Assembly (NCBI GenBank): GCA_017470045.1
Contig: JAFUFG010000001.1
Location: forward strand, 73,885 to 137,884
DNA length: 64,000 bases
Reading direction: 5' to 3'
Origin: Bacilli bacterium
Lineage (GTDB): Bacteria; Bacillota_I; Bacilli_A; RF39; UBA660
Part shown: positions 1 to 64,000 of the stretch, in pieces
How the letters are laid out: every line of letters begins with the position of its first letter
Numbering within the stretch: the stretch's first letter is position 1
Notes under the pieces: generated by a model
What the model was told of the DNA's origin: nothing
Database searches by the model: none
The model's input: only the letters and a program-made list of their open reading frames with translations
Translations under genes and position numbers: made by a program

Positions 1-1058
1 ATTGCTTCATAAATAAAACGTCTATCTACTTCTTGACCAACAGATTCGAATATTTTATTTAACTTCTTATTTCCATCTTTACCTTTATACTTGAACACTC
101 TAACTTTCTTATCTTTAAGATAATCAGAAGACATCATTTCTAATGTATCGTTATCGTTAGTGGTAAGAATGTTATCTGTAAATATATCATTAGAAACACC
201 ATATTTAGGTCTAACAAATGTAGAAGACATTATTTGTGATACAAATGGTGTACCATATACTCCCACAACTGCACCTCCAGTACTACTCATTAACCCAGAC
301 TCTATGTTTGGTAACCCTAATTTGAATAAAGGCTTACCAATATACTCTGAAATAAATTGTTTAATATCATGAATAGCTATATCAAAAAAGCTGCGTTCTA
401 TCATACGCGCAGCACCATATTTGAATGGATAACTACTGCCATACTTTTTAATCATTAATGGTGTAGTAGTTGCATCTATAATTTCATTCTGCGTAATCTT
501 AGGATCATTGTAGTATTTATCATACATAGCACTACACTGATTTTCATCTAATACAACATAAAATGGTTTCTTATGAATTTTATATGCATTAGTATTAAAG
601 AAATGAGAATTAGAAACCATATTAGAGTAAAGAGATACATATTTACGTATAGCCTCTTCAAAAGAATGATATGGGCCTAATTCTTTACTATGAATTTCTT
701 CTCCTTGAATATCAAAAAAATTAACACCATTATCTGATTTATATAAACCAATAGCGTGGCCTATACAATAAATAGCATCTTTTACTTCAACAGCTCCTTG
801 TATAAAAAGCAATCGATGCTCTATATGATTCTTCATACAAAAATAATGAAGAAAGATGGCGTGGTCAAAACATAATCCGACTTTAGTTTGTAATAAATTA
901 TCTGGCCAAGACATAGGTCTATCATTAGCATCTTTATTTTTTCTATTTTTAGGCCATTTAACTTTATTTGCTTTATACCATTTAAGAAGATCTTCTACAG
1001 TATGAAAATCTTTACAAAAACTATCAAGAGTTTTATACTTCATTTTATATCTATTCAT
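1..1058 (-). CDS. Transglutaminase-like protein, C-terminus cut by window edge
   Basis: The frame opens at an ATG (1056-1058) preceded by AAAGGAG and stays open for 352 codons to the window edge, so the C-terminus is missing. Residues 50-120 resemble a transglutaminase/papain-fold core: Cys63 in GLCFDHA, His101 in IGHAIGLY and Asp116 in FFDIQG lie in the order and spacing of a Cys-His-Asp triad. The remainder is unlike anything I recognise and includes a Gly/Ser-rich hydrophobic stretch near residue 280. A Phe-Glu-Ser site late in the visible part resembles the proposed prohead-protease sites elsewhere in the window. Function in the phage (peptidase, crosslinking or structural use of the fold) is unknown. 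The fold assignment rests on motif spacing only. Confidence 0.6.
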   Translation of the reverse strand, partial: MNRYKMKYKTLDSFCKDFHTVEDLLKWYKANKVKWPKNRKNKDANDRPMSWPDNLLQTKVGLCFDHAIFLHYFCMKNHIEHRLLFIQGAVEVKDAIYCIGHAIGLYKSDNGVNFFDIQGEEIHSKELGPYHSFEEAIRKYVSLYSNMVSNSHFFNTNAYKIHKKPFYVVLDENQCSAMYDKYYNDPKITQNEIIDATTTPLMIKKYGSSYPFKYGAARMIERSFFDIAIHDIKQFISEYIGKPLFKLGLPNIESGLMSSTGGAVVGVYGTPFVSQIMSSTFVRPKYGVSNDIFTDNILTTNDNDTLEMMSSDYLKDKKVRVFKYKGKDGNKKLNKIFESVGQEVDRRFIYEA

Positions 1059-1120
1059 ATTTATTCTCCTTTAAAAAATAAACAGAGTATTGATTTACTG
1101 AGATGTTTAGGAGTGGAATT

Positions 1121-1158
1121 TATATAAAAAAGAAAGCCCTATTCTGGGCCTTCTTTTT
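1121..1158 (-). terminator. Intrinsic terminator overlapping a gene end
   Basis: On the minus strand GAAGGCCC pairs with GGGCTTTC around a short loop, followed by a T-rich tract. The hairpin includes the TAG stop of the 89-residue gene, so the last codons form the stem. Confidence 0.75.
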
Positions 1159-1408
1159 TATTTTGAACATCTGGGAAAGCTGATTTTTTCAGTTTAATAT
1201 CCATAATTAAAATATTTTGGTCAATATCGTTTTCCGGGGTTACTCTGACAATATCAAACCTTCCAGATCCATGTAATGACCCGATATACATATATCTGGC
1301 CATCTTACTTAACTGCACAGCCATATCGATGCACTTATACAGCGATCTGTCTTGAAAGACAGCATAAGGAATATATCCTTTTTTCTCTAATAATACCTGG
1401 TACCTCAT
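1139..1408 (-). CDS. Hypothetical protein, 89 aa
   Basis: A complete small gene with a strong ribosome binding site (GGAGGTGAG) before its ATG. The product is mixed alpha/beta by inspection, starting MRYQVLLEKKGYIPYAVF, and carries no motif I can name. It lies between two minus-strand terminators, so it is probably transcribed alone. Its last codons fall within the terminator stem. Confidence 0.7.
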   Translation of the reverse strand: MRYQVLLEKKGYIPYAVFQDRSLYKCIDMAVQLSKMARYMYIGSLHGSGRFDIVRVTPENDIDQNILIMDIKLKKSAFPDVQNKKEGPE

Positions 1409-1442
1409 AGTACTCTCACCTCCAATTTTATAATATACAATT

Positions 1443-1484
1443 AAAAAAAAGAAAATTACAGAGGGTAGGTATACACCTACCCTC
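1443..1484 (-). terminator. Intrinsic terminator
   Basis: Inverted repeat GAGGGTAGGT/ACCTACCCTC (1461-1484) followed on the minus strand by a long T-rich run (complement of 1443-1455). It closes the transcript of the 786-residue gene. Confidence 0.85.
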
Positions 1485-1519
1485 CATTGATTGTAAAGAA
1501 TTTATAATATACAATATTA

Positions 1520-3880
1520 TTATTTTATAGGACCCTTATCTCTAAATTCACCTATATCTTTATGCCAATCTTTATACATTTTAAAAATTGAATACATAGT
1601 GTCAAAGTTAGCGTTAGGTTTATCCCTCTTCAATCTTCTAAATAATGAAATCATAGTAGAAGTTCCTTTTACCATAATAGCATTATTTTTAAATAAAGAT
1701 TTATCTTTAAAATAAATATAAGGTATCTGAACCCCTTCTACTATAAGCTGATTGGAAGTTGAATATTTAGGAACAATAAGTTTTACTACACTATAAATCC
1801 ATTCGAATAATTTTTTAAAATGTTTTCCCCATTCTGCTTCATTCCAATTACGATTAATAGTACAATCTTCAATCAATTTCTTATTATTTTTAGCAAAATC
1901 ATAAATATATTTAAAATTTTTATCTTGATTTATTATTTTCTTAATTTCGTTATTATTATTTTTCTCTGCTAATAAATGTAAAAAATGTTCTACACTATCT
2001 ATTTCTAATAAATCACAATTCATTTCATCTGCTAGTTTTCTAGCAGTAGTTGTTTTGCCTCCACCTGATTGCCCTGTAATCCAGAGTATCGGTACTTTAC
2101 GATTCTTAAAATCATCAACTCTATATTCTACATCTTTTTCAGATATAAAAAGAGGTTGAGAAGATTCAGTTATAATTTTTACACTATTTTTAGTTTTATA
2201 ATAAGTATCTCTAGTATAATTTTTAGTAGGTTCATAAATCTTAAAATCAGGTCTACTTTTTATTAATCCTACACTAGCTTTATTATCTCTATCTACAGAA
2301 TAACATAAAACATTGAATTCAGATTGACCATTAAACCACTGTATAGCTTTATTTAATAATAATTTAGATATTCCTTGACCTCTATGCTCAGGATCAACTA
2401 CTATACCTATCCATACACCATCTTTTAAAGGTTCGAGAACTTTTTCTCCTTTACATGTCATAGATAAATCTACAAATCCTACAGGCTCATTATCTATATA
2501 ATGAAAATATCTATATATAGTATTTATACTTTCTCCAGAAGTTCCAAAACCAAAAAACTTTTTATCTTCTTTAGTTAATTTTTTGTATACATTTAAAGCA
2601 TCTTTATATGTACCATTACTTTCAACTTTTCTAGGTTTATGATAACATTGCTTTTCATTATAAGATTCGTTAAGAGGAATTTCAAATGAATATTGTGTTT
2701 TAGATTGGCTAGTCATTTTAGAACTATTATAATTCTTAATAAGATTTAATGATCCTTTATTACCTTTATCTAATTTATATATTACTTTTTTATATCCCAT
2801 TTCTCTTAGTTTATTACAGCATTTAGCTAGCATTTTCTTAGCTATACCTCGTCCTCTATATTTAGGATCTACAGCTAATATGACAAATGCTGTTGTTTTA
2901 GAAGTACCATTGTATTTATATGCTTCTATAAAACCAATAGGATTATTATTATCCTTTTCGATATACCTATAAATCTTATAAGGACTATCTACAAATCTAC
3001 CACTTGGTGATACAAAAGCTTTATCAGAATCTGATAAATTATCATATACTTTTTTAGCCAATTCATATGAAGATGATTCATTTAACGGCAAACTATCTTC
3101 ATGTACTCTACTGATAGTATTAGTATTCTCTGGGTCTTCTATCATCTGTAATTTAAGTTCATACATAATACCAATTAATTGGCCGAATTGATTATCTGTA
3201 AGTCTAAGATAGTTATATTCACCTTTATTAGTAATAACCTTTTCCTTTTCTATTTGTTTTTCTCTATAAGAATGCATATCTCTATTGTTAGGATTATTAC
3301 CACCATCTTTAATATCAATACAAAGATTATATGGTAATATTAAAACATCAGTAATCCATACATGTTTCTCTCCATGATAACTATATTCTATAGTAGGACC
3401 AGGCATCATTATATTATCTGGATCCATATTAAGCATAATATCACAGAACTCTAAAAATTTCTTTTCATAAGATCCAGTGAACTGTTTAATCTTTCCATTT
3501 CTAAACTTATATATACCAGAAATACTACGATTACGTAGCATCTTCTCTTGCTGATCCATGTCATTGAGAATATTATAAGTCCCATATACTTTTAGCATAT
3601 TCTTCTTATATGAATCTCTTAACTTATCTTTACATTCCCTTCTATCACATAATCTATTATATTTATACGTTCTTTCGTTCCATTTAGTTTCGCCTTTACA
3701 TATAACACAACTACCTTTTACATTATATGGTCTTTTATGAATAGAATGAAATAATACCTGAGCTGCAGTAAACCCTTCTGGAATCATTTCTTCATGCTGT
3801 TTTTCTATATGATATACTAATTTCTCTTTTGTATTATGCTCATTACAAAAAGGGCATTTAAATCTTTTATTTGGATTCAT
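1520..3880 (-). CDS. Four-domain polyprotein: zinc/PD-(D/E)xK-like nuclease, two GNATs, P-loop kinase-like
   Basis: A 786-residue protein. Residues 1-100 hold a C2H2 finger (C9, C12, H24, H29) and a four-Cys site (C58, C61, C78, C83). Residues 135-245 contain E139, D178 and D189-x-K191, as in a PD-(D/E)xK nuclease core. Two GNAT acetyltransferase domains follow, with acetyl-CoA loops RGRGIA (about 342) and RGQGIS (about 500). The C-terminal 200 residues carry a Walker A loop GQSGGGKT (603-610), resembling a small-molecule or polynucleotide kinase. Three similar sites, LNE-S at 268/269, LNE-S at 405/406 and ITE-S at 572/573, lie at the domain boundaries. They match the (I/L)-x-E specificity known for T4 gp21, and a gp21-like protease is encoded at 51.1-51.9 kb. 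I infer a polyprotein matured in the prohead. Substrates of the domains are unknown. Confidence 0.72.
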   Translation of the reverse strand: MNPNKRFKCPFCNEHNTKEKLVYHIEKQHEEMIPEGFTAAQVLFHSIHKRPYNVKGSCVICKGETKWNERTYKYNRLCDRRECKDKLRDSYKKNMLKVYGTYNILNDMDQQEKMLRNRSISGIYKFRNGKIKQFTGSYEKKFLEFCDIMLNMDPDNIMMPGPTIEYSYHGEKHVWITDVLILPYNLCIDIKDGGNNPNNRDMHSYREKQIEKEKVITNKGEYNYLRLTDNQFGQLIGIMYELKLQMIEDPENTNTISRVHEDSLPLNESSSYELAKKVYDNLSDSDKAFVSPSGRFVDSPYKIYRYIEKDNNNPIGFIEAYKYNGTSKTTAFVILAVDPKYRGRGIAKKMLAKCCNKLREMGYKKVIYKLDKGNKGSLNLIKNYNSSKMTSQSKTQYSFEIPLNESYNEKQCYHKPRKVESNGTYKDALNVYKKLTKEDKKFFGFGTSGESINTIYRYFHYIDNEPVGFVDLSMTCKGEKVLEPLKDGVWIGIVVDPEHRGQGISKLLLNKAIQWFNGQSEFNVLCYSVDRDNKASVGLIKSRPDFKIYEPTKNYTRDTYYKTKNSVKIITESSQPLFISEKDVEYRVDDFKNRKVPILWITGQSGGGKTTTARKLADEMNCDLLEIDSVEHFLHLLAEKNNNNEIKKIINQDKNFKYIYDFAKNNKKLIEDCTINRNWNEAEWGKHFKKLFEWIYSVVKLIVPKYSTSNQLIVEGVQIPYIYFKDKSLFKNNAIMVKGTSTMISLFRRLKRDKPNANFDTMYSIFKMYKDWHKDIGEFRDKGPIK

Positions 3881-3930
3881 TACAAAAACCTCCTTCTATA
3901 ATTACCTAGATGTTTTGGAATGTAGTAAAT

Positions 3931-3968
3931 AGAAAAAAATAAACCAGACAGCATATGCTGTCTGGTTT
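3931..3968 (-). terminator. Terminator closing the repeat array
   Basis: A perfect 28-bp palindrome centred on CATATG (3941-3968), followed on the minus strand by a T-rich run (complement of 3931-3940). It lies just beyond the left end of the alternating-repeat array. This suggests that the array is transcribed leftward and ends here. Confidence 0.8.
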
Positions 3969-3974
3969 ACTCTC

Positions 3975-4845
3975 GAAGTTTTTGTGTATAATCAGTTTGG
4001 ATGGATCAATCATGCAATCTGTGTTAATCAAAACCCATGTTTCATTCATAGCTTGTGTTATTGATCTTGAAATGTAGTAATTCAATCTTCTGCTGTAATT
4101 TAATTCAAAAGCTTTGTTTCATTCTTCTTGAATGTTAAAATCTAGTTTTTTAATTCATTCTTCCTCTTTGGGTCGATCGATTGATTTAATTCTATCATAG
4201 TCATTGGTTTAATCTTTCGCAATGTATCATTCGGTAATAATATTATTAAACTTTTTATCTGATTCAATCATTACGACTGTGGTAATCAACCCTCCTGTTT
4301 CAATCATAACTAATGTTGTAATCTGCTTGAGTGTTTCATTCGTAAGACTTGTTAAAATCCAGCATCATTAATTCTATCCGTGGTCTTGGTTTAATCATAA
4401 GGTTTGTATCATTCGGCAATTAATGTTATTCATCTTATTGAATGATTCAATCTTTGTTATTGTAGTTTAATCAAACCTCCTGTTTCATTCTTTATTTCTG
4501 TGTAAATCTGTGTAATTAATTCAATTCTGTGTGGTCAATCTTCAGGTGTGTTTCACTCATACCTTTTAACATTATTCGAGATTACTGGTTCAATCCCGGC
4601 TGTTGTAATTAATCATTTCGTTTGTTTTATTCTTCTGCAATGTTGTTATTCTTTTTCCTTAATTCAATCTGCGCCAATGTGATAATCAGGCATTTTGTTT
4701 CTCTCATCACTATTGTTATTAATCCATTTGTTTGGATCATTCTCCTGGTATGTGATAATCTTAAGTTATGATTCATTCGATATTCATGGTATTATCAAAA
4801 TTCATAACTTATTAAGTGACTCGATTAAAATATTTGTAATTAATC
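3975..4845 (-). repeat. Candidate TIGR array: alternating short repeats with 8-9 nt spacers
   Basis: I split this stretch into about 47 consecutive units, nearly all 18 bp (some 19-21, one 13). On the plus strand each unit has about 8 variable bases followed by a semi-conserved 10-mer. Two 10-mer types alternate without exception over the 45 clear units: TGTKKTAATC-like and TGTTTCATTC/TGATTCAATC-like. The true period is therefore about 36 bp with two variable segments per period. That is the layout described for TIGR (tandem interspaced guide RNA) arrays, whose processed RNAs are about 36 nt with two short spacers. It lies directly 3' of the Nop/IS110-like gene and is closed by a minus-strand terminator, so minus-strand transcription is likely. 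Units near 4800-4845 are degenerate. There is no open reading frame and no classical CRISPR repeat. Confidence 0.85.
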
Positions 4846-4866
4846 TAAACGGTTGTCTCAATATTT

Positions 4867-4897
4867 ATATATAGGGGTGACAATCATCCCTATATAT
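4867..4897 (-). terminator. Hairpin after the tasA-like gene
   Basis: ATATATAGGG pairs with CCCTATATAT, with further GTGA/TCAT pairing inside. It begins at the stop codon of the Nop/IS110-like gene. The T-tract is weak, so some read-through into the array is possible. Confidence 0.55.
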
Positions 4898-5874
4898 TAT
4901 TCATTAAATAATTCTAACTCATCTTCTGTAATATCCATAGGCCAGTTAGGTGCAGGAACCATATGAGCATGTCCTAACTGAGCAATCGGATACGGTTTAG
5001 GTGGTTTCTCATGATGATACATTTCATAATATACATCAAAGAAATGTGACAGAAATCTTTTTGTAGCATATCTAGCAGCTCTTGCTGCGATATGACAATC
5101 CGGCAACATTCCGGTTTCGTAAATTTCTTTCATCCACATGGTCTTTTCAGTCCATTTTCTAGTTTTTACAATATCAAGAGCCTGATCTAAATACTCCAGG
5201 TTCTCATTCTTTTCTTTTTCATACGCCTTCCTTTCTTGATAAATCTTTCCATAGATATCACTTTCGCGATTGGAAGTCTTTACAAAAGACTGCCCAATTT
5301 TCCAATACAATGTTTTAAGAGACGCATTCCACGGTCTCTTTTCACCCTTTTTCCATGTCATTCTATTCGGGTCTAATCCACCAAATGCTTGAATTTGTCC
5401 TGCTGTTTGAACTTTACTAATGTCAATATGTGCAATAAGTCCTGCTGCTATTACTGGGCCAATCCCAGTAATAGATAATAACCAACGTCCAATAGGTTTA
5501 GACTTAGCATAAATTTCCAAACATGCTTTCATGTCTTTTTCATTTGCTAAATAAGTCTTCAGAAAATAATCCAACGTTTTGTGCGGTTCGATTATCGGTT
5601 CTTGTTTGATTAATTCATCAAGTTCTTCTTGAGTAGCATTACCCTTTTCTACTTGATGAGTCAATTTAGACACTTCTTTCTCCCAATCTTTATGCGGCTT
5701 ATGAATAGCCGCAATTTGGTTATTCGCCCGAATCCTGTCTTTCTGTGTAATATAATACAGATCTACTAGGTCACGAGCTTCTTCTTTGGTCATTGTTACA
5801 GATGCTTTTTTCAACTCTTTGGAAATCTTTCTAATTTCCTGAATCTCTTGTGCATCTTCAAAAATAGTGCTCAT
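4897..5874 (-). CDS. tasA: Nop/IS110-like RNA-binding protein, TasA-like
   Basis: A 325-residue protein. Residues 1-125 are a charged helical region. Residues 130-205 match the C-terminal domain of IS110/IS116/IS902 transposases (SITGIGPVIAAGLIAHI, then AFGGLDPN and a basic KKGEKRP segment). This domain is related to the Nop domain of box C/D RNPs. The conserved C-terminal part continues through ARAARYATKRFLSHFF. The N-terminal DEDD RuvC-like nuclease of true IS110 transposases is absent, and I see no HNH or RuvC motif and no serine at the usual IS110 position. A lone Nop-like protein beside an alternating-repeat array is what is described for TasA in TIGR-Tas systems. The start has AGGAGG nearby. 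A domesticated IS110 fragment is the alternative, but the array argues against it. Confidence 0.78.
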   Translation of the reverse strand: MSTIFEDAQEIQEIRKISKELKKASVTMTKEEARDLVDLYYITQKDRIRANNQIAAIHKPHKDWEKEVSKLTHQVEKGNATQEELDELIKQEPIIEPHKTLDYFLKTYLANEKDMKACLEIYAKSKPIGRWLLSITGIGPVIAAGLIAHIDISKVQTAGQIQAFGGLDPNRMTWKKGEKRPWNASLKTLYWKIGQSFVKTSNRESDIYGKIYQERKAYEKEKNENLEYLDQALDIVKTRKWTEKTMWMKEIYETGMLPDCHIAARAARYATKRFLSHFFDVYYEMYHHEKPPKPYPIAQLGHAHMVPAPNWPMDITEDELELFNE

Positions 5875-5933
5875 ATAGTTTGCCTCCTTATAGCAATTAA
5901 ATATATCTAAAGAGTTTATTTACTCTTTACTTC

Positions 5934-5947
5934 TATAATATATAATT
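5934..5947 (+). promoter_or_regulatory. Promoter-like motif TATAATATATAATT
   Basis: The same AT-rich 14-mer, or one base different, occurs 50-75 bp upstream of the gp25-like, RNAP beta' and portal genes, and in minus orientation upstream of terminase. No -35 box stands out. I infer a phage promoter element. Confidence 0.4.
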
Positions 5948-6019
5948 GAAATATAGTTTTATATCAATTAAACTTTATAGTAATCAATTTGTGTCTTATT
6001 TTGAAAGGTGGTGAGTGAT

Positions 6020-6448
6020 ATGGCTTCAGTACCAGATCAAAGAATGATGGATATAAATAATAAATATTCTCAATATACAGAACACGTACTAGATATAGAC
6101 GAATTTAAGAAACCTAAAGTATATACTGGACCACGAGCTGTAGTTCATAAAATACTAGAGTTAATAATGATGAAACCTGGAACTTATCCTACAAGACCAT
6201 ATATGGGCGTTGGATTAGTAGAAAATTTTAGATATACATTTACAGATAAAATCAGTGATCTAAGCGCTACCATTAATGAACAAATAGCAACATACTTACC
6301 AGAATTCTCTTCTGTTAGAGTAGAATTAGATACATCGATGGAACACGATAAGAGACTGGTTATATATATAATTATAGATAGCATGACATATACAGTAGCA
6401 TTAGATACTGATAAAAAGACATTGTCATGGATAACTGGCGAGGCATAA
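6020..6448 (+). CDS. Baseplate wedge protein, gp25-like
   Basis: A 142-residue protein in the size range of the T4 gp25/lysozyme-like baseplate family. The region from residue 35 has the family pattern: a hydrophobic helix, then PGTYPTRPYMGVGL, then paired helices (INEQIATYLPEFSSV) and beta-strands at the C-terminus. gp25 proteins belong to the conserved core of contractile-tail baseplates and help attach the sheath. ATG at 6020 is chosen over an upstream GTG (6008) because AAGGTGGTGAG immediately precedes it. The next gene starts 22 bp downstream, so the pair is probably co-transcribed. Function is by family pattern only. Confidence 0.6.
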   Translation: MASVPDQRMMDINNKYSQYTEHVLDIDEFKKPKVYTGPRAVVHKILELIMMKPGTYPTRPYMGVGLVENFRYTFTDKISDLSATINEQIATYLPEFSSVRVELDTSMEHDKRLVIYIIIDSMTYTVALDTDKKTLSWITGEA

Positions 6449-6470
6449 TTTTTCAAGGAGGAAATAAAAT

Positions 6471-8225
6471 ATGGAAAATAAGAAGATCTCTTTAGACGAT
6501 ATTCTTAACGAAGAAACAGTTAATGCTATTGATGATAAGTCTAAAGACACTGCTAAGAAAGTAGAGAATTCTAAGAGTGATACTGTATTCGTAGGAGGAG
6601 CACCAGTTAAGAGACGTATTGTTGAGGATCTTAGCGAAATAGCTCCTATGCCTAAACCTGTAGACCCTAATAAAGAATTTGAGGATCATTATTATGGATT
6701 AATGGATAAAGCAATTGAACGTACAAAGAAATCTTTGTATGAAGAAAGAATTAAACCTTGGCAAGATAAGTGTAAAGAATTAGCATTAGAAGCCGAACTG
6801 AATGGTGAAGAAGAACCTTCCGATATGGCTTCTATGGTAAATCCTACCAATACTTCACCTGTAGTAGAATCAATTCCTACTCCTGTACAACCAGAGACTA
6901 CTAAGGTAGATCCTATTGTAGATAATACTGAAAAAGAAGCTTCTGATATTATCAGATCTGATGTAGAATCTCCTACTGTAACAAGAGACATTAGTAAAGA
7001 TTTATCAGACGGTCAAGATATCGAAATTGACCCTGATGATTTTGGAGATACATCTTTATTTGATGAAGCTGAAGAAGATTTAGAAGACTCAGTGGATACA
7101 ACAGATCCTACCGAAGAAGCAAAACGAGTTGAAGAAGAAGCTAACCAGAAAAGATTAATGGAACAGTTAAAAGGTGAACTTTCTAAAGCGATGCAATTTG
7201 ATAAAATCAATTTTGGTGAGTACAGTATTGGAGATAATAAAGTTTCTATTAATAAAGCTATGTCTCACATTGCTAAAGAAACACCTACATTTAATCAGAC
7301 GCAGACTGTTCCTTTGTATGAAACTGGTAGAACTATTAGTTTTACTCCTCTTTCTGGTTCTGATATTGTAAAAATGTCTACAGATAGTGGAGACAGTAGA
7401 TTGGACGTTCTGAAGAAAACATATTCTATTATGTATGCTCATGATGCTTCTATCAACAAAAATGAAGTTAGCTTTACTATGTGGATGAAAACTATTGCTG
7501 CTGGAGATTTGTATCAGCTGTACTTTGGTCTTTATAAAGCAACATTTGCCGGTTCTAACTATATCGCTTATAAGTGCCCTAAATGTGATAATTTCTTTAT
7601 GGTCAAGAAAGACATAAAAGAAATGTATGAATTCAATGAAGGTGTAACTGAAGAGCAGAAAGCTAGAATGAAAGATATTGAAGATCATGGTGAAGTTGAA
7701 GATAATATTAAAAATAAAGGTGAAATGTTCCAGGTAAGTGATAACTATGTAGTCTTAATTCATCCTAAGACTTTATACAATACACTCGAAATGGAGCATT
7801 TAGATACTAAATTTAGAAATAAGTATGCCGCTATTATTAACGTAATGCAATATATCGATAAATTATTCTATATTGATAAATCTAGAAAGAGACTTATTCC
7901 TGTAAACTTACATCCCGATCCCGAAAGTATGGTTAAGACTATAAAGAATAAGTGTATTATCATTCATAAATTTATTTCATCTATTACAGTTGAACAGTAC
8001 TCTGCTTTGACTGGTAAATTAGCTTCTTATAATATCAAAGAAATTGAAGCTTCTAATTTGATTGAATATCATATTCCTGAACAGGTATGTACTGAAAGCT
8101 ATACTAAAGAAGGTCCTAAGAAGGGGCAGAAGTGTACTCATAAATTTAAAAAAGAAATTATGAGTCCTTATGCAATGCTTTTTACGCAGCATCAGTTGTA
8201 CATCAACACGACCTTGACAATCTGA
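6471..8225 (+). CDS. Probable tail assembly chaperone/hub protein, short form, with zinc ribbons
   Basis: A 584-residue protein with a long acidic, low-complexity N-terminal half (residues 1-225) and an ordered C-terminal half. It has a zinc-ribbon half-site CPKCDNFF near residue 370 and a second cysteine/histidine group (C...C...H) near 545-560. It follows the gp25-like gene, where T4 keeps genes 26 and 51 (baseplate hub assembly). Its end overlaps an open -1 frame leading into the next ORF, as in tail assembly chaperone pairs of lambda G/GT type. The ATG follows AAGGAGG. The specific role is inferred from position and the frameshift arrangement. Confidence 0.5.
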   Translation: MENKKISLDDILNEETVNAIDDKSKDTAKKVENSKSDTVFVGGAPVKRRIVEDLSEIAPMPKPVDPNKEFEDHYYGLMDKAIERTKKSLYEERIKPWQDKCKELALEAELNGEEEPSDMASMVNPTNTSPVVESIPTPVQPETTKVDPIVDNTEKEASDIIRSDVESPTVTRDISKDLSDGQDIEIDPDDFGDTSLFDEAEEDLEDSVDTTDPTEEAKRVEEEANQKRLMEQLKGELSKAMQFDKINFGEYSIGDNKVSINKAMSHIAKETPTFNQTQTVPLYETGRTISFTPLSGSDIVKMSTDSGDSRLDVLKKTYSIMYAHDASINKNEVSFTMWMKTIAAGDLYQLYFGLYKATFAGSNYIAYKCPKCDNFFMVKKDIKEMYEFNEGVTEEQKARMKDIEDHGEVEDNIKNKGEMFQVSDNYVVLIHPKTLYNTLEMEHLDTKFRNKYAAIINVMQYIDKLFYIDKSRKRLIPVNLHPDPESMVKTIKNKCIIIHKFISSITVEQYSALTGKLASYNIKEIEASNLIEYHIPEQVCTESYTKEGPKKGQKCTHKFKKEIMSPYAMLFTQHQLYINTTLTI

Positions 8226-8551
8226 TTATATCATTAGCGTCTACATATAGACATGGGTTTGATATGATACAGGCTAGACATGTGTCTATGGGCTTCTTAC
8301 GTTCATTATATTATGAACAGGTACAGAAAAGTATAGCTGATGCGAAGAGAGAAAGAGCCCGTAAAGTAGAACAACAAGCTAAAGAAGATAGAGAGAAAGC
8401 TAGAGACTTAAGAAGAAGACTATCTGACAGACGTAACCGTCATATCAGGCCTGTAGAGACTAATATTAACAAAAGACCAATACCTCAACAACAACGTACA
8501 CCAAATTTCACGCAAGATGATTTAATAGATGCTTTTGAAGAAATGGAGTAA
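8183..8551 (+). CDS. -1 frameshift extension of the tail chaperone
   Basis: The -1 frame is open from about 8153, crosses the stop of the upstream gene (8223-8225) and continues to 8551. The joined reading gives a plausible helical segment, HDLDNLIISLASTYRHGFD, before the first internal ATG (8264), which lacks a good ribosome binding site. A T-run (CTTTTTAC, 8178-8185) is the best slip site; an A-run near 8152-8157 is the alternative. The C-terminal part is a basic, Arg/Lys-rich coiled coil, then a short acidic tail. Independent translation from 8264 is possible but less attractive. Confidence 0.5.
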   Translation, partial: YAASVVHQHDLDNLIISLASTYRHGFDMIQARHVSMGFLRSLYYEQVQKSIADAKRERARKVEQQAKEDREKARDLRRRLSDRRNRHIRPVETNINKRPIPQQQRTPNFTQDDLIDAFEEME

Positions 8552-8558
8552 TAATAAA

Positions 8559-8885
8559 ATGAATATTCCAGAGTATGCTAAAATGGTACGAGTTAGTAAG
8601 AAGACTACTAGTACTATTTTAGGCAATCACTTCAATACTAATATCATCTTACATTCTATACTTAACTTGTATGATATAAGTATGGAAGACTATGATGTTA
8701 GTATAGATACATCAAGAGCATCATATGGAATGATAAAATATAGAATTAAACCATTACTAAATCAGGATTTATCTGATATTCAATCTAAATATGATAATCA
8801 AACTATATCTTTATTTGGAAAAACATATATATCTACGACCAAGATATTAAATGATACGTTAGTGATCACTATGTATGAAAAATAA
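8559..8885 (+). CDS. Hypothetical protein, 108 aa
   Basis: The start at ATG 8559 (MNIPEYAKMVRV) is preferred over an upstream TTG-type frame opening because TGGAG precedes it. The product begins with a helix-rich segment and ends with beta-strand-like sequence; no family recognised. It is the last gene of the block starting with the gp25-like gene and is followed by two hairpins, so a minor tail or baseplate role is plausible. Confidence 0.55.
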   Translation: MNIPEYAKMVRVSKKTTSTILGNHFNTNIILHSILNLYDISMEDYDVSIDTSRASYGMIKYRIKPLLNQDLSDIQSKYDNQTISLFGKTYISTTKILNDTLVITMYEK

Positions 8886-8895
8886 AAGTTAATGC

Positions 8896-8927
8896 GAGGG
8901 CTAGGTATTACACCTAGCCCTCTTTTT
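8896..8927 (+). terminator. Intrinsic terminator
   Basis: GAGGGCTAGGT pairs with ACCTAGCCCTC across a 5-nt loop, followed by TTTTT. It closes the gp25/chaperone block. Confidence 0.9.
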
Positions 8928-8932
8928 AATAT

Positions 8933-8954
8933 CCCATCTCCATATGGAGATGGG
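8933..8954. repeat. 22-bp palindrome centred on CATATG
   Basis: A perfect inverted repeat (CCCATCTCC/GGAGATGGG around ATAT) just after the terminator, like the other loopless hairpins of the window. It could be a second terminator. Confidence 0.7.
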
Positions 8955-8975
8955 GTTATTTTCTTTATTCATGTA

Positions 8976-8989
8976 TATAATATACAAAT
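8976..8989 (+). promoter_or_regulatory. Promoter-like motif TATAATATACAAAT
   Basis: Matches the motif at 5934-5947 and lies 53 bp upstream of the RNAP beta' gene. Confidence 0.4.
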
Positions 8990-9042
8990 GAAACTGTTTT
9001 TGAGTACAATTACATTTTAATAATATTAAGAAAGGAGTATAT

Positions 9043-10521
9043 ATGATGAGTCAACAAAAACGATTCTTTACTATAGATCCATTAGATATAGATAAGTTTA
9101 TAGAATATAATGAATGTAAGCCTATAACTAACGCTATTTTCTTTGATGCTAATGGAGCCCCTACACCAGACGGATTATTATCTAATAATATATTTGGTAT
9201 TACTAAACAAGATAGAGCTAATACTTTTGGATATATTAATCTCGGTGGAGAATACTTTTTACATCCATTATTCTATCAAACTTGGAAAACTCTTGATCGG
9301 AACATAGTAAAATGTGTTCATGGTACGTCTAATTTCATCATAGATAAAGATGGGTATGTAGTAGAGTCTGAAGAAGGAGAGACTGGAATAGACTTTCTTA
9401 GAAAGAATATATCTAAAATAAAATTTAAACCATCTGATTCTACTACTAGAAAAATAGATATAGAGTTTATGGAGAAGTATAGAAAGTTAGCATTTATTAG
9501 AAACTATCTTGTTATACCTGCATTCTATAGAGACGTTCTTACTACAGAAAGATATATAGGCGTAGGAGAGATCAATAAATTATATGCACAACTTATAATG
9601 GCTGTTAGAAGTTTAGTTGAATTAGATAAGTTTGGTATAACAGTATACGATGCGAATAAGGGTAGAATTCAGGAGATCATTCATGATATATTTGAATTCT
9701 TAACTCAAGGCAAGATTAATGGTGAAAGAATGGGTTCTACTATAGCTGGTAAAGCAGGCGTATTCTTGTATGGTGGTACATCTAAGACTACAGACTATTC
9801 GTCTAGAATGGTTATTGTAAATCCTAATTTAAAAGTAGAGTCTATAGAAGACTTAATGGTAGATGAAGATCATGCTGCTTTACCGTTAGCATCTGTTATT
9901 GTAAATTACTATCCTTATATACTTACTTATGTAAGAAAGTTCTTTGAAGATGAATATTTAAATAACTCTATTAGAACTACTATTGATCCTAAGACTGGTA
10001 AAGAAATTAAAGTTAAACTTAAAGATGTACGTATAGCATTTCCTGATGATGTCTTAAAAGAAGAGATGGGAAGATTCGTACATGGTATCGCTAATAGATT
10101 TAGACCTATAGAACTACCTACTGAAGATAGGAGATATCCTACAGTTAAAATAAGATTCTTAGGGAGAACTATTACTAAAGAACAATTACGAGATCCATCT
10201 AAGATTACATCTGATACCAATGTAGGTATTGTGGATAGACATATGACTTGGTGTGATCTATTTTACATGGCTGCAGTAGATATCGTAAAAGATAAGTATA
10301 CACTTATTACACGATACCCAATTGATACTTGTTATAACCAGTTTCCAATCGGCATAAATGTAAATAGTACTATCAAGACAGAACCAATGCTTATCGATGG
10401 TAAAGTGTATAGATGGTACCCACATATAAGAGAATCTGATATTGGTAAGAATACAACTCAGAGCTTTGTAGATACTTGTATGGTACCAAATACATCATTA
10501 GAATTCTTGAAAGGTGACTAT
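9043..10521 (+). CDS. RNA polymerase beta' subunit, N-terminal part, exon 1
   Basis: The first 493 codons of a phage multisubunit RNA polymerase beta'-like protein. Visible landmarks in order: the N-terminal clamp pattern GLLSNNIFG, then TFGYINLGGEYFLHPLF (matching the fGhIeL...HP motif of RpoC), a GKAGVFLYGG...DYSSRMVIV segment (matching the double-psi barrel approach GKR-VDYSGRSVI), and RYPID (matching the R-x-PTLHR region). The catalytic DxDGD is interrupted: exon 1 ends KGDY and exon 2 begins DGDTVT, so splicing recreates DYDGD. Without splicing, translation stops after KGDYKL. The C-terminal part of beta' is a separate gene at 37.2-39.4 kb. Split beta' genes are known in phiKZ-like and PBS1/AR9-like phages. 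Confidence 0.85.
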
Positions 10522-10883
10522 AAACTTTAGTTACGGATCATTGTAGTCACATAAATAAACCTTCTTAATTGCGGGGAAGAGCGTAAATCATTGTAATAAC
10601 CAAGTTTAGATAGTGATATCTAGATGGCGATTAGTAACGGAATCGGTATGGTAAAATCATTACAGATTGCTTTATCAAACGCAGCGAAGCTTCTACGTAA
10701 GATAGAAGAACGTTCACAGACTATCGAAAGCTAATAAAAATAAGGTAGATTGAGATATCTACACGAAGTGAGTAGAGTAGGATATCTACATATCCGAAAG
10801 AGAAGGCTACGTTTCAAAAGATTATGGCTTTTCAAATAAAAAACGTAGATAATATAGTCGAAATAATAATAATAAACTGTTTG
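10522..10883 (+). ncRNA. Group I-like intron in the RNAP beta' gene, no ORF
   Basis: The 362-nt insert separates GAC TAT from GAT GGG GAC in the beta' catalytic codons. The 5' exon end GTGACTAT can pair with GTAGTCAC at 10543-10550 with a U.G wobble exactly at the splice site, the hallmark P1 of group I introns; the intron ends in G. A GACTA-type P7 strand lies near 10720. It carries no endonuclease ORF. The core folding has not been computed. Confidence 0.82.
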
Positions 10884-11087
10884 GATGGGGACACCGTAAC
10901 GTCTAAGTCTCTTTATTCTATAGAAGCAAATAATGAATTAAAGAATCAACTTAATTCTAAAAGGCATTATATATCTTTTGGTGGGGTAAATATAGCAAAA
11001 ACTACCAATGAAGGTATGGAAACAATGTATAATCTTACTATGAATCTTAAAGAAGATGAAAAGAAATTTATAGATCCTGTATTTTAA
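10884..11087 (+). CDS. RNA polymerase beta' subunit, N-terminal part, exon 2
   Basis: 67 codons that restore the DYDGD Mg-binding motif when joined to exon 1, then continue with the beta'-type sequence SKSLYSIEANNELKNQL. The frame is kept across the join (exon 1 is 493 codons exactly). An ATG at 10824 inside the intron gives an apparent 87-residue ORF, but its first 20 residues are intronic. A palindromic terminator follows 7 bp after the stop. Confidence 0.82.
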   Translation, partial: DGDTVTSKSLYSIEANNELKNQLNSKRHYISFGGVNIAKTTNEGMETMYNLTMNLKEDEKKFIDPVF

Positions 11088-11094
11088 TCAATAT

Positions 11095-11120
11095 ACCCCT
11101 AGACCATATGGTCTAGGGGT
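11095..11120 (+). terminator. Palindromic terminator
   Basis: Perfect 26-bp palindrome ACCCCTAGAC/GTCTAGGGGT centred on CATATG, 7 bp after the beta' exon 2 stop. Confidence 0.75.
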
Positions 11121-11190
11121 AATTATATTATTGAAAATTAATAATAATTATATATTATATTAATAACTAAAATACAAGGAGGAGTCTCTT

Positions 11191-11511
11191 ATGAAAAGAG
11201 AAAGAATAAGCGTTAGAAAGTTATTAGATTTTATTAAGGAAGTTGCAATAACTTACTGTTCAAAAGATATATTTGATGAAATTTACATTTATGTTAAAGA
11301 CAGTAATGGGAAGGAAACACCTATATATTTAGATAATCTTCTTACTGTATTAGAAAAACGTAAGTCTGTAGAAACTGGTGAAGTTGAAAACGAAAATAAA
11401 TTAGTAATCGATCCTTATGATAAAAGATATTTTCAATCCATATTAAATAATTTAGGTAAAAATGTTAGCGAATATGAAGACGATCTTGAAGACTATGAAG
11501 ATGAGGAGTAA
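11191..11511 (+). CDS. Hypothetical protein, 106 aa
   Basis: First gene of a four-gene run (11.2-12.9 kb) with a strong AGGAGG site. Basic at the start (MKRERISVRK), with a very acidic last dozen residues. The next gene starts 3 bp after its stop, pointing to translational coupling. No family recognised. Confidence 0.65.
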   Translation: MKRERISVRKLLDFIKEVAITYCSKDIFDEIYIYVKDSNGKETPIYLDNLLTVLEKRKSVETGEVENENKLVIDPYDKRYFQSILNNLGKNVSEYEDDLEDYEDEE

Positions 11512-11514
11512 TTT

Positions 11515-11781
11515 ATGGATATAGAAGATTTACAGAATAGTGCTTATATGAAAGACAGAATAAGAGATACTTATAGCGGAGATGTAGTCTCCACTAAAAT
11601 CTTTTCTGTTTCTGTTAAATGGTTAGAGAAAGGTTATACTGGGTTAAGAGAGTATAACTTTGTTACTAATGCTCCTGTTGATTATGAGAGTATTACAAAG
11701 ATGATTAGTGAGAATAAAGATATTAAGAAGATTCTTAATATCGATATTCAACCTATAGATTTTTTTAATCAAGTTAAATAA
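11515..11781 (+). CDS. Hypothetical protein, 88 aa
   Basis: Second gene in the run, with GAGGAG of the upstream gene's end serving as ribosome binding site. A short mixed-charge protein with no named motif, tightly packed between its neighbours. Confidence 0.62.
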   Translation: MDIEDLQNSAYMKDRIRDTYSGDVVSTKIFSVSVKWLEKGYTGLREYNFVTNAPVDYESITKMISENKDIKKILNIDIQPIDFFNQVK

Positions 11782-11795
11782 TAAGGAGTGAAATT

Positions 11796-12200
11796 ATGAT
11801 ACCTGAAAAAGAAAAAGAATTGCTAGAAGAAACTACTGAAGAAGAAGCGTTGAGTGCTAGTGATATGGATACTTTGTTTGAAGACAAACCTCAGACAGGC
11901 GTGTTTGGTAATACTCCTGAAGAAGCTGCTAATACCCAGCGTAGTATGATAGTATTTATTGAGAGTGTAGTAAAAGAAGTTATCTATCCAGAAACTAAGA
12001 GACGTAATAGAAAGAAGAAAGCATATATCTATGAAGTAATTGTAACTATTGGTAATATTACTTTAAATATGTTTAGATTTGTTACTGATGAACAGCTTAC
12101 TAAAGAACAGCAGTCTGAGATGTGTAATAAGATGGATAGTCAGACTAATTTTAAGCATGTTATTCGTGAAGAAAGTTCTGTTCCATTTTATCGTATTTAA
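11796..12200 (+). CDS. Hypothetical protein, 134 aa
   Basis: AAGGAG precedes the ATG. The first 45 residues are acidic and probably disordered. The middle has a basic patch (ETKRRNRKKKAYIYE) leading into beta-strand-like sequence. No family recognised. Its place in the tight run suggests shared function with the adjacent 230-residue protein. Confidence 0.62.
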   Translation: MIPEKEKELLEETTEEEALSASDMDTLFEDKPQTGVFGNTPEEAANTQRSMIVFIESVVKEVIYPETKRRNRKKKAYIYEVIVTIGNITLNMFRFVTDEQLTKEQQSEMCNKMDSQTNFKHVIREESSVPFYRI

Positions 12201-12214
12201 GGAGAAGAAAAATC

Positions 12215-12907
12215 ATGATTTCATTATTTGATACTCAATATAGAGTAATGTTTTCTAATATGCTTAACCCTGAGTTCTTAGCTAATGGTGGTTATAATAC
12301 TTACGGATATTTAGAAGATAATATCGCTTCTGTGGTTATGAATGTACAGAAAATCGAAAGAGATAAATTTAGAGCTATTAAAATTGGTGGAGTAGAAGAT
12401 TTAAATATCTGGTCTATTTACTATAAAGACTTTGATTATTCCAAAAAGATGACGAAAGAAGAACGTGAAGATTATGAACGTCGAGCCACTAGTCCGTTTA
12501 ATACTTATATTGGCTCTTCAATTACTCCTGTATTGCAGGATCAATATGTAGTGGATGAAAGAAATGTTATTCTTGATAGTAGAAATATTACAAATATAGT
12601 AGAAATCAATGATATCTATACATATTTCATTAAAACTTGGAGAGCATTAGAATATGTGAAACCTGGTCTTATTCCTAGTTTCTTTGTTGCTAATGTGTAT
12701 TTACTTGGTAATAAAGTTGATACGTCTTACAAAGGAATGGCTGCTTACTATCAGTTGCAAAAGATGGTAGATGAAAATAGGTGTAAGAATACTGTAATTG
12801 AAAAACTTATCGAAACAGATTATCCAGACTACTATCCTTTTGCATTTGAAAATCAAAGTGAATTTCATAACTATATTAAGCTTGTAGATAAATATTCTAA
12901 AAGATAA
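12215..12907 (+). CDS. Hypothetical protein, 230 aa
   Basis: Last gene of the four-gene run. Rich in Tyr and Asn with alternating strand and helix propensity. The position between the RNAP beta' fragment and the gp46-like gene gives no clear hint, and nothing in the sequence names a function. A strong palindromic terminator follows. Confidence 0.65.
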   Translation: MISLFDTQYRVMFSNMLNPEFLANGGYNTYGYLEDNIASVVMNVQKIERDKFRAIKIGGVEDLNIWSIYYKDFDYSKKMTKEEREDYERRATSPFNTYIGSSITPVLQDQYVVDERNVILDSRNITNIVEINDIYTYFIKTWRALEYVKPGLIPSFFVANVYLLGNKVDTSYKGMAAYYQLQKMVDENRCKNTVIEKLIETDYPDYYPFAFENQSEFHNYIKLVDKYSKR

Positions 12908-12910
12908 TAA

Positions 12911-12944
12911 AAATAGTCTAGTACTCATATGAGTACTAGACTAT
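12911..12944 (+). terminator. Palindromic terminator
   Basis: 34-bp perfect inverted repeat centred on CATATG (AATAGTCTAGTACT/AGTACTAGACTATT), followed by a T-rich stretch. Confidence 0.85.
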
Positions 12945-13004
12945 TACGTTTTTATTCTTATATTTACAATACGATAAAGTAATTATAAGAGGAGAGTTTA
13001 ATTT

Positions 13005-15698
13005 ATGAGAATATTATTATTAGAATTAGAAAATTACATCGGAATCTATAATGGTTCTGGTCTACATAAATTGAAAATAGACTTTAGTAAATGTATAAAC
13101 AAAATTACCGTTATTAGAGGAGCCAATGGATCTGGTAAGTCTAGTTTGTTTAAAACTATCCATCCATTTTCTGATACTAGTTATTATCTTATTCCTGGGT
13201 TAACTGCTAAAAAGAGAATAGTATATGAAATAGATAGCTCTACAGTTATAGATATTAAATATACTTATCCGGATGGTGGTAAAGGTGATGGTAGTAGAAA
13301 ACCTACTACTTGTGAAGTATTCCTTAATGGTGTAGATGTAAATACTACTAAAAACGTTAATACTGGAAAAGACGTTATATGTGATATAATGGATATAGAT
13401 TCTGGATTCTTAACACTAGGTCAATTATCTTCTGAAGATAAAGGGTTAGTAGATAAGAAACCGTCTGATAGAAAGAGATTTATTAATACTAAGCTAGCTG
13501 AATTAGATGTATATAATACTATTTATAAGAAGATAACTAAAAAGTCTCTTGAACTTAAAGGTTTAGTAAATTCTCTATCTAATGATATTAATAATATTGG
13601 AGATGTAAATGCCATTCAGTCTAATATTTATTTGTGGGAAGGACAATTAGAAAGTCTTGAAGAAACAAAACTTACCATGATTAGAGATATGACTGAAATG
13701 AATTTACGTATGCATGACATATTTGGTGATGATATAGAGCCAGACGATCAATATTTATTATTACAAAGAGAAATGAAAGATATTGAGAAGTCTATAGAAT
13801 TATATAAAGATTGCATTGATTGTACTGAGGAAGAATTAAAAGATCATGAGTACTACAGAGATAAATGTAAATCATCTTTAGATAATGCTAATAAAGATTT
13901 ACTTAGATTAACCAATGAATTGTCTGATATTAATAGTAAGATTACTGAACTTAAGACCAGAATATCTGCTATAGGAGATATTGATTTATTAGATAAATAT
14001 AAAGTTCGAATTGATGAATTAAAGGCTAATAAAGAGGCTTTTGAAAGAGTATGTGAGGAACACGGATTTTATAAGTATGCTGACATATCTGTAGATGAAT
14101 ATAACTATAGTATTCGTACTTATAAAATGATACACAATCAAGAGCAAAGTATTAAACTTACTTATAGTAATGGAGAAATAGAAGAAGCTGTTAATACATT
14201 TAATGGTGAATCTCAATTAGAAGACGAAGAAGAATTACAACAGTCTTTAGATGAGATAACTAAATATGCTCAAGACTTAGTTCAAACACTTAATCAGCAA
14301 AACTTTTATAAAGAACAATCTAAAGGTATAACTAATATTCCTAAAGAATGTACTTTAAAGAATGAATGTCCTTTTGTAAAGAATATGGTTGAAGCTAATA
14401 ATAAACTTATTAGTGAAGCTGAAGAGGAGAAATTAATTAAATACTTAAATCAATGTAATAACGATATCAAAGATATTAAGAATAGATTGAATGAAGTTCG
14501 TAATATCAATAGATGTTTAGCCGAAATACATAATCTTTATAATCTGGAAAGTTCTGCAAAATCTACTTTACTTAAGTTCTGTAAAAATACTCCGAGGAAT
14601 ATTAATGATTATAATGATATGATTAGAAGTTCTCTTCTTGGTAGATCTTGGTTTGATTTTGATTGGAATTATTATAATGATCTATCTAATGCATTTATAA
14701 TTTATAAATCCTATCAAGCTGATATCGATAAACTTGAAGCTCAATATAAGTCTTTATCTAAGAACGAAGAATTATTGGTTTATATGAATTCCCAACTTCA
14801 TGATTTAATGGATAAAAAGATAATAGTTGATAAAGAGTATCATCATGTATCTGCCCAAGTAATAGATTTAGATAGAGAATTAGATCAAGCTACTGCATTT
14901 GTAGAATTATATAAAGATCGATTAGAAAAGAAGAATTCCATTGATTCTCTTAATAAACGATATAAAGAACTTACAGATGAATTAGAGAATTTCTCTGTTA
15001 AATATGATAAGTATAAATCTATTAATGATAAATTTGAAGAAATAAAGATACAGATGAAACTTATAGACTCAGAACAGATTCCATCTTTAAAAAATCGTAT
15101 ATCCGATGCTAAATACAAGTTGGTTATTTATAATGATTATGTGAGTAAGTATAATAAATATTCTAAAGAGTATGAAAAGATAGAGGTCATTAAATACTGT
15201 TGTTCTCCTACTACTGGTATACAGACTATATATGCTGAGATGTATATGAATAAAATATTAGGTATATCCAACCAACTTTTATCTATGTTCTTTGGTGGAG
15301 AATTTGTAATGCAGCCATTTATCATTAACGATAAAGAGTTTAGAATGCCTGTATTGGGTAGCGGAGTATTAAATGACGATATATCTTCTATGAGTACTAG
15401 TCAGAAGTGTATTATTGCTATGATTATTAGCTTTGCATTGCTAAGTAATGCATCTTCTATTTATAAAATAATTAAGATAGATGAAGTTGATTCTCCGTTA
15501 GATACTATAAATAGGAGTGCATTCTTCCAAGCCCTTGATACACTAATGAATTATCTTAAGTTTGATCAATGCATTATGATATCTCATAATGTAGAACTCA
15601 ATATGAGTAATACAGATATTATATTACTACGTAATGATGACCCAGATTTAAAATTAGATGGAAATATTATATTTAATTTAGAAGATTATAAAGGGTAG
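13005..15698 (+). CDS. SbcC/Rad50-like recombination ATPase (T4 gp46-like)
   Basis: An 897-residue SMC-type ATPase. The N-terminus has Walker A GANGSGKSS (39-47). A long antiparallel coiled-coil region (about 170-760) contains a central Cys pair in CTLKNECPF, a zinc-hook-like position though not the usual CxxC. The C-terminal lobe has the STSQK signature, Walker B IKIDEVDSPLD and the H-loop MISHN. The T4 homologue works with the gp47 nuclease to resect ends for recombination-dependent replication; no gp47/Mre11-like gene is visible here. The stop codon lies in the following terminator stem. Confidence 0.88.
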   Translation: MRILLLELENYIGIYNGSGLHKLKIDFSKCINKITVIRGANGSGKSSLFKTIHPFSDTSYYLIPGLTAKKRIVYEIDSSTVIDIKYTYPDGGKGDGSRKPTTCEVFLNGVDVNTTKNVNTGKDVICDIMDIDSGFLTLGQLSSEDKGLVDKKPSDRKRFINTKLAELDVYNTIYKKITKKSLELKGLVNSLSNDINNIGDVNAIQSNIYLWEGQLESLEETKLTMIRDMTEMNLRMHDIFGDDIEPDDQYLLLQREMKDIEKSIELYKDCIDCTEEELKDHEYYRDKCKSSLDNANKDLLRLTNELSDINSKITELKTRISAIGDIDLLDKYKVRIDELKANKEAFERVCEEHGFYKYADISVDEYNYSIRTYKMIHNQEQSIKLTYSNGEIEEAVNTFNGESQLEDEEELQQSLDEITKYAQDLVQTLNQQNFYKEQSKGITNIPKECTLKNECPFVKNMVEANNKLISEAEEEKLIKYLNQCNNDIKDIKNRLNEVRNINRCLAEIHNLYNLESSAKSTLLKFCKNTPRNINDYNDMIRSSLLGRSWFDFDWNYYNDLSNAFIIYKSYQADIDKLEAQYKSLSKNEELLVYMNSQLHDLMDKKIIVDKEYHHVSAQVIDLDRELDQATAFVELYKDRLEKKNSIDSLNKRYKELTDELENFSVKYDKYKSINDKFEEIKIQMKLIDSEQIPSLKNRISDAKYKLVIYNDYVSKYNKYSKEYEKIEVIKYCCSPTTGIQTIYAEMYMNKILGISNQLLSMFFGGEFVMQPFIINDKEFRMPVLGSGVLNDDISSMSTSQKCIIAMIISFALLSNASSIYKIIKIDEVDSPLDTINRSAFFQALDTLMNYLKFDQCIMISHNVELNMSNTDIILLRNDDPDLKLDGNIIFNLEDYKG

Positions 15699-15716
15699 AG
15701 CTATATAGCTCTACCC
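15693..15716 (+). terminator. Palindromic terminator overlapping the gp46-like stop
   Basis: GGGTAGAGCTAT/ATAGCTCTACCC is a perfect 24-bp palindrome that includes the TAG stop of the upstream gene. Confidence 0.75.
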
Positions 15717-15740
15717 TAATTATTAAAGGAGATGTGTTAA

Positions 15741-15977
15741 GTGATAACCGCAAATTATACTATATTAGAATGGATCGGTATTGCCATTTTAATCGTACTA
15801 TTTATATTATATACTTTATTCAGCTTTTTAATCTTTAGAGTATTATTTGAACCTGGTATACGTAATAAATATATCAGATGGATAATATCTTTAGTTACAG
15901 CTGTTATTGTATCATTTATGATAGTACTCTGTATCAAATATTTTGTAGTTGGTATAATAAGTATACTGTTTAATTAG
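15741..15977 (+). CDS. Small membrane protein, 78 aa
   Basis: Starts at GTG 15741 with AAAGGAG nine bases upstream. Two hydrophobic segments (about residues 12-34 and 45-75) separated by the basic loop RNKYIRW predict a two-pass inner-membrane protein. Its stop overlaps the stop of the convergent gene. Function unknown; a role in lysis or exclusion cannot be told apart. Confidence 0.6.
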   Translation: MITANYTILEWIGIAILIVLFILYTLFSFLIFRVLFEPGIRNKYIRWIISLVTAVIVSFMIVLCIKYFVVGIISILFN

Positions 15978-16867
15978 AATTCATCAGCAGCACGCATACC
16001 TACAACTTTAAGTTTAAAGGTTTGATTAAGGGAAGCGTTTCTTGCTATACCATTTCTAATATCTACAGTACAACCATCTTTAACAAAGTCATTTGGTAAT
16101 TCCATATTAGGAACAGGCATACCAGTTCTAGTATCAATTACTTCAAACCATTTTGTATGATTGGTTTGATCATATACCAATACTGTTTCAATAAACGGAT
16201 TACGTTCTTGAATCATTGCATTCTGTTGAGGAGTTAAATTGTTCATGTAATTAGCAAATCCAGTATCTAATCCACCAATATTAACTCCTTCGTTATGATT
16301 AGAATTGATATACTGTGTTGGCATTACCATATTAGCAGCACCAGGAGCAGCAGTACCTGGATTATAATTAATATATGCGTTATACATATCCGCTATAATT
16401 TTATCATCAGAGTCCTGTTCGTTAATCTTAAGCTGTTGCTGTCTCTTAAGCTCATAATTATTAGCCTGATCTATCATAGATCTTAATTCTCTGATAGCAC
16501 TAACTTTAGTTCCAATAGTTGAGGTAAGAGCCCCAGTAAGATTAGCTATATATAAATATTTAGACTTCAGCGTCCTACTCATACGAACTGCTTCTAAGTC
16601 AGCATTTATTCTAGCTTCAATATCATTTAATTCTGTTATAGCATTATTGACTAATGTAGCTGGAGCAGTATATGTCTCTAAATAAGACATAGTAGAATCA
16701 TTTAATGGAGATCTAGCAGCTCTAACCTGTGGACCTTCTACATGTTCTTTCTTCTTAGGTCTACCACGTTTAGTTGCTTCTATAACTTCTACTTCAGTAG
16801 CAGCAGTACTACCATTACCTTTTAATGACGTCAAGTCAACTTTTAATCCCGTTTTATCTTCACTCAT
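15974..16867 (-). CDS. Hypothetical protein with AT-hook-like motif, 297 aa
   Basis: The N-terminus (residues 1-60) is polar and carries KRGRPKKK, an AT-hook-like basic motif. The middle is helical and coiled-coil-like (TELNDIEARINADLEAVRMS). The C-terminal 70 residues look beta-rich. It could bind DNA, but no family is recognised. The only minus-strand gene between two plus-strand blocks; its upstream region faces the DNA polymerase gene. Confidence 0.6.
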   Translation of the reverse strand: MSEDKTGLKVDLTSLKGNGSTAATEVEVIEATKRGRPKKKEHVEGPQVRAARSPLNDSTMSYLETYTAPATLVNNAITELNDIEARINADLEAVRMSRTLKSKYLYIANLTGALTSTIGTKVSAIRELRSMIDQANNYELKRQQQLKINEQDSDDKIIADMYNAYINYNPGTAAPGAANMVMPTQYINSNHNEGVNIGGLDTGFANYMNNLTPQQNAMIQERNPFIETVLVYDQTNHTKWFEVIDTRTGMPVPNMELPNDFVKDGCTVDIRNGIARNASLNQTFKLKVVGMRAADEF

Positions 16868-16982
16868 TTAATTTAATCCTCACTTTCTAAATAGAGTTGT
16901 TTTAATCATGTGTTGAGCTATTAGCGTTTTAAACACATAACAACTCCAAAATAAATTAGGAAGAGAAAGGAAGAAGATAATT

Positions 16983-18923
16983 ATGAATTTTCCACAATTA
17001 ATAACAGGCTATCCAAAAGGTAGCGATATAACTATTTTAGATTGTTCTTATAGATATCCTAGAAAAGATGAAGATAGTGGTCTTACTAAATCTGATTCAG
17101 TATTAATTATATTTAAAGATAATAAAACAGGACAAAAGAAGTATGAATTAATAGAGAAACCTGAATATGCTTATTACTATAAAGATATTAATAAATATGG
17201 TGATGTAGGTTACAATCAGTTCTTTGAGAGTGAAGATTATTTGGATCTCGTTATATGCAGATACAAAGATCTTAATAAGTCTTTAGCAAAAACACTTGGT
17301 TATTCTAAAGAATGGTTTGCTACTAATAAAGCAGATAGATCCAAGATGGATATGTTGATAAGAGATAGAAGAATATTTGGTTCTGATATAGATATCAATG
17401 ATTTCTATCGTATGAGATTTGCAGAGCAATATACTAATGAAGATATTAGTGTAAATATTGGGTTCTTTGATATTGAAACCGATAATGCTCAGATAGGAGG
17501 TAAGTTCCCTGAACCAGGTGAATGCCCTATTAATGCAATATCATATTTTGATGGTACTACTAAAGAATTATATACTCTTTTATTGGATACTAAAAATAAT
17601 CCATTAATAGACGAATTTATATGTAAATATGACGAGGGTGCCTTTAACCTTGAGTTTCGAGAGTTCTTAACGCACGCATTTGGAGGCGTTCAGGAAGTCG
17701 AAAAATTCAAATTAAGCGAAATCCAGACTCATGTGTATATGTATACGTCCGAAGTCGATTTAATCGCTGATTTCTTTAACTTTGTAAATATGAAGCGTCC
17801 AGACTTCATGTTGGCATGGAATATGGCATTCGACTTACCATTTATTATTGAAAGATTAAAGACTCTTGGAATTAATCCAGAAAAGATAATATGTGATAAA
17901 GAGATACCAATAAAGCATTGTAGTTATTATATCGACGATAAGCATGACGAATTTGCAGAACGAGGGGATGCAGCAAATATTACTTCATTCATAGTTTATC
18001 TTGATCAGTTAATTCAGTTTGCATCTAGACGTAAAGGAACTAAGTTTAGAAATTATAAATTGGATGGCATTGGTGAAGAGATAGCAGGAGTTCGTAAGTT
18101 AGACTATAGTGATCTTACCAACAACGTCTGGGAATTACCATACTTAGATTATAAGAGATTTGTAATGTATAATATGATGGACGTATTAGTTCAGTATTGT
18201 ATAGAGTTTAAGACTGATGATATTCCATATTTATATAGTAAATCTCTTATGAATTGTACTCAGTTCCGTAAAGTACATAGACAGACTATTTATTTAGCAA
18301 ATAGAGCTATAATCAGATTCTATGATTATAATCGATTTGTTATGGGTAATAATGTAAATAAGTTTAAACCAAAACCAACCGATAAATATGAAGGTGCATT
18401 TGTAGCAGATCCTATTTTATATTCTGATAAGAATAAAGTAAAAATAGACGGTGCTCCGATAGATATGACATGTAATACAATCGACTATGACTTTAAGAGA
18501 CTGTATCCATCTCTTACACAAGAGTATGGTATGGCTCCTAATACACTCATAGGTAAGTTAGAGATTCCACATCGTATTTATCAAAAAGAAAATGGTCTTC
18601 ACAATCCAAAGTATACTAGATCTGGTCAATTTATAGAAGACTTTACTTCTGAATGTCCAATTCAGTTCTGTGCTAGATGGTTACATTTGGGCACTGTATC
18701 TGAAGTATACCAAGATATATTTGAGTATTTCTATAAATATGAAGTTCCATGTATTGATATCTTTAATGAATTTTATAGTAAAGATAAGATAGATATAGCT
18801 GGAATATTAGATCCTAATTATAAAGTGAATATTGCTATGGTTATAAATGATGAACAAAAGAGAATGATGAATATTACAATACCAAATAGACCAGTAAGAG
18901 AAGGAGAAGTTCATCATGATTAA
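16983..18923 (+). CDS. Family B DNA polymerase, N-terminal half (exonuclease and motif A)
   Basis: 646 residues holding the 3'-5' exonuclease and the start of the palm. Exo I is FDIETD (D163/E165), Exo II NMAFDLPFI (about 280), Exo III YNMMDV (about 397-402). Motif A is YDFKRLYPSL (about 502). The protein ends before motif B; motifs B and C are encoded about 12 kb away at 30.9-34.4 kb. Split family B polymerases are known in some T4-like phages, but there the parts are usually close. The next gene overlaps the stop by 8 bp, so the C-terminus is a genuine gene end. Confidence 0.87.
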   Translation: MNFPQLITGYPKGSDITILDCSYRYPRKDEDSGLTKSDSVLIIFKDNKTGQKKYELIEKPEYAYYYKDINKYGDVGYNQFFESEDYLDLVICRYKDLNKSLAKTLGYSKEWFATNKADRSKMDMLIRDRRIFGSDIDINDFYRMRFAEQYTNEDISVNIGFFDIETDNAQIGGKFPEPGECPINAISYFDGTTKELYTLLLDTKNNPLIDEFICKYDEGAFNLEFREFLTHAFGGVQEVEKFKLSEIQTHVYMYTSEVDLIADFFNFVNMKRPDFMLAWNMAFDLPFIIERLKTLGINPEKIICDKEIPIKHCSYYIDDKHDEFAERGDAANITSFIVYLDQLIQFASRRKGTKFRNYKLDGIGEEIAGVRKLDYSDLTNNVWELPYLDYKRFVMYNMMDVLVQYCIEFKTDDIPYLYSKSLMNCTQFRKVHRQTIYLANRAIIRFYDYNRFVMGNNVNKFKPKPTDKYEGAFVADPILYSDKNKVKIDGAPIDMTCNTIDYDFKRLYPSLTQEYGMAPNTLIGKLEIPHRIYQKENGLHNPKYTRSGQFIEDFTSECPIQFCARWLHLGTVSEVYQDIFEYFYKYEVPCIDIFNEFYSKDKIDIAGILDPNYKVNIAMVINDEQKRMMNITIPNRPVREGEVHHD

Positions 18924-19638
18924 TTATGAATTGTATCCATCTAAAGTAAATTTCGAAAGTATTATAGCAGTAAACAAAATTCTTAAAGTAAATATAATTG
19001 TATACGATAAGAAGTTTAAAACAATATACGGTTATTGCCAGGATAATGCAGACTCGAATGTACTTAAAATATTTACACCTACTAACAGTCTAGATTTTAC
19101 ATTAAAATATTTAGATTGTTTCCAGTTAGATTTTCCAAACTTTGTAGCATTTAGTAAAGACGTTAGTGCTATCTATAAAATAGCATCTGTAAATGATGCT
19201 AGAATAGGAATAGACGTATTAAATTATAGAGGAATAGATGAAGACTTTGCTATTAGATTTGGTTGTAAAGCATTTAGAACTACAATCATAGATGAAGAGC
19301 GCCCATGTTTTGATGTAATACCATATAGAGAAAAAATGATGAGTATTATTGAAGAAATGGGTGTAACTCCTAATAGTGAAGTATATTCTAATATTCTTTC
19401 TATAGAAGAATTTAAGAATGCATTATCCGCATCTGCATCTAAAGGAATACAGACTGTAAGATACAATAATAATGTATACTTTATTCCTCCTACATTCATC
19501 AATAATACTAAAGGTGATGTAATAGATTTAATATGTAAAAATAATCTTTCTAATAACACAAAACTTATGAATTTTAGAATCAAAAAATCTTCTGGAATAG
19601 TAGATGTAATATATAGACAGATGAATGTAAATTTATAA
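18916..19638 (+). CDS. Hypothetical protein, 240 aa, coupled to DNA polymerase
   Basis: Starts 8 bp inside the polymerase gene behind AGAAGGAG, so translation is coupled. The size (240 aa) and alternating strand/helix pattern would fit a sliding clamp, but I see no decisive motif. Coupling to the exonuclease half suggests a replication accessory role. Alternatives are open. Confidence 0.6.
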   Translation: MINYELYPSKVNFESIIAVNKILKVNIIVYDKKFKTIYGYCQDNADSNVLKIFTPTNSLDFTLKYLDCFQLDFPNFVAFSKDVSAIYKIASVNDARIGIDVLNYRGIDEDFAIRFGCKAFRTTIIDEERPCFDVIPYREKMMSIIEEMGVTPNSEVYSNILSIEEFKNALSASASKGIQTVRYNNNVYFIPPTFINNTKGDVIDLICKNNLSNNTKLMNFRIKKSSGIVDVIYRQMNVNL

Positions 19639-19646
19639 TATTAATA

Positions 19647-19672
19647 CCCAGAGACTCATATGAGTCTCTGGG
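19647..19672. terminator. Bidirectional palindromic terminator
   Basis: CCCAGAGACT/AGTCTCTGGG centred on CATATG, between the ends of two convergent genes, so it can serve both. Confidence 0.8.
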
Positions 19673-19684
19673 ATAATTTATTTT

Positions 19685-21091
19685 TTATATTTGAGTAGTT
19701 CCAATATTAGTGCCGAAATGGAATCCACCAACATCACTTGTCCACCATACAACAAGATTATCAATATCTTTTTCAAATGCAGCGACATCAGTATTAGCAT
19801 GAGCATTAATAGTTGTAATCAATCCTTCTGGGAATTGGAATGTTCCAGCTCTAATAATACCTTCTTCACCAAGAGTAGTTACACCCTGCATAGTAATACC
19901 ACATTCTGCTGTACCACCATATACAGTAGCACCAACAATAGTATTACCAATGATAGTACCGCCTTTTACAGTACCGCCGGTAACAGTGCACTTATTAGAA
20001 TAACCACCTTTAGTTACACCTTCTTCAATAGTATATACTCTACCATCTATTTCACCAGTAGCAGTACCACCATACAGTACACCGCCCTCACAGTTTCCAC
20101 CATATGCAATACCATCTATAACAATAGCACCAGTAGTTACTAAATCAGTACCAATTCTAGTACCACCAGCAACCATACTAGGATTCAGTGTAGGATCTAT
20201 TACCGTACCATTTGTCGTAGTACCACCAATAACAGAAACAGAAGTAGCAATAAGCATACCCTTTTCAGCTTCTACAGTACAATTAGTAACAGTACCAGTT
20301 TCAGGATCAGTTTCACCATCAGTAATTATATAACTATAAACTTTACCAGAAGTAACTTGACCAGTCATAATGTTACCGCCAAGAGTAGTGCCATTAATAA
20401 CAACAATAGTATGCCCTTTTTCATTTTCACCAGTAGCACAACCGTCAGCTACAACAGCATTAGTACAATCAGGAGCACCTTTTACTATCTTACCTTTAGT
20501 AACAATACCATCCAGAGTAATTGTAGCTTCCAGTATTTTAATACCTTCTACTCTACCAATAAGAGTAGCACCACGAACAACACTATCTTGAATAGTAGTA
20601 TCTTCATCTGCATATTTAGTATAAACAGATATATCTCTAATAGCAGAAGACTTGATTATTACAACACTAGAAGAGTATTCAGAAGAGCAGTCTAATTTAA
20701 TCAAATAGTCTTCAGTATTGCAGCAATCACATGTACAGCTAGTAGTGTTATTTACTTTACCAATAGCTGTTATAATTCCAACAACTTGTAATAATTGTCC
20801 ATCTTGCACGTATTTAATTAAGTACTTAGTATTTTTAGAAAGAGTCGTTGTTTTAGATGAACCATCTGAGTAAGAAATAGTTAAGTCTACAGTATATGAA
20901 GAAGTAGCAGATACATCTGTTACATATAAAGGCTGCATCTTAGCAGCCCCAGGGCATTTTTTATCTAAACACTTCCCACATACCGGATAATATTCTTTAC
21001 CATCATAACCATCTATACAATATCTAATACCAGTATTAGTAAATTCGTGTGGAAATACATAATTAGGACCTACATGATAACCACCATACAT
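19685..21091 (-). CDS. Beta-helix structural protein with Cys-rich N-terminus
   Basis: 468 residues. The first 60 residues include CGKCLDKKCPGAAK, and a second cluster CTCDCC lies near residue 120, suggesting metal or disulfide sites. From about 160 to 440 the sequence is a glycine/threonine-rich repeat in which short G-x-x-x-G-G-T units recur (GGTVKGGTIIGNTIVGATV), as in parallel beta-helices of virion fibres and decoration proteins. I infer a surface-exposed virion protein. The opposite strand shows long open frames that are composition shadows. ATG follows AAAGGAGA. Confidence 0.65.
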   Translation of the reverse strand: MYGGYHVGPNYVFPHEFTNTGIRYCIDGYDGKEYYPVCGKCLDKKCPGAAKMQPLYVTDVSATSSYTVDLTISYSDGSSKTTTLSKNTKYLIKYVQDGQLLQVVGIITAIGKVNNTTSCTCDCCNTEDYLIKLDCSSEYSSSVVIIKSSAIRDISVYTKYADEDTTIQDSVVRGATLIGRVEGIKILEATITLDGIVTKGKIVKGAPDCTNAVVADGCATGENEKGHTIVVINGTTLGGNIMTGQVTSGKVYSYIITDGETDPETGTVTNCTVEAEKGMLIATSVSVIGGTTTNGTVIDPTLNPSMVAGGTRIGTDLVTTGAIVIDGIAYGGNCEGGVLYGGTATGEIDGRVYTIEEGVTKGGYSNKCTVTGGTVKGGTIIGNTIVGATVYGGTAECGITMQGVTTLGEEGIIRAGTFQFPEGLITTINAHANTDVAAFEKDIDNLVVWWTSDVGGFHFGTNIGTTQI

Positions 21092-21225
21092 TTTAGAATT
21101 CTCCTTTCATTATTTATAAGGGTTTATTCAGATGTTGGATTAATAAGAATCGGGCATTTAACGATAAAATTTGATTTTTTATTTTACACTTTAATAAAAA
21201 TTTTATTATAAAGGAGAATAAAATT

Positions 21226-22014
21226 ATGAATCTTACTAGTGGTATAGATAAAGCATACTATTTACAAGCTGAAGGGGAAAGTGCTAATGTATTAGCTAAC
21301 TTCAGTACAGATTTCGTCTATAATGTAACTAATGATTTAATTGATGATAGATATAAAGACTTCTCTCTTATACCGAAAATTAATATCATCGATCAGTTTG
21401 AAAATACGTTTAAATATTTATTAGTTCAGTACCCGTATGATAAAGAGAATACTCTTCAAACTCGCTATAATATTTATAATCAAATTATAAATATTATTAG
21501 TACCAGAACGGGGGTTCGTATTTATAATGACGAAAATACCGACATTTATAATCTTGCACGTTGTGTTTTTGATTTCTTTATTTCTAGCTATGATAATTAC
21601 GTATTTACTTTTTTGCTTAACTTTATATATGAACAAAAAGATGCAATCTACATGGCACTCGATCTGGAACGTAGTAAAAAATCTAAAGACATCACTACAG
21701 TTTATAACAAAATGAACTATAATGATATGAATTTAGCAATCATTAATGCTAACTTAGATAAAGTCTTAAATTATATTGTAACACTAGACATTCCTCCATA
21801 TGATATTTTAAGACGTATTTGTGCAGATAATTCTAATATACATATGCTGAACTTTATGATGTCTCATTTAGATATGGATGCATCTCTATTTGATATACTC
21901 ATTAAACCTATCTTAAATAGTCCTGTTCTATATCCACTATTACTTACATATATTAAATTGGAGATTCAGAAGAATAGTGTTACTATTATATCATCATTTA
22001 GTCAAAAGGAGTAA
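21226..22014 (+). CDS. Hypothetical protein, 262 aa
   Basis: First of two genes 6 bp apart. Strong AAAGGAG site. Predicted mainly helical, with many Tyr and Ile residues; no motif recognised. A structural or assembly role is a guess from position only. Confidence 0.65.
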   Translation: MNLTSGIDKAYYLQAEGESANVLANFSTDFVYNVTNDLIDDRYKDFSLIPKINIIDQFENTFKYLLVQYPYDKENTLQTRYNIYNQIINIISTRTGVRIYNDENTDIYNLARCVFDFFISSYDNYVFTFLLNFIYEQKDAIYMALDLERSKKSKDITTVYNKMNYNDMNLAIINANLDKVLNYIVTLDIPPYDILRRICADNSNIHMLNFMMSHLDMDASLFDILIKPILNSPVLYPLLLTYIKLEIQKNSVTIISSFSQKE

Positions 22015-22020
22015 ATACTA

Positions 22021-23052
22021 ATGGAAGAGAATAAAGTAGTAGAAGAAATTAATGGTAAGGATGAATTAGCTAGAGAAGTAGAATCTCTTAATGAGTTAGC
22101 TAAAAAAGATTTTGAAGAAATTATTAATAGTAAAGTAGAGGAAGATAAGAACTTTACATTAGAACCATTAACTGATGAGGAGAAATCTAAGCTTACATCT
22201 GATGAAGTTGAAGAGTATGAAATTGGTCTTAAGTTGTTTGAAGATAAAGACAAAGTTATCGATCCATTTACTATCATACCAGAACGTCTTCTTAGTGAAG
22301 ATGATAAACGTATGTTAGAAACTATTAAAAGTGGTGTAGATAATAAGAAAGCCTTAGAAGACTTTAAAGAAACTATTAGATATCAGTATATCTTATCAGC
22401 TATTAATATTTATAATGCTATTATACAAGAAAGATTTTCTAAAGAAGTACAGAAGTTACAAGAAAATACTTCACCTGAAGAAATAATCGACTATTTCTTT
22501 ACTACTAATAACGAGAACTTTGGGTTTAACCCAGATACATTACAAGTATCTTATAATGAAGATACTAAAGATAAAAACTTGGCGTATTCTCATACTGTAT
22601 TAATGGATAAAATGATAGCATTATCTAATAATCCTAAATTTTTGTCTAGATTAGAGAAACAATGTAAAGATAGTAGATATAAGAGACATTTAGAAGATCT
22701 TAATTATTTATTAAAGAAGAAGTTGCAATATACAAATGGAAGTCTTATTAATGTGGATTTGTGTGAAAGAATTATTAAAACTATTTTCTTCCGTAAATTT
22801 AAAATAGATATTTATGAATTAGATAAAAGAAATAATATGGTTATCTCAAGAGCTTATGTTATAGCTATGAGTGAATTAGCTAAAAAAGCATACAGTAATC
22901 ATGCAGACTTTGTTGAATTATATTACTATAATGCTAATCTTAATATGTTAGCTCAAACTAAAAAATATAGTGATCTCAAAGGTTCTGCTAAATTAGCATT
23001 TGATGGAATATTAGAATTCATTACAAATATTTATATATATTACAAAAAATGA
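22021..23052 (+). CDS. Hypothetical helical protein, 343 aa
   Basis: An acidic N-terminal 100 residues is followed by a helix-rich remainder with repeated Lys/Glu pairs. Coupled to the upstream gene (AAAAGGAG within its end) and followed by a terminator, so the pair forms an operon. No family recognised. Confidence 0.65.
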   Translation: MEENKVVEEINGKDELAREVESLNELAKKDFEEIINSKVEEDKNFTLEPLTDEEKSKLTSDEVEEYEIGLKLFEDKDKVIDPFTIIPERLLSEDDKRMLETIKSGVDNKKALEDFKETIRYQYILSAINIYNAIIQERFSKEVQKLQENTSPEEIIDYFFTTNNENFGFNPDTLQVSYNEDTKDKNLAYSHTVLMDKMIALSNNPKFLSRLEKQCKDSRYKRHLEDLNYLLKKKLQYTNGSLINVDLCERIIKTIFFRKFKIDIYELDKRNNMVISRAYVIAMSELAKKAYSNHADFVELYYYNANLNMLAQTKKYSDLKGSAKLAFDGILEFITNIYIYYKK

Positions 23053-23059
23053 AATAAAT

Positions 23060-23085
23060 AGAGAAGGTGCATATGCACCTTCTCT
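23060..23085 (+). terminator. Palindromic terminator
   Basis: AGAGAAGGTGCAT/ATGCACCTTCTCT, perfect palindrome followed by TATTTTCT. Confidence 0.85.
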
Positions 23086-23117
23086 TATTTTCTGTCTTTC
23101 CAAATTTTAATCCTCCT

Positions 23118-23309
23118 TTAAAGTTTATCAGTGTTAGCCCAAAAATCCCATGCCTCATCTGTCATATAATAGAAGACCAAATAGTCATCTGATCTAACTA
23201 TACCTTTTTTATTCTCCCAGAGACAATTTGTCTCTGTTAACATTTTTATTAACTTACAGCCATGCTCTTCTAGTATTTTTCTGGCTGCATTTTCAAAACA
23301 ACTTTTCAT
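23118..23309 (-). CDS. Hypothetical protein, 63 aa
   Basis: The start at 23309 (MKSCFENAARKILEEHG) is chosen over a longer frame opening because AAAAGGAGG precedes it at good distance. Small protein with an N-terminal helix and aromatic C-terminus; unrecognised. Confidence 0.55.
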   Translation of the reverse strand: MKSCFENAARKILEEHGCKLIKMLTETNCLWENKKGIVRSDDYLVFYYMTDEAWDFWANTDKL

Positions 23310-23398
23310 ACATATTCCTCCTTTTAAATTATATTGAAAACGCTTATGAATTCTCACATATATATTATCTAATTCTTTTTTGTTACTAAATCAAAATT

Positions 23399-23428
23399 CT
23401 ACCCATACTCCATATGGAGTATGGGTAG
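23399..23428. terminator. 30-bp palindrome centred on CATATG
   Basis: CTACCCATACTCC/GGAGTATGGGTAG around ATAT. It lies between diverging genes rather than after a gene, so its role as terminator is uncertain. Confidence 0.55.
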
Positions 23429-23443
23429 ATTGATATGTATTTC

Positions 23444-23474
23444 TATAAACATCAAGGTTACCTTGATGTTTATA
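23444..23474. repeat. Palindrome upstream of an internal-protein gene
   Basis: TATAAACATCAAGG/CCTTGATGTTTATA is a near-perfect inverted repeat 45 bp upstream of the 173-residue gene; a terminator or operator. Confidence 0.5.
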
Positions 23475-23519
23475 GGTATTAAAATATAGACATATTAAAT
23501 TATTATAGGAGGACGTATT

Positions 23520-24041
23520 ATGTTCGATGATTACGATGTAAAAGAGCTATTACAAGAAGCATATGAAAAAGGCTTTAATGATGGTATTGATCAGACATGT
23601 GATTATATCACAGAAAACTATGAATTAGAAGAAGATAATAGTTTTGATTTAGAAGACGATTACAAATATTATACTGAATCTTCTAAGAATGTTCGTCAGC
23701 AGATGGATAATTTGAACGGCTATACAGATAATGGTATTGCAAAAGAATACTATCCGAAATATCATAATAAAGATTGGACTAAGTTTACTAACAGACAGGT
23801 TTTCAGTAAAAAGACAGGTGAAAGAAGCGCTTTTAGTCGTCCTGGATCATATAGAGTTAATAATAATGGTCCGGAAGGAGCTTCTTCAGAACCTAGAGGC
23901 CGAATTAAATCTGGGTATAAAGATAGCGAAGATCCTAGATCTTCCAAATTAAAAGCAAAAGTTAAAGCTAATGCTGATAGAAGAGAAGCTGAAAAGAAAG
24001 AAAGATTACGTCCTTTCAAAAACAAAGGCAATCAGTATTAA
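23520..24041 (+). CDS. Internal head protein candidate with shared N-terminal module (copy A)
   Basis: 173 residues in two parts. Residues 1-57 are acidic: a helix LLQEAYEKGFNDGIDQT, then an acidic stretch ending YYTE-S. The remainder is basic (many Lys/Arg, ending RPFKNKGNQY). The same N-terminal module, with very similar DNA, begins the proteins at 24092-24589 and 24655-25056, while the basic parts are unrelated. This is the layout of T4 internal proteins, whose N-terminal capsid-targeting sequence is removed by gp21 after Glu. I infer a targeting module with cargo released at YTE-S. AGGAGG start. Confidence 0.6.
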   Translation: MFDDYDVKELLQEAYEKGFNDGIDQTCDYITENYELEEDNSFDLEDDYKYYTESSKNVRQQMDNLNGYTDNGIAKEYYPKYHNKDWTKFTNRQVFSKKTGERSAFSRPGSYRVNNNGPEGASSEPRGRIKSGYKDSEDPRSSKLKAKVKANADRREAEKKERLRPFKNKGNQY

Positions 24042-24054
24042 TAAATAAAGTTCC

Positions 24055-24084
24055 ATCCACTAGCCTCATATGAGGCTAGTGGAT
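24055..24084. terminator. Bidirectional palindromic terminator
   Basis: ATCCACTAGCCTC/GAGGCTAGTGGAT centred on ATAT, between convergent genes. Confidence 0.8.
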
Positions 24085-24091
24085 TATCCGA

Positions 24092-24589
24092 TTAATTATT
24101 TTTTACTATTTTATTTCCGTAATGAGGGTTTGTTTTTATAACTTTGTCTACTGCAGCTTTTGCTTTTGCTCTTTTTTCGGGATTCGGCTCATTATTAGAC
24201 ATATGAATTATATCAGCAAATGCTATATTATTTTTTGCTCTTTGTAAACTATTTACTGTTTTCTCACCAGCACCTTTTTCTTTTTTAGCATATTTACTAG
24301 ATAAATCTAAAGCTGCTACACCTCTAGCCCAATGTTTCTTTTCTAAATCAGAGGCAGTACCTTTTCTTTTTTTCACCACAGCATGATATGCATCTTTCCA
24401 CCTCTGATCCATTTCAGTATAATATTTGTAATCGTCTTCAAGATCAAAACAATCTTCAGAATATGCTTCTTCATCAGAATCTAAGTCGTAATTCTCACAG
24501 ATGTAATCACATGTCTGATCAATACCATCATTAAAGCCTTTCTCATAGGCTTCTTGTAATAACTCTTTTACATCTTCTTCGCTAAACAT
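24092..24589 (-). CDS. Internal head protein candidate with shared N-terminal module (copy B)
   Basis: 165 residues. Residues 1-65 repeat the module of copy A (LLQEAYEKGFNDGIDQT, acidic stretch, YYTE-M). The rest is a different basic domain (VKKRKGTASDLEKKH). Orientation is opposite to copy A, making an inverted repeat of the module DNA. Function is inferred as for copy A. Confidence 0.6.
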   Translation of the reverse strand: MFSEEDVKELLQEAYEKGFNDGIDQTCDYICENYDLDSDEEAYSEDCFDLEDDYKYYTEMDQRWKDAYHAVVKKRKGTASDLEKKHWARGVAALDLSSKYAKKEKGAGEKTVNSLQRAKNNIAFADIIHMSNNEPNPEKRAKAKAAVDKVIKTNPHYGNKIVKNN

Positions 24590-24616
24590 ATTTTATTTAC
24601 CTCACTTTTAATTATT

Positions 24617-24643
24617 CCTGGGTAGGAATTATTCCTACCCAGG
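24617..24643 (-). terminator. Palindromic terminator
   Basis: CCTGGGTAGGAAT/ATTCCTACCCAGG inverted repeat after the gene at 24655-25056. Confidence 0.75.
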
Positions 24644-24654
24644 AACTTATTTTG

Positions 24655-25056
24655 TTATTTATTGATTTTACGTTTCAATAACTTAGCTCTAGATTTAATA
24701 TAACCTTTTAAAGAATCAGGAGCTTTGCTTACATTACCAACAACACGTTTCATACGTGCTACACCAGCTTTATAAGCCTGCTTACCATTACCTTTAATCC
24801 CGCTAAAATTAACTTTACCAGGAACGTTATTCAGTTTCTTCTTTAAATCGGCATATGTACCTTCAGCATAAGATTCATATTCTTCTTCCAGATCAAAAGC
24901 GTCTTCCAGTTCGCTATCTTCTTCGTTCATAGATTCTACTTCTTCATCTTCGATTTCATAGTTCTCTTGAACGTAGTCAAAAGTCTGATCAACGCCATCC
25001 TGGAAACCTTCGAGATATGCTTTATCTAAAGCTTCTCTTAATTCGTATTTATCCAT
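24655..25056 (-). CDS. Internal head protein candidate with shared N-terminal module (copy C)
   Basis: 133 residues. The module is more diverged (LDKAYLEGFQDGVDQT, long acidic run, SYAE-G) and the basic part is a Lys-rich domain ending KSRAKLLKRKINK. Same minus-strand run as copy B and the larger probable internal proteins upstream. Inferred capsid-targeted cargo. Confidence 0.58.
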   Translation of the reverse strand: MDKYELREALDKAYLEGFQDGVDQTFDYVQENYEIEDEEVESMNEEDSELEDAFDLEEEYESYAEGTYADLKKKLNNVPGKVNFSGIKGNGKQAYKAGVARMKRVVGNVSKAPDSLKGYIKSRAKLLKRKINK

Positions 25057-25081
25057 GATAAATAATCACCTCATTTAAAGA

Positions 25082-25113
25082 ATACAACTCAACCATTTAA
25101 GGTTGAGTTGTAT
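25082..25113 (-). terminator. Palindromic terminator
   Basis: ATACAACTCAACC/GGTTGAGTTGTAT around ATTTAA, directly after the 363-residue gene. Confidence 0.75.
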
Positions 25114-25123
25114 AATTTACTAC

Positions 25124-26215
25124 TTAAGCCAGAATGTCTTCGATGTCAGCGGATTCACCAAAACGCTCATCTGCCTGCTGTTTAACAGCTGCTTTAGCGC
25201 CTTCTTTATCTTTCTTGTATTTATAAGCATCGTCACCCATAACTGCACGTTTAATAGCATAAACGGTAGCTTTAATGTTCTGATGCAGAGCAAATACAGA
25301 TACACGATATACCGCAGAGAACAGCATAGTGTTCAAAGTGATGGTATTATTTACGGCAGCATTTAAACGTTTAATGACCAAACGAGATTTAGAAATATGC
25401 TTTTTACCATCTTTATTAACACCATTCTTATTGAAATTATACTCACCGGTGTTTTCTTTACTAATATCTTTTTCAGCTTTATGAGCAGCTTTCAGAAGTT
25501 TATCGTTGTTTTTCATTAAAGATTTGTAAACAGCGTTTACTTTCTTAACTAAGCAATTATCATACAGAGCTTTCAAAGATGCAGTATTAGCATCAGCGGT
25601 TTCCATATATTTAAATAAGCTGCCATCTTCTTCTTTCTTACCGATCATACCTTTGATCTTATCTTTTAACAGTTTACTACCTTTGTCTTTCAGGTAATCC
25701 TGCTGACGAAGATCATCATCATTATCGTTAGCAAAAGCAGATACATGTTCTGTTGCACCAATCATGTCATCTGTAGTCTTTTCAATCTGTTTGCAGAATT
25801 CATCACATTTAGCACTGAATGCTGCGGTATCCAGTTTACGCCATTTAACTTTAGCGGTACCACCATTCTTAGAAGTCAGGTTCTTAGCAGCGAACTTACC
25901 AATAGATTTCATAGCAGACAGGTAAGCCATTTTCAGTTTATGAACCAGGCTCAAAAACAGAGATTTCAGTTTAGCAATAGCTTTCTTAATATTCTTAATG
26001 ATCCATTCAATGGCCTTACGAACATATTTAGCAGCAGCGCCAATAACGCCTTCAGTAAATACGTCTTCTTCAGCGGCTACAGCGCCTTCATCAATAACGT
26101 CGTTAATCAGAGCAAAGTTTTCTGCATTCTCTACTACGAGGCTCATAGCACCTTCTAAACCCTGATATTCGAAATCGGGTTCGATGGATTCAATAAATGC
26201 AACTGTATTAAACAT
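25124..26215 (-). CDS. Probable internal virion protein, 363 aa
   Basis: An acidic N-terminal 55 residues ends VFTE-G, then an amphipathic, Lys-rich helical domain begins (KAIEWIIKNIKKAIAKLK). The same acidic leader / Glu-Gly / basic amphipathic helix order is seen in the 785-residue neighbour and the protein at 41.7-42.8 kb. The C-terminal end is acidic again (ADIEDILA). I infer a prohead-processed internal or ejected protein. No enzymatic motif is visible. The gene is slightly richer in G+C than its neighbours, as for an abundant protein. Confidence 0.5.
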   Translation of the reverse strand: MFNTVAFIESIEPDFEYQGLEGAMSLVVENAENFALINDVIDEGAVAAEEDVFTEGVIGAAAKYVRKAIEWIIKNIKKAIAKLKSLFLSLVHKLKMAYLSAMKSIGKFAAKNLTSKNGGTAKVKWRKLDTAAFSAKCDEFCKQIEKTTDDMIGATEHVSAFANDNDDDLRQQDYLKDKGSKLLKDKIKGMIGKKEEDGSLFKYMETADANTASLKALYDNCLVKKVNAVYKSLMKNNDKLLKAAHKAEKDISKENTGEYNFNKNGVNKDGKKHISKSRLVIKRLNAAVNNTITLNTMLFSAVYRVSVFALHQNIKATVYAIKRAVMGDDAYKYKKDKEGAKAAVKQQADERFGESADIEDILA

Positions 26216-26370
26216 TATTTATTCCTCCTAATAAAATATAACATATCTAATTCTTTGTTATTCTTCATTTGGGGATGTAAAAATGAATATTAACGTAAGA
26301 AACTTAGATTTTATATAATTGTTATTACTTTACACTATAATCTAGATTAATTAAAATAGAACAAGTTCAA

Positions 26371-28728
26371 TTATTGTGCTTGTTTTTCTCCTTCAGCAGG
26401 TTGCTGAGTCTGTTGTTGCTGGCCTTGATTTTGGTTTACAGTAGCAGCATCATTAGCATTTTCTCTGTTTTCTTTAGAATTCTTAATAGGATCACCTGTT
26501 TGCAGGTTCTTCAATATTCTATTGTTTCTATAACATAACTGCTCAAATGTAGTACATGCGGCAGCCATAATAGCCATTAATACATTTGTATATGTTTTAC
26601 ATGCAGCTCTAATATTCTTTACTTTACTTTCTTCTTCGACATTCTTCTGATTAACATCGGTCTGCTGAGCTGCGGGAGCAGGATCGGCTTCAGTATAAGC
26701 TTGATATCCTTCACCAAAGTACTCTTCCATAATGCTAGCAATCTTTTCTTTAGCATTAATCATAAGAGTCTCTTCATTGGTAGCATAATAATTTCTTACA
26801 TACTTCTCAGTAAATCTATCTCCATCTTCCATTAATTTATTAATGGTTTTAGTCAATTGACTACTAGTTAATTCGGCAGACAGCAAGAGATCGATCATAT
26901 TAGAGAACGTAGCTTGATCTACATTAGGACCAAAGTTAGTAAGAACAGGATTGCCTTTATTAGGGTTATCCATACCTTTAAAGTAATTAGTACAGAATTC
27001 TGTAAGATTATTCTTACCCTCATAATTAACTGCTCCACCTAACATAGCTTTCAAGAAATAAGCTTCATCGTACTTCTTATCAGTACTTTCAGCATCAAAG
27101 ATATTCTTGTTACTGAATGCACAATTAGGAAGAGTTTTAAAGATGTCTTTTACTCTCTGTACAGACTGTTGGTATAATCCTTCATACTTAGGATACAGAT
27201 TGGGAGCCATAGTAGCATCACTCTTAGAGTAAGTCTTATAAATATCTTCAGCAACGTACTCTCTAGCATCCTTAGAATATTTACCGGCTGCAGTATTAAA
27301 TCTCTGAGCCATTTTACTAAAGAATTCTTTTATTTTATTCCAAATATTTGTAAAAAAGTCTTTATCTTTCTTTTCTTTATCTTTTTTCTCAGCTTTTTTA
27401 TCTGCTGTGTTTTCAGCAGGTTTTTCTTTTTCTTTATTTTTATCTTGATCTTTAACGACAGCTGGTTTATTCGCTTCTTCTTTTTCTTTTGCAACTCTTT
27501 CTTTATTATTAGGGTCAATTTTTTCGCTAACTACTTCAGCATCGTCTATTGTCTGATTAGGGTCCATTTGACTTTTAATATTTGATTTTAATGCTTCATT
27601 GAATATTTCTTCATTCAGAATAGTCATGACTTGAGATTCAATTAGATATAATTCAGGGCTAGTAACAGTTTCAGATTCAAAGTCATTTGTAGCATCATAT
27701 GCTTCCATAGCACATTCAAATGCTTCATCATCTAATTGATCTAATCCATCATACTCACTATCATCATCAGTGAAGTCAGGACCATCATCATCAACTACAG
27801 TAGATACAGGATCCATATTCTGATGATATTCTCCATCACACAGACCATGATTACCACATGGATTCAAGTATCCTCTAACAGCATCAGCTTTAATAGCATA
27901 TACAATATTAGCATATACTAAGAACTTATGTAAATACAGAAGCATCATCTTATAAAGAGCGTGTTTATTATCAACACACTCATCATATACTTCTACACCT
28001 TTGAATCCAATATCTTTCTTTAACAAATTCTGGGCTTCAGTTAATAATTTGATACACTTAGTCATATTTTTATTATAAGTATCAACTGACTCAGCAATAC
28101 CCATATAATTATTTACTACAGTATCAAAATATTCTCTACTAGTTTCTTCACTATATTCTTCTGTATAGAAGTTCTCTCCATTTCTAAATTTCAGATAAGC
28201 AGATTCAGTGAAGTCTTTAGGAGCAATTCTACTGCTATTCTTCAGGATATCTTCAAATACAGATTTATACCCACTCAAGCAATCTTCTTTAAGAGATTCT
28301 AATTCTTCATTATAATCTTTCAACGCATCACTAGTTAAGTGAGCTTCGTATTTAGATACAGTACTAACAATAGACTCCAATACACCAATAGGTTTATCTA
28401 ATGAAGGAATATCTTTATCTAAGTTAGTATATTTACAAGTTACAAATGAACCATACCCGTCAGAATTTGTATGTCTAGTATCAAAGGCATACATCTCCAT
28501 CAAGATATTTTTAGAAATCTTTTTTTCTGTTTGACGATGCATAGTCTTAACTTCATCCATAATATCAGAGGACTCATTATTTATCATATTCAAGACTTTA
28601 GCACCGTTTTTAACAGACATTTCTATTACATTTGTATTATTTGAAAGAGAGCTATACTCATCAGTATAGCAACTACTTTCAGAGAATATTTTTCTAGGAA
28701 TATCTTTTAAAGAGAAAGTCTTCTCCAT
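26371..28728 (-). CDS. Probable internal/ejected virion protein, 785 aa
   Basis: A large, mostly helical protein. A Lys/Glu-rich low-complexity linker (about 400-460) separates an N-terminal helical half from a C-terminal half that starts with an amphipathic segment (FFTNIWNKIKEFFSKMAQRF). The last 40 residues are Gln/Asn-rich. Candidate cleavage sites include FSE-S (about residue 17), FTE-S (about 170) and YTE-A (about 700). Size, helical content and cluster position suggest a packaged protein ejected with DNA, but no family was recognised. The ATG follows AAAGGAG. Confidence 0.5.
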   Translation of the reverse strand: MEKTFSLKDIPRKIFSESSCYTDEYSSLSNNTNVIEMSVKNGAKVLNMINNESSDIMDEVKTMHRQTEKKISKNILMEMYAFDTRHTNSDGYGSFVTCKYTNLDKDIPSLDKPIGVLESIVSTVSKYEAHLTSDALKDYNEELESLKEDCLSGYKSVFEDILKNSSRIAPKDFTESAYLKFRNGENFYTEEYSEETSREYFDTVVNNYMGIAESVDTYNKNMTKCIKLLTEAQNLLKKDIGFKGVEVYDECVDNKHALYKMMLLYLHKFLVYANIVYAIKADAVRGYLNPCGNHGLCDGEYHQNMDPVSTVVDDDGPDFTDDDSEYDGLDQLDDEAFECAMEAYDATNDFESETVTSPELYLIESQVMTILNEEIFNEALKSNIKSQMDPNQTIDDAEVVSEKIDPNNKERVAKEKEEANKPAVVKDQDKNKEKEKPAENTADKKAEKKDKEKKDKDFFTNIWNKIKEFFSKMAQRFNTAAGKYSKDAREYVAEDIYKTYSKSDATMAPNLYPKYEGLYQQSVQRVKDIFKTLPNCAFSNKNIFDAESTDKKYDEAYFLKAMLGGAVNYEGKNNLTEFCTNYFKGMDNPNKGNPVLTNFGPNVDQATFSNMIDLLLSAELTSSQLTKTINKLMEDGDRFTEKYVRNYYATNEETLMINAKEKIASIMEEYFGEGYQAYTEADPAPAAQQTDVNQKNVEEESKVKNIRAACKTYTNVLMAIMAAACTTFEQLCYRNNRILKNLQTGDPIKNSKENRENANDAATVNQNQGQQQQTQQPAEGEKQAQ

Positions 28729-28792
28729 ATTATTTAACTCCTTTCTTTTTGGTCAAAGTTTATATAGATGTTAGACTAGTACAAAAGAAAAC

Positions 28793-28816
28793 CCCTGTAG
28801 TCATATGACTACAGGG
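28793..28816 (-). terminator. Palindromic terminator
   Basis: CCCTGTAGTC/GACTACAGGG centred on ATAT with a T-rich run on the minus strand. It ends the 147-residue gene. Confidence 0.8.
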
Positions 28817-28896
28817 AGTCAGAGTCTTGTTTTGAAAGATGTGAGAATTTCAAATAAATGACTAAAACAAAAATAATACAAATTTACAAATTAGAA

Positions 28897-29340
28897 TTAG
28901 TTGTTACCAAAATTAGTCTTAGTATAATAGCGAGAGTCAGCTTTAATTAAAGCCTTCTGAGCTTTTAAAACATCACGTTTTACGCTCATACCATATTTCT
29001 TAACAATAGCAGCAATTGCAGCTTTACGAGCCCTCTGAGCTTTCTTCAAACGCTTCCAATCAGAAGAGTTCTGCTGTTTTGCTTTTTCCATAGCAGCCAA
29101 AGTGATACGACGGTTGTAGTCGTCCTGTTTAGACAGACGAACAATCGTGCGGCGTTTAATACCGCCATTAGCTTCACACAGTGCTTTGACTTCTGCAGAT
29201 TCCAAGAATTCTTTTCTTTCGTCATCAGACATATGATTTACATAGTCGATGAAAAGAGTTTCAAATAATGCGCCCTGATCCTGAATACCATCAGTATTAG
29301 TATCTTCGGATGCATTATATCTTTCATCAAGCATAGACAT
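28897..29340 (-). CDS. Hypothetical basic protein, possible internal head protein, 147 aa
   Basis: Acidic N-terminal 55 residues (LFETLFIDYVNHMSDDERKE), then FLE-S, then a strongly basic helical region (KRLKKAQRARKAAIAAIVKK). The charge layout matches the other candidate internal proteins though the N-terminal module is different. A DNA-binding packaged protein is the inference. Strong GGAGGTGA start site. Confidence 0.5.
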   Translation of the reverse strand: MSMLDERYNASEDTNTDGIQDQGALFETLFIDYVNHMSDDERKEFLESAEVKALCEANGGIKRRTIVRLSKQDDYNRRITLAAMEKAKQQNSSDWKRLKKAQRARKAAIAAIVKKYGMSVKRDVLKAQKALIKADSRYYTKTNFGNN

Positions 29341-29516
29341 TGATATGTCACCTCCGTGATATATTTTGTAATTGTATATACAACTACAGTTAAGTAGTTT
29401 TAATCAAATGTTTAATATATTAATTAAAAATCTACGTTAAACTCCACATTTTAATACTATTATGGTAAATTTCATTTAAAGAATATATTATAGTACTAGA
29501 AGGAGATGAAAATTGT

Positions 29517-29792
29517 ATGGCAGACATGAAGTTGTATAAAAAATTATATATCAAAAATTTATTACTTGATACATTTGATAAACTTGATATTTGTACTTAT
29601 GAAGAAAGACTTCAGTTTATAGAGTCATTAAAAGAAACAGTAGAAAATGATCATTTAGCTACTGAATGTATGAAATGCCCAGTTTGCAATCAGTATTCTG
29701 CTAATGCAGATTGGAACTGTAAATATGATCCATTAGCAGGATGCTTTGTATATGTTTGCCCTAAATGTCATACATCAGTATTACCTGTATAA
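29517..29792 (+). CDS. Zinc-ribbon protein, 91 aa
   Basis: An N-terminal helical 45 residues followed by a zinc ribbon with CPVC and CPKC knuckles (about residues 57-60 and 81-84). AGAAGGAG precedes the start. Small zinc ribbons often bind nucleic acid or RNA polymerase; the target here is unknown. Confidence 0.65.
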   Translation: MADMKLYKKLYIKNLLLDTFDKLDICTYEERLQFIESLKETVENDHLATECMKCPVCNQYSANADWNCKYDPLAGCFVYVCPKCHTSVLPV

Positions 29793-29818
29793 TATTATAG
29801 AAAGAAGAGAGTAATATT

Positions 29819-30082
29819 ATGAAATATACTACTGTAAATGGTAAAAAAGCATTTAACAGATTTATTCAACTTTGTAAAGCTGAAAATAATAATCTTATTA
29901 AATATATTAATACTAAAAATCTAGCTTATCGAAATATTTTAATCAAGCATTCTGAATTTGATATTACAGATATAGACAGATCAATATCTCTGTACTATGA
30001 TAATTGTAGTATAAAAAAGAGAAGAATATGCAGAAGAAGATTCAAAGCAGGAAAAGATTACTGGCCTTATGATAATCAATGA
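29819..30082 (+). CDS. Hypothetical basic protein, 87 aa
   Basis: Basic, with a C-terminal cluster KKRRICRRRF that could contact nucleic acid. Follows the zinc-ribbon gene at 26 bp and belongs to the same run of small genes. Unrecognised. Confidence 0.55.
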   Translation: MKYTTVNGKKAFNRFIQLCKAENNNLIKYINTKNLAYRNILIKHSEFDITDIDRSISLYYDNCSIKKRRICRRRFKAGKDYWPYDNQ

Positions 30083-30093
30083 GGTGATAGTAA

Positions 30094-30246
30094 ATGAATG
30101 ATAGACACAGACAACGATCAAGAGTTGCAAATAAACGTCTTTATAAAATACTTAAAAAGTTTAATACAAATAAAAAGGAAGTTTATAATAAATTACAAAG
30201 AGTAGCCGAGAATTTCTTTGTAATTATTAATGATATCTTTGAATAA
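30094..30246 (+). CDS. Small basic protein, 50 aa
   Basis: A short ORF with GAGGTGATAG upstream of ATG 30094; sequence begins MNDRHRQRSRVANKRLYKIL and ends in a hydrophobic/acidic tail. It fits the spacing of the small-gene run. No family recognised. Confidence 0.5.
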   Translation: MNDRHRQRSRVANKRLYKILKKFNTNKKEVYNKLQRVAENFFVIINDIFE

Positions 30247-30262
30247 CTAGGAGTGATATATT

Positions 30263-30702
30263 ATGTACGATAGATCAAAGTATTATGATTTAGAAAAGGA
30301 ATCGTTATAGGCAAATATAAATTATTACAATTCATAAATCCAGATAAACCGATTACTACTAGTTCAGATATTAAATATAAAGTTGAATGTACGAAGTGTG
30401 GATGGATAGGTATCATTACATACAAATCCATTTTACGTACGAAAAAATTAAAGAATATTAAGTGTACCCATCAATATGGGTACACTATTAAACCAGGAGA
30501 TATTTATGGTAAGTATACAGTAATTCAAAAAGTTCCAGCTAAGTTATGTAATAATGGATTACTAGTACCATACTTTCAATGTAAGTGTAATAAATGTGGT
30601 AATGTAGTAAGCGTAGCAGCTTCTACGTTATATGCTACTAAAGGTAGGATTCCTTCTAGTAGTATTAAATGTAAGCATGAACAAATAGAAAGGAATAAAT
30701 AA
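30263..30702 (+). pseudogene. Frameshifted zinc-motif protein, related to the 34.8 kb gene
   Basis: ATG 30263 (after AGGAGTG) gives 15 codons then TAG. In the -1 frame the sequence continues GKYKLLQF...CTKCGWIG...KCTHQYG and GKYTVIQK...CNKCG...KCKH to a stop at 30700-30702, two copies of the Cys-rich repeat found four times in the 464-residue protein at 34.8 kb. A single missing A in the run GAAAAGG (about 30297) would explain the break. It could be a decayed gene, a sequencing error or a programmed slip. Confidence 0.6.
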
Positions 30703-30703
30703 T

Positions 30704-30856
30704 ATGGATATATTTTGCTGGTTAATGTTATTCATGTTTTTATGTATATTAGGAGTAGCATTACTGTTTACAATATTCATTTTATGTATAGTATTGATAT
30801 GCTATGCAATATATAAAGCAATATCGTATTTATTTGAAGTAGAAGAGGAGGAGTAA
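30704..30856 (+). CDS. Single-pass membrane peptide, 50 aa
   Basis: Short ORF whose residues 3-41 are almost entirely hydrophobic (MLFMFLCILGVALLFTIFI) with an acidic EVEEEE tail. The tail codons double as the ribosome binding site of the DNA polymerase C-terminal gene, so the two are translationally coupled. Function unknown. Confidence 0.5.
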   Translation: MDIFCWLMLFMFLCILGVALLFTIFILCIVLICYAIYKAISYLFEVEEEE

Positions 30857-30860
30857 GTTT

Positions 30861-31370
30861 ATGGATCAATATGATAATAGAGGTATTCAAATACAATCTT
30901 CTGAATATTTAAAAGAAGACTATTCTAGTATGATGAGAATGTACCCAGAAGATGCTTCTAAAGAAAAAGCATTTGAAGAATACAATAACCAAATGTTTAG
31001 AGTAATGAGACTTCTTATCCCCACATTAGGAGATAATGAACTTGAACGAGCAATCTCTTATTCTATTAATAAAAGAGCATATAATGGTGCTATTAGAGTA
31101 GAAGACTCCTATAGAGGAGAAGAATTCAATAAGAATACCCAAATGATTGAAATGGTGAATTATTTATTGAGTCGTAAACCAATTCTCACATCATTTGGAT
31201 GTATCTTTACTCAGCATGGTGATATGCCAAATCCCATGTACCAACTTATACAAGAATTCTCAGACAGACGGGATTCGTACAAGAAAGAGATGTTTAAGTA
31301 CGAAAAAGGTAGTGAATTATTTAATAAATATAATTTATTTCAGTTGATCGCGAAAGTGGACGCAAACGCT
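30861..31370 (+). CDS. Family B DNA polymerase, C-terminal half, exon 1
   Basis: 170 codons leading into motif B. The last residues are KVDANA; joined to exon 2 (IYGSSG) they form KxxxNxxYG, the fingers helix that binds incoming dNTP. Upstream helices are typical of the palm-fingers region. Translation without splicing ends three bases later (TGA). Together with exon 2 it makes a 746-residue protein that complements the exonuclease half at 17-18.9 kb. GAGGAG precedes the ATG. Confidence 0.83.
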
Positions 31371-32625
31371 TGAGTATAGGCCCGTTATTTGGTAACAAAT
31401 AGCGTGAACAGTGGTGAAATGCTGGAAAGCGGTAAAGCCCTAATAGCTACAACGTAATCTGTAAAGATAAGCGTGAATGCCGTCGAAAGACAGAAAAAAT
31501 ATTAGGGATGGTATATGCTGAGATAAAAGCTTATATAATCTTACTCCAATTATATAAGTGCTAAGTACCTTTACAATCTGTAATCAGTTACTGAGAATAC
31601 ATATTCGTATTATTTCTTTCAGGGTTACATTACTTCCATAAAGATAGGAGGAATGATAAATCATGGAAGAATATAATGGATTAATAAAATTTGCATATGA
31701 AGAACAATGGTCTTTAATAAGAGACCCGAGAGTTAGGCCAAATATGTATTTGGTTAGTACATTCGGAAGAGTATGCCATGCTTATTCAAGGGAAATACTA
31801 CGACTAGAATTAATTAATAGTGGGTATCTTACAGTTCATTTAATAAGATCTGATAGTGATGATAGAAAATACGTATCATGTCTAGTTCATCGTTTAGTTG
31901 CAGAAGCATTTATTCCTAATGATAGTCCGTTAAAAAATACAGTCAATCATATTGATGGAAATAAATTAAATAATTATGTATGGAATCTTGAATGGATGAC
32001 TCAATTAGAAAATAATATACACGCAGATTTATACAAATCTGGAGTTGAGCATTATAAAGCTAAGCTTACAGAAAAACAAGTTAGAACTGCATGTGAAATG
32101 CTGTCTAAAAATGAACGATATCGAGATATAATTACAGCTATTGGATTAGACCCTAATGAACCTAATAATTATGATATTATTGGAAATATTAGACGACGAA
32201 TTACATACCTTAATATTAGTAAAGATTATGTATTTCCTTATAAAACAAGAATAAATAAACATTCTGAAAAAGAAATTCGAGAAATTTGTAAATGTATATC
32301 TGATGGATTGACTATGAGAGAAGCATTTACTAAGTTAACAGGAAAAGTATATTCTTGTTATACTGATAAAAGTTTTAACGAATTGTATAGAAATATAAAA
32401 ATTAGAAAAATATGCAAAGAAATAAGTAACGAATATGATTTTTAGTTCAACGACTATTCCTGAAATGGAAGTAGAATACAAGTGTATTCGAAGCGCCACT
32501 GGTCCTATTTAAAAATAGGATTATAATATAGTCTCGCCATCATGGTAACACCATGAGAAGTTCATAAGAGAACTGCGTAAATGTTTCGACGTTCCCAAAC
32601 GCACGCATTTACGTGAAGATAGTCG
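31371..32625 (+). ncRNA. Group I intron with HNH endonuclease gene in DNA polymerase
   Basis: A 1255-nt insert between GCT (Ala) and ATT (Ile) of polymerase motif B. The preceding base is U and the last intron base is G, as in group I introns. GACTAT (32452-32457) can pair with ATAGTC (32528-32533) as P7. The flanking sequence TTCAACGA...CCTGA...GGNAGTAGAA is shared with the terminase intron. The endonuclease ORF sits in a peripheral loop. P1 was not resolved. Confidence 0.82.
31663..32445 (+). CDS. HNH homing endonuclease, intron-encoded
   Basis: 260 residues. NUMOD4-like N-terminal segment ([10 protein letters not shown]), then the HNH core with [20 protein letters not shown] and [11 protein letters not shown] (residues about 75-125), as in I-HmuI/SPO1-type enzymes. 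The C-terminal half is probably DNA-binding helices. AGGAGG precedes the ATG. It would nick intronless polymerase alleles and spread the intron. Looks intact. Confidence 0.87.
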
Positions 32626-34356
32626 ATTTACGGGAGTTCCGGTGCGCCGTCGTCGATATTTTATAATATTCATGTTGCATCTTCTATTACTAGACAGGGT
32701 AGAAGTAGTATATCTGCATCTATCATGTTCTTTGAAGCATTCTTAGCAAATAATACAAAATTTGGTTCTTTAGATGAAGTATTTACATTTATAGATAATG
32801 TATGTATGGAGAGACCAAATAGATCTCGAGAGAATTATGATACTAATATTTTGGATAGAAATGTATCTGTTGAAGAATGTTTTAATAAGCTAGTTCTTAC
32901 ATGTGGATATAATTGGATTCCGAATAATATAGAACTAGATATGATTTGGGCGGCAGTATGCCGTTTAGATCAGCAAGACATTAATAGAATTTATTATAAG
33001 AATAATTTATTTGAGTTTTTTGAAAATTCTACTCCAATGAATTTATTAATAGACATTTTAGGATCTTTAGATACACCATTCTTTGATCCCAATAAACCGC
33101 CAAAGTCTATTGAATTCAAATTATCTGTATTGGATAATTTAGTATCCGAATATATATTTTATAATTATCAGACTATAGATAAGATTGAACGAGTAGAACG
33201 TCTTATTAGAGAAGTGGTTGTTGTAGTAGATACAGATAGCTGCATGATCAATCTAGACCCATGGTATCACTATGTAGAAGAGAAGATTAGAGGTATTAAT
33301 ATTCCAATTAAGAATTACGATATTCAGGGAGATAAATTGTTAGATAAAGAAGATATTAATGATGGCTCTGATTGTAAAGAAGAGATTACTCAGTTCTATG
33401 ATTTTTATAATGACGAAATTATAGAAAAGAAAAGAGTTATTAATCCAACTAAGATTATTGCAGAAGACGGATTGAGATACTCCATTATTAATATTATGGC
33501 ATACATTATCTCCAATTGTTTGCGTAAGTATTTTGATAAGATTGGTAGACTTCATAATACAACTAACAAAGAACACGATTTCTCGTTCTTGATTATGAAG
33601 AATGAATTCTTATTTAAACGTATTCTTCTTACAAATGTAAAGAAACACTACGCTACATATGTAGAAGTGCAGGAAGGAAAAAGAATACCAAAAGGAATAG
33701 ATACTTCTCTTGATATTAAGGGTATGGAAATAGCCAAAACAACAGTACCAGTTTCTACCAAAAAAGCATTATCTAAGATTCTCTATGAAGATATATTGAA
33801 TTGTGATAATATTAATCAATTACAGATTCTTAATGATATAGCAGTATTAGAGAGACATATTTTAGACAGTATTAAGTCTGGATCTTTAGAGTATTATAAA
33901 CCAGTAAAAGTTAAGTCTATTGATTCTTATAAAGAACCAATGTCTCAGCAAGCAATCAAGGGTAGTGTAATATATAATGCTCTTAGATCTTCAACAGAAC
34001 CACCAATCAATTTAAAAGAAGCTCAGTCTAATGTATTTGTAATTAAAACAGATATTACAATTTCTAGATTAGAAAACGATTATGAATATAAAGAGAATTA
34101 TCCAGATAAGTATCAAATCTTTATGGATATATTGTCTAAGAATTCTTTGAATATTTATAATGAAAAAATATCTATCAATCATAGAGAAATAACGTCTATC
34201 GCCATACCAGATGGACTTGCAACTCCTGTATGGTTAATGCCATTTATCGATTATGATAGTATTCTGAAAGACAATATTTCGGGTTTCCCATTAGAATCTG
34301 TTGGCTTTACAAAATTAAATACTAATTCAGCTATATCTGGTATAGTACATTTATAA
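32626..34356 (+). CDS. Family B DNA polymerase, C-terminal half, exon 2
   Basis: 576 codons. The exon starts IYGSSGAPSSIFYN, completing motif B, and runs open through 32725 where an internal ATG gives an apparent shorter ORF. Motif C is VDTDS (33226-33240, spliced residues about 371-375), with the paired catalytic Asp. A KGSVIYNALR segment and the C-terminal thumb follow. The exonuclease and motif A are missing here and are supplied by the separate gene at 17-18.9 kb, so the two proteins presumably assemble. Confidence 0.83.
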   Translation: MYGSSGAPSSIFYNIHVASSITRQGRSSISASIMFFEAFLANNTKFGSLDEVFTFIDNVCMERPNRSRENYDTNILDRNVSVEECFNKLVLTCGYNWIPNNIELDMIWAAVCRLDQQDINRIYYKNNLFEFFENSTPMNLLIDILGSLDTPFFDPNKPPKSIEFKLSVLDNLVSEYIFYNYQTIDKIERVERLIREVVVVVDTDSCMINLDPWYHYVEEKIRGINIPIKNYDIQGDKLLDKEDINDGSDCKEEITQFYDFYNDEIIEKKRVINPTKIIAEDGLRYSIINIMAYIISNCLRKYFDKIGRLHNTTNKEHDFSFLIMKNEFLFKRILLTNVKKHYATYVEVQEGKRIPKGIDTSLDIKGMEIAKTTVPVSTKKALSKILYEDILNCDNINQLQILNDIAVLERHILDSIKSGSLEYYKPVKVKSIDSYKEPMSQQAIKGSVIYNALRSSTEPPINLKEAQSNVFVIKTDITISRLENDYEYKENYPDKYQIFMDILSKNSLNIYNEKISINHREITSIAIPDGLATPVWLMPFIDYDSILKDNISGFPLESVGFTKLNTNSAISGIVHL

Positions 34357-34371
34357 GAGGTGAGCAGAGTA

Positions 34372-34665
34372 ATGTATGAAGATAAAATTAAAAAGATATT
34401 AGAATTGATGGATGTACTTAACAAAGAGAAACCAACACCATCATTAGATGATGAACAATCCAGTTTACCATCTGTTCAAATAAGAACTCTTGTAAAAGAT
34501 ATTTTATATGAAAATGGTAATCTGGTTCTCAATAGAGAAAAAGTTCTTCTCTTTAGAGAAAATGGTATTACTCTTTCAGTTGAGTACTTTAGTATGGCAG
34601 ATAAAAGATACGTATGTGTAATGAAAGATAATGTGGGAATAATGATAGATGAATTTAAACCATAA
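34372..34665 (+). CDS. Hypothetical protein, 97 aa
   Basis: The start at ATG 34372 is chosen because AGAGGTGAGC lies just upstream. An upstream GTG (34360) is part of that site. N-terminal helix with Lys/Glu, C-terminal beta-strand-like half. Directly downstream of the DNA polymerase C-terminal gene. Unrecognised. Confidence 0.58.
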   Translation: MYEDKIKKILELMDVLNKEKPTPSLDDEQSSLPSVQIRTLVKDILYENGNLVLNREKVLLFRENGITLSVEYFSMADKRYVCVMKDNVGIMIDEFKP

Positions 34666-34668
34666 TTA

Positions 34669-34695
34669 GAGAGTAGACCATATGGTCTGCTCTCT
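34669..34695 (+). terminator. Palindromic terminator
   Basis: AGAGAGTAGACC/GGTCTGCTCTCT centred on ATAT, followed by CCCTTTTAT. Confidence 0.78.
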
Positions 34696-34799
34696 CCCTT
34701 TTATATTAAATTTATTTTTAATTGGATATTATATAAGTAGAGATACAAATGTATCTAAAAGAATTATTAAATATTTTTTAATATAGGAGGTCTTTTATT

Positions 34800-36194
34800 A
34801 TGGCTTACGAAGATTTAACAGGAAAAACAGTTGGTAAGTACAAATGTATTGAAATGGTTGGTAAACGTAGTAACGGAGTACCAATCTACAAATGCGAATG
34901 TAAAGATTGTGGGTGGATTGGAGATGTCAATTATAGTACAATAATTGATTCCGATAACCATCCAAAATGTGCACACAAATGGAATTATAATGATTGGATT
35001 GGTAAAGATATTGGTAGATATCATGTAATATCAATTGATCATGTAGAAGAAGTTCCATTTGGTACAAGTCATTATCCAAGATATTATTTTAACGTAATGT
35101 GTAATAGATGCGGAATGCCAGCTATTATTACAGATAATGATATAAAGAAAGATATGAAAAATACAAATTTAAATGCGATAACAAAATGTTCTCATAATGT
35201 TGATGAATCTAAAATAGTTGGTATGCAATTTGGTAAATATAAAATTACTAAAAATATGGGTAGAGTTAATGGTAGAATAATGGTAGAAGCTGTTTGTACT
35301 AAATGCGGATTTGTTAAAACTTATAGACTTAATGATCTTAAAGATAGATCCAACGACAATCAGGAAATATGCACTCATAAATATACATGGGATCAAGAAA
35401 AAGAAAGAGAACGCTCTGGAGAAATTATAGCAGATAAAGGTATTGGTGATACTACTATGGGTAAATATAGTATCATTCAGTTTTTAAAACGGGATGAGTA
35501 TGGCCATCGAATTTATTATGTTCGCTGTAATAGATGTGGATGGGAAGGTAATATGGTAGACCATAATATACTTGCATCAAAAGATAAAATAAATTGTGTG
35601 CATCAGACTTCCAGTAATATTTGGTCTACTGCTAGATTGGGATATATTTATGATGCTATGGTAGATAGATGCTATAATCCTCATAATGTAAATTATCCTA
35701 ATTATGGAGCTAAAGGTATAGGTGTGTGTCCAGAATGGTATGATCCTAATGATCCTAATAATTATATTGGAAAAAGGAATTTTAATAAATTCGCTGTAAC
35801 TCATGGGTTTACAGATTCACTTAGTATTGATAGAATAGATCCTACTAAAGATTATTCTCCAAATAACGTTCAATTTGTTACTCGAAAATATAATTCTATA
35901 TTTAGAGCTAATGTAGAGGTTATACATATAATAGGTAATGGAATCGACATTCCTGCTACTATTAGCGGATGGGAAAAAATATTAAATATTGCTGACGGAT
36001 TTTTAAGAAGAACATTTAATCCTTCTTTATATCCAGATCCTGCAATGAGATACTATTATATGGTATCTTATATTGTAAATGTATTACAACCTAATGCTTT
36101 ACCAGGATCATTTGTATATAAAGTATATTTTGAAAAACCAATAGGATATGATTTTAAAACTTCATTCGATTTGTATCCTACTAAAAAAGAATAA
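34800..36194 (+). CDS. Zinc-repeat protein with C-terminal HNH-like domain
   Basis: 464 residues. About four copies of a ~65-residue unit, each starting G-K-x-x-G-K-Y and carrying two Cys pairs (CKDCGW, CNRCGM, CTKCGF, CNRCGW) and a closing C-x-H. The C-terminal part (about 275-385) has RCYNP, YGAKGIGVCPEW, LSIDRIDPTKDYSPNNV, the His-less HNH-like/AP2-type endonuclease signature seen in many phage free-standing endonucleases. I infer a mobile or DNA-binding enzyme. A frameshifted relative with two repeats lies at 30.3 kb. Confidence 0.68.
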   Translation: MAYEDLTGKTVGKYKCIEMVGKRSNGVPIYKCECKDCGWIGDVNYSTIIDSDNHPKCAHKWNYNDWIGKDIGRYHVISIDHVEEVPFGTSHYPRYYFNVMCNRCGMPAIITDNDIKKDMKNTNLNAITKCSHNVDESKIVGMQFGKYKITKNMGRVNGRIMVEAVCTKCGFVKTYRLNDLKDRSNDNQEICTHKYTWDQEKERERSGEIIADKGIGDTTMGKYSIIQFLKRDEYGHRIYYVRCNRCGWEGNMVDHNILASKDKINCVHQTSSNIWSTARLGYIYDAMVDRCYNPHNVNYPNYGAKGIGVCPEWYDPNDPNNYIGKRNFNKFAVTHGFTDSLSIDRIDPTKDYSPNNVQFVTRKYNSIFRANVEVIHIIGNGIDIPATISGWEKILNIADGFLRRTFNPSLYPDPAMRYYYMVSYIVNVLQPNALPGSFVYKVYFEKPIGYDFKTSFDLYPTKKE

Positions 36195-36197
36195 TAA

Positions 36198-36227
36198 ATA
36201 CGGAGGTCCATATGGACCTCCGTATTA
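36198..36227. terminator. Bidirectional palindromic terminator
   Basis: AATACGGAGGTCC/GGACCTCCGTATT centred on ATAT, between convergent genes. Confidence 0.85.
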
Positions 36228-36233
36228 TTTAAA

Positions 36234-37007
36234 TTAAACTGCAATAATCATAGGCTGGAATCTATTACTTGCACTTACATAACTATCACGTAAGACTGTA
36301 ATACAGTCATCACGCCTAGCTGAATAGTCCACCAATACATCCAAATTCAAATCAGTTGTAGCAAATGCACTCTCCACATTCTGATAGTATTTGAGTTGGT
36401 GATATAAGAATATTGCTACATCACAGCAAGCTAATTGCTCAAATACTTCCATTTGTGTTGGAGGTATAGTCATTAAATTTTTTGAATGTTTAACAAATAA
36501 TTGTATAGGTATAGCTTTTAAGTATTGAGTCATATTATTAGATAATGCCGACTCAAGTCTAATCATATTAGGAGGAACGAATTGTAAGTATATAGAACAC
36601 TTAAGCATACTAGTATGATCATTCAACATTTGGTACATTCCTATATCGTCCATACTTATAGAGTTGGAGAAAAAGTCAAACATTGAAAAATAACTAGCAG
36701 TACCATATCCCCATCCTGGAGAGGTCTTACTTAATTCATTCCAAAGAATATCTCCACAACCTAAAATCTCTACTGAGTTACATACCTTCTCATCTATTAA
36801 ATATACATTACCTTTCTTTCTATCGTCTGTAAGATAGTATGGTATCATGTGAGGGATAAAGCGTGAGAAAGCAGTTAGTGTTTCTTTTTCTATTACTTGA
36901 TCTGCCCATACATCTTTACTAAGAGATTCTGGCAGATTAAGTTGTTTGGTTCCTAGTCTATGCTCTATTAGATTTAATAAGTCTGTCATTCTGTTTAACA
37001 TCGGCAT
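36234..37007 (-). CDS. Probable virion structural protein (neck/tail completion type), 257 aa
   Basis: A mixed protein with PPNMIRLESAL, then KHSKNLMTIPPTQMEVFEQLACCDVAIFLYHQLK and a closing YSARRDD helix. This order of segments is one I associate with a structural protein found in large Gram-positive myoviruses, near head-tail connection genes. Certainty is moderate because no catalytic motif supports it. It is a lone minus-strand gene, divergent from RNAP beta'. Confidence 0.5.
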   Translation of the reverse strand: MPMLNRMTDLLNLIEHRLGTKQLNLPESLSKDVWADQVIEKETLTAFSRFIPHMIPYYLTDDRKKGNVYLIDEKVCNSVEILGCGDILWNELSKTSPGWGYGTASYFSMFDFFSNSISMDDIGMYQMLNDHTSMLKCSIYLQFVPPNMIRLESALSNNMTQYLKAIPIQLFVKHSKNLMTIPPTQMEVFEQLACCDVAIFLYHQLKYYQNVESAFATTDLNLDVLVDYSARRDDCITVLRDSYVSASNRFQPMIIAV

Positions 37008-37128
37008 ATAAATACACCTCTCTTTATTGTATCTATTTTAATGGATTTATTAAAATGTTAAAGAGGTATCAACTTAATTATTAATAGGTAATTTATTTTT
37101 TAATGAGATAATATATACATGAATGGAA

Positions 37129-37152
37129 TTGGGTATACATATGTATACCCAA
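37129..37152. repeat. 24-bp palindrome between divergent genes
   Basis: TTGGGTATACAT/ATGTATACCCAA, 45 bp upstream of the RNAP beta' C-terminal gene. Since it does not follow a gene end it may be an operator or an early attenuator. Confidence 0.5.
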
Positions 37153-37197
37153 GTATAAATTGTTTGTTTTTATTATTAAATATAAGGAGTGGAAAGT

Positions 37198-39381
37198 ATG
37201 AATGTACCAACTGATTATTTAACTAATTATCAGAACTATTTTGTATTTGAATCATTAGTGAGAAATGGTACTATGAGTATTAAGACTAGTGATATTAATC
37301 TTAGTAATTATCAAGATTATTATTACGGGATTAAAAACATTTTAAAAGACGGGATTGAGTTACAAAGAGTACAGCAGATGAAAATTACGGTGGACTTTGG
37401 GAATGGTGATATCGTAAATCTGTCTATCTTTGATTTGTATTATAATATCATTATGTGGTATATAGTGATTAGAACAGGATTGGTAATTGATGGTGGAGCA
37501 CTGTTCTATCCGAAACATATGACACAAAAAGCAATAAAGAAATATTTAGATAAATATGTAATTCTGAATAGAAAGAAGTTTAGTCCTAAAGAAATTAATA
37601 ATATATTAGACGATACTTTATACAGGTTTAGTGATGTAGATGAATTCTCATTCTATTTGGCTAATACTATTAATCTAAAAGATAATATTGAATTAATGAA
37701 TGCAATTCCTGAATTCAATGATCTCTTACATACATCATTAGAGAACGTTAGAATAGAGAATGTTAAAGATGAAGGAATGAAGAGAGCATATCGTAGTATA
37801 GAGATTATTAAAAATGATAGTGAAAGAGTGCTGGGATATGATCACTGTTTAAAGAATTCTTTTGAAGCAGAAGAAGGAACTAATGAAAGACAGTATAAAG
37901 AATTTGCGATACATATTGGATCTAAACCAAATGGTAATGGAGGAGTACATCCGCATATTATTGATAAGAGTTATTTGACTGCTGGTTTGGAACATGTAGC
38001 CGACCAGTTTGTTGATTCTGCTAGTAGTCGTGTAGCTCAGATTCAAATGAAAAAGAATACTGGGACTAGTGGTAATTTTGCTAGAATATTAGGCGATAAT
38101 AATATGGATTCTATTATTAATCCTGATCCTAATTTCAAGTGCGATACCAAAAACTTTGAAGTGTATACAGTAGAAGATGAAAAGTTCTTAGATATGATTG
38201 TTGGTAGATATTATAAGTTGGATCCTGATGGGGCAGATTTCTTAGTTGGACCTAAAGACTATTTCTTAATTGGAACGACTATTTACATGTATTCTCCTAT
38301 GACTTGTGCTAGTGCAGCCCACGGTAATGGAATATGTTACAGATGTTATGGTGATCTGGCATATGTAAATAATAATATTAAAGTTGGTAAATTTGCTTCT
38401 GATGAATTAAGCTCTCAGTTAACTCAGAGACAATTATCTGCTAAACATTTGTTAGAAACAGTTGTTAAGAAGATTATTTGGAGTAAAGAGTTTGATTTAA
38501 TATTTGATATTAACGTAAATAAAATCTTCATCAAACCAGAGTCTACAGGGTATCTGTTTATTAATCCAGAAGAAATATATTACGAAAATGAAGATGAATA
38601 CGTTAATAATATGGACGATGATGATATGGCCAATACCAGATATATTACTGAATTAGAGTATATCGATAGTCTTGGAGTTCAGCATGTAATCGGATCTGAA
38701 GATGGAACTAATATGTATCTTACTAAAGAATTCGAGAAGTATTTACAAACTGGTGCTGAAATGACTGATGATGGTATGTACAAGATAGACATATCTTATC
38801 TTGCAAGTTCAGAGTATACTGAATTTGATTTGTTCTCAATTCATATCAGCAATAATGATATTGGTAAAAACCTGAAAGATATAGAGAATCTAATTAATAG
38901 AAAGAATACTACCACGTCTTTTAATAAAGATCAACTGTTACAGCAATTAGTAAGACTGATTATAAATGGTAAACTTAATATTAAAGCTGTACATCTTGAA
39001 GTATTATTAAGCAATCAGATTAGATCTTCTAGAGATATATTAAAGAAACCGGATTGGAGTGATGAAGATCCGGAATACACTATTCTAACTCTGGATCAAG
39101 CTCTTAAAGATAATCCTAGTGTTATCAATAGTTTGATCTACCAGAACTTAGGATATGTATTGAGTTATCCTTTGACTTATAAGAAGAGTCAACCTTCTAA
39201 GATGGATCTGTTCTTTATGCTTAGACCTCAAGATTATATAGCAAATTATGTTCCAGAGGACCATCCAAAGACTTATAAAGTTACACCTGCATATCTGACG
39301 TATGAAGGTATGAGAAAGTTGGATGAACTGGAAAAAGAAATGAGTGGTAAGAATGATGATAGTTCCATCCCCAATAATTAG
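37198..39381 (+). CDS. RNA polymerase beta' subunit, C-terminal part
   Basis: 727 residues from ATG 37198, behind AAGGAG; the GTG at 37189 is upstream noise. Landmarks: YLTAGLEHVADQFVDSASSR (bridge-helix approach), a Cys group TCASAAHGNGICYRCYG (the second beta' zinc site), and VGKFASDELSSQLTQRQLSAKHLLE, matching the conserved VG..A.QSIGEP.TQ.T...H region of RpoC. With the fragment at 9.0-11.1 kb it makes a complete split beta'. The beta parts must lie outside the window. Such polymerases let phages transcribe their own late (or virion-dependent early) genes. Confidence 0.83.
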   Translation: MNVPTDYLTNYQNYFVFESLVRNGTMSIKTSDINLSNYQDYYYGIKNILKDGIELQRVQQMKITVDFGNGDIVNLSIFDLYYNIIMWYIVIRTGLVIDGGALFYPKHMTQKAIKKYLDKYVILNRKKFSPKEINNILDDTLYRFSDVDEFSFYLANTINLKDNIELMNAIPEFNDLLHTSLENVRIENVKDEGMKRAYRSIEIIKNDSERVLGYDHCLKNSFEAEEGTNERQYKEFAIHIGSKPNGNGGVHPHIIDKSYLTAGLEHVADQFVDSASSRVAQIQMKKNTGTSGNFARILGDNNMDSIINPDPNFKCDTKNFEVYTVEDEKFLDMIVGRYYKLDPDGADFLVGPKDYFLIGTTIYMYSPMTCASAAHGNGICYRCYGDLAYVNNNIKVGKFASDELSSQLTQRQLSAKHLLETVVKKIIWSKEFDLIFDINVNKIFIKPESTGYLFINPEEIYYENEDEYVNNMDDDDMANTRYITELEYIDSLGVQHVIGSEDGTNMYLTKEFEKYLQTGAEMTDDGMYKIDISYLASSEYTEFDLFSIHISNNDIGKNLKDIENLINRKNTTTSFNKDQLLQQLVRLIINGKLNIKAVHLEVLLSNQIRSSRDILKKPDWSDEDPEYTILTLDQALKDNPSVINSLIYQNLGYVLSYPLTYKKSQPSKMDLFFMLRPQDYIANYVPEDHPKTYKVTPAYLTYEGMRKLDELEKEMSGKNDDSSIPNN

Positions 39382-39634
39382 TTTTCTATATGTATCATTA
39401 GCAGCTTTAACGCTGCTAATGATACTGCAAATAGTCTTTTTTAATCTTAATACTAAGATGACAGAAGGGCAGTTTGCTATCGTAGTTACACTGAAGATTG
39501 TATTTACTGTAAATGCTTTATTATGTACATTAGCTGAGATAGAATACTTTTTGCATAATGAATTGTATGAAGAATTGTCTTTTATTGAAGCTGTACCAGC
39601 GTGTATTAATGCTGTATTAAATTATAAGTTTTAG
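39353..39634 (+). CDS. Small membrane protein, 93 aa
   Basis: Begins inside the end of the RNAP gene (overlap about 29 bp). Two hydrophobic stretches (residues about 8-28 and 42-60). The start is either of two adjacent ATGs (39353 or 39356). Unrecognised. Confidence 0.5.
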   Translation: MMIVPSPIISFLYVSLAALTLLMILQIVFFNLNTKMTEGQFAIVVTLKIVFTVNALLCTLAEIEYFLHNELYEELSFIEAVPACINAVLNYKF

Positions 39635-39645
39635 GGGTCAATAAA

Positions 39646-41220
39646 ATGAATTACACACCAAAGATAGAATGCTTTAATACACATATTGTAATTCACAATT
39701 ATGAAATGGAAGATAGTGTTGAATTTGAAGAATACTTTTCAAGCTACAATAAGATGACTAGACGTTGGGAATTCCCAGCTGGAATAGAATTTCATACTGG
39801 TGATGAAGAAGAAGAAAAACATGTATTGATTCCAGGAGGATTTGATAAAGGACTATTGATAGATTGGTTTAATGATTTTCCTACTAAAGTAGATACATGT
39901 GATGAATATGATAAAAATATATTTATAAGATTAGCCTATGGTCCAAGAGATGATGTACAACAAGAGGCTATTGACTTTATAGTTGGAAAAGGGAAATATG
40001 AGTCTATTAAGAATAAACCACAGTTATGTGTAAATTTAAATACTGGTGCTGGTAAAACATTTGTAACTATTGCTTGTTCTGCATATCTTGGATATAAATC
40101 TATTATTATGCTTTCTTCTTTAGGATGGATAGATCAATGGAAAGCTGAGATAATGAGACATACAGATACAGCTCCAAATGAAATTTATATTATTACTGGT
40201 GTAAGTAGTATAGCAATGATATTACAAGGAAGAGTTAAACTTAATCATATTAAATACTTTCTTGCTAGCCATCAAACCATACATTCTTATGCTATGAACT
40301 ATGGTTGGGATAAGGTTACAGAATTATTTAAGTTATTAAGAGTTGGTATTAAAATATATGATGAAGCCCACGTATACTTTAAAAGTTTATGTGAAATAGA
40401 TTTTCATACTAACACTCATAAGACTCTATATTTAACTGCTACTCCAGCAAGATCTCAACAAGATGAGAACAGAGTGTATCAATCTTCGTTTGCAGAATGC
40501 CCTAAGATAAACTTATTCAACGAAGAGACTGATCCTAGAACTCATTATGTAGCATTAATGTATAATAGTCATCCATCTGAAAGAGATATCTCTAAGTGTA
40601 ATAATAAGAGAGCTCAAGTGTTTGATGTAAATGCATATTGTAGATATGCTGTTCATAATCCTACTTTTTATAAAATATTACGTATAGTATTAGAAGAGAT
40701 ATTTATTAGAGGAAAAGCCCTGATATATGTAGGTCTTAATGATGCTATATTACAAATCAAAGATTGGATTATTTATAATTATCCTTGGTTACAGAATCAG
40801 ATAGGAATATATACTTCTATTATACCTAGAGATAAAAAAGAAGAAGAAAAGAATAAGTTAATTATTCTTACTACAACTAAATCTGCTGGTGCCGCTCTTG
40901 ATATTAAAGGACTGAAAGTTACAGTTATATTAGCTGAAATATTTAAAAGTCAAGTAGTTGCTAGGCAGGCTTTAGGTAGAACCAGAGATAGGAATACTAC
41001 ATGTATAGAATGTGTAGATACTGGATTCAGTGCTGCTACAGCATGCTATAATAATAAGAAACCAGTAATGGAAAAGTACGCATTAGATACTGAAGAAATA
41101 TTCTTAGATGATAATATGATAGAAAGTAGAGTAGATGAAATTATTAAACATGAAGAAGAGCGTATTAAAACGTTTTATGACAGAGATGGATTGATAGAAA
41201 TTGCCGAAATAATAGAGTAG
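39646..41220 (+). CDS. SF2 DNA helicase, UvsW-like
   Basis: 524 residues. Motif I NTGAGKT (about 132-138), motif II YDEAH, motif III TATPAR, and motif VI QALGRTRDR. Overall length and layout match T4 UvsW, which unwinds branched DNA and R-loops and shifts replication from origin-driven to recombination-driven. This pairs with the gp46-like ATPase in the window. The 11-bp gap from the upstream gene suggests co-transcription with RNAP beta'. Confidence 0.83.
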   Translation: MNYTPKIECFNTHIVIHNYEMEDSVEFEEYFSSYNKMTRRWEFPAGIEFHTGDEEEEKHVLIPGGFDKGLLIDWFNDFPTKVDTCDEYDKNIFIRLAYGPRDDVQQEAIDFIVGKGKYESIKNKPQLCVNLNTGAGKTFVTIACSAYLGYKSIIMLSSLGWIDQWKAEIMRHTDTAPNEIYIITGVSSIAMILQGRVKLNHIKYFLASHQTIHSYAMNYGWDKVTELFKLLRVGIKIYDEAHVYFKSLCEIDFHTNTHKTLYLTATPARSQQDENRVYQSSFAECPKINLFNEETDPRTHYVALMYNSHPSERDISKCNNKRAQVFDVNAYCRYAVHNPTFYKILRIVLEEIFIRGKALIYVGLNDAILQIKDWIIYNYPWLQNQIGIYTSIIPRDKKEEEKNKLIILTTTKSAGAALDIKGLKVTVILAEIFKSQVVARQALGRTRDRNTTCIECVDTGFSAATACYNNKKPVMEKYALDTEEIFLDDNMIESRVDEIIKHEEERIKTFYDRDGLIEIAEIIE

Positions 41221-41240
41221 ACGCATCTGCGTCTACTCTA
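41213..41240 (+). terminator. Palindromic terminator overlapping the helicase stop
   Basis: TAGAGTAGACGCAT/ATGCGTCTACTCTA type stem; includes the helicase TAG. It is also the left edge of a cassette repeated at 50.7 kb. Confidence 0.75.
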
Positions 41241-41300
41241 ATTTAAATTTGTTTTCAATTATATACTATAATTATGAATAAACGAGAAAGGAGGATTCGT
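41235..41300 (+). repeat. Promoter-leader cassette, copy 1
   Basis: About 60 bp nearly identical to 50712-50775: TCTAATTTAAAT, then AATTATATACTATAATTATG, then AATAAACGAGAAAGGAG. It runs from the upstream terminator to the ribosome binding site of the following small gene, so terminator, promoter and leader are carried together. Confidence 0.65.
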
Positions 41301-41301
41301 T

Positions 41302-41532
41302 ATGAAGTCTATCTGTTTATTCATAAGAACGCATAGTATATTAATACAGGCTATTGTATTAATAATACTAGCAAATGGGTATGTAGTTAATAACTTTTAC
41401 TCATTAATTATGATTGGGATATCTGTGGTAGCGTTACATGAAGCTATCAATTTAAAAAACATTTATTCCACCAACGATATACTTGGAATGATATTCATAA
41501 ATATAATGAGTATCTCCTATATATTGTTTTAA
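41302..41532 (+). CDS. Small membrane protein, 76 aa
   Basis: Three hydrophobic stretches over most of its length (SILIQAIVLIILANGYVV, LIMIGISVVALHEAI, ILGMIFINIMSISYILF). Strong AAAGGAGG site within the duplicated leader cassette. Function unknown; small membrane proteins just downstream of a dedicated promoter are often exclusion or lysis factors. Confidence 0.55.
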   Translation: MKSICLFIRTHSILIQAIVLIILANGYVVNNFYSLIMIGISVVALHEAINLKNIYSTNDILGMIFINIMSISYILF

Positions 41533-41667
41533 TACTATCATGTAAAAACGGAAAGAGTGTAGATGCACTCTTATCCTCTATATAAATAATAGACTAATGG
41601 AAGTACAGACGATAGTCCAAGGCTTCCCAATTATTTTTTCTACATACCCATTATCTACATGTTTACC

Positions 41668-42810
41668 TTAGCTTATTTTACGAAGAAGCTTTATTTCTTT
41701 TTCTTTTTGTTTATTTGCTTCTTTATCTTTTTCATTATGCCTATGTAATTTTTGTTTTATAATTTTATTACTTAGATTATTTGGATTTGGTATAGTTCCT
41801 TTTAACTGTCCTTCACGTCTCTGTATTTTTTCACTATTCAATTCTTTAGCTTTTTGGTATTCGTGTTGTAAATCGTCATATTTACTAGCTTGCTGTTTGG
41901 CTTTTTCTTGATATTCTTTATTATCTGAGAGCTTATATACTTGACTTTTAATATATGCTTTGGATAAATTTTTATTGAATTTCTTTTTGTTATCTTTGAA
42001 TTCATCTTTATCTTCAGTATCTCCACCAAGAGCTTCAAACCCTATTGTTTTATTTTTATAATGTTTAGCAACTGCGGATATACCTTTTTTAAGACTCGGT
42101 TCAAGAGTAACCCCAGATTTCTTTTCAGCTTTTTTAATCCATTTTTTCACACCCTCAGTATAAACATTGTATTCTTTCATCAGATCAAAATTATCGTCAG
42201 AAATATTATTAAAAAGATCAATAGAATCAAAGTATTCTTCAGAACTTTCCCATCCATTGAACTTTTTCCATGCATTAATAGGGCCTGTTACATCAATACC
42301 AGTATCGCCTGTTTTGATTTTTAACCCAGCTTTCTTAATAGCACTTTCAATAGTCATAGTGGAAGATTTAATACCAGTTCTTTTAGCAAAATCCTGTCTA
42401 AAACTCTTAGTCAGAATTCCACCACCACTAATAATTCCACCATGCTGTGTATACGGATTACCAATATTTCTATCAGAAAAGATTCCTTTAAATGTACTGC
42501 CCTCCGGAGCTTCTAATATTATAACTTCAGTATTTTTTTCTTTATCCCACCAGTCTTCATCTACTGTTATAGTATTGTCATCAATATGGACGTGTTTAAT
42601 AAAATTATTATGCTTAATCCATCTAATGACAGATTCTTTTAATCCAGGGCTAGCTACAGCAGATGTTACTCTATTTATATGACCCCAAGGAATACCTCCA
42701 GCTGTAGCAGCACTACCAAATAAAGAACCCCATGTTTTAGCAGAAATACAAGCATACCAAATCTTTTTATTTGCTTCTTCTAACATAATTTGCTCTAATA
42801 CACTTATCAT
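41668..42810 (-). CDS. Probable internal/processed virion protein, 380 aa
   Basis: The start at ATG 42810 is chosen because TTAGGTG precedes it; a GTG three codons upstream is less likely. Residues 1-200 form a mixed domain with Gly/Ser-rich loops and WDKEKNTEVIILEAPEGSTF. Then NVYTE-G is followed by a Lys-rich helical tail (VKKWIKKAEKKSG...) with long basic coils to the end. The YTE-G junction matches the candidate cleavage sites of the 24-26 kb proteins. It is directly downstream of the terminase, in the same transcript. Family unknown. Confidence 0.5.
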   Translation of the reverse strand: MISVLEQIMLEEANKKIWYACISAKTWGSLFGSAATAGGIPWGHINRVTSAVASPGLKESVIRWIKHNNFIKHVHIDDNTITVDEDWWDKEKNTEVIILEAPEGSTFKGIFSDRNIGNPYTQHGGIISGGGILTKSFRQDFAKRTGIKSSTMTIESAIKKAGLKIKTGDTGIDVTGPINAWKKFNGWESSEEYFDSIDLFNNISDDNFDLMKEYNVYTEGVKKWIKKAEKKSGVTLEPSLKKGISAVAKHYKNKTIGFEALGGDTEDKDEFKDNKKKFNKNLSKAYIKSQVYKLSDNKEYQEKAKQQASKYDDLQHEYQKAKELNSEKIQRREGQLKGTIPNPNNLSNKIIKQKLHRHNEKDKEANKQKEKEIKLLRKIS

Positions 42811-42819
42811 AATAATCAC

Positions 42820-43638
42820 CTAATTACCAGGATTGAAGTTTTTAAAATTCATATTTTCATCGACTTGTTTTTTAGACAGCTCATTTGGATCCATACCAAA
42901 GTTGGTAAATAACGAATTTGGTAAAGTAAACTGCCCACCAACCATACTCTCTGTTTCTTGTAAAGGAATATGATAGTACTTAGAGTAAGCTTCTCTTGCA
43001 GCTTTATTTTGAAGCATATTCATTAACAACTCGTTTTCTTTTACACGCTGTTGTTTAATGAAATCTCCAAACATGGTACCCATACCTTGTTTAAGAACTT
43101 TAAGAGATTCGTTCATCTCTTTAAGAGTCTTTTGCTCGTCTTCTTCAGGAAGTTTAAGTTCTTCAATTATCTCTACATACTTCTTTTCAAGATCAGTATC
43201 AGCACCAACAATATCATCAACACTATCTTCAGTCTTAATTGGAACTTTATTGATATGGAAGTTTTCTTTGATATTCTTACCTTCATACCATACATATAGA
43301 GCCATTAATAAAGAGAATACTAAGTCATCGTGAGAATTCTCGCTGTGTTCTACTTTACCATTTCTTTTAACCACCATCTTAGATAATTCATCTAATAAGA
43401 CAGGGCTATTGAACTTGTCTTTATGGCGTTCCATTCTTTCTCTTAATATTTCTATTAAGAGATCACGCATATCTTTACTAGAATCTAATCCATATACTTT
43501 AGTACGTTGTTTTCTTCTAACAACTCTTCCAAAAGCGTCACTGGTTTCTTCTATAACTCTATCTTTAATTTCGTAATAAAGATTTTGTTTAATTCCACCA
43601 GGCTCTTTTAGTTTAGCTATTAATGATGCCCCAAAACC
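42820..43638 (-). CDS. terL: Large terminase, exon 2 (nuclease C-terminus)
   Basis: 272 codons. Starts GFGASLIAKL, which after ERN of exon 1 completes the ERNGFG strand of the RNase H-like nuclease. It continues with NLYYEIK, YGLDSSKDMRDLLIEIL, and SHDDLVFSLLMALY, the conserved third acidic site and helix. A helical C-terminal extension of about 130 residues follows. Read alone, an ATG at 43639-43641 would give a separate ORF, but that ATG lies at the intron end. Confidence 0.83.
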   Translation of the reverse strand, partial: GFGASLIAKLKEPGGIKQNLYYEIKDRVIEETSDAFGRVVRRKQRTKVYGLDSSKDMRDLLIEILRERMERHKDKFNSPVLLDELSKMVVKRNGKVEHSENSHDDLVFSLLMALYVWYEGKNIKENFHINKVPIKTEDSVDDIVGADTDLEKKYVEIIEELKLPEEDEQKTLKEMNESLKVLKQGMGTMFGDFIKQQRVKENELLMNMLQNKAAREAYSKYYHIPLQETESMVGGQFTLPNSLFTNFGMDPNELSKKQVDENMNFKNFNPGN

Positions 43639-43941
43639 CATTAGTTTCTTTATAGACGCAACTCTATAAAGCTTGGTTCATTCCAAGTCACTTCCATTAC
43701 AGAACGTGAGCAGATCATATGTCCATCTCTATAAAATATAGAGAGCGGTATTTTTCTTCCACCATAAGCTTGTGGTTCTACTCTCCCGTCAGGAGATGAT
43801 CGTTGAACGTCTACTATTTATATTAAATAGCATTTCGCTTCTGAACAAAGGTATTCTATTTAAGAACTTAACCTTCTTCCCAGAAATTAACACCGGAAAC
43901 TGGTAAGTCGCCTTACCAGCTGAGATTGCTTTCGCTACTCC
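43639..43941 (-). ncRNA. Group I-like intron in the terminase gene, no ORF
   Basis: A 303-nt insert between AAT (Asn) and GGT (Gly) of the ERN|GFG motif. The exon ends in U and the intron in G. The minus strand holds TTCAACGATCAT...CCTGACGGGAGAGTAGAA, parallel to the DNA polymerase intron; GATCAT (43796-43801) can pair with ATGATC (43713-43718), a covarying P7. Unspliced reading runs about 50 codons into the intron and stops at 43789. Confidence 0.77.
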
Positions 43942-45402
43942 ATTACGCTCTATATTAATTACAGCGTTGGGCATCATAGTTCTTACTATCCATATTAGTA
44001 CTCGTGCTGTATCTGGAATGCTCATATAGTTACACTTTATACCAGCTATATATTTAGTAGTCTTACTATCTATAACTGATATAGCGGTATAGTCTCGTTT
44101 ATAACCGCCAGATACGTCGACGCCTACTATAGGAGGATTGATAGGTACGCCTGCCACACTTACTTCAATAGTATCATAAATATTCAGGTTATATTTATTT
44201 AATACTAATACTGTATTTATAGGCTCGTGGACCATACCTCTTAATGCTTCAATATCATCCTGCGAGAAAGGAGAGTTTTCAGGTGTATCAATCCATTCAA
44301 GTAAAATCTCTCGACGGATAGCTACCATATTCCATTCCATTTCTTTGCAGACTCTATAGAACCATTGTTCCCCTAAGCCTAATTGTTTATATGTGTATCT
44401 AATATAAACATAGTTAGAGTTCATATTGTTAGCTATAATATCCATTATTTCTTGATATGATAAATCATACCAAGCTTCACTGAATACTGTAGCATTCTGT
44501 ATCATTCTAAAAGCATACTCTCCTTCAGGTGTAGAAAGTATGCCTGCAGTTGTAGTAATAGTAACTCCATAAGGAGCATTAACTTTAGCTGCATTTTCGA
44601 ATGCTTTCATTAATGCAGGAACACCATTTACATAAATAACATCATTAAATTTAGTAAATGCCCATTCGTCTAACCAGAGATTTGTAATGGTATGACCACG
44701 AATCAAGTTAGCTGCAGCCATTGCATTTCTAGCACTCGGACTAGTTCTAATGATATTATGATTAAATGGATTTTGTATAGTAGTAACTGTAGATGGTAAT
44801 TTCTTCTTTTTACCAGATACAACTGAATACTCTTGATCAAACTGTAAATAAGATGGTAGCATGCTACGCACTGTCTTCATTTGATCCAAGTTTCTTTTAG
44901 CGTCAGGATGCTGTTTGTTCATGAAGAGCATAGCACTATTAGCAGAACCAAAGTTATATATCCATAAGTATCTGACATTAGCTGCCATGGTCTTACCAAC
45001 CTGACGAGGCATCTCAAAGAATGTATTTAAGTTGTACATCGTACAAAAGTTGTATGCTAGGTTTCCACGATTTAGTTCATACCGTATACCCTGAGGAGAA
45101 CCAGAAGAAGGAACTCTAACCACTTCTCTAAGAAAGTACCAATAGTTACGCTGTACTTCTTTAAGAATTTTAGTTTTGATAGCTAAACTAAGATTAGGGT
45201 CATACGGATCAACTCCTGCTAAATCAGGATCATACAAAACAAGCATGAATCTATTATTCTTTATACCAATAGCTTTTAAATAATGATGCATATTTAAAAA
45301 ACTAGTGTTACTAGTACTCATCTGATAATAAGGTTTCAGATATTGAGTCTGAGGAACCATTTGTCTCGAATTAGGAGATATTAGATTATTAATAATACTC
45401 AT
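43942..45402 (-). CDS. terL: Large terminase, exon 1 (packaging ATPase and start of nuclease)
   Basis: 487 codons. Walker A MPRQVGKT, Walker B LWLDEW and the coupling region TTTAG in the ATPase; then VGVDVSGGYKRDYTA with the first nuclease Asp, and INIERN at the splice site. With exon 2 it encodes 759 residues. This motor packages DNA into the prohead through the portal encoded near the window end. The apparent ORF end at 43789 is intronic. AAAGGAG start site; a TATAATATACAAG motif lies about 55 bp upstream on the minus strand. Confidence 0.88.
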
Positions 45403-45456
45403 TAATTATTCTCCTTTCTTTAGAATTATTTGTATGTTCGGCAAACTCATTTTCTC

Positions 45457-45468
45457 TTGTATATTATA
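45457..45468 (-). promoter_or_regulatory. Promoter-like motif upstream of terminase
   Basis: On the minus strand TATAATATACAAG, matching the motif before the gp25-like, RNAP beta' and portal genes. Confidence 0.4.
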
Positions 45469-45500
45469 TAAATAGATTCATATATGAATCTATTTATATA
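45469..45500. repeat. 32-bp palindrome between divergent genes
   Basis: TATAAATAGATTCATA/TATGAATCTATTTATA, perfect, between the terminase start and the 45.5 kb operon. Not after a gene end, so an operator or shared leader element is possible. Confidence 0.5.
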
Positions 45501-45529
45501 ATTATATATAATTAAAGGAGGCGTTAGAA

Positions 45530-46219
45530 ATGAAAGTTAGTGAGATCATTCAAGATTATAATCAACTTTTAACAACGATTGAACGTTTAAGTAGAGAATT
45601 AAAGGAGAACACAGAAAACTTTACTTTTGATTGTTTTCCAATGTTTTGTAAAAAGGCAGATGAACTTCAAAAGTTGGTCAATGAATTTCAAGTGTTTATT
45701 GATGAAGAGGTTAGTATTGTAACCTCTAAAACAAATTCTTACGATTTATCTGAAGATGATGAGAAAGCATTATCTGGCATTATCGAAAAAGAAAATAAAG
45801 AAATATCTAGTATTAAGGAAAATCTTTCTACATGGATGATGGTATTATGGTATGATGCATTTAATCGTACTGATAAAACTATGATATCGTCAGATGAATT
45901 TGATGAAGAAGGAAAATATGAGTATATCGATGCCGAGATTTGCGGAATTCCTTTCAACGTTCATACATTCTGCAATATTGTTAGGATGCTTGTTAAGATA
46001 AATCCTAATAGTACACCTAATGAATTGTGGGATGGTCAAAAATCCGCATTTACGTATAAAAATCAGATATTTGAAGCCGAATATTTTTATGGTCAAGGAT
46101 CAGAATATACTTTAAGAATATTAGAACCCAACGAAGATATTCCTGCTGTGGTGGCCAATTTTGACAAACTATTTATAAAAATGGTAAAGGAGAAGAAAGT
46201 AGGAAAAATAAATGATTAA
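45530..46219 (+). CDS. Hypothetical protein, paralogue A of a duplicated pair, 229 aa
   Basis: N-terminal coiled-coil half and a C-terminal domain with the pattern SSDEFDEEG...FNVHTFCNIV...NQIFEAEYFYGQGSEYTLRIL. The same domain recurs in the gene at 47067-47780. AAAGGAGG start. The next gene overlaps by 8 bp. No known family; the repeated arrangement suggests a duplicated accessory module. Confidence 0.65.
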   Translation: MKVSEIIQDYNQLLTTIERLSRELKENTENFTFDCFPMFCKKADELQKLVNEFQVFIDEEVSIVTSKTNSYDLSEDDEKALSGIIEKENKEISSIKENLSTWMMVLWYDAFNRTDKTMISSDEFDEEGKYEYIDAEICGIPFNVHTFCNIVRMLVKINPNSTPNELWDGQKSAFTYKNQIFEAEYFYGQGSEYTLRILEPNEDIPAVVANFDKLFIKMVKEKKVGKIND

Positions 46220-46622
46220 TTTTGATGAATTTCAAAAATTAAAATCTAAACGTAATTCTGCTAAAGAGTCTTATGAATATGCAATACGAGATTTAAATGT
46301 AGCAATGAAAGATTATAATCATAGTCAAAAACTTGATAAAGAGGGGTTTCGGTTTCATTATGATCCTACTCCTGAAAGCTATTTAACTGCTAATAGTCCA
46401 GCTACATGCAGTTTTTTAAGATTAGTAGAATTCACGAAGAAATACTATGATATTAAAGCAGAGTATGAAGAATTGAATAGAGAATTTATGAGGCAAAGCA
46501 GAATAATTGATTTAGAATGCGAAATTGATGATTATATCGATCGTATTAAAAATAATAATTCATCTGATAATATTAAATTTCTAAAAGACGATTTAAATCA
46601 GTTATTTAAATTAATCAAATAA
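46212..46622 (+). CDS. Hypothetical coiled-coil protein, paralogue B, 136 aa
   Basis: Helical throughout. It shares FxxLVExxKxYYDxKAEyEExNrEfxRxxRIxxLE with the next gene, so the two are tandem duplicates. Translationally coupled to the upstream gene (overlap). Confidence 0.62.
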   Translation: MINFDEFQKLKSKRNSAKESYEYAIRDLNVAMKDYNHSQKLDKEGFRFHYDPTPESYLTANSPATCSFLRLVEFTKKYYDIKAEYEELNREFMRQSRIIDLECEIDDYIDRIKNNNSSDNIKFLKDDLNQLFKLIK

Positions 46623-46643
46623 TTTAAGGAGGAGATTGGTATA

Positions 46644-47051
46644 ATGCCAGATAAATTAAATTATGATTATTTAAACAAACTTAGACAAGAAAAGTATTCT
46701 AAAAGTAGAGATTATGATTATTCGGTAAAATATTTGAATTCTGCTATTACCGAATCTCAAAGATGTATAAGTGATATTAATAGTTCAAATATAGATTATA
46801 CAGAAGAAAAAAGACCTGAATTATCTTATTTATCAGAACAGTTTTTAAATCTTGTAGAAACTGCCAAAGATTATTATGATTCAAAAGCTGAATCCGAAAA
46901 AATAAATAAAGAATACAAAAGATTAGCAAGAATACTTGAATTAGAAGAATCTATTGGTAATTATATTAGATGGATCTCTAATGCTAATTATACAGATTAT
47001 AATGAGCCATTAGAAAATGATTTTAATGAATTGATAAATTTAATTAAATGA
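46644..47051 (+). CDS. Hypothetical coiled-coil protein, paralogue B', 135 aa
   Basis: Paralogue of the preceding gene (FLNLVETAKDYYDSKAESEK aligns with FLRLVEFTKKYYDIKAEYEE). AAGGAGG upstream. Duplicate with diverged N-terminus. Confidence 0.62.
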   Translation: MPDKLNYDYLNKLRQEKYSKSRDYDYSVKYLNSAITESQRCISDINSSNIDYTEEKRPELSYLSEQFLNLVETAKDYYDSKAESEKINKEYKRLARILELEESIGNYIRWISNANYTDYNEPLENDFNELINLIK

Positions 47052-47066
47052 AGGAGAGGATATACT

Positions 47067-47780
47067 ATGGAAGAGTGTGAATTTGTATTAAAGGAGATAA
47101 AAATAATTAAAAAGATTCAAGACGAATCTAAAAAGTTAACAAAAGAAAGCAATAATCTTATTAACGAGTGTCTTTATAATAAAAATGCAGAATCATATAA
47201 TACTACATTTGAAAAAGTGTTAACTCAGGTAAATGATATTAATAAGAGTATTATGGAATTGAAAGGATTTGTTACTACAAAATTTAACGAAAATATCAAT
47301 TCTAATCCTAGTAATAATGATATTTTTAAAGAATATGAGGGTATATTAAATGCGCATTTAGAAAAAGAGAAATCTATTCTTGTTCATTTACTTGATTGGA
47401 TGAATACATTATATGAAGATGCATTTAAATATTCTCAGATACAAATTATTACATCGGATGATTTTGACGACTGTGCTAACTATATTTATAGAGATAAAAT
47501 AATTCCTGTAGACGGAATAGATTTCGATGTTAACGTATTCTGTTCTATAGTATCTGATTTAACTAGAATTGACCCCGATAGTGTAGAAAATGAATGGAAT
47601 GGTAAAAAATCGTACTTTTTATATAAAAATAAAATATTTGAATCAGAATACGTACATGGGCAAGGATCATTATATACATTAAGAATATTACAACCAGATG
47701 AAGATTGCCCTAAATATGCTGTAAATTTAAAAGAGTTATTTATAAGCTATAAGCATAGATTTGAGGAGGAGTTTAATTAA
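47067..47780 (+). CDS. Hypothetical protein, paralogue A' of the duplicated pair, 237 aa
   Basis: C-terminal domain parallels the gene at 45530 (TSDDFDDCA...FDVNVFCSIV...NKIFESEYVHGQGSLYTLRIL). With the two coiled-coil genes between them the order is A-B-B'-A'. The N-terminal coiled coil differs from copy A. Function unknown. Confidence 0.65.
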   Translation: MEECEFVLKEIKIIKKIQDESKKLTKESNNLINECLYNKNAESYNTTFEKVLTQVNDINKSIMELKGFVTTKFNENINSNPSNNDIFKEYEGILNAHLEKEKSILVHLLDWMNTLYEDAFKYSQIQIITSDDFDDCANYIYRDKIIPVDGIDFDVNVFCSIVSDLTRIDPDSVENEWNGKKSYFLYKNKIFESEYVHGQGSLYTLRILQPDEDCPKYAVNLKELFISYKHRFEEEFN

Positions 47781-48308
47781 ATGGCGCACCATCGTGTATA
47801 TGAGAACTTTGTAGTTATTGACTCCGAAATAATTTGGATGAATGAAGAAATAGTAAATATTATTACTCATATTCAAGAAGATGATAAATATATACATAGT
47901 AATGAATTTAAATTTAAAATATACTTTTTGACAATGACTAATAAAAATATTTATAAACTTGCTAAACATTGTATCGGAGTAATAAATTTAAATGAAGAGT
48001 ATCATGATTTGGATGTAGAACGTGATATTAGAGCTATTGTTGACTTATCATCGGATATTGAGTATAGTATTACAATGATTGATAATGTTAAAATGGCTAA
48101 TAAGTACGCAATACTGGATATATCAACTAATATTAAACGTATTGTAGATACGCTACAAGACATGAGTAATATAGCTGGTGGTATATGTCATTCAGACTAT
48201 TGTTATGTCGAAAGAAAGCTACTTACAAAAGAGTCTGTTTATGGCGATAGTAAAAAGGAGATTTTGATAGAGAATGGAGAAACAAGAATTATTGAAGAAA
48301 ACGTTTGA
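47781..48308 (+). CDS. Hypothetical helical protein, 175 aa
   Basis: Starts on the base after the previous stop; GAGGAG lies in the previous gene's last codons. Helical, with repeated hydrophobic positions. It shares general composition with the neighbouring accessory genes and belongs to the same operon. Confidence 0.58.
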   Translation: MAHHRVYENFVVIDSEIIWMNEEIVNIITHIQEDDKYIHSNEFKFKIYFLTMTNKNIYKLAKHCIGVINLNEEYHDLDVERDIRAIVDLSSDIEYSITMIDNVKMANKYAILDISTNIKRIVDTLQDMSNIAGGICHSDYCYVERKLLTKESVYGDSKKEILIENGETRIIEENV

Positions 48309-48528
48309 AATCCATAAGGCGATTAATCGCCTTATGGAATATGATGTCGATAATATAAAAATAGACTTAGATGAATTGTCTAAAAATAAGATGACTGAAT
48401 ATCAGTTCAAGATGTTATCAGTAGCATCTATTGCTATGGAACAAGTACTTTGGTCTCTTAAATTAGCATCAGATTGTTGTTGTGATGTGGAAAACGATTT
48501 GACTCTTGAGGAGAATGATAATGGGTAA
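48274..48528 (+). CDS. Hypothetical protein, 84 aa
   Basis: Overlaps the previous gene by 35 bp in another frame, with AAGGAG 12 bases upstream. Helical, ending in a Cys-rich, acidic segment (SDCCCDVENDLTLEE). Unrecognised. Confidence 0.5.
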   Translation: MEKQELLKKTFEIHKAINRLMEYDVDNIKIDLDELSKNKMTEYQFKMLSVASIAMEQVLWSLKLASDCCCDVENDLTLEENDNG

Positions 48529-48572
48529 AAGAGTCTGGTAAATATAATGCATGGAATGAGGAGGAATAAAAT

Positions 48573-48848
48573 ATGAAATCTTTAGTTAAAATTTTACTGA
48601 TAACTTTTATGTGTATGATGGTTGTAGGGTGTAATCCTGTAGCTAGAAAAATGGGTGGTAATATGACCATTAATCTGAAACCAGGAGAAAAACTAGTTAA
48701 TGCAACGTGGAAAGATACATCGTTATGGATTCTCACAAGAAAGATGAAATCTGATGATGTTGTTGAAACGTACAAGTTTAAAGAAGACTCTACGTTCGGT
48801 GTCCTAGAGGGCACTGTAACTATCTACGAATATAAGGAGGATAAGTAA
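48573..48848 (+). CDS. Phage lipoprotein, 91 aa
   Basis: Signal peptide with Lys residues then a hydrophobic core and the lipobox VVGC (Cys20). The mature part has PGEKLVNATWK, SLWILTRKM and TFGVLEGTV, a pattern I associate with small phage-encoded lipoproteins. Lipoprotein export puts it in the host envelope; superinfection exclusion is the usual suggestion, not shown here. The stop overlaps the next start (TAATG). Confidence 0.68.
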   Translation: MKSLVKILLITFMCMMVVGCNPVARKMGGNMTINLKPGEKLVNATWKDTSLWILTRKMKSDDVVETYKFKEDSTFGVLEGTVTIYEYKEDK

Positions 48849-49378
48849 TGAAAGTAATAACAGCACCAAATGATTACATATTGAAACCTGGAGAAATATC
48901 TGTATTTTTAGCAGGTGGGATTACTAATTGCCCAAATTGGCAGGCTAATATTATTGAACAGCTTGACAACTATCATCTGCCTCAATTAGTTGTGTTTAAT
49001 CCTAGAAGAGAGAACTTTCCGATTAATGATCCAAATGCATCTTATGAACAGATAGAATGGGAATTTAAATACTTAGAACGAGCAGATATATTTTCAATGT
49101 ATTTTTGTGCATCTGAAAGTGATCAACCTATCTGTATGTATGAGTTAGGAAGATATATTTCTAGAATGCAGTCAAAGCATCCTACTACTTGGAAATATAG
49201 AATTGTTATATCTGTAGAAGATGGTTATAAACGTAAGAACGATGTATTAATTCAAACAAATTTAGCATGCGGAGATTTATTTGTTAATACACAAATGCCA
49301 ATACTTCAAGATTATCACACAATAATGATAAAGCAATCTTTCCATAATATACTTGAATTAAGAAACTTTCGATATTAA
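48848..49378 (+). CDS. Nucleoside 2-deoxyribosyltransferase-like protein
   Basis: 176 residues. SVFLAGGITNCPNWQ near the N-terminus, VVFNPRR, WEFKYLERADIFSMYF, and DQPICMYELGRY with the expected nucleophilic Glu. These segments match the NDT/DUF-type Rossmann-like fold that cleaves or exchanges N-glycosidic bonds of deoxynucleosides. In phages this could recycle nucleotides or act on a nucleotide signal. The position among accessory genes allows either. The ATG overlaps the lipoprotein stop. Confidence 0.68.
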   Translation: MKVITAPNDYILKPGEISVFLAGGITNCPNWQANIIEQLDNYHLPQLVVFNPRRENFPINDPNASYEQIEWEFKYLERADIFSMYFCASESDQPICMYELGRYISRMQSKHPTTWKYRIVISVEDGYKRKNDVLIQTNLACGDLFVNTQMPILQDYHTIMIKQSFHNILELRNFRY

Positions 49379-49406
49379 AGAAAGTGATAAAGGAGGACTA
49401 GTAATT

Positions 49407-49784
49407 ATGTCTGTTTATTCTACTCATGTAAATATTGAAAAGAGAACTGATGATGGTGTATATTGGTTAGTAGAAGGTATTGAATATCCTAATCTTATTA
49501 CAGATGGTATTACATTAGAAGAAGCTATTGATAATGCTAAAGATGCTTGGTCTCTTCTTTGTACTGTATACGAAGATAAAGGAGTAGAGATTGACCCTCC
49601 CGATAATAAGTTTGATAATGAAACTTGGGATGGTGTATCCGAATTACAAGATGATACAACTAAAGTAGTTGTTTTTATCGATTCATTTGATATAGATGTG
49701 TATAGAGACAATGTATCAGACTATGATCCTGATAAAGAAACCGATGACTCTATGAAAGTAATAGAGGAGAATGTAGATAAGTAA
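49407..49784 (+). CDS. HicB-like protein without HicA
   Basis: 125 residues. The first 70 residues have the HicB half-nuclease-like fold pattern (VNIEKRTDDGVYWLVEGIEYPNLITDG...EEAIDNAKDAWSLL). The C-terminal part is acidic and lacks an evident DNA-binding domain. No HicA toxin gene is adjacent, so it may act as an orphan antitoxin or be used for another purpose. AAAGGAGG start. Confidence 0.6.
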   Translation: MSVYSTHVNIEKRTDDGVYWLVEGIEYPNLITDGITLEEAIDNAKDAWSLLCTVYEDKGVEIDPPDNKFDNETWDGVSELQDDTTKVVVFIDSFDIDVYRDNVSDYDPDKETDDSMKVIEENVDK

Positions 49785-49803
49785 CGAATCAAAATAAATT
49801 GAT

Positions 49804-49828
49804 AGAGAACGGTTTAAAACCGTTCTCT
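49804..49828 (+). terminator. Intrinsic terminator
   Basis: AGAGAACGGTTT/AAACCGTTCTCT stem followed by TTTTTT. Confidence 0.9.
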
Positions 49829-49864
49829 TTTTTAATAATCTTATATGAAGGATAGGAGGTATAT

Positions 49865-50695
49865 ATGATTAAAAGCATTCAGTATACTAATTTAGAAAAT
49901 GTACCATCGTATTATGCTGCCGATGTTAAATCGTTAGCTCAATTTATAAAGAAACCAATGGAATTTAAAACTGGTATTAATGTTATTCTTGGGCCAAATG
50001 GTATAGGAAAATCAACTATTATCAGAGATTTAGCAAAATATTTTTATTGTTATAATACAGGTATTTTTGAATTTACAGATAGCGCTATAGACGAAGTATA
50101 TAAGCACAGTTTAGATCAATATTGGAAAGCTATTGATAAACTTAGAGATGGAATGACAATCAGTTCTGATGGTCAAGTATGCTATATTTCATCTAAAAGA
50201 TTTAATGGAAACGTTGATGTTTGTAACAGAGATTATGGTAATGATATGGATGGATTAGCTGAAGTATGGAACAATTTCCATTCCAGTAGTGGTCAAACCA
50301 ATTTAAGATCATTTAATCATATATGGAATTTAATAAAGAAGTTGGATTTTGACGCACATAGAAAGAAAGTTATAATAGACTATAAACAAACTGATCAATA
50401 TAAAAACAGGCATTTTGGTATTACAGAATTCTACCATATAGAGAATCCAGATTTAAGTCCTAGTGTTCCTACAATATTAATGGACGAATTAGATGCCAAT
50501 CTAGATGTAGTAAATACTGTGTCTTTATTTAAAGCATTTGAAATACTATCAGATAGATTTCAAATTATTATGTCTACACATTCTCCATTACTCTATTATA
50601 TAAAAAATGTAAATGTAATAGAATTAATTCCAGGATACTATAAGAAATGTGATGAAGAACTACATGCCTTCATGAAAGATCATAATCTGGGGTAG
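49865..50695 (+). CDS. ABC/OLD-like ATPase, 276 aa
   Basis: Walker A GPNGIGKST (43-51), Walker B TILMDELDANLD, and H-loop IIMSTHSPLL. The coiled-coil arm is very short, and no TOPRIM or nuclease domain is fused. This compact AAA_15/21-type layout occurs in defence, anti-defence and DNA-repair ATPases. It forms its own transcription unit between two terminators. The partner, if any, is not obvious. Confidence 0.73.
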   Translation: MIKSIQYTNLENVPSYYAADVKSLAQFIKKPMEFKTGINVILGPNGIGKSTIIRDLAKYFYCYNTGIFEFTDSAIDEVYKHSLDQYWKAIDKLRDGMTISSDGQVCYISSKRFNGNVDVCNRDYGNDMDGLAEVWNNFHSSSGQTNLRSFNHIWNLIKKLDFDAHRKKVIIDYKQTDQYKNRHFGITEFYHIENPDLSPSVPTILMDELDANLDVVNTVSLFKAFEILSDRFQIIMSTHSPLLYYIKNVNVIELIPGYYKKCDEELHAFMKDHNLG

Positions 50696-50715
50696 ACTCA
50701 TATGAGTCTACTCTA
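50693..50715 (+). terminator. Palindromic terminator
   Basis: TAGACTCAT/ATGAGTCTA, perfect, overlapping the ATPase stop; left edge of the second cassette copy. Confidence 0.75.
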
Positions 50716-50775
50716 ATTTAAATCTGTTTTTAATTATATACTATAGTTATGAATAAACAAGAAAGGAGAAGTATT
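50712..50775 (+). repeat. Promoter-leader cassette, copy 2
   Basis: Nearly identical to 41235-41300 with a few substitutions. It contains AATTATATACTATAGTTATG and AATAAACAAGAAAGGAG ahead of the next start. Confidence 0.65.
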
Positions 50776-50778
50776 AAT

Positions 50779-51033
50779 ATGAGTAATGATAATAATCGCC
50801 ATAGAGCCATATACGGTCTAGCAACAAAGTATTTTATTAAATACACTAAAATAGGATACAAAAAATTTGTTGGGAATGATATTACTATGCTTTATAAATG
50901 GCCCATTTTTTTATACTATAGAAAGATAAGATCTAGGGCTATAAAACGCTCTAGAGAAAAAGATGCTGCTAAATCTTGGAAAAGGTTAGATGCACAGATT
51001 AAGAAAGATCTAAAAAAAGAAATTCGTTCTTAA
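50779..51033 (+). CDS. Small basic protein, 84 aa
   Basis: The start at ATG 50779 (MSNDNNRHRA) is chosen over 50749 because GAAAGGAG lies between them; the first ATG belongs to the duplicated leader. Very basic C-terminal half (RSRAIKRSREKD...KKDLKKEIRS). Possible nucleic-acid binding; unrecognised. Confidence 0.55.
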   Translation: MSNDNNRHRAIYGLATKYFIKYTKIGYKKFVGNDITMLYKWPIFLYYRKIRSRAIKRSREKDAAKSWKRLDAQIKKDLKKEIRS

Positions 51034-51041
51034 AAAGCAAT

Positions 51042-51077
51042 AAGTATACGGTAGGGAATATTCCCTACCGTATACTT
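51042..51077. terminator. Bidirectional palindromic terminator
   Basis: 36-bp palindrome (AAGTATACGGTAGGGAAT and its complement) with A-run on the left and T-run on the right, between convergent genes. Confidence 0.88.
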
Positions 51078-51079
51078 TT

Positions 51080-51943
51080 TTAGAATTTTTTACAGAAGTT
51101 ATTAATCTGGTTCTGGACAAACTTATTTAAAGGTACAATAATAGTCTGATAATCATCAGTTATCATAGTTACCTGAGTGCCTTCTTGGTTTACTTTGATA
51201 CTCTGATAGAAAGGAGAAAAGTCGTTGCAAATAGTATATACATCGGCAGATTCTTTAAGAATCATTTTAACTACATCTTCATTCATGATAGGAGCGATAA
51301 AGTTGTCGTCTTCTCCTACAAACAAATTATTTCCTTTTTCAATAATCGATTCTTGTAATGTTTTAATACCTGTTGTGGACTCCGTTATACCTTGGGTATA
51401 GGCTTGAACATAAGACGGAAAATATACCCTATCCCAACACACGATTCGTAAATTTCCGACTTTAGAACGACCATTAACTATTTGAATACTTCCTAAAGAA
51501 CGTAACGAAAATGACGGTTTTTGGCCACTCTTTAAATCTTCATTAAATGATTTACCTAATTCATTATTGGTACCACGAACCCACGATTTAACAACAGGAC
51601 CTTCCATCCAAAGTTTTTGATACCAAACCTGTTCCAGCATAGGGTCTATCTTTTGCTGTCTAGCTAAGTTCATATCCAGCGGATGCCCCGCTTCGCCTTT
51701 CATATTCCCCGTAGTAACTAGCTCTTTAATACGATCTCCGTATATTTCTCTATGAAGATCTTCCGTAGCATAATATCGTCTATTACGGTTTAATACTTCA
51801 GCTACCTGAAGTACAGCTTCTGCTACCAACCAATCCTTATCTTTTTTAATAATATCACAAGATACAGCATCAGGTGGAACTGTAGACTCATTAATCATAT
51901 AAGCTACAGGAGTATCATTTTTAAATTCTATTACATCAGCCAT
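51080..51943 (-). CDS. Prohead maturation protease, T4 gp21-like
   Basis: 287 residues. LNRNRRYYATEDL matches the NGR-Y substrate-strand region of phage prohead serine proteases. His87 in GEAGHP and Ser146 in PSFSLRSLG fit the catalytic pair of gp21-type enzymes (His85/Ser140 in T4). Candidate self-processing sites: INE-S at 19/20, ITE-S at 188/189 and LQE-S at 198/199. In T4 this enzyme cleaves scaffold, internal and head proteins after (I/L)-x-E before packaging. AGGAGG start on the minus strand. Confidence 0.85.
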   Translation of the reverse strand: MADVIEFKNDTPVAYMINESTVPPDAVSCDIIKKDKDWLVAEAVLQVAEVLNRNRRYYATEDLHREIYGDRIKELVTTGNMKGEAGHPLDMNLARQQKIDPMLEQVWYQKLWMEGPVVKSWVRGTNNELGKSFNEDLKSGQKPSFSLRSLGSIQIVNGRSKVGNLRIVCWDRVYFPSYVQAYTQGITESTTGIKTLQESIIEKGNNLFVGEDDNFIAPIMNEDVVKMILKESADVYTICNDFSPFYQSIKVNQEGTQVTMITDDYQTIIVPLNKFVQNQINNFCKKF

Positions 51944-52055
51944 TTATTAAAGCCTCCTATATTAATAAAGTTATTAATTTAATGTCAGGATAATAGAGCA
52001 TTATAAATTATAAATAGGTTATAACAGCAAAATAAGATATTAATATAGAAAGTAG

Positions 52056-52370
52056 ATGATAAATATGATCAATATAGTTATTATGAATGATGCTGGTACT
52101 GATGGATATGCTAGTGTGTTTGAAGTTAATAAAAATAATTATTTTGCTAGAATATTTGAACACGATAATGAGATAATTTGTACTATTACTAGATTAGGTG
52201 AAGAAATTATAGTAGATCATCAGCATAGTAGATTTGAAATGGAAGATGAACCATTCTATGTAAATAAAGAAGCATTATTTGTATCTCCAACTTCTTTAGC
52301 TGGAAGAATAGAAGATTGTTTTAAAGAAAAAGTAAACTGGATATTTTTAAACGAAAATGGTGAATTATAA
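52056..52370 (+). CDS. Hypothetical protein, 104 aa
   Basis: The ribosome binding site is weak, and ATG 52065 is an alternative start. Beta-rich appearance with DAGTDGYASVFEV and a C-terminal helix. A single gene followed by its own terminator. Unrecognised. Confidence 0.5.
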   Translation: MINMINIVIMNDAGTDGYASVFEVNKNNYFARIFEHDNEIICTITRLGEEIIVDHQHSRFEMEDEPFYVNKEALFVSPTSLAGRIEDCFKEKVNWIFLNENGEL

Positions 52371-52393
52371 GAGTAGACTATATAGTCTACTCT
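52368..52393 (+). terminator. Palindromic terminator
   Basis: AAGAGTAGACTAT/ATAGTCTACTCTT followed by TCTTTTTG; touches the preceding stop. Confidence 0.82.
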
Positions 52394-52476
52394 TTCTTTT
52401 TGTATCTAAATAGGTATTGTTTATTCATGACCTCAACATTTGTGTAATACCGAATATAGATAGGAGGTAGATTTAT

Positions 52477-53892
52477 TTGGGTACTTTTTCGAACTCAAGA
52501 TTAGGTAGTACATTCAGATCAGATAATACTAGTATACATGCTGCAACGCACTCTTCTAGTGAAAGAAGTAGTATAATTAATAATATACTGGATTCAAAAA
52601 TAAATAGAGTTAAAGATAATCCGTTTACTTTCTTTAATAGTATGACTATTACAGAAGTAACGTTTTATAATATTAATAAAGAATTCACTACATTAGATGA
52701 ATCTCTTGATAATACTTTTAACTTTATTGGTCCTGCTAGTGGATTAAGATTCGATCAGATTAATGGTGTTATATTGTATGGTCTTGGTAGAGTAGAATTG
52801 GATATAGACGTTACCGAATGGGGACCAGAGGCTGCACCTATTGAAGGCGATTGCTATTTACCACCTAACTCTTTCACACCATATCAAGAATCTTATTTTG
52901 TAATTAATTATCTTACTGAAAATACTGGTAGAGTATTTTATTTCAGAATAACAGCAGTAAACCAAGATACATTTACTAATGGTAATAACTATTGGAAATT
53001 ATCTTATAAACTGGAAGCAGTAGATCAGGATATTACTCCGCAATTAATTAATACATATCAATTCTTATCTTCTAATATTGGATATGGTGGGACTCTTGTA
53101 GATGCTGGATCATATGAATTATATGGGCAACTTAGTGAAGTAATCTCTCAATTAAAGAAATTCTATTGTGAGATGTTCTTCCAGAACTCTACTCAGACAT
53201 TTATATTTAAATATGGAATGTTTGATATGTATTTCTATGATCCGTATTTGATAGAATTCTTAATTCGTAACAAAATATTTGCTACTAATGATGAAAACTA
53301 CATTCATGTATGCCAACCGGCTGATCCACCTGTATATATGAAGATGGATTATAACCACACATTTTTTAGATTAATAGAAGATCCAGAGAATACTAAAGTA
53401 TGCTATTATGTAGGATATGGGTTATTAGTTACAGATCCTATGTCTCTTATGGTTGTAAGATTAGAACCGTATTATATGATTACTGTAAGAGATGAATATG
53501 GCGATAGAATTACTGGTAATCTAATAGAACCAATTGATATATTCGATGGAGAATTATTACAATTAATTCCTGGATATAAAGATATGTATCCTGAGAAGTG
53601 TCCTTGTGGATGTGAAGAATTATTAGAAAAAATAAATCCATCAAGAGAGTACTATAAGATTATTTATGCATATTTAAATGGTAAAACTATTACTCCAGAA
53701 GCATTGAAACTTTTATCTCAGATATGCTTTGTTCCTTGTAAAGAATTGTATTATACGATTCCTGTATTAATTTATATTTTACAGAAAACAGCTAGTTCTT
53801 TAAACTTATCGGACGTAAATTCTAAGTCTAATGTAGATACTTCTACCCAAACTAATCAAGAAACTGCTAATATGATGAGTATTATAAACTAA
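52477..53892 (+). CDS. Probable virion structural protein, 471 aa
   Basis: Translation probably starts at TTG 52477, since AGGAGG lies 8 bases upstream and no ATG fits. The N-terminus is Ser/Arg-rich; a large beta-rich body follows (residues 50-350), with a Cys cluster CPCGC and a helical C-terminus with a disordered tail. Size and position between prohead protease and core proteins suggest a head, neck or tail component. No family identified. Confidence 0.5.
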   Translation: MGTFSNSRLGSTFRSDNTSIHAATHSSSERSSIINNILDSKINRVKDNPFTFFNSMTITEVTFYNINKEFTTLDESLDNTFNFIGPASGLRFDQINGVILYGLGRVELDIDVTEWGPEAAPIEGDCYLPPNSFTPYQESYFVINYLTENTGRVFYFRITAVNQDTFTNGNNYWKLSYKLEAVDQDITPQLINTYQFLSSNIGYGGTLVDAGSYELYGQLSEVISQLKKFYCEMFFQNSTQTFIFKYGMFDMYFYDPYLIEFLIRNKIFATNDENYIHVCQPADPPVYMKMDYNHTFFRLIEDPENTKVCYYVGYGLLVTDPMSLMVVRLEPYYMITVRDEYGDRITGNLIEPIDIFDGELLQLIPGYKDMYPEKCPCGCEELLEKINPSREYYKIIYAYLNGKTITPEALKLLSQICFVPCKELYYTIPVLIYILQKTASSLNLSDVNSKSNVDTSTQTNQETANMMSIIN

Positions 53893-53939
53893 TGATGGGT
53901 AACATATAAATAAATCTTTAGGAAAGGAGACCGTTTTGT

Positions 53940-54146
53940 ATGATTAAAGACGACTTTTCTAGCTTTTTAGAAGATCAAATGAGCCAAGAAGACGATTTCG
54001 ATACAATGTTTTCATTGTCCGAAGACGGATTCGGGGCTTTTGATAATATATTTTCTACAGATTCTTTTAATGAAACAATGGATAATTTATTTCCTTGTGG
54101 AGTCAAAGAAGAATACATGCAGAAATTAGAACAAGAAGATTTTTAA
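53940..54146 (+). CDS. Small acidic protein, possible prohead core protein, 68 aa
   Basis: Very acidic with Phe at regular positions (DDFSSFLEDQ, DDFDTMFSL). T4 has a comparable small acidic core protein (gp67) in its prohead core, near the protease and scaffold genes. AAAGGAGA start; 20 bp before the large acidic gene. The analogy is charge- and position-based. Confidence 0.48.
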   Translation: MIKDDFSSFLEDQMSQEDDFDTMFSLSEDGFGAFDNIFSTDSFNETMDNLFPCGVKEEYMQKLEQEDF

Positions 54147-54166
54147 TTGATTAGGAGGAAACTCAT

Positions 54167-55483
54167 ATGTTGGATGAAAATATGGAATTTGATATTGATG
54201 CCATCATGGAGGGTACAGAGTCCACTTTAGACATCATTTTTGATGAAGAGCAGGCATTCGATGCTGAATGTGAAGCTACTACAATCTCTGATGATATCGA
54301 TGATTCTACATTAGATAGTATGATTGGTTATGATGATCTCGTAACCGACCAGGATATCGATGATATTGATAGTGGAAAAACGCCGTCTGGCGGAGACCCA
54401 ATTGATGATGATGCAGATGCTGCAGCTGATGACCCTGAGATCTTCCATCTGCAGAAAGATATCTTCCAGAATTCCTTGCTTACTGAAAATGATATTAAGA
54501 ACTTGGATGAAGGAATGTCTCTGGAAGAATTTACTGCTAATTTCTTACATGAGAATGAAGGCTTAGGACAGGGATCTGAAATAGATAAGATTGACGGATC
54601 AGTATGCCCTGAATGTGGCCAGAGTCCTTGTGTATGCGCTGCAGAAACAGATCGTTTTGATCTGGATAATGATTATCATACTTATGATATGAAAGAGCTC
54701 GTTAAATTAGATGATGACGATGATGATGAGTTAGATTTCGATGATCATGACCATGATGATGACGACGAAGACGATCATGATGATGACCACGACGATGATG
54801 AAGATGAAGACGATCATGATGACGATGATCATTTCGATCTTCATTTTGATGATGAAGATAATGCACCTAGTTTCGCACCTGCTGGACCAGTTCAGCCGTT
54901 ACATGGTGGAAAAGAATGTGGTGAATCTGGGACTGCTAGTGCCGAAGAAGATGATCTTTTTGAACATGAGGGAGGAAATTTAAAAATGGAAGATAAAGAA
55001 ATGATTAAAAATGCATATGCTGAAGGATATGAAGATGCTATTAAAGATTTAGAAGCTGAACTGGAAGCAGCTGAAGCAGAAGAATCTTTACAGGAAGCTA
55101 TGGATGACTTAGAAGAAGACATCGATATGTTAGATGAAGATGTCGAATTGGAAGAAGAAGTTGAAGCAGAAGAAGAAACTGAAGAAACCGAAGAAGAAAT
55201 TGCTTCTTTAGAAGAATCTGGCTTAGAAGAAGAAATTAGTGATCTGGATTCCATCGACGAAGCTTTGGAAGATATTGAAATCTTTAATAAGTTTGAAGGC
55301 TCTAGCATTAATGATGATGACTATGATGCTAACGAAGATCTGTTTACTGGTTGGAAAGATAATACAGACGAAAAAGGTTTGGGACGTTATGAAGATCAGA
55401 ACACTCTGCCTTTTGATCATGTAACTTCTGCTTCTTTTGATAATATGGATAAAGACGATTCTATTGAATCTATGCTGAAATAA
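54167..55483 (+). CDS. Acidic Asp/His-rich scaffold or core protein candidate, 438 aa
   Basis: Extremely acidic. Residues about 180-225 are an Asp/His low-complexity tract; CPECGQSPCVC (near 150) is a small zinc-like site. A stretch near residue 280, IKNAYAEGYEDAIKDLEAEL, resembles the helix of the shared module in the 23.5-25 kb proteins (LLQEAYEKGFNDGIDQT). It is followed by a long Glu-rich coil. Together with the upstream protease and small acidic gene this suggests a prohead scaffold/core protein. If so, the shared helix could be the contact that recruits internal proteins. AGGAGG start. Confidence 0.52.
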   Translation: MLDENMEFDIDAIMEGTESTLDIIFDEEQAFDAECEATTISDDIDDSTLDSMIGYDDLVTDQDIDDIDSGKTPSGGDPIDDDADAAADDPEIFHLQKDIFQNSLLTENDIKNLDEGMSLEEFTANFLHENEGLGQGSEIDKIDGSVCPECGQSPCVCAAETDRFDLDNDYHTYDMKELVKLDDDDDDELDFDDHDHDDDDEDDHDDDHDDDEDEDDHDDDDHFDLHFDDEDNAPSFAPAGPVQPLHGGKECGESGTASAEEDDLFEHEGGNLKMEDKEMIKNAYAEGYEDAIKDLEAELEAAEAEESLQEAMDDLEEDIDMLDEDVELEEEVEAEEETEETEEEIASLEESGLEEEISDLDSIDEALEDIEIFNKFEGSSINDDDYDANEDLFTGWKDNTDEKGLGRYEDQNTLPFDHVTSASFDNMDKDDSIESMLK

Positions 55484-55495
55484 AAAACAGAAAGT

Positions 55496-55525
55496 AAAGG
55501 TGGTACCCAATATTGGGTACCACCT
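55496..55525. terminator. Palindromic terminator
   Basis: AAGGTGGTACCCAAT/ATTGGGTACCACCT, perfect, 12 bp after the acidic gene. Confidence 0.82.
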
Positions 55526-55527
55526 AA

Positions 55528-55552
55528 TTTAATCATAATAGTATGATTAAAT
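55528..55552. terminator. Hairpin following the mini-ORF
   Basis: TTTAATCATA/TATGATTAAA inverted repeat directly after the 11-codon minus-strand ORF. Confidence 0.5.
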
Positions 55553-55553
55553 C

Positions 55554-55589
55554 TTAGTCGATGTCGATTACGGTACGATCCTGATCCAT
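55554..55589 (-). CDS. Possible 11-residue peptide gene
   Basis: ATG with an excellent AAAGGAGGTG site opens MDQDRTVIDID then TAA, and a hairpin follows at once. The perfect ribosome binding site is the reason to list it. It could be a leader or micropeptide, or a remnant. The rest of the 55484-55798 gap holds only hairpins and an AT-rich stretch. Confidence 0.35.
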   Translation of the reverse strand: MDQDRTVIDID

Positions 55590-55759
55590 AATTGACACCT
55601 CCTTTCTATTCTCTATTACTATAATATCTAATATAAAAAATTAATTTATACAAACAAAACATGTTAATAAAGTTTAGAATTGGTCACTCTAAACTAAAAG
55701 TTTGTTGAAAGAATATGGTTTATTTCTGATTTGCTTCCTTTTGATGCGCTCACAATTTA

Positions 55760-55789
55760 TACCCCTAGCCTATAATAGGCTAGGGGTAT
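55760..55789 (-). terminator. Palindromic terminator
   Basis: ATACCCCTAGCCTAT/ATAGGCTAGGGGTAT, just after the 298-residue minus-strand gene. Confidence 0.8.
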
Positions 55790-55798
55790 ATGCTCTCT

Positions 55799-56695
55799 TT
55801 AGTATTCTTCAGTACATTCTTTATCTTTATATACTTTCCAATGGTGTTTAGTTTTAAATCTATCAATAAGTTCACTAAATAACTTATCTATTTTAAATCT
55901 ATACATTGGTTCATCCGGTGTCCATTCGAATGGTGCTGGATATTGTTCTATTGTTCCAGATAATATACAATAAAATGCTTTATGAAATTTTAGATTATTA
56001 ATATGATCATCCAATGTGGATTTAAGATATCCAATACCAAATATTGTCGGCAATCTATCTCCAGGGTATTGAATATAAAATAATGGAGAATTTGGTACTG
56101 GAATATAATCTTCAAGAATTACTAACTCTGGTTCATCAGGTACTGTGTATGGAAAAGTTACTGGAACTATAGAATCTCTACTAGTAAATCTCATCTTATT
56201 CTGTTCAAATACTTTACCATCAATATTATAACATTCTCCAGTTTTTATATTTTTAAATACAGGTGAATATCTCTTATTCTGAATGGTATCATCATCTATT
56301 ATATAATGATCTTTACCGTACCATTCATCATCAGTACCCTGTAGTGGGGATACTGGTTTCCAAGACATCACTTTATACAATATATCTTTAAGTTTATTCT
56401 CATCGATATCTTGAACTATAAATTCTTCTGTATTTACAAGTTCATGGTATTTCTTAATAAGCTCATATCCAACATTACATGTATCAATATCTATTGTAGA
56501 CAAATCTAAATCCACAAAGTTTTTATCTTTTGTATAATGAATAAATGAACCTATAGCATATGGAGCTGAATTGTTAGAATGCCCACTCATTGTTTTTAAG
56601 AATTCTGTTACAAATTTTTTAAGATATTCAACTTTATTTTTATCTTCTATATGAAGATAATCGATTTCTATTAATGCATAATCTATTAAGTTCAT
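55799..56695 (-). CDS. Hypothetical protein, 298 aa
   Basis: Second gene of a two-gene minus-strand operon. Predicted globular, alpha/beta, with an acidic N-terminal half and aromatic C-terminus. Its ATG overlaps the upstream stop by 4 bp (ATGA), so translation is coupled. No motif recognised. Confidence 0.62.
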   Translation of the reverse strand: MNLIDYALIEIDYLHIEDKNKVEYLKKFVTEFLKTMSGHSNNSAPYAIGSFIHYTKDKNFVDLDLSTIDIDTCNVGYELIKKYHELVNTEEFIVQDIDENKLKDILYKVMSWKPVSPLQGTDDEWYGKDHYIIDDDTIQNKRYSPVFKNIKTGECYNIDGKVFEQNKMRFTSRDSIVPVTFPYTVPDEPELVILEDYIPVPNSPLFYIQYPGDRLPTIFGIGYLKSTLDDHINNLKFHKAFYCILSGTIEQYPAPFEWTPDEPMYRFKIDKLFSELIDRFKTKHHWKVYKDKECTEEY

Positions 56696-57231
56696 GACAT
56701 TACCTCTTTATCATCTGAATATAGTTCTTCTTTATATGACGACAACTCTGATACAATATTTATGAAATCTAATTCTGTTCTATAATCTCTAGGCATTTGG
56801 TATTCTCTACTGATAAGAGTATTTAAAGATACATTAAATATAATTTCATCTTTATTATTAACATACACATTTTGAGTTATATATGTATTATATACATATC
56901 TTGGATTAGTAGTTGCAGCGTTATACACAAAATCTATAAAGTCTTTATCATATTCATATATTCCTTTATTTAATCCGGAATAATTTAAATGATCTTTTAT
57001 AGAAATAAAATAATATACTTGTTCTTTTATGCAATCATATACTCTTAATATAAACCAATCGCAATTACTTGATTTTATTAAATGCCTATCATTAGAATAT
57101 TTATCAAAATATAAAATAGGCGGATTTGATTTAAGAATGCCTATTGATACACTATCTTCAATAGTCTCAGAATTTATTATTGTAAGACGTTTATCTGTAA
57201 TAATTTCTTCACATACAGTTTTTGTAAACAT
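56692..57231 (-). CDS. Hypothetical protein, 179 aa
   Basis: First gene of the pair. Beta-rich with many Tyr and Asp residues; unrecognised. AAGGAGAG before the ATG on the minus strand. Lies upstream of the 298-residue gene and likely works with it. Confidence 0.6.
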   Translation of the reverse strand: MFTKTVCEEIITDKRLTIINSETIEDSVSIGILKSNPPILYFDKYSNDRHLIKSSNCDWFILRVYDCIKEQVYYFISIKDHLNYSGLNKGIYEYDKDFIDFVYNAATTNPRYVYNTYITQNVYVNNKDEIIFNVSLNTLISREYQMPRDYRTELDFINIVSELSSYKEELYSDDKEVMS

Positions 57232-57301
57232 GTATATCGCTCTCCTTCCATTATTATAGTATCTAATTAAAAATAAAAATTGATTGAAGATAGAAGGAGA
57301 C

Positions 57302-57508
57302 TTAACGTTTCCTTCTACTTCTTTTTCTACTTCTTTCTTTTAAATGTTGGATGTGGTCGGACCACAGCCCTACCACTACCAACAACAGACCACAGAATAC
57401 CAGCGTACTGGCTTCTGCATTAACTTTGGTACTAATTGCTGGGCTTGTTATTCCCAGTGCCAACATAATTGCCCCTATAACACAACTAATGCCATTAATG
57501 TTTTTCAT
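57302..57508 (-). CDS. Small membrane protein with Arg/Lys-rich tail, 68 aa
   Basis: Two hydrophobic segments (ISCVIGAIMLALGITSPAI and TLVFCGLLLVVVGLW) and a very basic C-terminal 12 residues (KERSRKRSRRKR). GGAGG start. The layout, two membrane segments and a cationic cytoplasmic tail, resembles some holins and exclusion proteins, but no family is recognised. Confidence 0.55.
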   Translation of the reverse strand: MKNINGISCVIGAIMLALGITSPAISTKVNAEASTLVFCGLLLVVVGLWSDHIQHLKERSRKRSRRKR

Positions 57509-57646
57509 ATTTAACCCTCCAGTTTAATTTATTGTATTGCTTACCCATATATTATACAATTTCAATATTTAACTTTACCATTATCCATATAAACTCTGCT
57601 ATTTAAAACAATCTATTAAACGATTTATACAAGGGAGGAAACTAAA

Positions 57647-58384
57647 TTGAATGAGAAACTTCCGCCTTTTTTAAAAAGAGAAAAAGACTCTATTCTGTTT
57701 AATTCAGAAGGGGAGTTTTATTTTTATATACCTGAAAAGATGTTTGACCTTAATATTGCAAGATATGAAGGGGATATTATATCTACTTTAGGTATTATGC
57801 CTTATGCTATGAAAGATGCTAAGGGTAAAATGGGAACTCTTCATGAGTTCAATTACCCTACTAGATTTGCTACCAAACCGTATAAAGTAGAAAAACTTAA
57901 AGGAGTTAGAATTATCAAACAATCTAAACCTTCTGACTACAGAGTTCTTTGCTATAAGAAGGGTGATCCTATTATAGTAAATATCTTTGTAGAAGAAAAC
58001 CTTACTAATGCTGAAGACTTAACCAGGTTGTTTATAATGGCTGGTAGTATTAATAATACTATTCCTTATGACCAGCTTCAGAATTATTTTGTAAATAATT
58101 ATAAGTATAACGGTAAGTCTTATGGTATTACGTTACAATTGTTTGGTATAATTGTTTCTGAAATATGTAGGTCATCTACTGATGAGTCTAAACCTTTTAG
58201 ACTGTCTGGTTCTAATGATATGCATAATTACAGATCAATTCCTATAACTTCTATTCCTAGAATTATTTCTGCTTATTCGGCTATAACTTCTAATAACTTT
58301 AACCAAGCAATGGTTTATGCTTCTCTGAATAAGAAACAAATTGAAAGCCCATTAGAGAGAGTACTCACTGGTGAAGATGTGTGA
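57647..58384 (+). CDS. Probable structural/tail-associated protein, 245 aa
   Basis: Uses a TTG start at 57647 with GGGAGG upstream; no ATG fits the frame. Globular alpha/beta product, no named motif. It opens the block leading to sheath, tube and portal, so a virion or assembly role is inferred. The 106 bp to the sheath gene hold no clear strong terminator. Confidence 0.5.
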   Translation: MNEKLPPFLKREKDSILFNSEGEFYFYIPEKMFDLNIARYEGDIISTLGIMPYAMKDAKGKMGTLHEFNYPTRFATKPYKVEKLKGVRIIKQSKPSDYRVLCYKKGDPIIVNIFVEENLTNAEDLTRLFIMAGSINNTIPYDQLQNYFVNNYKYNGKSYGITLQLFGIIVSEICRSSTDESKPFRLSGSNDMHNYRSIPITSIPRIISAYSAITSNNFNQAMVYASLNKKQIESPLERVLTGEDV

Positions 58385-58490
58385 TCCCTGAGGGTGATAA
58401 GAACATATCATTAAAAGTCGCCTTTGGGTCTTTTTTATTCACTTTAGGGACTAAAATGAATTTTAATTATAAAAAGGAGGAAATACTATA

Positions 58491-60476
58491 ATGACTGCTC
58501 CAGGTACAAAATTTATCTGGGATGATCAAAGCTTTATTCCGCCTCTTACAGCTCCTGCGGAAGATACAATTGATCGCCCTGTCTATATGACAGTTTTTTC
58601 GTCCGATAAAGGACCTGAAAAATTCCAGAAGAACTTAACTGGTCAAAATTTCTTAAAGTTGTATGATGCTAAACCGAATTTCTACAAACACGGTCAGCCT
58701 TTATTGCAGGCTTTTGCTATTGCACAGGCTGGTGGTAGGCAGTTTGCTAAACGTATTGTTGCTAACGATTCTAAGTTAGCAAACTTAACTTTAGTTGCTA
58801 CTGTTACCTCTAAAGAAATTCAGAAGACTGATGAAAATGGTAATCCGTTGTACATTGATGCTGTAACTGGGGAGTATACGACAGATCCTAATGATGGTGC
58901 AAATGCTCCTGCTAATCGTGAAGTTGCCAATATCAAATACGAATTAAAAGGTGTTGATTGGGAGTATACTAGTGCTACAGCTGGTACCAATGACATTGAT
59001 GTAGTATTTGATCAGATTCTTACTAAAGTAAATGCTGAATACGGTAGTGCTACTCATGAAGGAGTATTCCCTCTGTTCACTCTGACTGACACTGGTCGTG
59101 GTAAATCCAATAAGAAAGTTCAGTTTAATTTGGATACTGCTACTCGTCGTCCTATTCGTTATGCAAAATATCAGATTAATACGATTGAAGATGATTCTAC
59201 TCAGGAAACTCTGTACTTCACTTTAGATCCGTATATTACTGAATATGCAAGTGCTAACGACACTGAACAGACCAATATGGGTATGGAAACTATTATCTCT
59301 CTGGGTTCTTATGAACTTCAGTGCAAGTTCCATGAATCTGAATGGGGCAAATTTGTAACTAAAGTTGCAACCATCTCTGGTCTGAGTGAAGATATTATTG
59401 AACATGCCGATATTCTGTTTGGTACTGACGTATATGGTGATCCTTTAGGATCTAACTATAATGATGATGCTCAGAATATCGACCGTTCTCCTGCAGTTGT
59501 AATTGATGAAGAGTCTGTTGATCTGTCCAATCCTGCCGGTATTAATCTGGTAAATGGTAGCAATCCTAATGGTTCTTTTGGAGATTATCCTATTGAATCA
59601 GCTGAATATAACAGTAAAGTTCTGGAAGTATTCAAAGGACAGGCTGCTGAAGGCGATGAGATTTATGATTTGGACAATACTCCAATCTATGTAATCTTTG
59701 ACGCTAATTATGATGACGTTATTAAAGAAGCCATCTGTGAATTGGTTGACTTCCGTGAAGACTGCTTCTTCTTCCGTGATATCGGTCTGCATCAGAATAA
59801 TCTGTTATCTATTAAAGAAAAAACTCAGTTCTATAAGAAGTCTCGGTTTGCTGCAACTTACGTAAATAGCTATAATGTAATCGATCCTTATTATCGCAAA
59901 CAGATTGAAGTAACTGTTATGTACAATCTGGTATCTAAATTTGTAGATCACTTCATTAATGGTGCTAACCGTCCGTTTGCAGGTCAGGCTTATGGTATTA
60001 CATTTGAAAATGATATCGTTCCTGGAACCTTGAACTTTAAACCGAAGAGAGTTCCTAAGACTCCTTCCAATGCTAAGACATATGATCAGAAACAGTTCTT
60101 TGATGATCTGCGTCTGAATTATATTGCTTACTATGATAATATTCCTACCATGGATACCGAATATACATCTCAGTCAGCTTATACTCAGCTGAGCTGGATT
60201 AATAACGTAATTCTGGTACAGAATATTATTCGTGAAATTCGTAAGATGTGTCCGAAGAATCGTTATACCTTCTTAGATGGTCAGGATCTTGTTAACTACA
60301 AGAAAGACGTTAATGACATTATTAAGAACTATAGCTCCCTCTTCAAGAGCATCACTGTATCTTATATCGAAGATACTAACTATCAGCACAACAAGATCTT
60401 CTATGCTGCATTGGTAGTTGTATTCAGAGATTTCGTACAGAGCGAAGTATTTAAGATTACTGCTGTTATAGATTAA
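58491..60476 (+). CDS. Contractile tail sheath protein
   Basis: 661 residues, matching T4 gp18-type sheaths in size. N-terminal DRPVYMTVFSSDKGPEKF, an insertion-rich middle, and the conserved C-terminal domain with NDIVPGTLNFKPKRV and the closing YIEDTNYQHNKIFYAALVVVFRDFVQSEVF segment split across two strands. G+C and codon choice (more CTG, CGT) differ from most neighbours, as expected for a highly expressed virion protein. AAGGAGG start; the tube gene follows 21 bp later. Confidence 0.88.
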   Translation: MTAPGTKFIWDDQSFIPPLTAPAEDTIDRPVYMTVFSSDKGPEKFQKNLTGQNFLKLYDAKPNFYKHGQPLLQAFAIAQAGGRQFAKRIVANDSKLANLTLVATVTSKEIQKTDENGNPLYIDAVTGEYTTDPNDGANAPANREVANIKYELKGVDWEYTSATAGTNDIDVVFDQILTKVNAEYGSATHEGVFPLFTLTDTGRGKSNKKVQFNLDTATRRPIRYAKYQINTIEDDSTQETLYFTLDPYITEYASANDTEQTNMGMETIISLGSYELQCKFHESEWGKFVTKVATISGLSEDIIEHADILFGTDVYGDPLGSNYNDDAQNIDRSPAVVIDEESVDLSNPAGINLVNGSNPNGSFGDYPIESAEYNSKVLEVFKGQAAEGDEIYDLDNTPIYVIFDANYDDVIKEAICELVDFREDCFFFRDIGLHQNNLLSIKEKTQFYKKSRFAATYVNSYNVIDPYYRKQIEVTVMYNLVSKFVDHFINGANRPFAGQAYGITFENDIVPGTLNFKPKRVPKTPSNAKTYDQKQFFDDLRLNYIAYYDNIPTMDTEYTSQSAYTQLSWINNVILVQNIIREIRKMCPKNRYTFLDGQDLVNYKKDVNDIIKNYSSLFKSITVSYIEDTNYQHNKIFYAALVVVFRDFVQSEVFKITAVID

Positions 60477-60497
60477 TGGAGAGGAGGGTGAACGATA

Positions 60498-61451
60498 ATG
60501 GCATCTACAAAAAGCATTTTTACTTATCAAAAACAGCCTAGACCCATTACTAGCTACATGCTCTCTCGTGGTGTTGCGGACTTCTCTGATCTGTATCAGT
60601 GGGATAACTACGAGACTGGTTACGGCTTCTTCTTTGTATTAGAGATTCCTCGTTTCTTAGAAGAAATGAAGAAACTGTCTACTGACTACAAAACTCTGAT
60701 TGAAAACTACGTTCATATCCTGGAATATGATTTCAAGAATCTGTCTGGTTTTGAAGATATGACTGCTGACTCCAGTACTCTGACTGACGGTATCAATGAA
60801 CTGAATATCGTTACTCGTGTAAGAGAACAGTCTAATGGTTCTTTCACTATGCGTATGTATGAACGTTCTGGCTCTGTTATTAACAAAGTAAATGAACTGT
60901 TCTTACGTGGTGTAAAAGATCCTCGTACTCAGGTAAAACGTTATAACGGTTTACTTGATCCTTCTTACGCTAGAGCTCAGAATGTAAATTCTAGTGGTAC
61001 TGCTACTGGTAGTACTACTACAGCTCTTAATGCTGGTTATGAGAATGAAACCTTTACGTTCTTGTATTTCGCTACCGATAATACCTGTTTGAATATTGAA
61101 AAAGCATTCTTACTGACTTCTTGCCAGCCTCAGAATGCTGAACTGTCTATGTACGAATATGAAAAGGGTAATATTGAATGGCGTGAAATCAACTATACGT
61201 TTAGCGGTTTCCCGATCACTGGCCCTGGTGTTACCAAGAAAGCACAGGATTTCTTAAAGTGGGTTAACGAATCTACCATCTTTGATGAATCTAAATTTGG
61301 TTATGCAGCTCTTCAGAGAATGCCTGCATCTAGTACGTACAATGCTCCTGTTGTTCAGGAAGTTAAGAATGACGTATTTAGTATGAATCAGTCTAGAGTC
61401 AACAGTTGGTGGAAAGATGACGGAACCGACTCTAACTTACAGAACCAGTAA
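60498..61451 (+). CDS. Tail tube protein
   Basis: 317 residues following the sheath gene, as tube genes do in T4-like phages. DNYETGYGFFFVLEIPRF near the N-terminus and LNIEKAFLLTSCQPQNAELSMYEY-type pieces fit gp19-like tubes. A Ser/Thr/Gly linker (SSGTATGSTTTAL) suggests a surface loop. Codon use is like the sheath. GGAGAGGAGG start; palindromic terminator after the stop. Confidence 0.8.
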   Translation: MASTKSIFTYQKQPRPITSYMLSRGVADFSDLYQWDNYETGYGFFFVLEIPRFLEEMKKLSTDYKTLIENYVHILEYDFKNLSGFEDMTADSSTLTDGINELNIVTRVREQSNGSFTMRMYERSGSVINKVNELFLRGVKDPRTQVKRYNGLLDPSYARAQNVNSSGTATGSTTTALNAGYENETFTFLYFATDNTCLNIEKAFLLTSCQPQNAELSMYEYEKGNIEWREINYTFSGFPITGPGVTKKAQDFLKWVNESTIFDESKFGYAALQRMPASSTYNAPVVQEVKNDVFSMNQSRVNSWWKDDGTDSNLQNQ

Positions 61452-61471
61452 AAAATAATTAATTAATAATA

Positions 61472-61497
61472 AGCCCATCCCTATATAGGGATGGGCT
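61472..61497. terminator. Palindromic terminator
   Basis: AGCCCATCCCTAT/ATAGGGATGGGCT, perfect palindrome; ends the sheath-tube transcript. Confidence 0.87.
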
Positions 61498-61505
61498 ACT
61501 ATTTT

Positions 61506-61529
61506 CTATTTCATATTTTCAGTTTCCAT
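61506..61529 (-). CDS. Possible 7-residue peptide ORF
   Basis: METENMK then TAG, with AGGAGG correctly spaced upstream. A second mini-ORF (MMNID) with AAAGGAG precedes it at about 61545-61562. Both follow the 69-residue membrane gene on the minus strand. They may be remnants or leader peptides. Confidence 0.28.
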   Translation of the reverse strand: METENMK

Positions 61530-61570
61530 CTAATTAAATCCTCCTAATCAATATTCATCATAATTCTCCT

Positions 61571-61780
61571 TTAACGAATCAAATAAATAAATATTAAAAA
61601 TGCTATAACAAGTAATGGTATAATAGATTTATTATTATTTTTTATATAGAAATATAGTGATATACTGCTTAGTATCAAAAATAGCAATCTAATATAATTA
61701 TTATTAGAGTTTCCAATTATTAAAGTACTTAGAATTATAATAAAATTAGGATATTTTTTTAATAGATTTATAATATTCAT
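61571..61780 (-). CDS. Small membrane protein, 69 aa
   Basis: Start placed at ATG 61780 after AGGAGATGGAG; 61792 is the alternative. Hydrophobic segments cover most of the chain (FIIILSTLIIGN, LLFLILSSISLYFYI, IIPLLVIAFLIFIYLI). Function unknown. Confidence 0.5.
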   Translation of the reverse strand: MNIINLLKKYPNFIIILSTLIIGNSNNNYIRLLFLILSSISLYFYIKNNNKSIIPLLVIAFLIFIYLIR

Positions 61781-61835
61781 AGAATTCTCCATCTCCTTTT
61801 TAATTTTGAGATATACACTTTTCTCCTTTCATAGA

Positions 61836-61849
61836 TATAATATATAATT
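61836..61849 (+). promoter_or_regulatory. Promoter-like motif TATAATATATAATT
   Basis: Identical to the motif at 5934-5947, 71 bp upstream of the portal gene. Confidence 0.4.
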
Positions 61850-61920
61850 CAATTTTCTTTAAGGATTGCTCCCTCTAACATTAGGATAATATTATTAGAC
61901 CAGTAAGGAGGGTATTTTAT

Positions 61921-64000
61921 GGCCGATAAGCGTATGAGCAATATTAGAGATAAAATAACTAAGTCAAAAGACATGTTATACTCTGATATTTATTATAACG
62001 ATAATTTAGCCTCTGAAGAAATAAAGAGACTTAAAAATAGAGTAAACGATGCAATAGAGAAGATTAGTAATAATAATATAGCTTCAACAGGAGTAAATAA
62101 TATTTCTGTATTATATACTAAGGCTACTAATATGGCAAATAAAGCTAATAATGATCTTATTGATGAACTTAATAAAGTTTTATCTGATAAGAATACAATG
62201 AATAATTTATTTGCTATTTATTCTCAGAATACATTAGTTAGAGACTTAGATAAAGAAATAGATATGGTGTGTAAGTACATGCCTAAATTAGATGACGCTT
62301 TAGATACACGTAGAGAATGTGTATTATCTGCTGATCATTTCTCTAAGAATACTATTGTTATTAAATCTGCTAAAGGCACTGATACAGATGATGCATCTAT
62401 TCAAAACAATATAGATACATTAAGAAAGAAATATAATATAGATAAATTATTAGATAACGATATTTATAGACCAACTGATAAATATGGTGAGGCTTTTGTA
62501 TATATCGTTCCATATAAGAAGGCTATTACAGCATTATTACAAGCTCAGTATGCTACTAATAATGGTTATTCAAATCCTGATTTTATTAATGGACCTAGTG
62601 GTGTACTAGAATCAGCTATTGATAATGTAATGGAAAATAATACTGAAGAAATCAATATTAAACCTATTACTGAAGCTGCATCTGAAGGTGTAGATGATAT
62701 GTCTAAACGTATGAAGATGGATGCTAAATCCAAAGAATTTGTACAAGAATGTATTAAAGACATATCTAATATCAAAATAGAGATTAATAGAAGTCGTATA
62801 ATTGAATCGGCTATTAGGGATAAAGTTAAGATAATGCGTATCTTTAGTGAGAATGCTAGTTTATTTTTTAATGAAGCTGAAGATAAACCAAGAAACGCTA
62901 AAACCACTAGTATATTTGGTAATGGTGAATATAAAGATAAATTTTATTCTGCAGCAAATGATCCTAATAGCATGACTGCTGATGGTGTTACTCTTTTAAA
63001 TAAAGATGGAAAACGTACTAAAAAAGAAACAGAAGTTAAAGTACCTGGGTGTGTTGTAAAAGTATTACCACATGATATGGTAAAACCATTATACATAGAT
63101 GATATTTGTATAGGATATTTCTATATTGAGTGTGATAGAAAGATGAGTTTAGAACAAACTAATCTTACTTCTACTCTTGGCGGTATAAGACCTGGTGGAG
63201 CTTATAAAGGAACATTTGATTTACAAAAGAATACGAATAACGAATTTGCTGCTATTAAACAGATTGCTAATGCTATTAGCCAGAAAATAGATGCTGCTTT
63301 TGTAAACGCTAATCAAGATTTATCTAAAGAGATTTATGCAATTTTGAAATACAATACATCTGTTGATGCTACTGGTAAAATTAGTAGAATTAAAGTTACA
63401 TTTATCCCTCCTGAAGATATTGAACATTGTTTCTTTGATCAAGATAAAGAGTCTAAGAGAGGGATATCTGGGCTTAGTAGATCATTGCTTCCAGCTAAAC
63501 TGTATAGCTGTCTATATATTTCTAACACCATTCTTTCTCTTACCAGAGGATTTGATAAGAGAGTGTATTATGTAAAACAAACTGTAGACACCAATGTAGC
63601 TGGAGTATTGATGAATGTAATAAACCAGATTCAAAGATCTAATTATAATATTAGACAGATAGAGTCTATGTCAAATGTGTTAAATATGATCGGTAGATTC
63701 AATGATCTGGTTATTCCTAGAAACAGTAGTGGTGAAGCTCCAATTGAATTTGAAGTTATGCCTGGTCAACAAATAGAAGTTAAATCTGATTTAATGAATA
63801 TGCTGGAAGAATTAGCTGTTAATGCTACTGATGTACCATTAGAATTAATTCAGATGAGAAACTCTCCTGAATACGCTACACATCTTACTATGACTAATAC
63901 TAAATTCTTACAGAAAGTTTATAATAAACAGTCTATAACAGAAAAGATGTTTAGTCGTATAATTTCAAAGATTTATAATTATGAATTTAATGACGATAAC
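61921..64000 (+). CDS. Portal protein, gp20-like, cut by window edge
   Basis: 693 codons visible, still open. The first 300 residues are helical and polar. The portal core follows: VYYVKQTVDTNVAG (wing strand), then a stem/crown region with DVPLELIQMRNSPEYATHLTMTN, typical of T4-type portals. An internal ITE-A site near residue 250 resembles the prohead-protease sites. The portal forms the dodecameric vertex that the terminase docks on. GTAAGGAGGG start. Confidence 0.8.

What the first reader, a model, noticed from the sequence alone, without database searches (positions are those of the whole stretch)
3975..5874. A TIGR-Tas-like RNA-guided locus in a phage
Seen: about 45 clear units of about 18 bp in which two 10-bp repeat types strictly alternate, giving a 36-bp period with two 8-9 bp variable segments. 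Right beside it is a gene for an IS110/Nop-domain protein without a nuclease domain, and a minus-strand terminator closes the array. Known: TIGR-Tas systems pair Nop-domain Tas proteins with such arrays, process them into about 36-nt tigRNAs with two short spacers, and occur in phages; TasA is the form without nuclease. Inferred: the locus is a nuclease-less TIGR-Tas that may silence or bind competing DNA.
Basis: partly seen in the sequence, partly recalled or inferred. Interest (0 to 1): 0.95.

Follow-up and report, generated by a model that had tools for sequence, protein, structure and literature searches.

The report
TIGR-TasA RNA-guide array in jumbo phage
A giant bacterial virus carries what looks like a nuclease-less member of the recently described TIGR-Tas family of RNA-guided systems, with about 22 paired guides, and in related phages such guide pairs change together, much faster than the protein that uses them.

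Summary

New, from relatives (nine array pairs): spacers around a loop repeat are kept or changed together (state switches 11 of 197 across loops, 60 of 190 across edges); changes are spread along the array; only 18-79% of spacers persist at 94.7-98.6% tas identity; some change in place between kept repeats. No natural target was found; self-matches are not above chance overall. Likeliest function, unproven: RNA-guided binding of competing DNA.

The parts
4897..5874 (-). tasA gene, 325 aa, Nop-domain protein without nuclease
3975..4845 (-). dual-repeat TIGR array, about 22 units of edge (GAWTGAAACA-like), spacer A, loop (GATTANNACA-like), spacer B; the part 4779-4845 is irregular
   Evidence: hand parse; HMM 22.8 units over 3986-4807, shuffles about 0
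4817..4822 (-). possible 5'-truncated edge repeat (GAGTCA) at the tas-proximal end; the parsed arrays of L010 and L012 begin with AGTCA
   Evidence: assignment by eye
3935..3974 (-). 3'-truncated edge repeat (GAGAG) running into the rho-independent terminator that closes the array
   Evidence: -26.2 kcal/mol, z -9.3, 0 of 200 shuffles as stable
4858..4907 (-). hairpin at the tas stop codon, between gene and array; no T-run after it; possible processing or stability element
   Evidence: -15.0 kcal/mol, z -4.07, 0 of 200 shuffles as stable
4107..4452 (-). two blocks (about 4324-4452 and 4107-4269, borders by eye) with the same order of repeat variants but unrelated spacers: probable old block duplication
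   Evidence: repeat self-alignment 5.5, reached by 0 of 1000 order permutations (highest 5.0); spacer self-alignment reached by 1000 of 1000

Best explanation
A complete TIGR-TasA system in a phiKZ/AR9-like jumbo phage. Shown: a Tas protein reduced to its Nop part, and next to it, on the same strand, an array that codes for about 22 two-spacer guides and ends in a terminator. Inferred from the studied relatives: the array is transcribed, cut within the edge repeats into roughly 36-nt tigRNAs, and each is held by a TasA dimer, one protomer on the edge and one on the loop repeat; spacer A pairs with one DNA strand and spacer B with the other over about 16 bp, opening and bending the DNA without cutting it. 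Most likely use (inferred): a roadblock or silencer against DNA of competing phages or plasmids in the same cell, because in relatives the guides turn over fast as pairs while tas hardly changes, and overall the phages' own DNA is not targeted above chance.
For: Family. Array against shuffles and whole-window scan. Terminator. An array of the same plan on the tas strand in 89 of 97 sequences modelled, window included (trained score over 50). In the window G and A of the GA box and A of the CA box stay at 0.90-0.94 (C at 0.64 and 0.77) while loop centres carry 0.26-0.58 bits and spacers 0-0.26: selection on the box positions. Spacer pairs change together across the loop: 11 of 197 switches against 60 of 190 across the edge, p 1e-11; mirrored definition 12 of 192 against 63 of 191. 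Guides turn over at 94.7-98.6% tas nucleotide identity. Self-targeting not above chance overall: true pairs 1, 4 and 70 hits at 0, 1 and 2 mismatches, against 0.0, 2.8 and 76.2 from mismatched pairs. No neighbour family other than translated arrays recurs in more than 6 of 51 tas clades.
Against: No transcript, small RNA or target is shown for this locus or for any relative here. Exact-match scans of two window guide pairs in IMG/VR gave 29 and 19 stretches, a wrong-geometry control 45: no sign of viral targets. In the window alone, self-matches with at most 1 mismatch were 3 against 0.5 expected, a weak hint for self-regulation. The arrays used for turnover belong to Tas proteins about 40-57% identical to this one, so that result is transferred, not measured here. 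Only 64 kb of the phage was available. The degenerate loop repeat could mean partial decay.
Confidence: 0.6

Rival explanations
1. TIGR-TasA acts as an RNA-guided regulator of the phage's own genes, binding its own promoters or ribosome-binding regions.
For: Window self-matches with at most 1 mismatch: 3 against 0.5 expected; with gaps -2 to 4 it was 4, against 0, 2 and 0 in three control geometries. One (spacer A GGAGGTTT, B ATAACAAA; 1 mismatch, spacers overlapping by 1 nt) falls on the ribosome-binding region of the next gene downstream at about 3893.
Against: Over one array per tas clade (964,843 bases; pairs of two 8-nt spacers; arrays with at least 4 pairs; gaps -1 to 3) true pairs do no better than mismatched pairs at 2 mismatches (70 against 76.2) and barely at up to 1 (5 against 2.8). 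Single 8-mer spacers are not enriched in own contigs (482 against 463 +/- 26; 428 against 412 +/- 25). Guides of a regulator should be conserved between close strains; many are not. Of the three window matches only one has a gap in the 0-2 range reported to work for TasR. Only 64 kb of a probably larger genome was searched.
Confidence: 0.15
2. TasA bends DNA at guided sites to help recombination, integration or replication, as suggested by Faure et al. for TasA.
For: TasR bends its target by nearly 180 degrees (PMC12045711). Near tas, families that look by eye like SSB (6 of 51 clades), serine recombinase (4), NinB (4) and a Holliday-junction-resolvase-like nuclease (4) recur (names by eye, not by search).
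Against: Among 35 window proteins scanned with PHROGs no integrase was hit apart from TasA's own transposase-named families. About 22 different guides, changing fast in relatives, do not suit a fixed attachment site.
Confidence: 0.08
3. A decaying remnant: the array is degenerate and no longer used.
For: Loop repeat centres are poorly conserved, loop length varies 10-12 nt, and the array was not flagged by the lag scan that flagged 82 of the 96 loci.
Against: The tas frame is open and keeps the residues invariant among 26 aligned relatives. Box positions stay near 0.9 while centres vary. The terminator is intact. The same protein is also known from a 1.3-kb ENA contig (4 member sequences), which may be the same phage.
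Confidence: 0.1
4. TasA works with a nuclease supplied in trans, for example the 786-aa endonuclease-acetyltransferase-kinase fusion encoded just downstream.
For: That gene lies next to the array on the same strand (1520-3880) and has an N-terminal endonuclease family match (PHROG 15137). In relatives one family that looks by eye like a Holliday-junction-resolvase-like nuclease lies near tas in 4 of 51 clades.
Against: The window gene lies behind the array's terminator with its own ribosome-binding site, and no homologue of it was found in 117 loci. The nuclease-like family is missing from most clades.
Confidence: 0.05
5. An ordinary IS110-type transposase beside an unrelated repeat.
For: Pfam Transposase_20, 27.6 bits, cut-off 21.3.
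Against: IS110 model 42 of 140 bits needed, Tas model 173 of 100; no second catalytic domain hit in Pfam; 89 of 97 modelled sequences share the array plan.
Confidence: 0.01

Closest known systems
TIGR-TasA dual-repeat systems (Faure et al. 2025, PMC12045711), e.g. the Flavonifractor plautii locus
   Same: solo Nop-domain protein, 36-nt units of two alternating 8-12-nt repeats and two short spacers, array beside the gene, truncated edge repeat then terminator
   Different: 8-nt spacers (9 is usual); about 22 units (5 to 15 most often, per the paper); loop repeat degenerate and 10-12 nt; a helical insertion of about 45 residues (about 48-92) absent from 23 of the 25 other proteins aligned; host genome is a phiKZ/AR9-like jumbo phage
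TasH of Salicola phage CGphi29 (the only phage-collection match; solved TasH: PDB 9vzx, 21kl and others)
   Different: TasH carries an N-terminal HNH domain; the window protein starts at the Nop part; 25.9% identity over 55% of the length to the Salicola protein
TasR (PDB 9mty)
   Different: no RuvC domain; repeats start with GA and end with CA, TasR repeats with UG and CCA (paper)
IS110/IS621 bridge-RNA recombinases
   Different: no DEDD catalytic domain found; an array instead of a single bridge RNA; transposon ends were not looked for

Membership tests
TIGR-Tas (dual-repeat) | Nop-domain protein of the Tas family | tested here: met
   NF052498 173.4 bits, cut-off 100; Foldseek's top 10 rows are TasH or TasR chains
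TIGR-Tas (dual-repeat) | adjacent array of two alternating 8-12-nt repeats with about 8-12-nt spacers | tested here: met
TIGR-Tas (dual-repeat) | truncated edge repeat at the 3' end, then a terminator | tested here: met
   GAGAG then hairpin, -26.2 kcal/mol
TIGR-Tas (dual-repeat) | truncated edge repeat at the 5' end | tested here: inconclusive
   GAGTCA at 4817-4822 by eye, like AGTCA in L010 and L012
TIGR-Tas (dual-repeat) | array processed into 36-nt tigRNAs bound by Tas | not testable with these tools
   needs small-RNA sequencing
TIGR-Tas (dual-repeat) | paired spacers bind opposite strands of one DNA target | tested here: inconclusive
   no target found; in relatives the loop-centred spacer pair is inherited as a unit
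TasA subtype | no nuclease domain | tested here: met
   model residues 27-313 match TasH from 65 and 29-312 TasR from 111; model all helical; no HNH or RuvC family hit
TIGR stem-loop array subtype | palindromic stems in place of edge repeats | tested here: not met
   one stretch of 126 nt (3975-4100) folds no better than shuffles, z 0.10, 100 of 200 as stable; constant edge repeat instead
IS110 transposase | passes the IS110 model with a DEDD catalytic domain | tested here: not met
   42 bits against cut-off 140; only Transposase_20 in Pfam
CRISPR-Cas | a single 25-36-nt repeat and cas genes | tested here: not met
   repeats are 10-12 nt of two kinds; no Cas family in the five proteins or the two

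The most novel reading that the evidence does not exclude
TIGR arrays have a way of renewing guides that is unlike CRISPR adaptation: both spacers of one unit are rewritten together, at any place in the array, between repeats that stay as they are, with no adaptation gene in the cassette. In the pair L003/L007 the rewritten guides still resemble the old ones (40 of 80 positions identical, 23 expected, p 1e-4), as if guides were re-tuned to a diverged copy of the same target; in the other comparisons they are near random. The window's two blocks with equal repeat order but unrelated spacers would be the same process over a longer time.
Probability: 0.3. Interest if true: 0.85.

Novelty: new member of a known kind. 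Interest (0 to 1): 0.58.

Why it matters
Faure et al. leave open what TIGR spacers target and how arrays change. The relatives gathered here give a testable picture for the second question: the inherited unit is the loop-centred spacer pair, change is not polarised, and guides evolve much faster than tas. That supports an arms-race use and weighs against fixed self-regulation. A TasA in a phiKZ/AR9-like phage also raises the question of where in the infected cell such a guide complex would meet rival DNA.

Tried and rejected
Plain autocorrelation of the window array: too weak, replaced by a circular-profile HMM. Single-protein search of IMG/VR: no relative; the alignment query worked. Self-target and cross-phage target searches in the geometry [A][rc B] and three control geometries, in loop and edge registers: no excess at gaps 0-2; exact matches at a 3-nt overlap were 4 against 0, 0 and 0 in the loop-register controls, two of the four being copies of one site (L030, L084), and counts of 3-6 also occur in the controls at other gaps. 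IMG/VR pattern scans for two window guide pairs plus one wrong-geometry control: chance level; several matches are copies of the same phage gene (by eye). Sharing of guide pairs between clades: none exact; near matches 4 and 36 at 3 and 4 mismatches, controls 3-4 and 20-29. Shine-Dalgarno-like spacers: GGAGG 8 against 11 expected. Spacer 5-mers: CAAGC, GAAGT, TTGAT up and TAAAC, TTAAT, TTTAA down against column-shuffled spacers, somewhat like coding DNA; not followed. Codon phase in guide substitutions: no period-3 excess; mismatches are uneven along the spacer (16 at position 4 to 39 at position 8), not followed. Rfam over 3800-6100 up to E 0.1: no match. PADLOC for two proteins: no match. 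Chimallin- or tubulin-like proteins: ten proteins with Pfam and two against PDB sequences gave no such hit; not a proof of absence. In one search a family missing from the list is not excluded. The target geometry was derived from the paper's 8-nt 3' overhang; two sentences of the paper on the cut position differ by a base, so other orientations were run as controls. A close-relative scan with P0038 added one locus, L117.

Full report
OBSERVATION. The minus strand from 4778 to 3975 splits into 44 half-units, mostly of 18 nt, in which GAWTGAAACA-like and GATTANNACA-like repeats alternate; two irregular pieces extend it to 4845. A circular-profile HMM with repeats typed from relative L006 scores 96.8 nats on the region, -0.1 on the opposite strand and about -0.12 in 40 of 40 dinucleotide shuffles. 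Trained on the region it finds 22.8 units, 3986-4807. Two untrained models find nothing else in the 64 kb on either strand. The array ends in a short GAGAG and a terminator hairpin, -26.2 kcal/mol, z -9.3.

PHAGE. PHROG and tblastn hits show split RNA polymerase parts, DNA polymerase, terminase, head protease and tail sheath of phiKZ/AR9-like jumbo phages; the polymerase piece at 9043-10530 matches 213 phage records, all under 60% identity, 28-32% in the 20 listed (Staphylococcus, Bacillus, Listeria and other jumbo phages). Of 36 window proteins, only tasA (97 loci) and one HNH endonuclease (3 loci) have a match in the 117 loci held at that point. The TIGR cassette therefore sits in otherwise unrelated phages. 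No tRNA gene was found. No whole genome is held for the window.

RELATIVES. 80 viral loci (of 185 that encode a relative) and 16 genome loci were fetched. NF052498 passes its cut-off in 48 of 48 viral records searched and in 3 of 4 host genomes; the fourth, that of L096, has only a weak match with a stop inside. With the window, 89 of 97 sequences gave an array on the tas strand with a trained score over 50 (the script prints the total as 98 by a slip). Only that strand was modelled, and some loci are near copies of each other. The common plan is edge GANYGANNCA, 8 nt, loop GANAGNACCA, 8 nt. The eight without are L027, L031 (34-nt period), L038, L061, L081 (about two units by eye), L089, L094 and L095; L038 and L095 do show a 36-nt lag. 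Among 45 clades the median is 13 complete units, range 4-56; the window has 22. Apart from translated arrays, the family that recurs most near tas is SSB-like (6 of 51 clades); serine-recombinase-like, NinB-like and Holliday-junction-resolvase-like families reach 4 each (ATG frames of at least 70 aa, -4.5 to +5.5 kb; names by eye).

WHICH SPACERS BELONG TOGETHER. 45 array pairs share at least 4 exact guide pairs. I took 9 that are related but not near-identical: L003/L007, L040/L042, L018/L019, L015/L018, L022/L024, L010/L012, L035/L040, L047/L049, L024/L026. They are not all independent (some share a locus or a clade). Tas nucleotide identity is 94.7-98.6%, yet only 9 of 51 to 30 of 38 spacers are conserved. 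Each spacer was scored kept (at most 1 mismatch) or changed (unaligned or at least 4); values between were left out. Neighbouring spacers differ in state across 60 of 190 edge repeats but only 11 of 197 loop repeats (Fisher p 1e-11); with halves defined the other way it is 63 of 191 and 12 of 192. One of the nine pairs, L024/L026, shows no difference (3 of 22 and 3 of 22). The unit of inheritance is thus edge-A-loop-B, which fits the tandem-spacer guide model from an independent side and marks GANYGANNCA as the edge repeat, as the truncated copy before the window's terminator also says. Unmatched units are spread evenly along the array: 23, 16, 21, 20, 23 in five bins, n 103, unlike leader-end growth of CRISPR arrays.

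CHANGE IN PLACE. In 16 array comparisons (overlapping sets) 20 units lie between shared neighbours in equal number and differ in guides. Their edge repeats differ by 9 mismatches (38.8 expected from units of the same array) and loops by 15 (32.5 expected), while spacers differ by 209 (234 expected). So repeats stay while spacers go. For L003/L007 alone the five changed guides are still more alike than guides of different units, 40 of 80 identical against 23.0 +/- 4.0, p 1e-4; leaving that pair out, spacers are near random (169 against about 178, from the rows) while repeats still stay. The window shows what may be an old version: two blocks (about 4324-4452 and 4107-4269, borders by eye) with the same order of repeat variants, reached by 0 of 1000 order permutations (highest permuted 5.0, observed 5.5, so the margin is small), and unrelated spacers.

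TARGETS. From the paper's 8-nt 3' overhang I derived that one target strand reads spacer A then the reverse complement of B. Over 89 arrays (1507 loop-centred pairs, near copies included) own-locus matches with up to 2 mismatches in this geometry were no more frequent than in three control geometries or in the edge register; exact matches across all loci at gaps 0-2 likewise (1153 unique pairs). With one array per clade, true pairs gave 1, 4 and 70 hits at 0, 1 and 2 mismatches against 0.0, 2.8 and 76.2 from mismatched pairs. The single exact hit is in L087 with a 1-nt overlap. The window alone gave 3 against 0.5 at up to 1 mismatch, including the ribosome-binding region of the next gene at about 3893; this is weak and is reported as a hint only. 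Two window pairs scanned in 2.9 million viral contigs gave 29 and 19 stretches, a wrong-geometry control 45. Spacer GC follows contig GC, r 0.87 over 45 clades, though it is lower on average (0.45 against 0.53); this fits targets in DNA of similar composition, such as rivals in the same host, but does not prove it.

MECHANISM. Shown here: protein family, missing nuclease, array, terminator, spread among phages, and paired guide turnover in relatives. Taken from the literature: processing to 36-nt tigRNA, dimer binding, two-strand pairing, DNA bending (PMC12045711; I saw the outline, parts 1-4 of 12 of the text, the figure legends and found passages). Inferred: that this TasA blocks transcription or replication of competing DNA. 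Fast guide turnover with a nearly fixed protein, self-matches at chance level overall and no constant partner gene favour that over self-regulation or recombination help, but no target is known.

LITERATURE. Searches for TIGR-Tas, for its terms (20 of 114 listed), for the full name and for TIGR-Tas with jumbo phages (15 of 69 listed) showed the Faure paper as the only primary study of these systems that I recognised in the listings; of the review PMC12385481 I saw listing and abstract start only. The main text of Faure et al. does not hold the word jumbo. The TasH structures are known to me only from PDB titles. I make no claim beyond these searches.

VERDICT. An ordinary member of a young family in an unusual carrier, with a degenerate loop repeat; the family-level result on guide turnover is the part worth following.

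Noticed in passing
window 1520-3880, minus: 786-aa fusion just behind the array: weak zinc-finger match at the start, endonuclease family PHROG 15137 (residues 5-240), two GNAT acetyltransferase stretches and a C-terminal P-loop kinase-like part.
   Followed up: partly
window 3893, minus: Guide pair GGAGGTTT / ATAACAAA matches the ribosome-binding region of the next gene with one mismatch and a 1-nt overlap.
   Followed up: partly
window 6008-61451: phiKZ/AR9-like jumbo phage genes: split RNA polymerase parts, DNA polymerase, terminase, head protease, tail sheath, weak gp25-like baseplate match.
   Followed up: partly
window 31663-32445 and 34800-36194: Two HNH endonuclease genes lie before and after a DNA polymerase-like gene at 32725-34356; homing endonucleases or an interrupted polymerase gene are possible.
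   Followed up: no
L003 about 6812-6955: Two-unit tandem duplication inside a TIGR array, absent from its close relative L007: arrays also grow by local duplication.
   Followed up: partly
L075 11073-13169: The longest array parsed, about 58 units.
   Followed up: no
L031 9360-10080: Tas relative beside a repeat with 34-nt period, not found by the 36-nt model: perhaps a shorter-spacer variant.
   Followed up: no
2297 unique spacers of 45 clades: Spacers are enriched in 5-mers such as CAAGC, GAAGT, TTGAA and poor in TTAAT, TTTAA against column-shuffled spacers, as if drawn from coding DNA.
   Followed up: no
near tas in 4 of 51 clades (L008, L039, L054, L091): A family that looks by eye like a Holliday-junction-resolvase-like nuclease recurs within about 1-4 kb of tas.
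   Followed up: no
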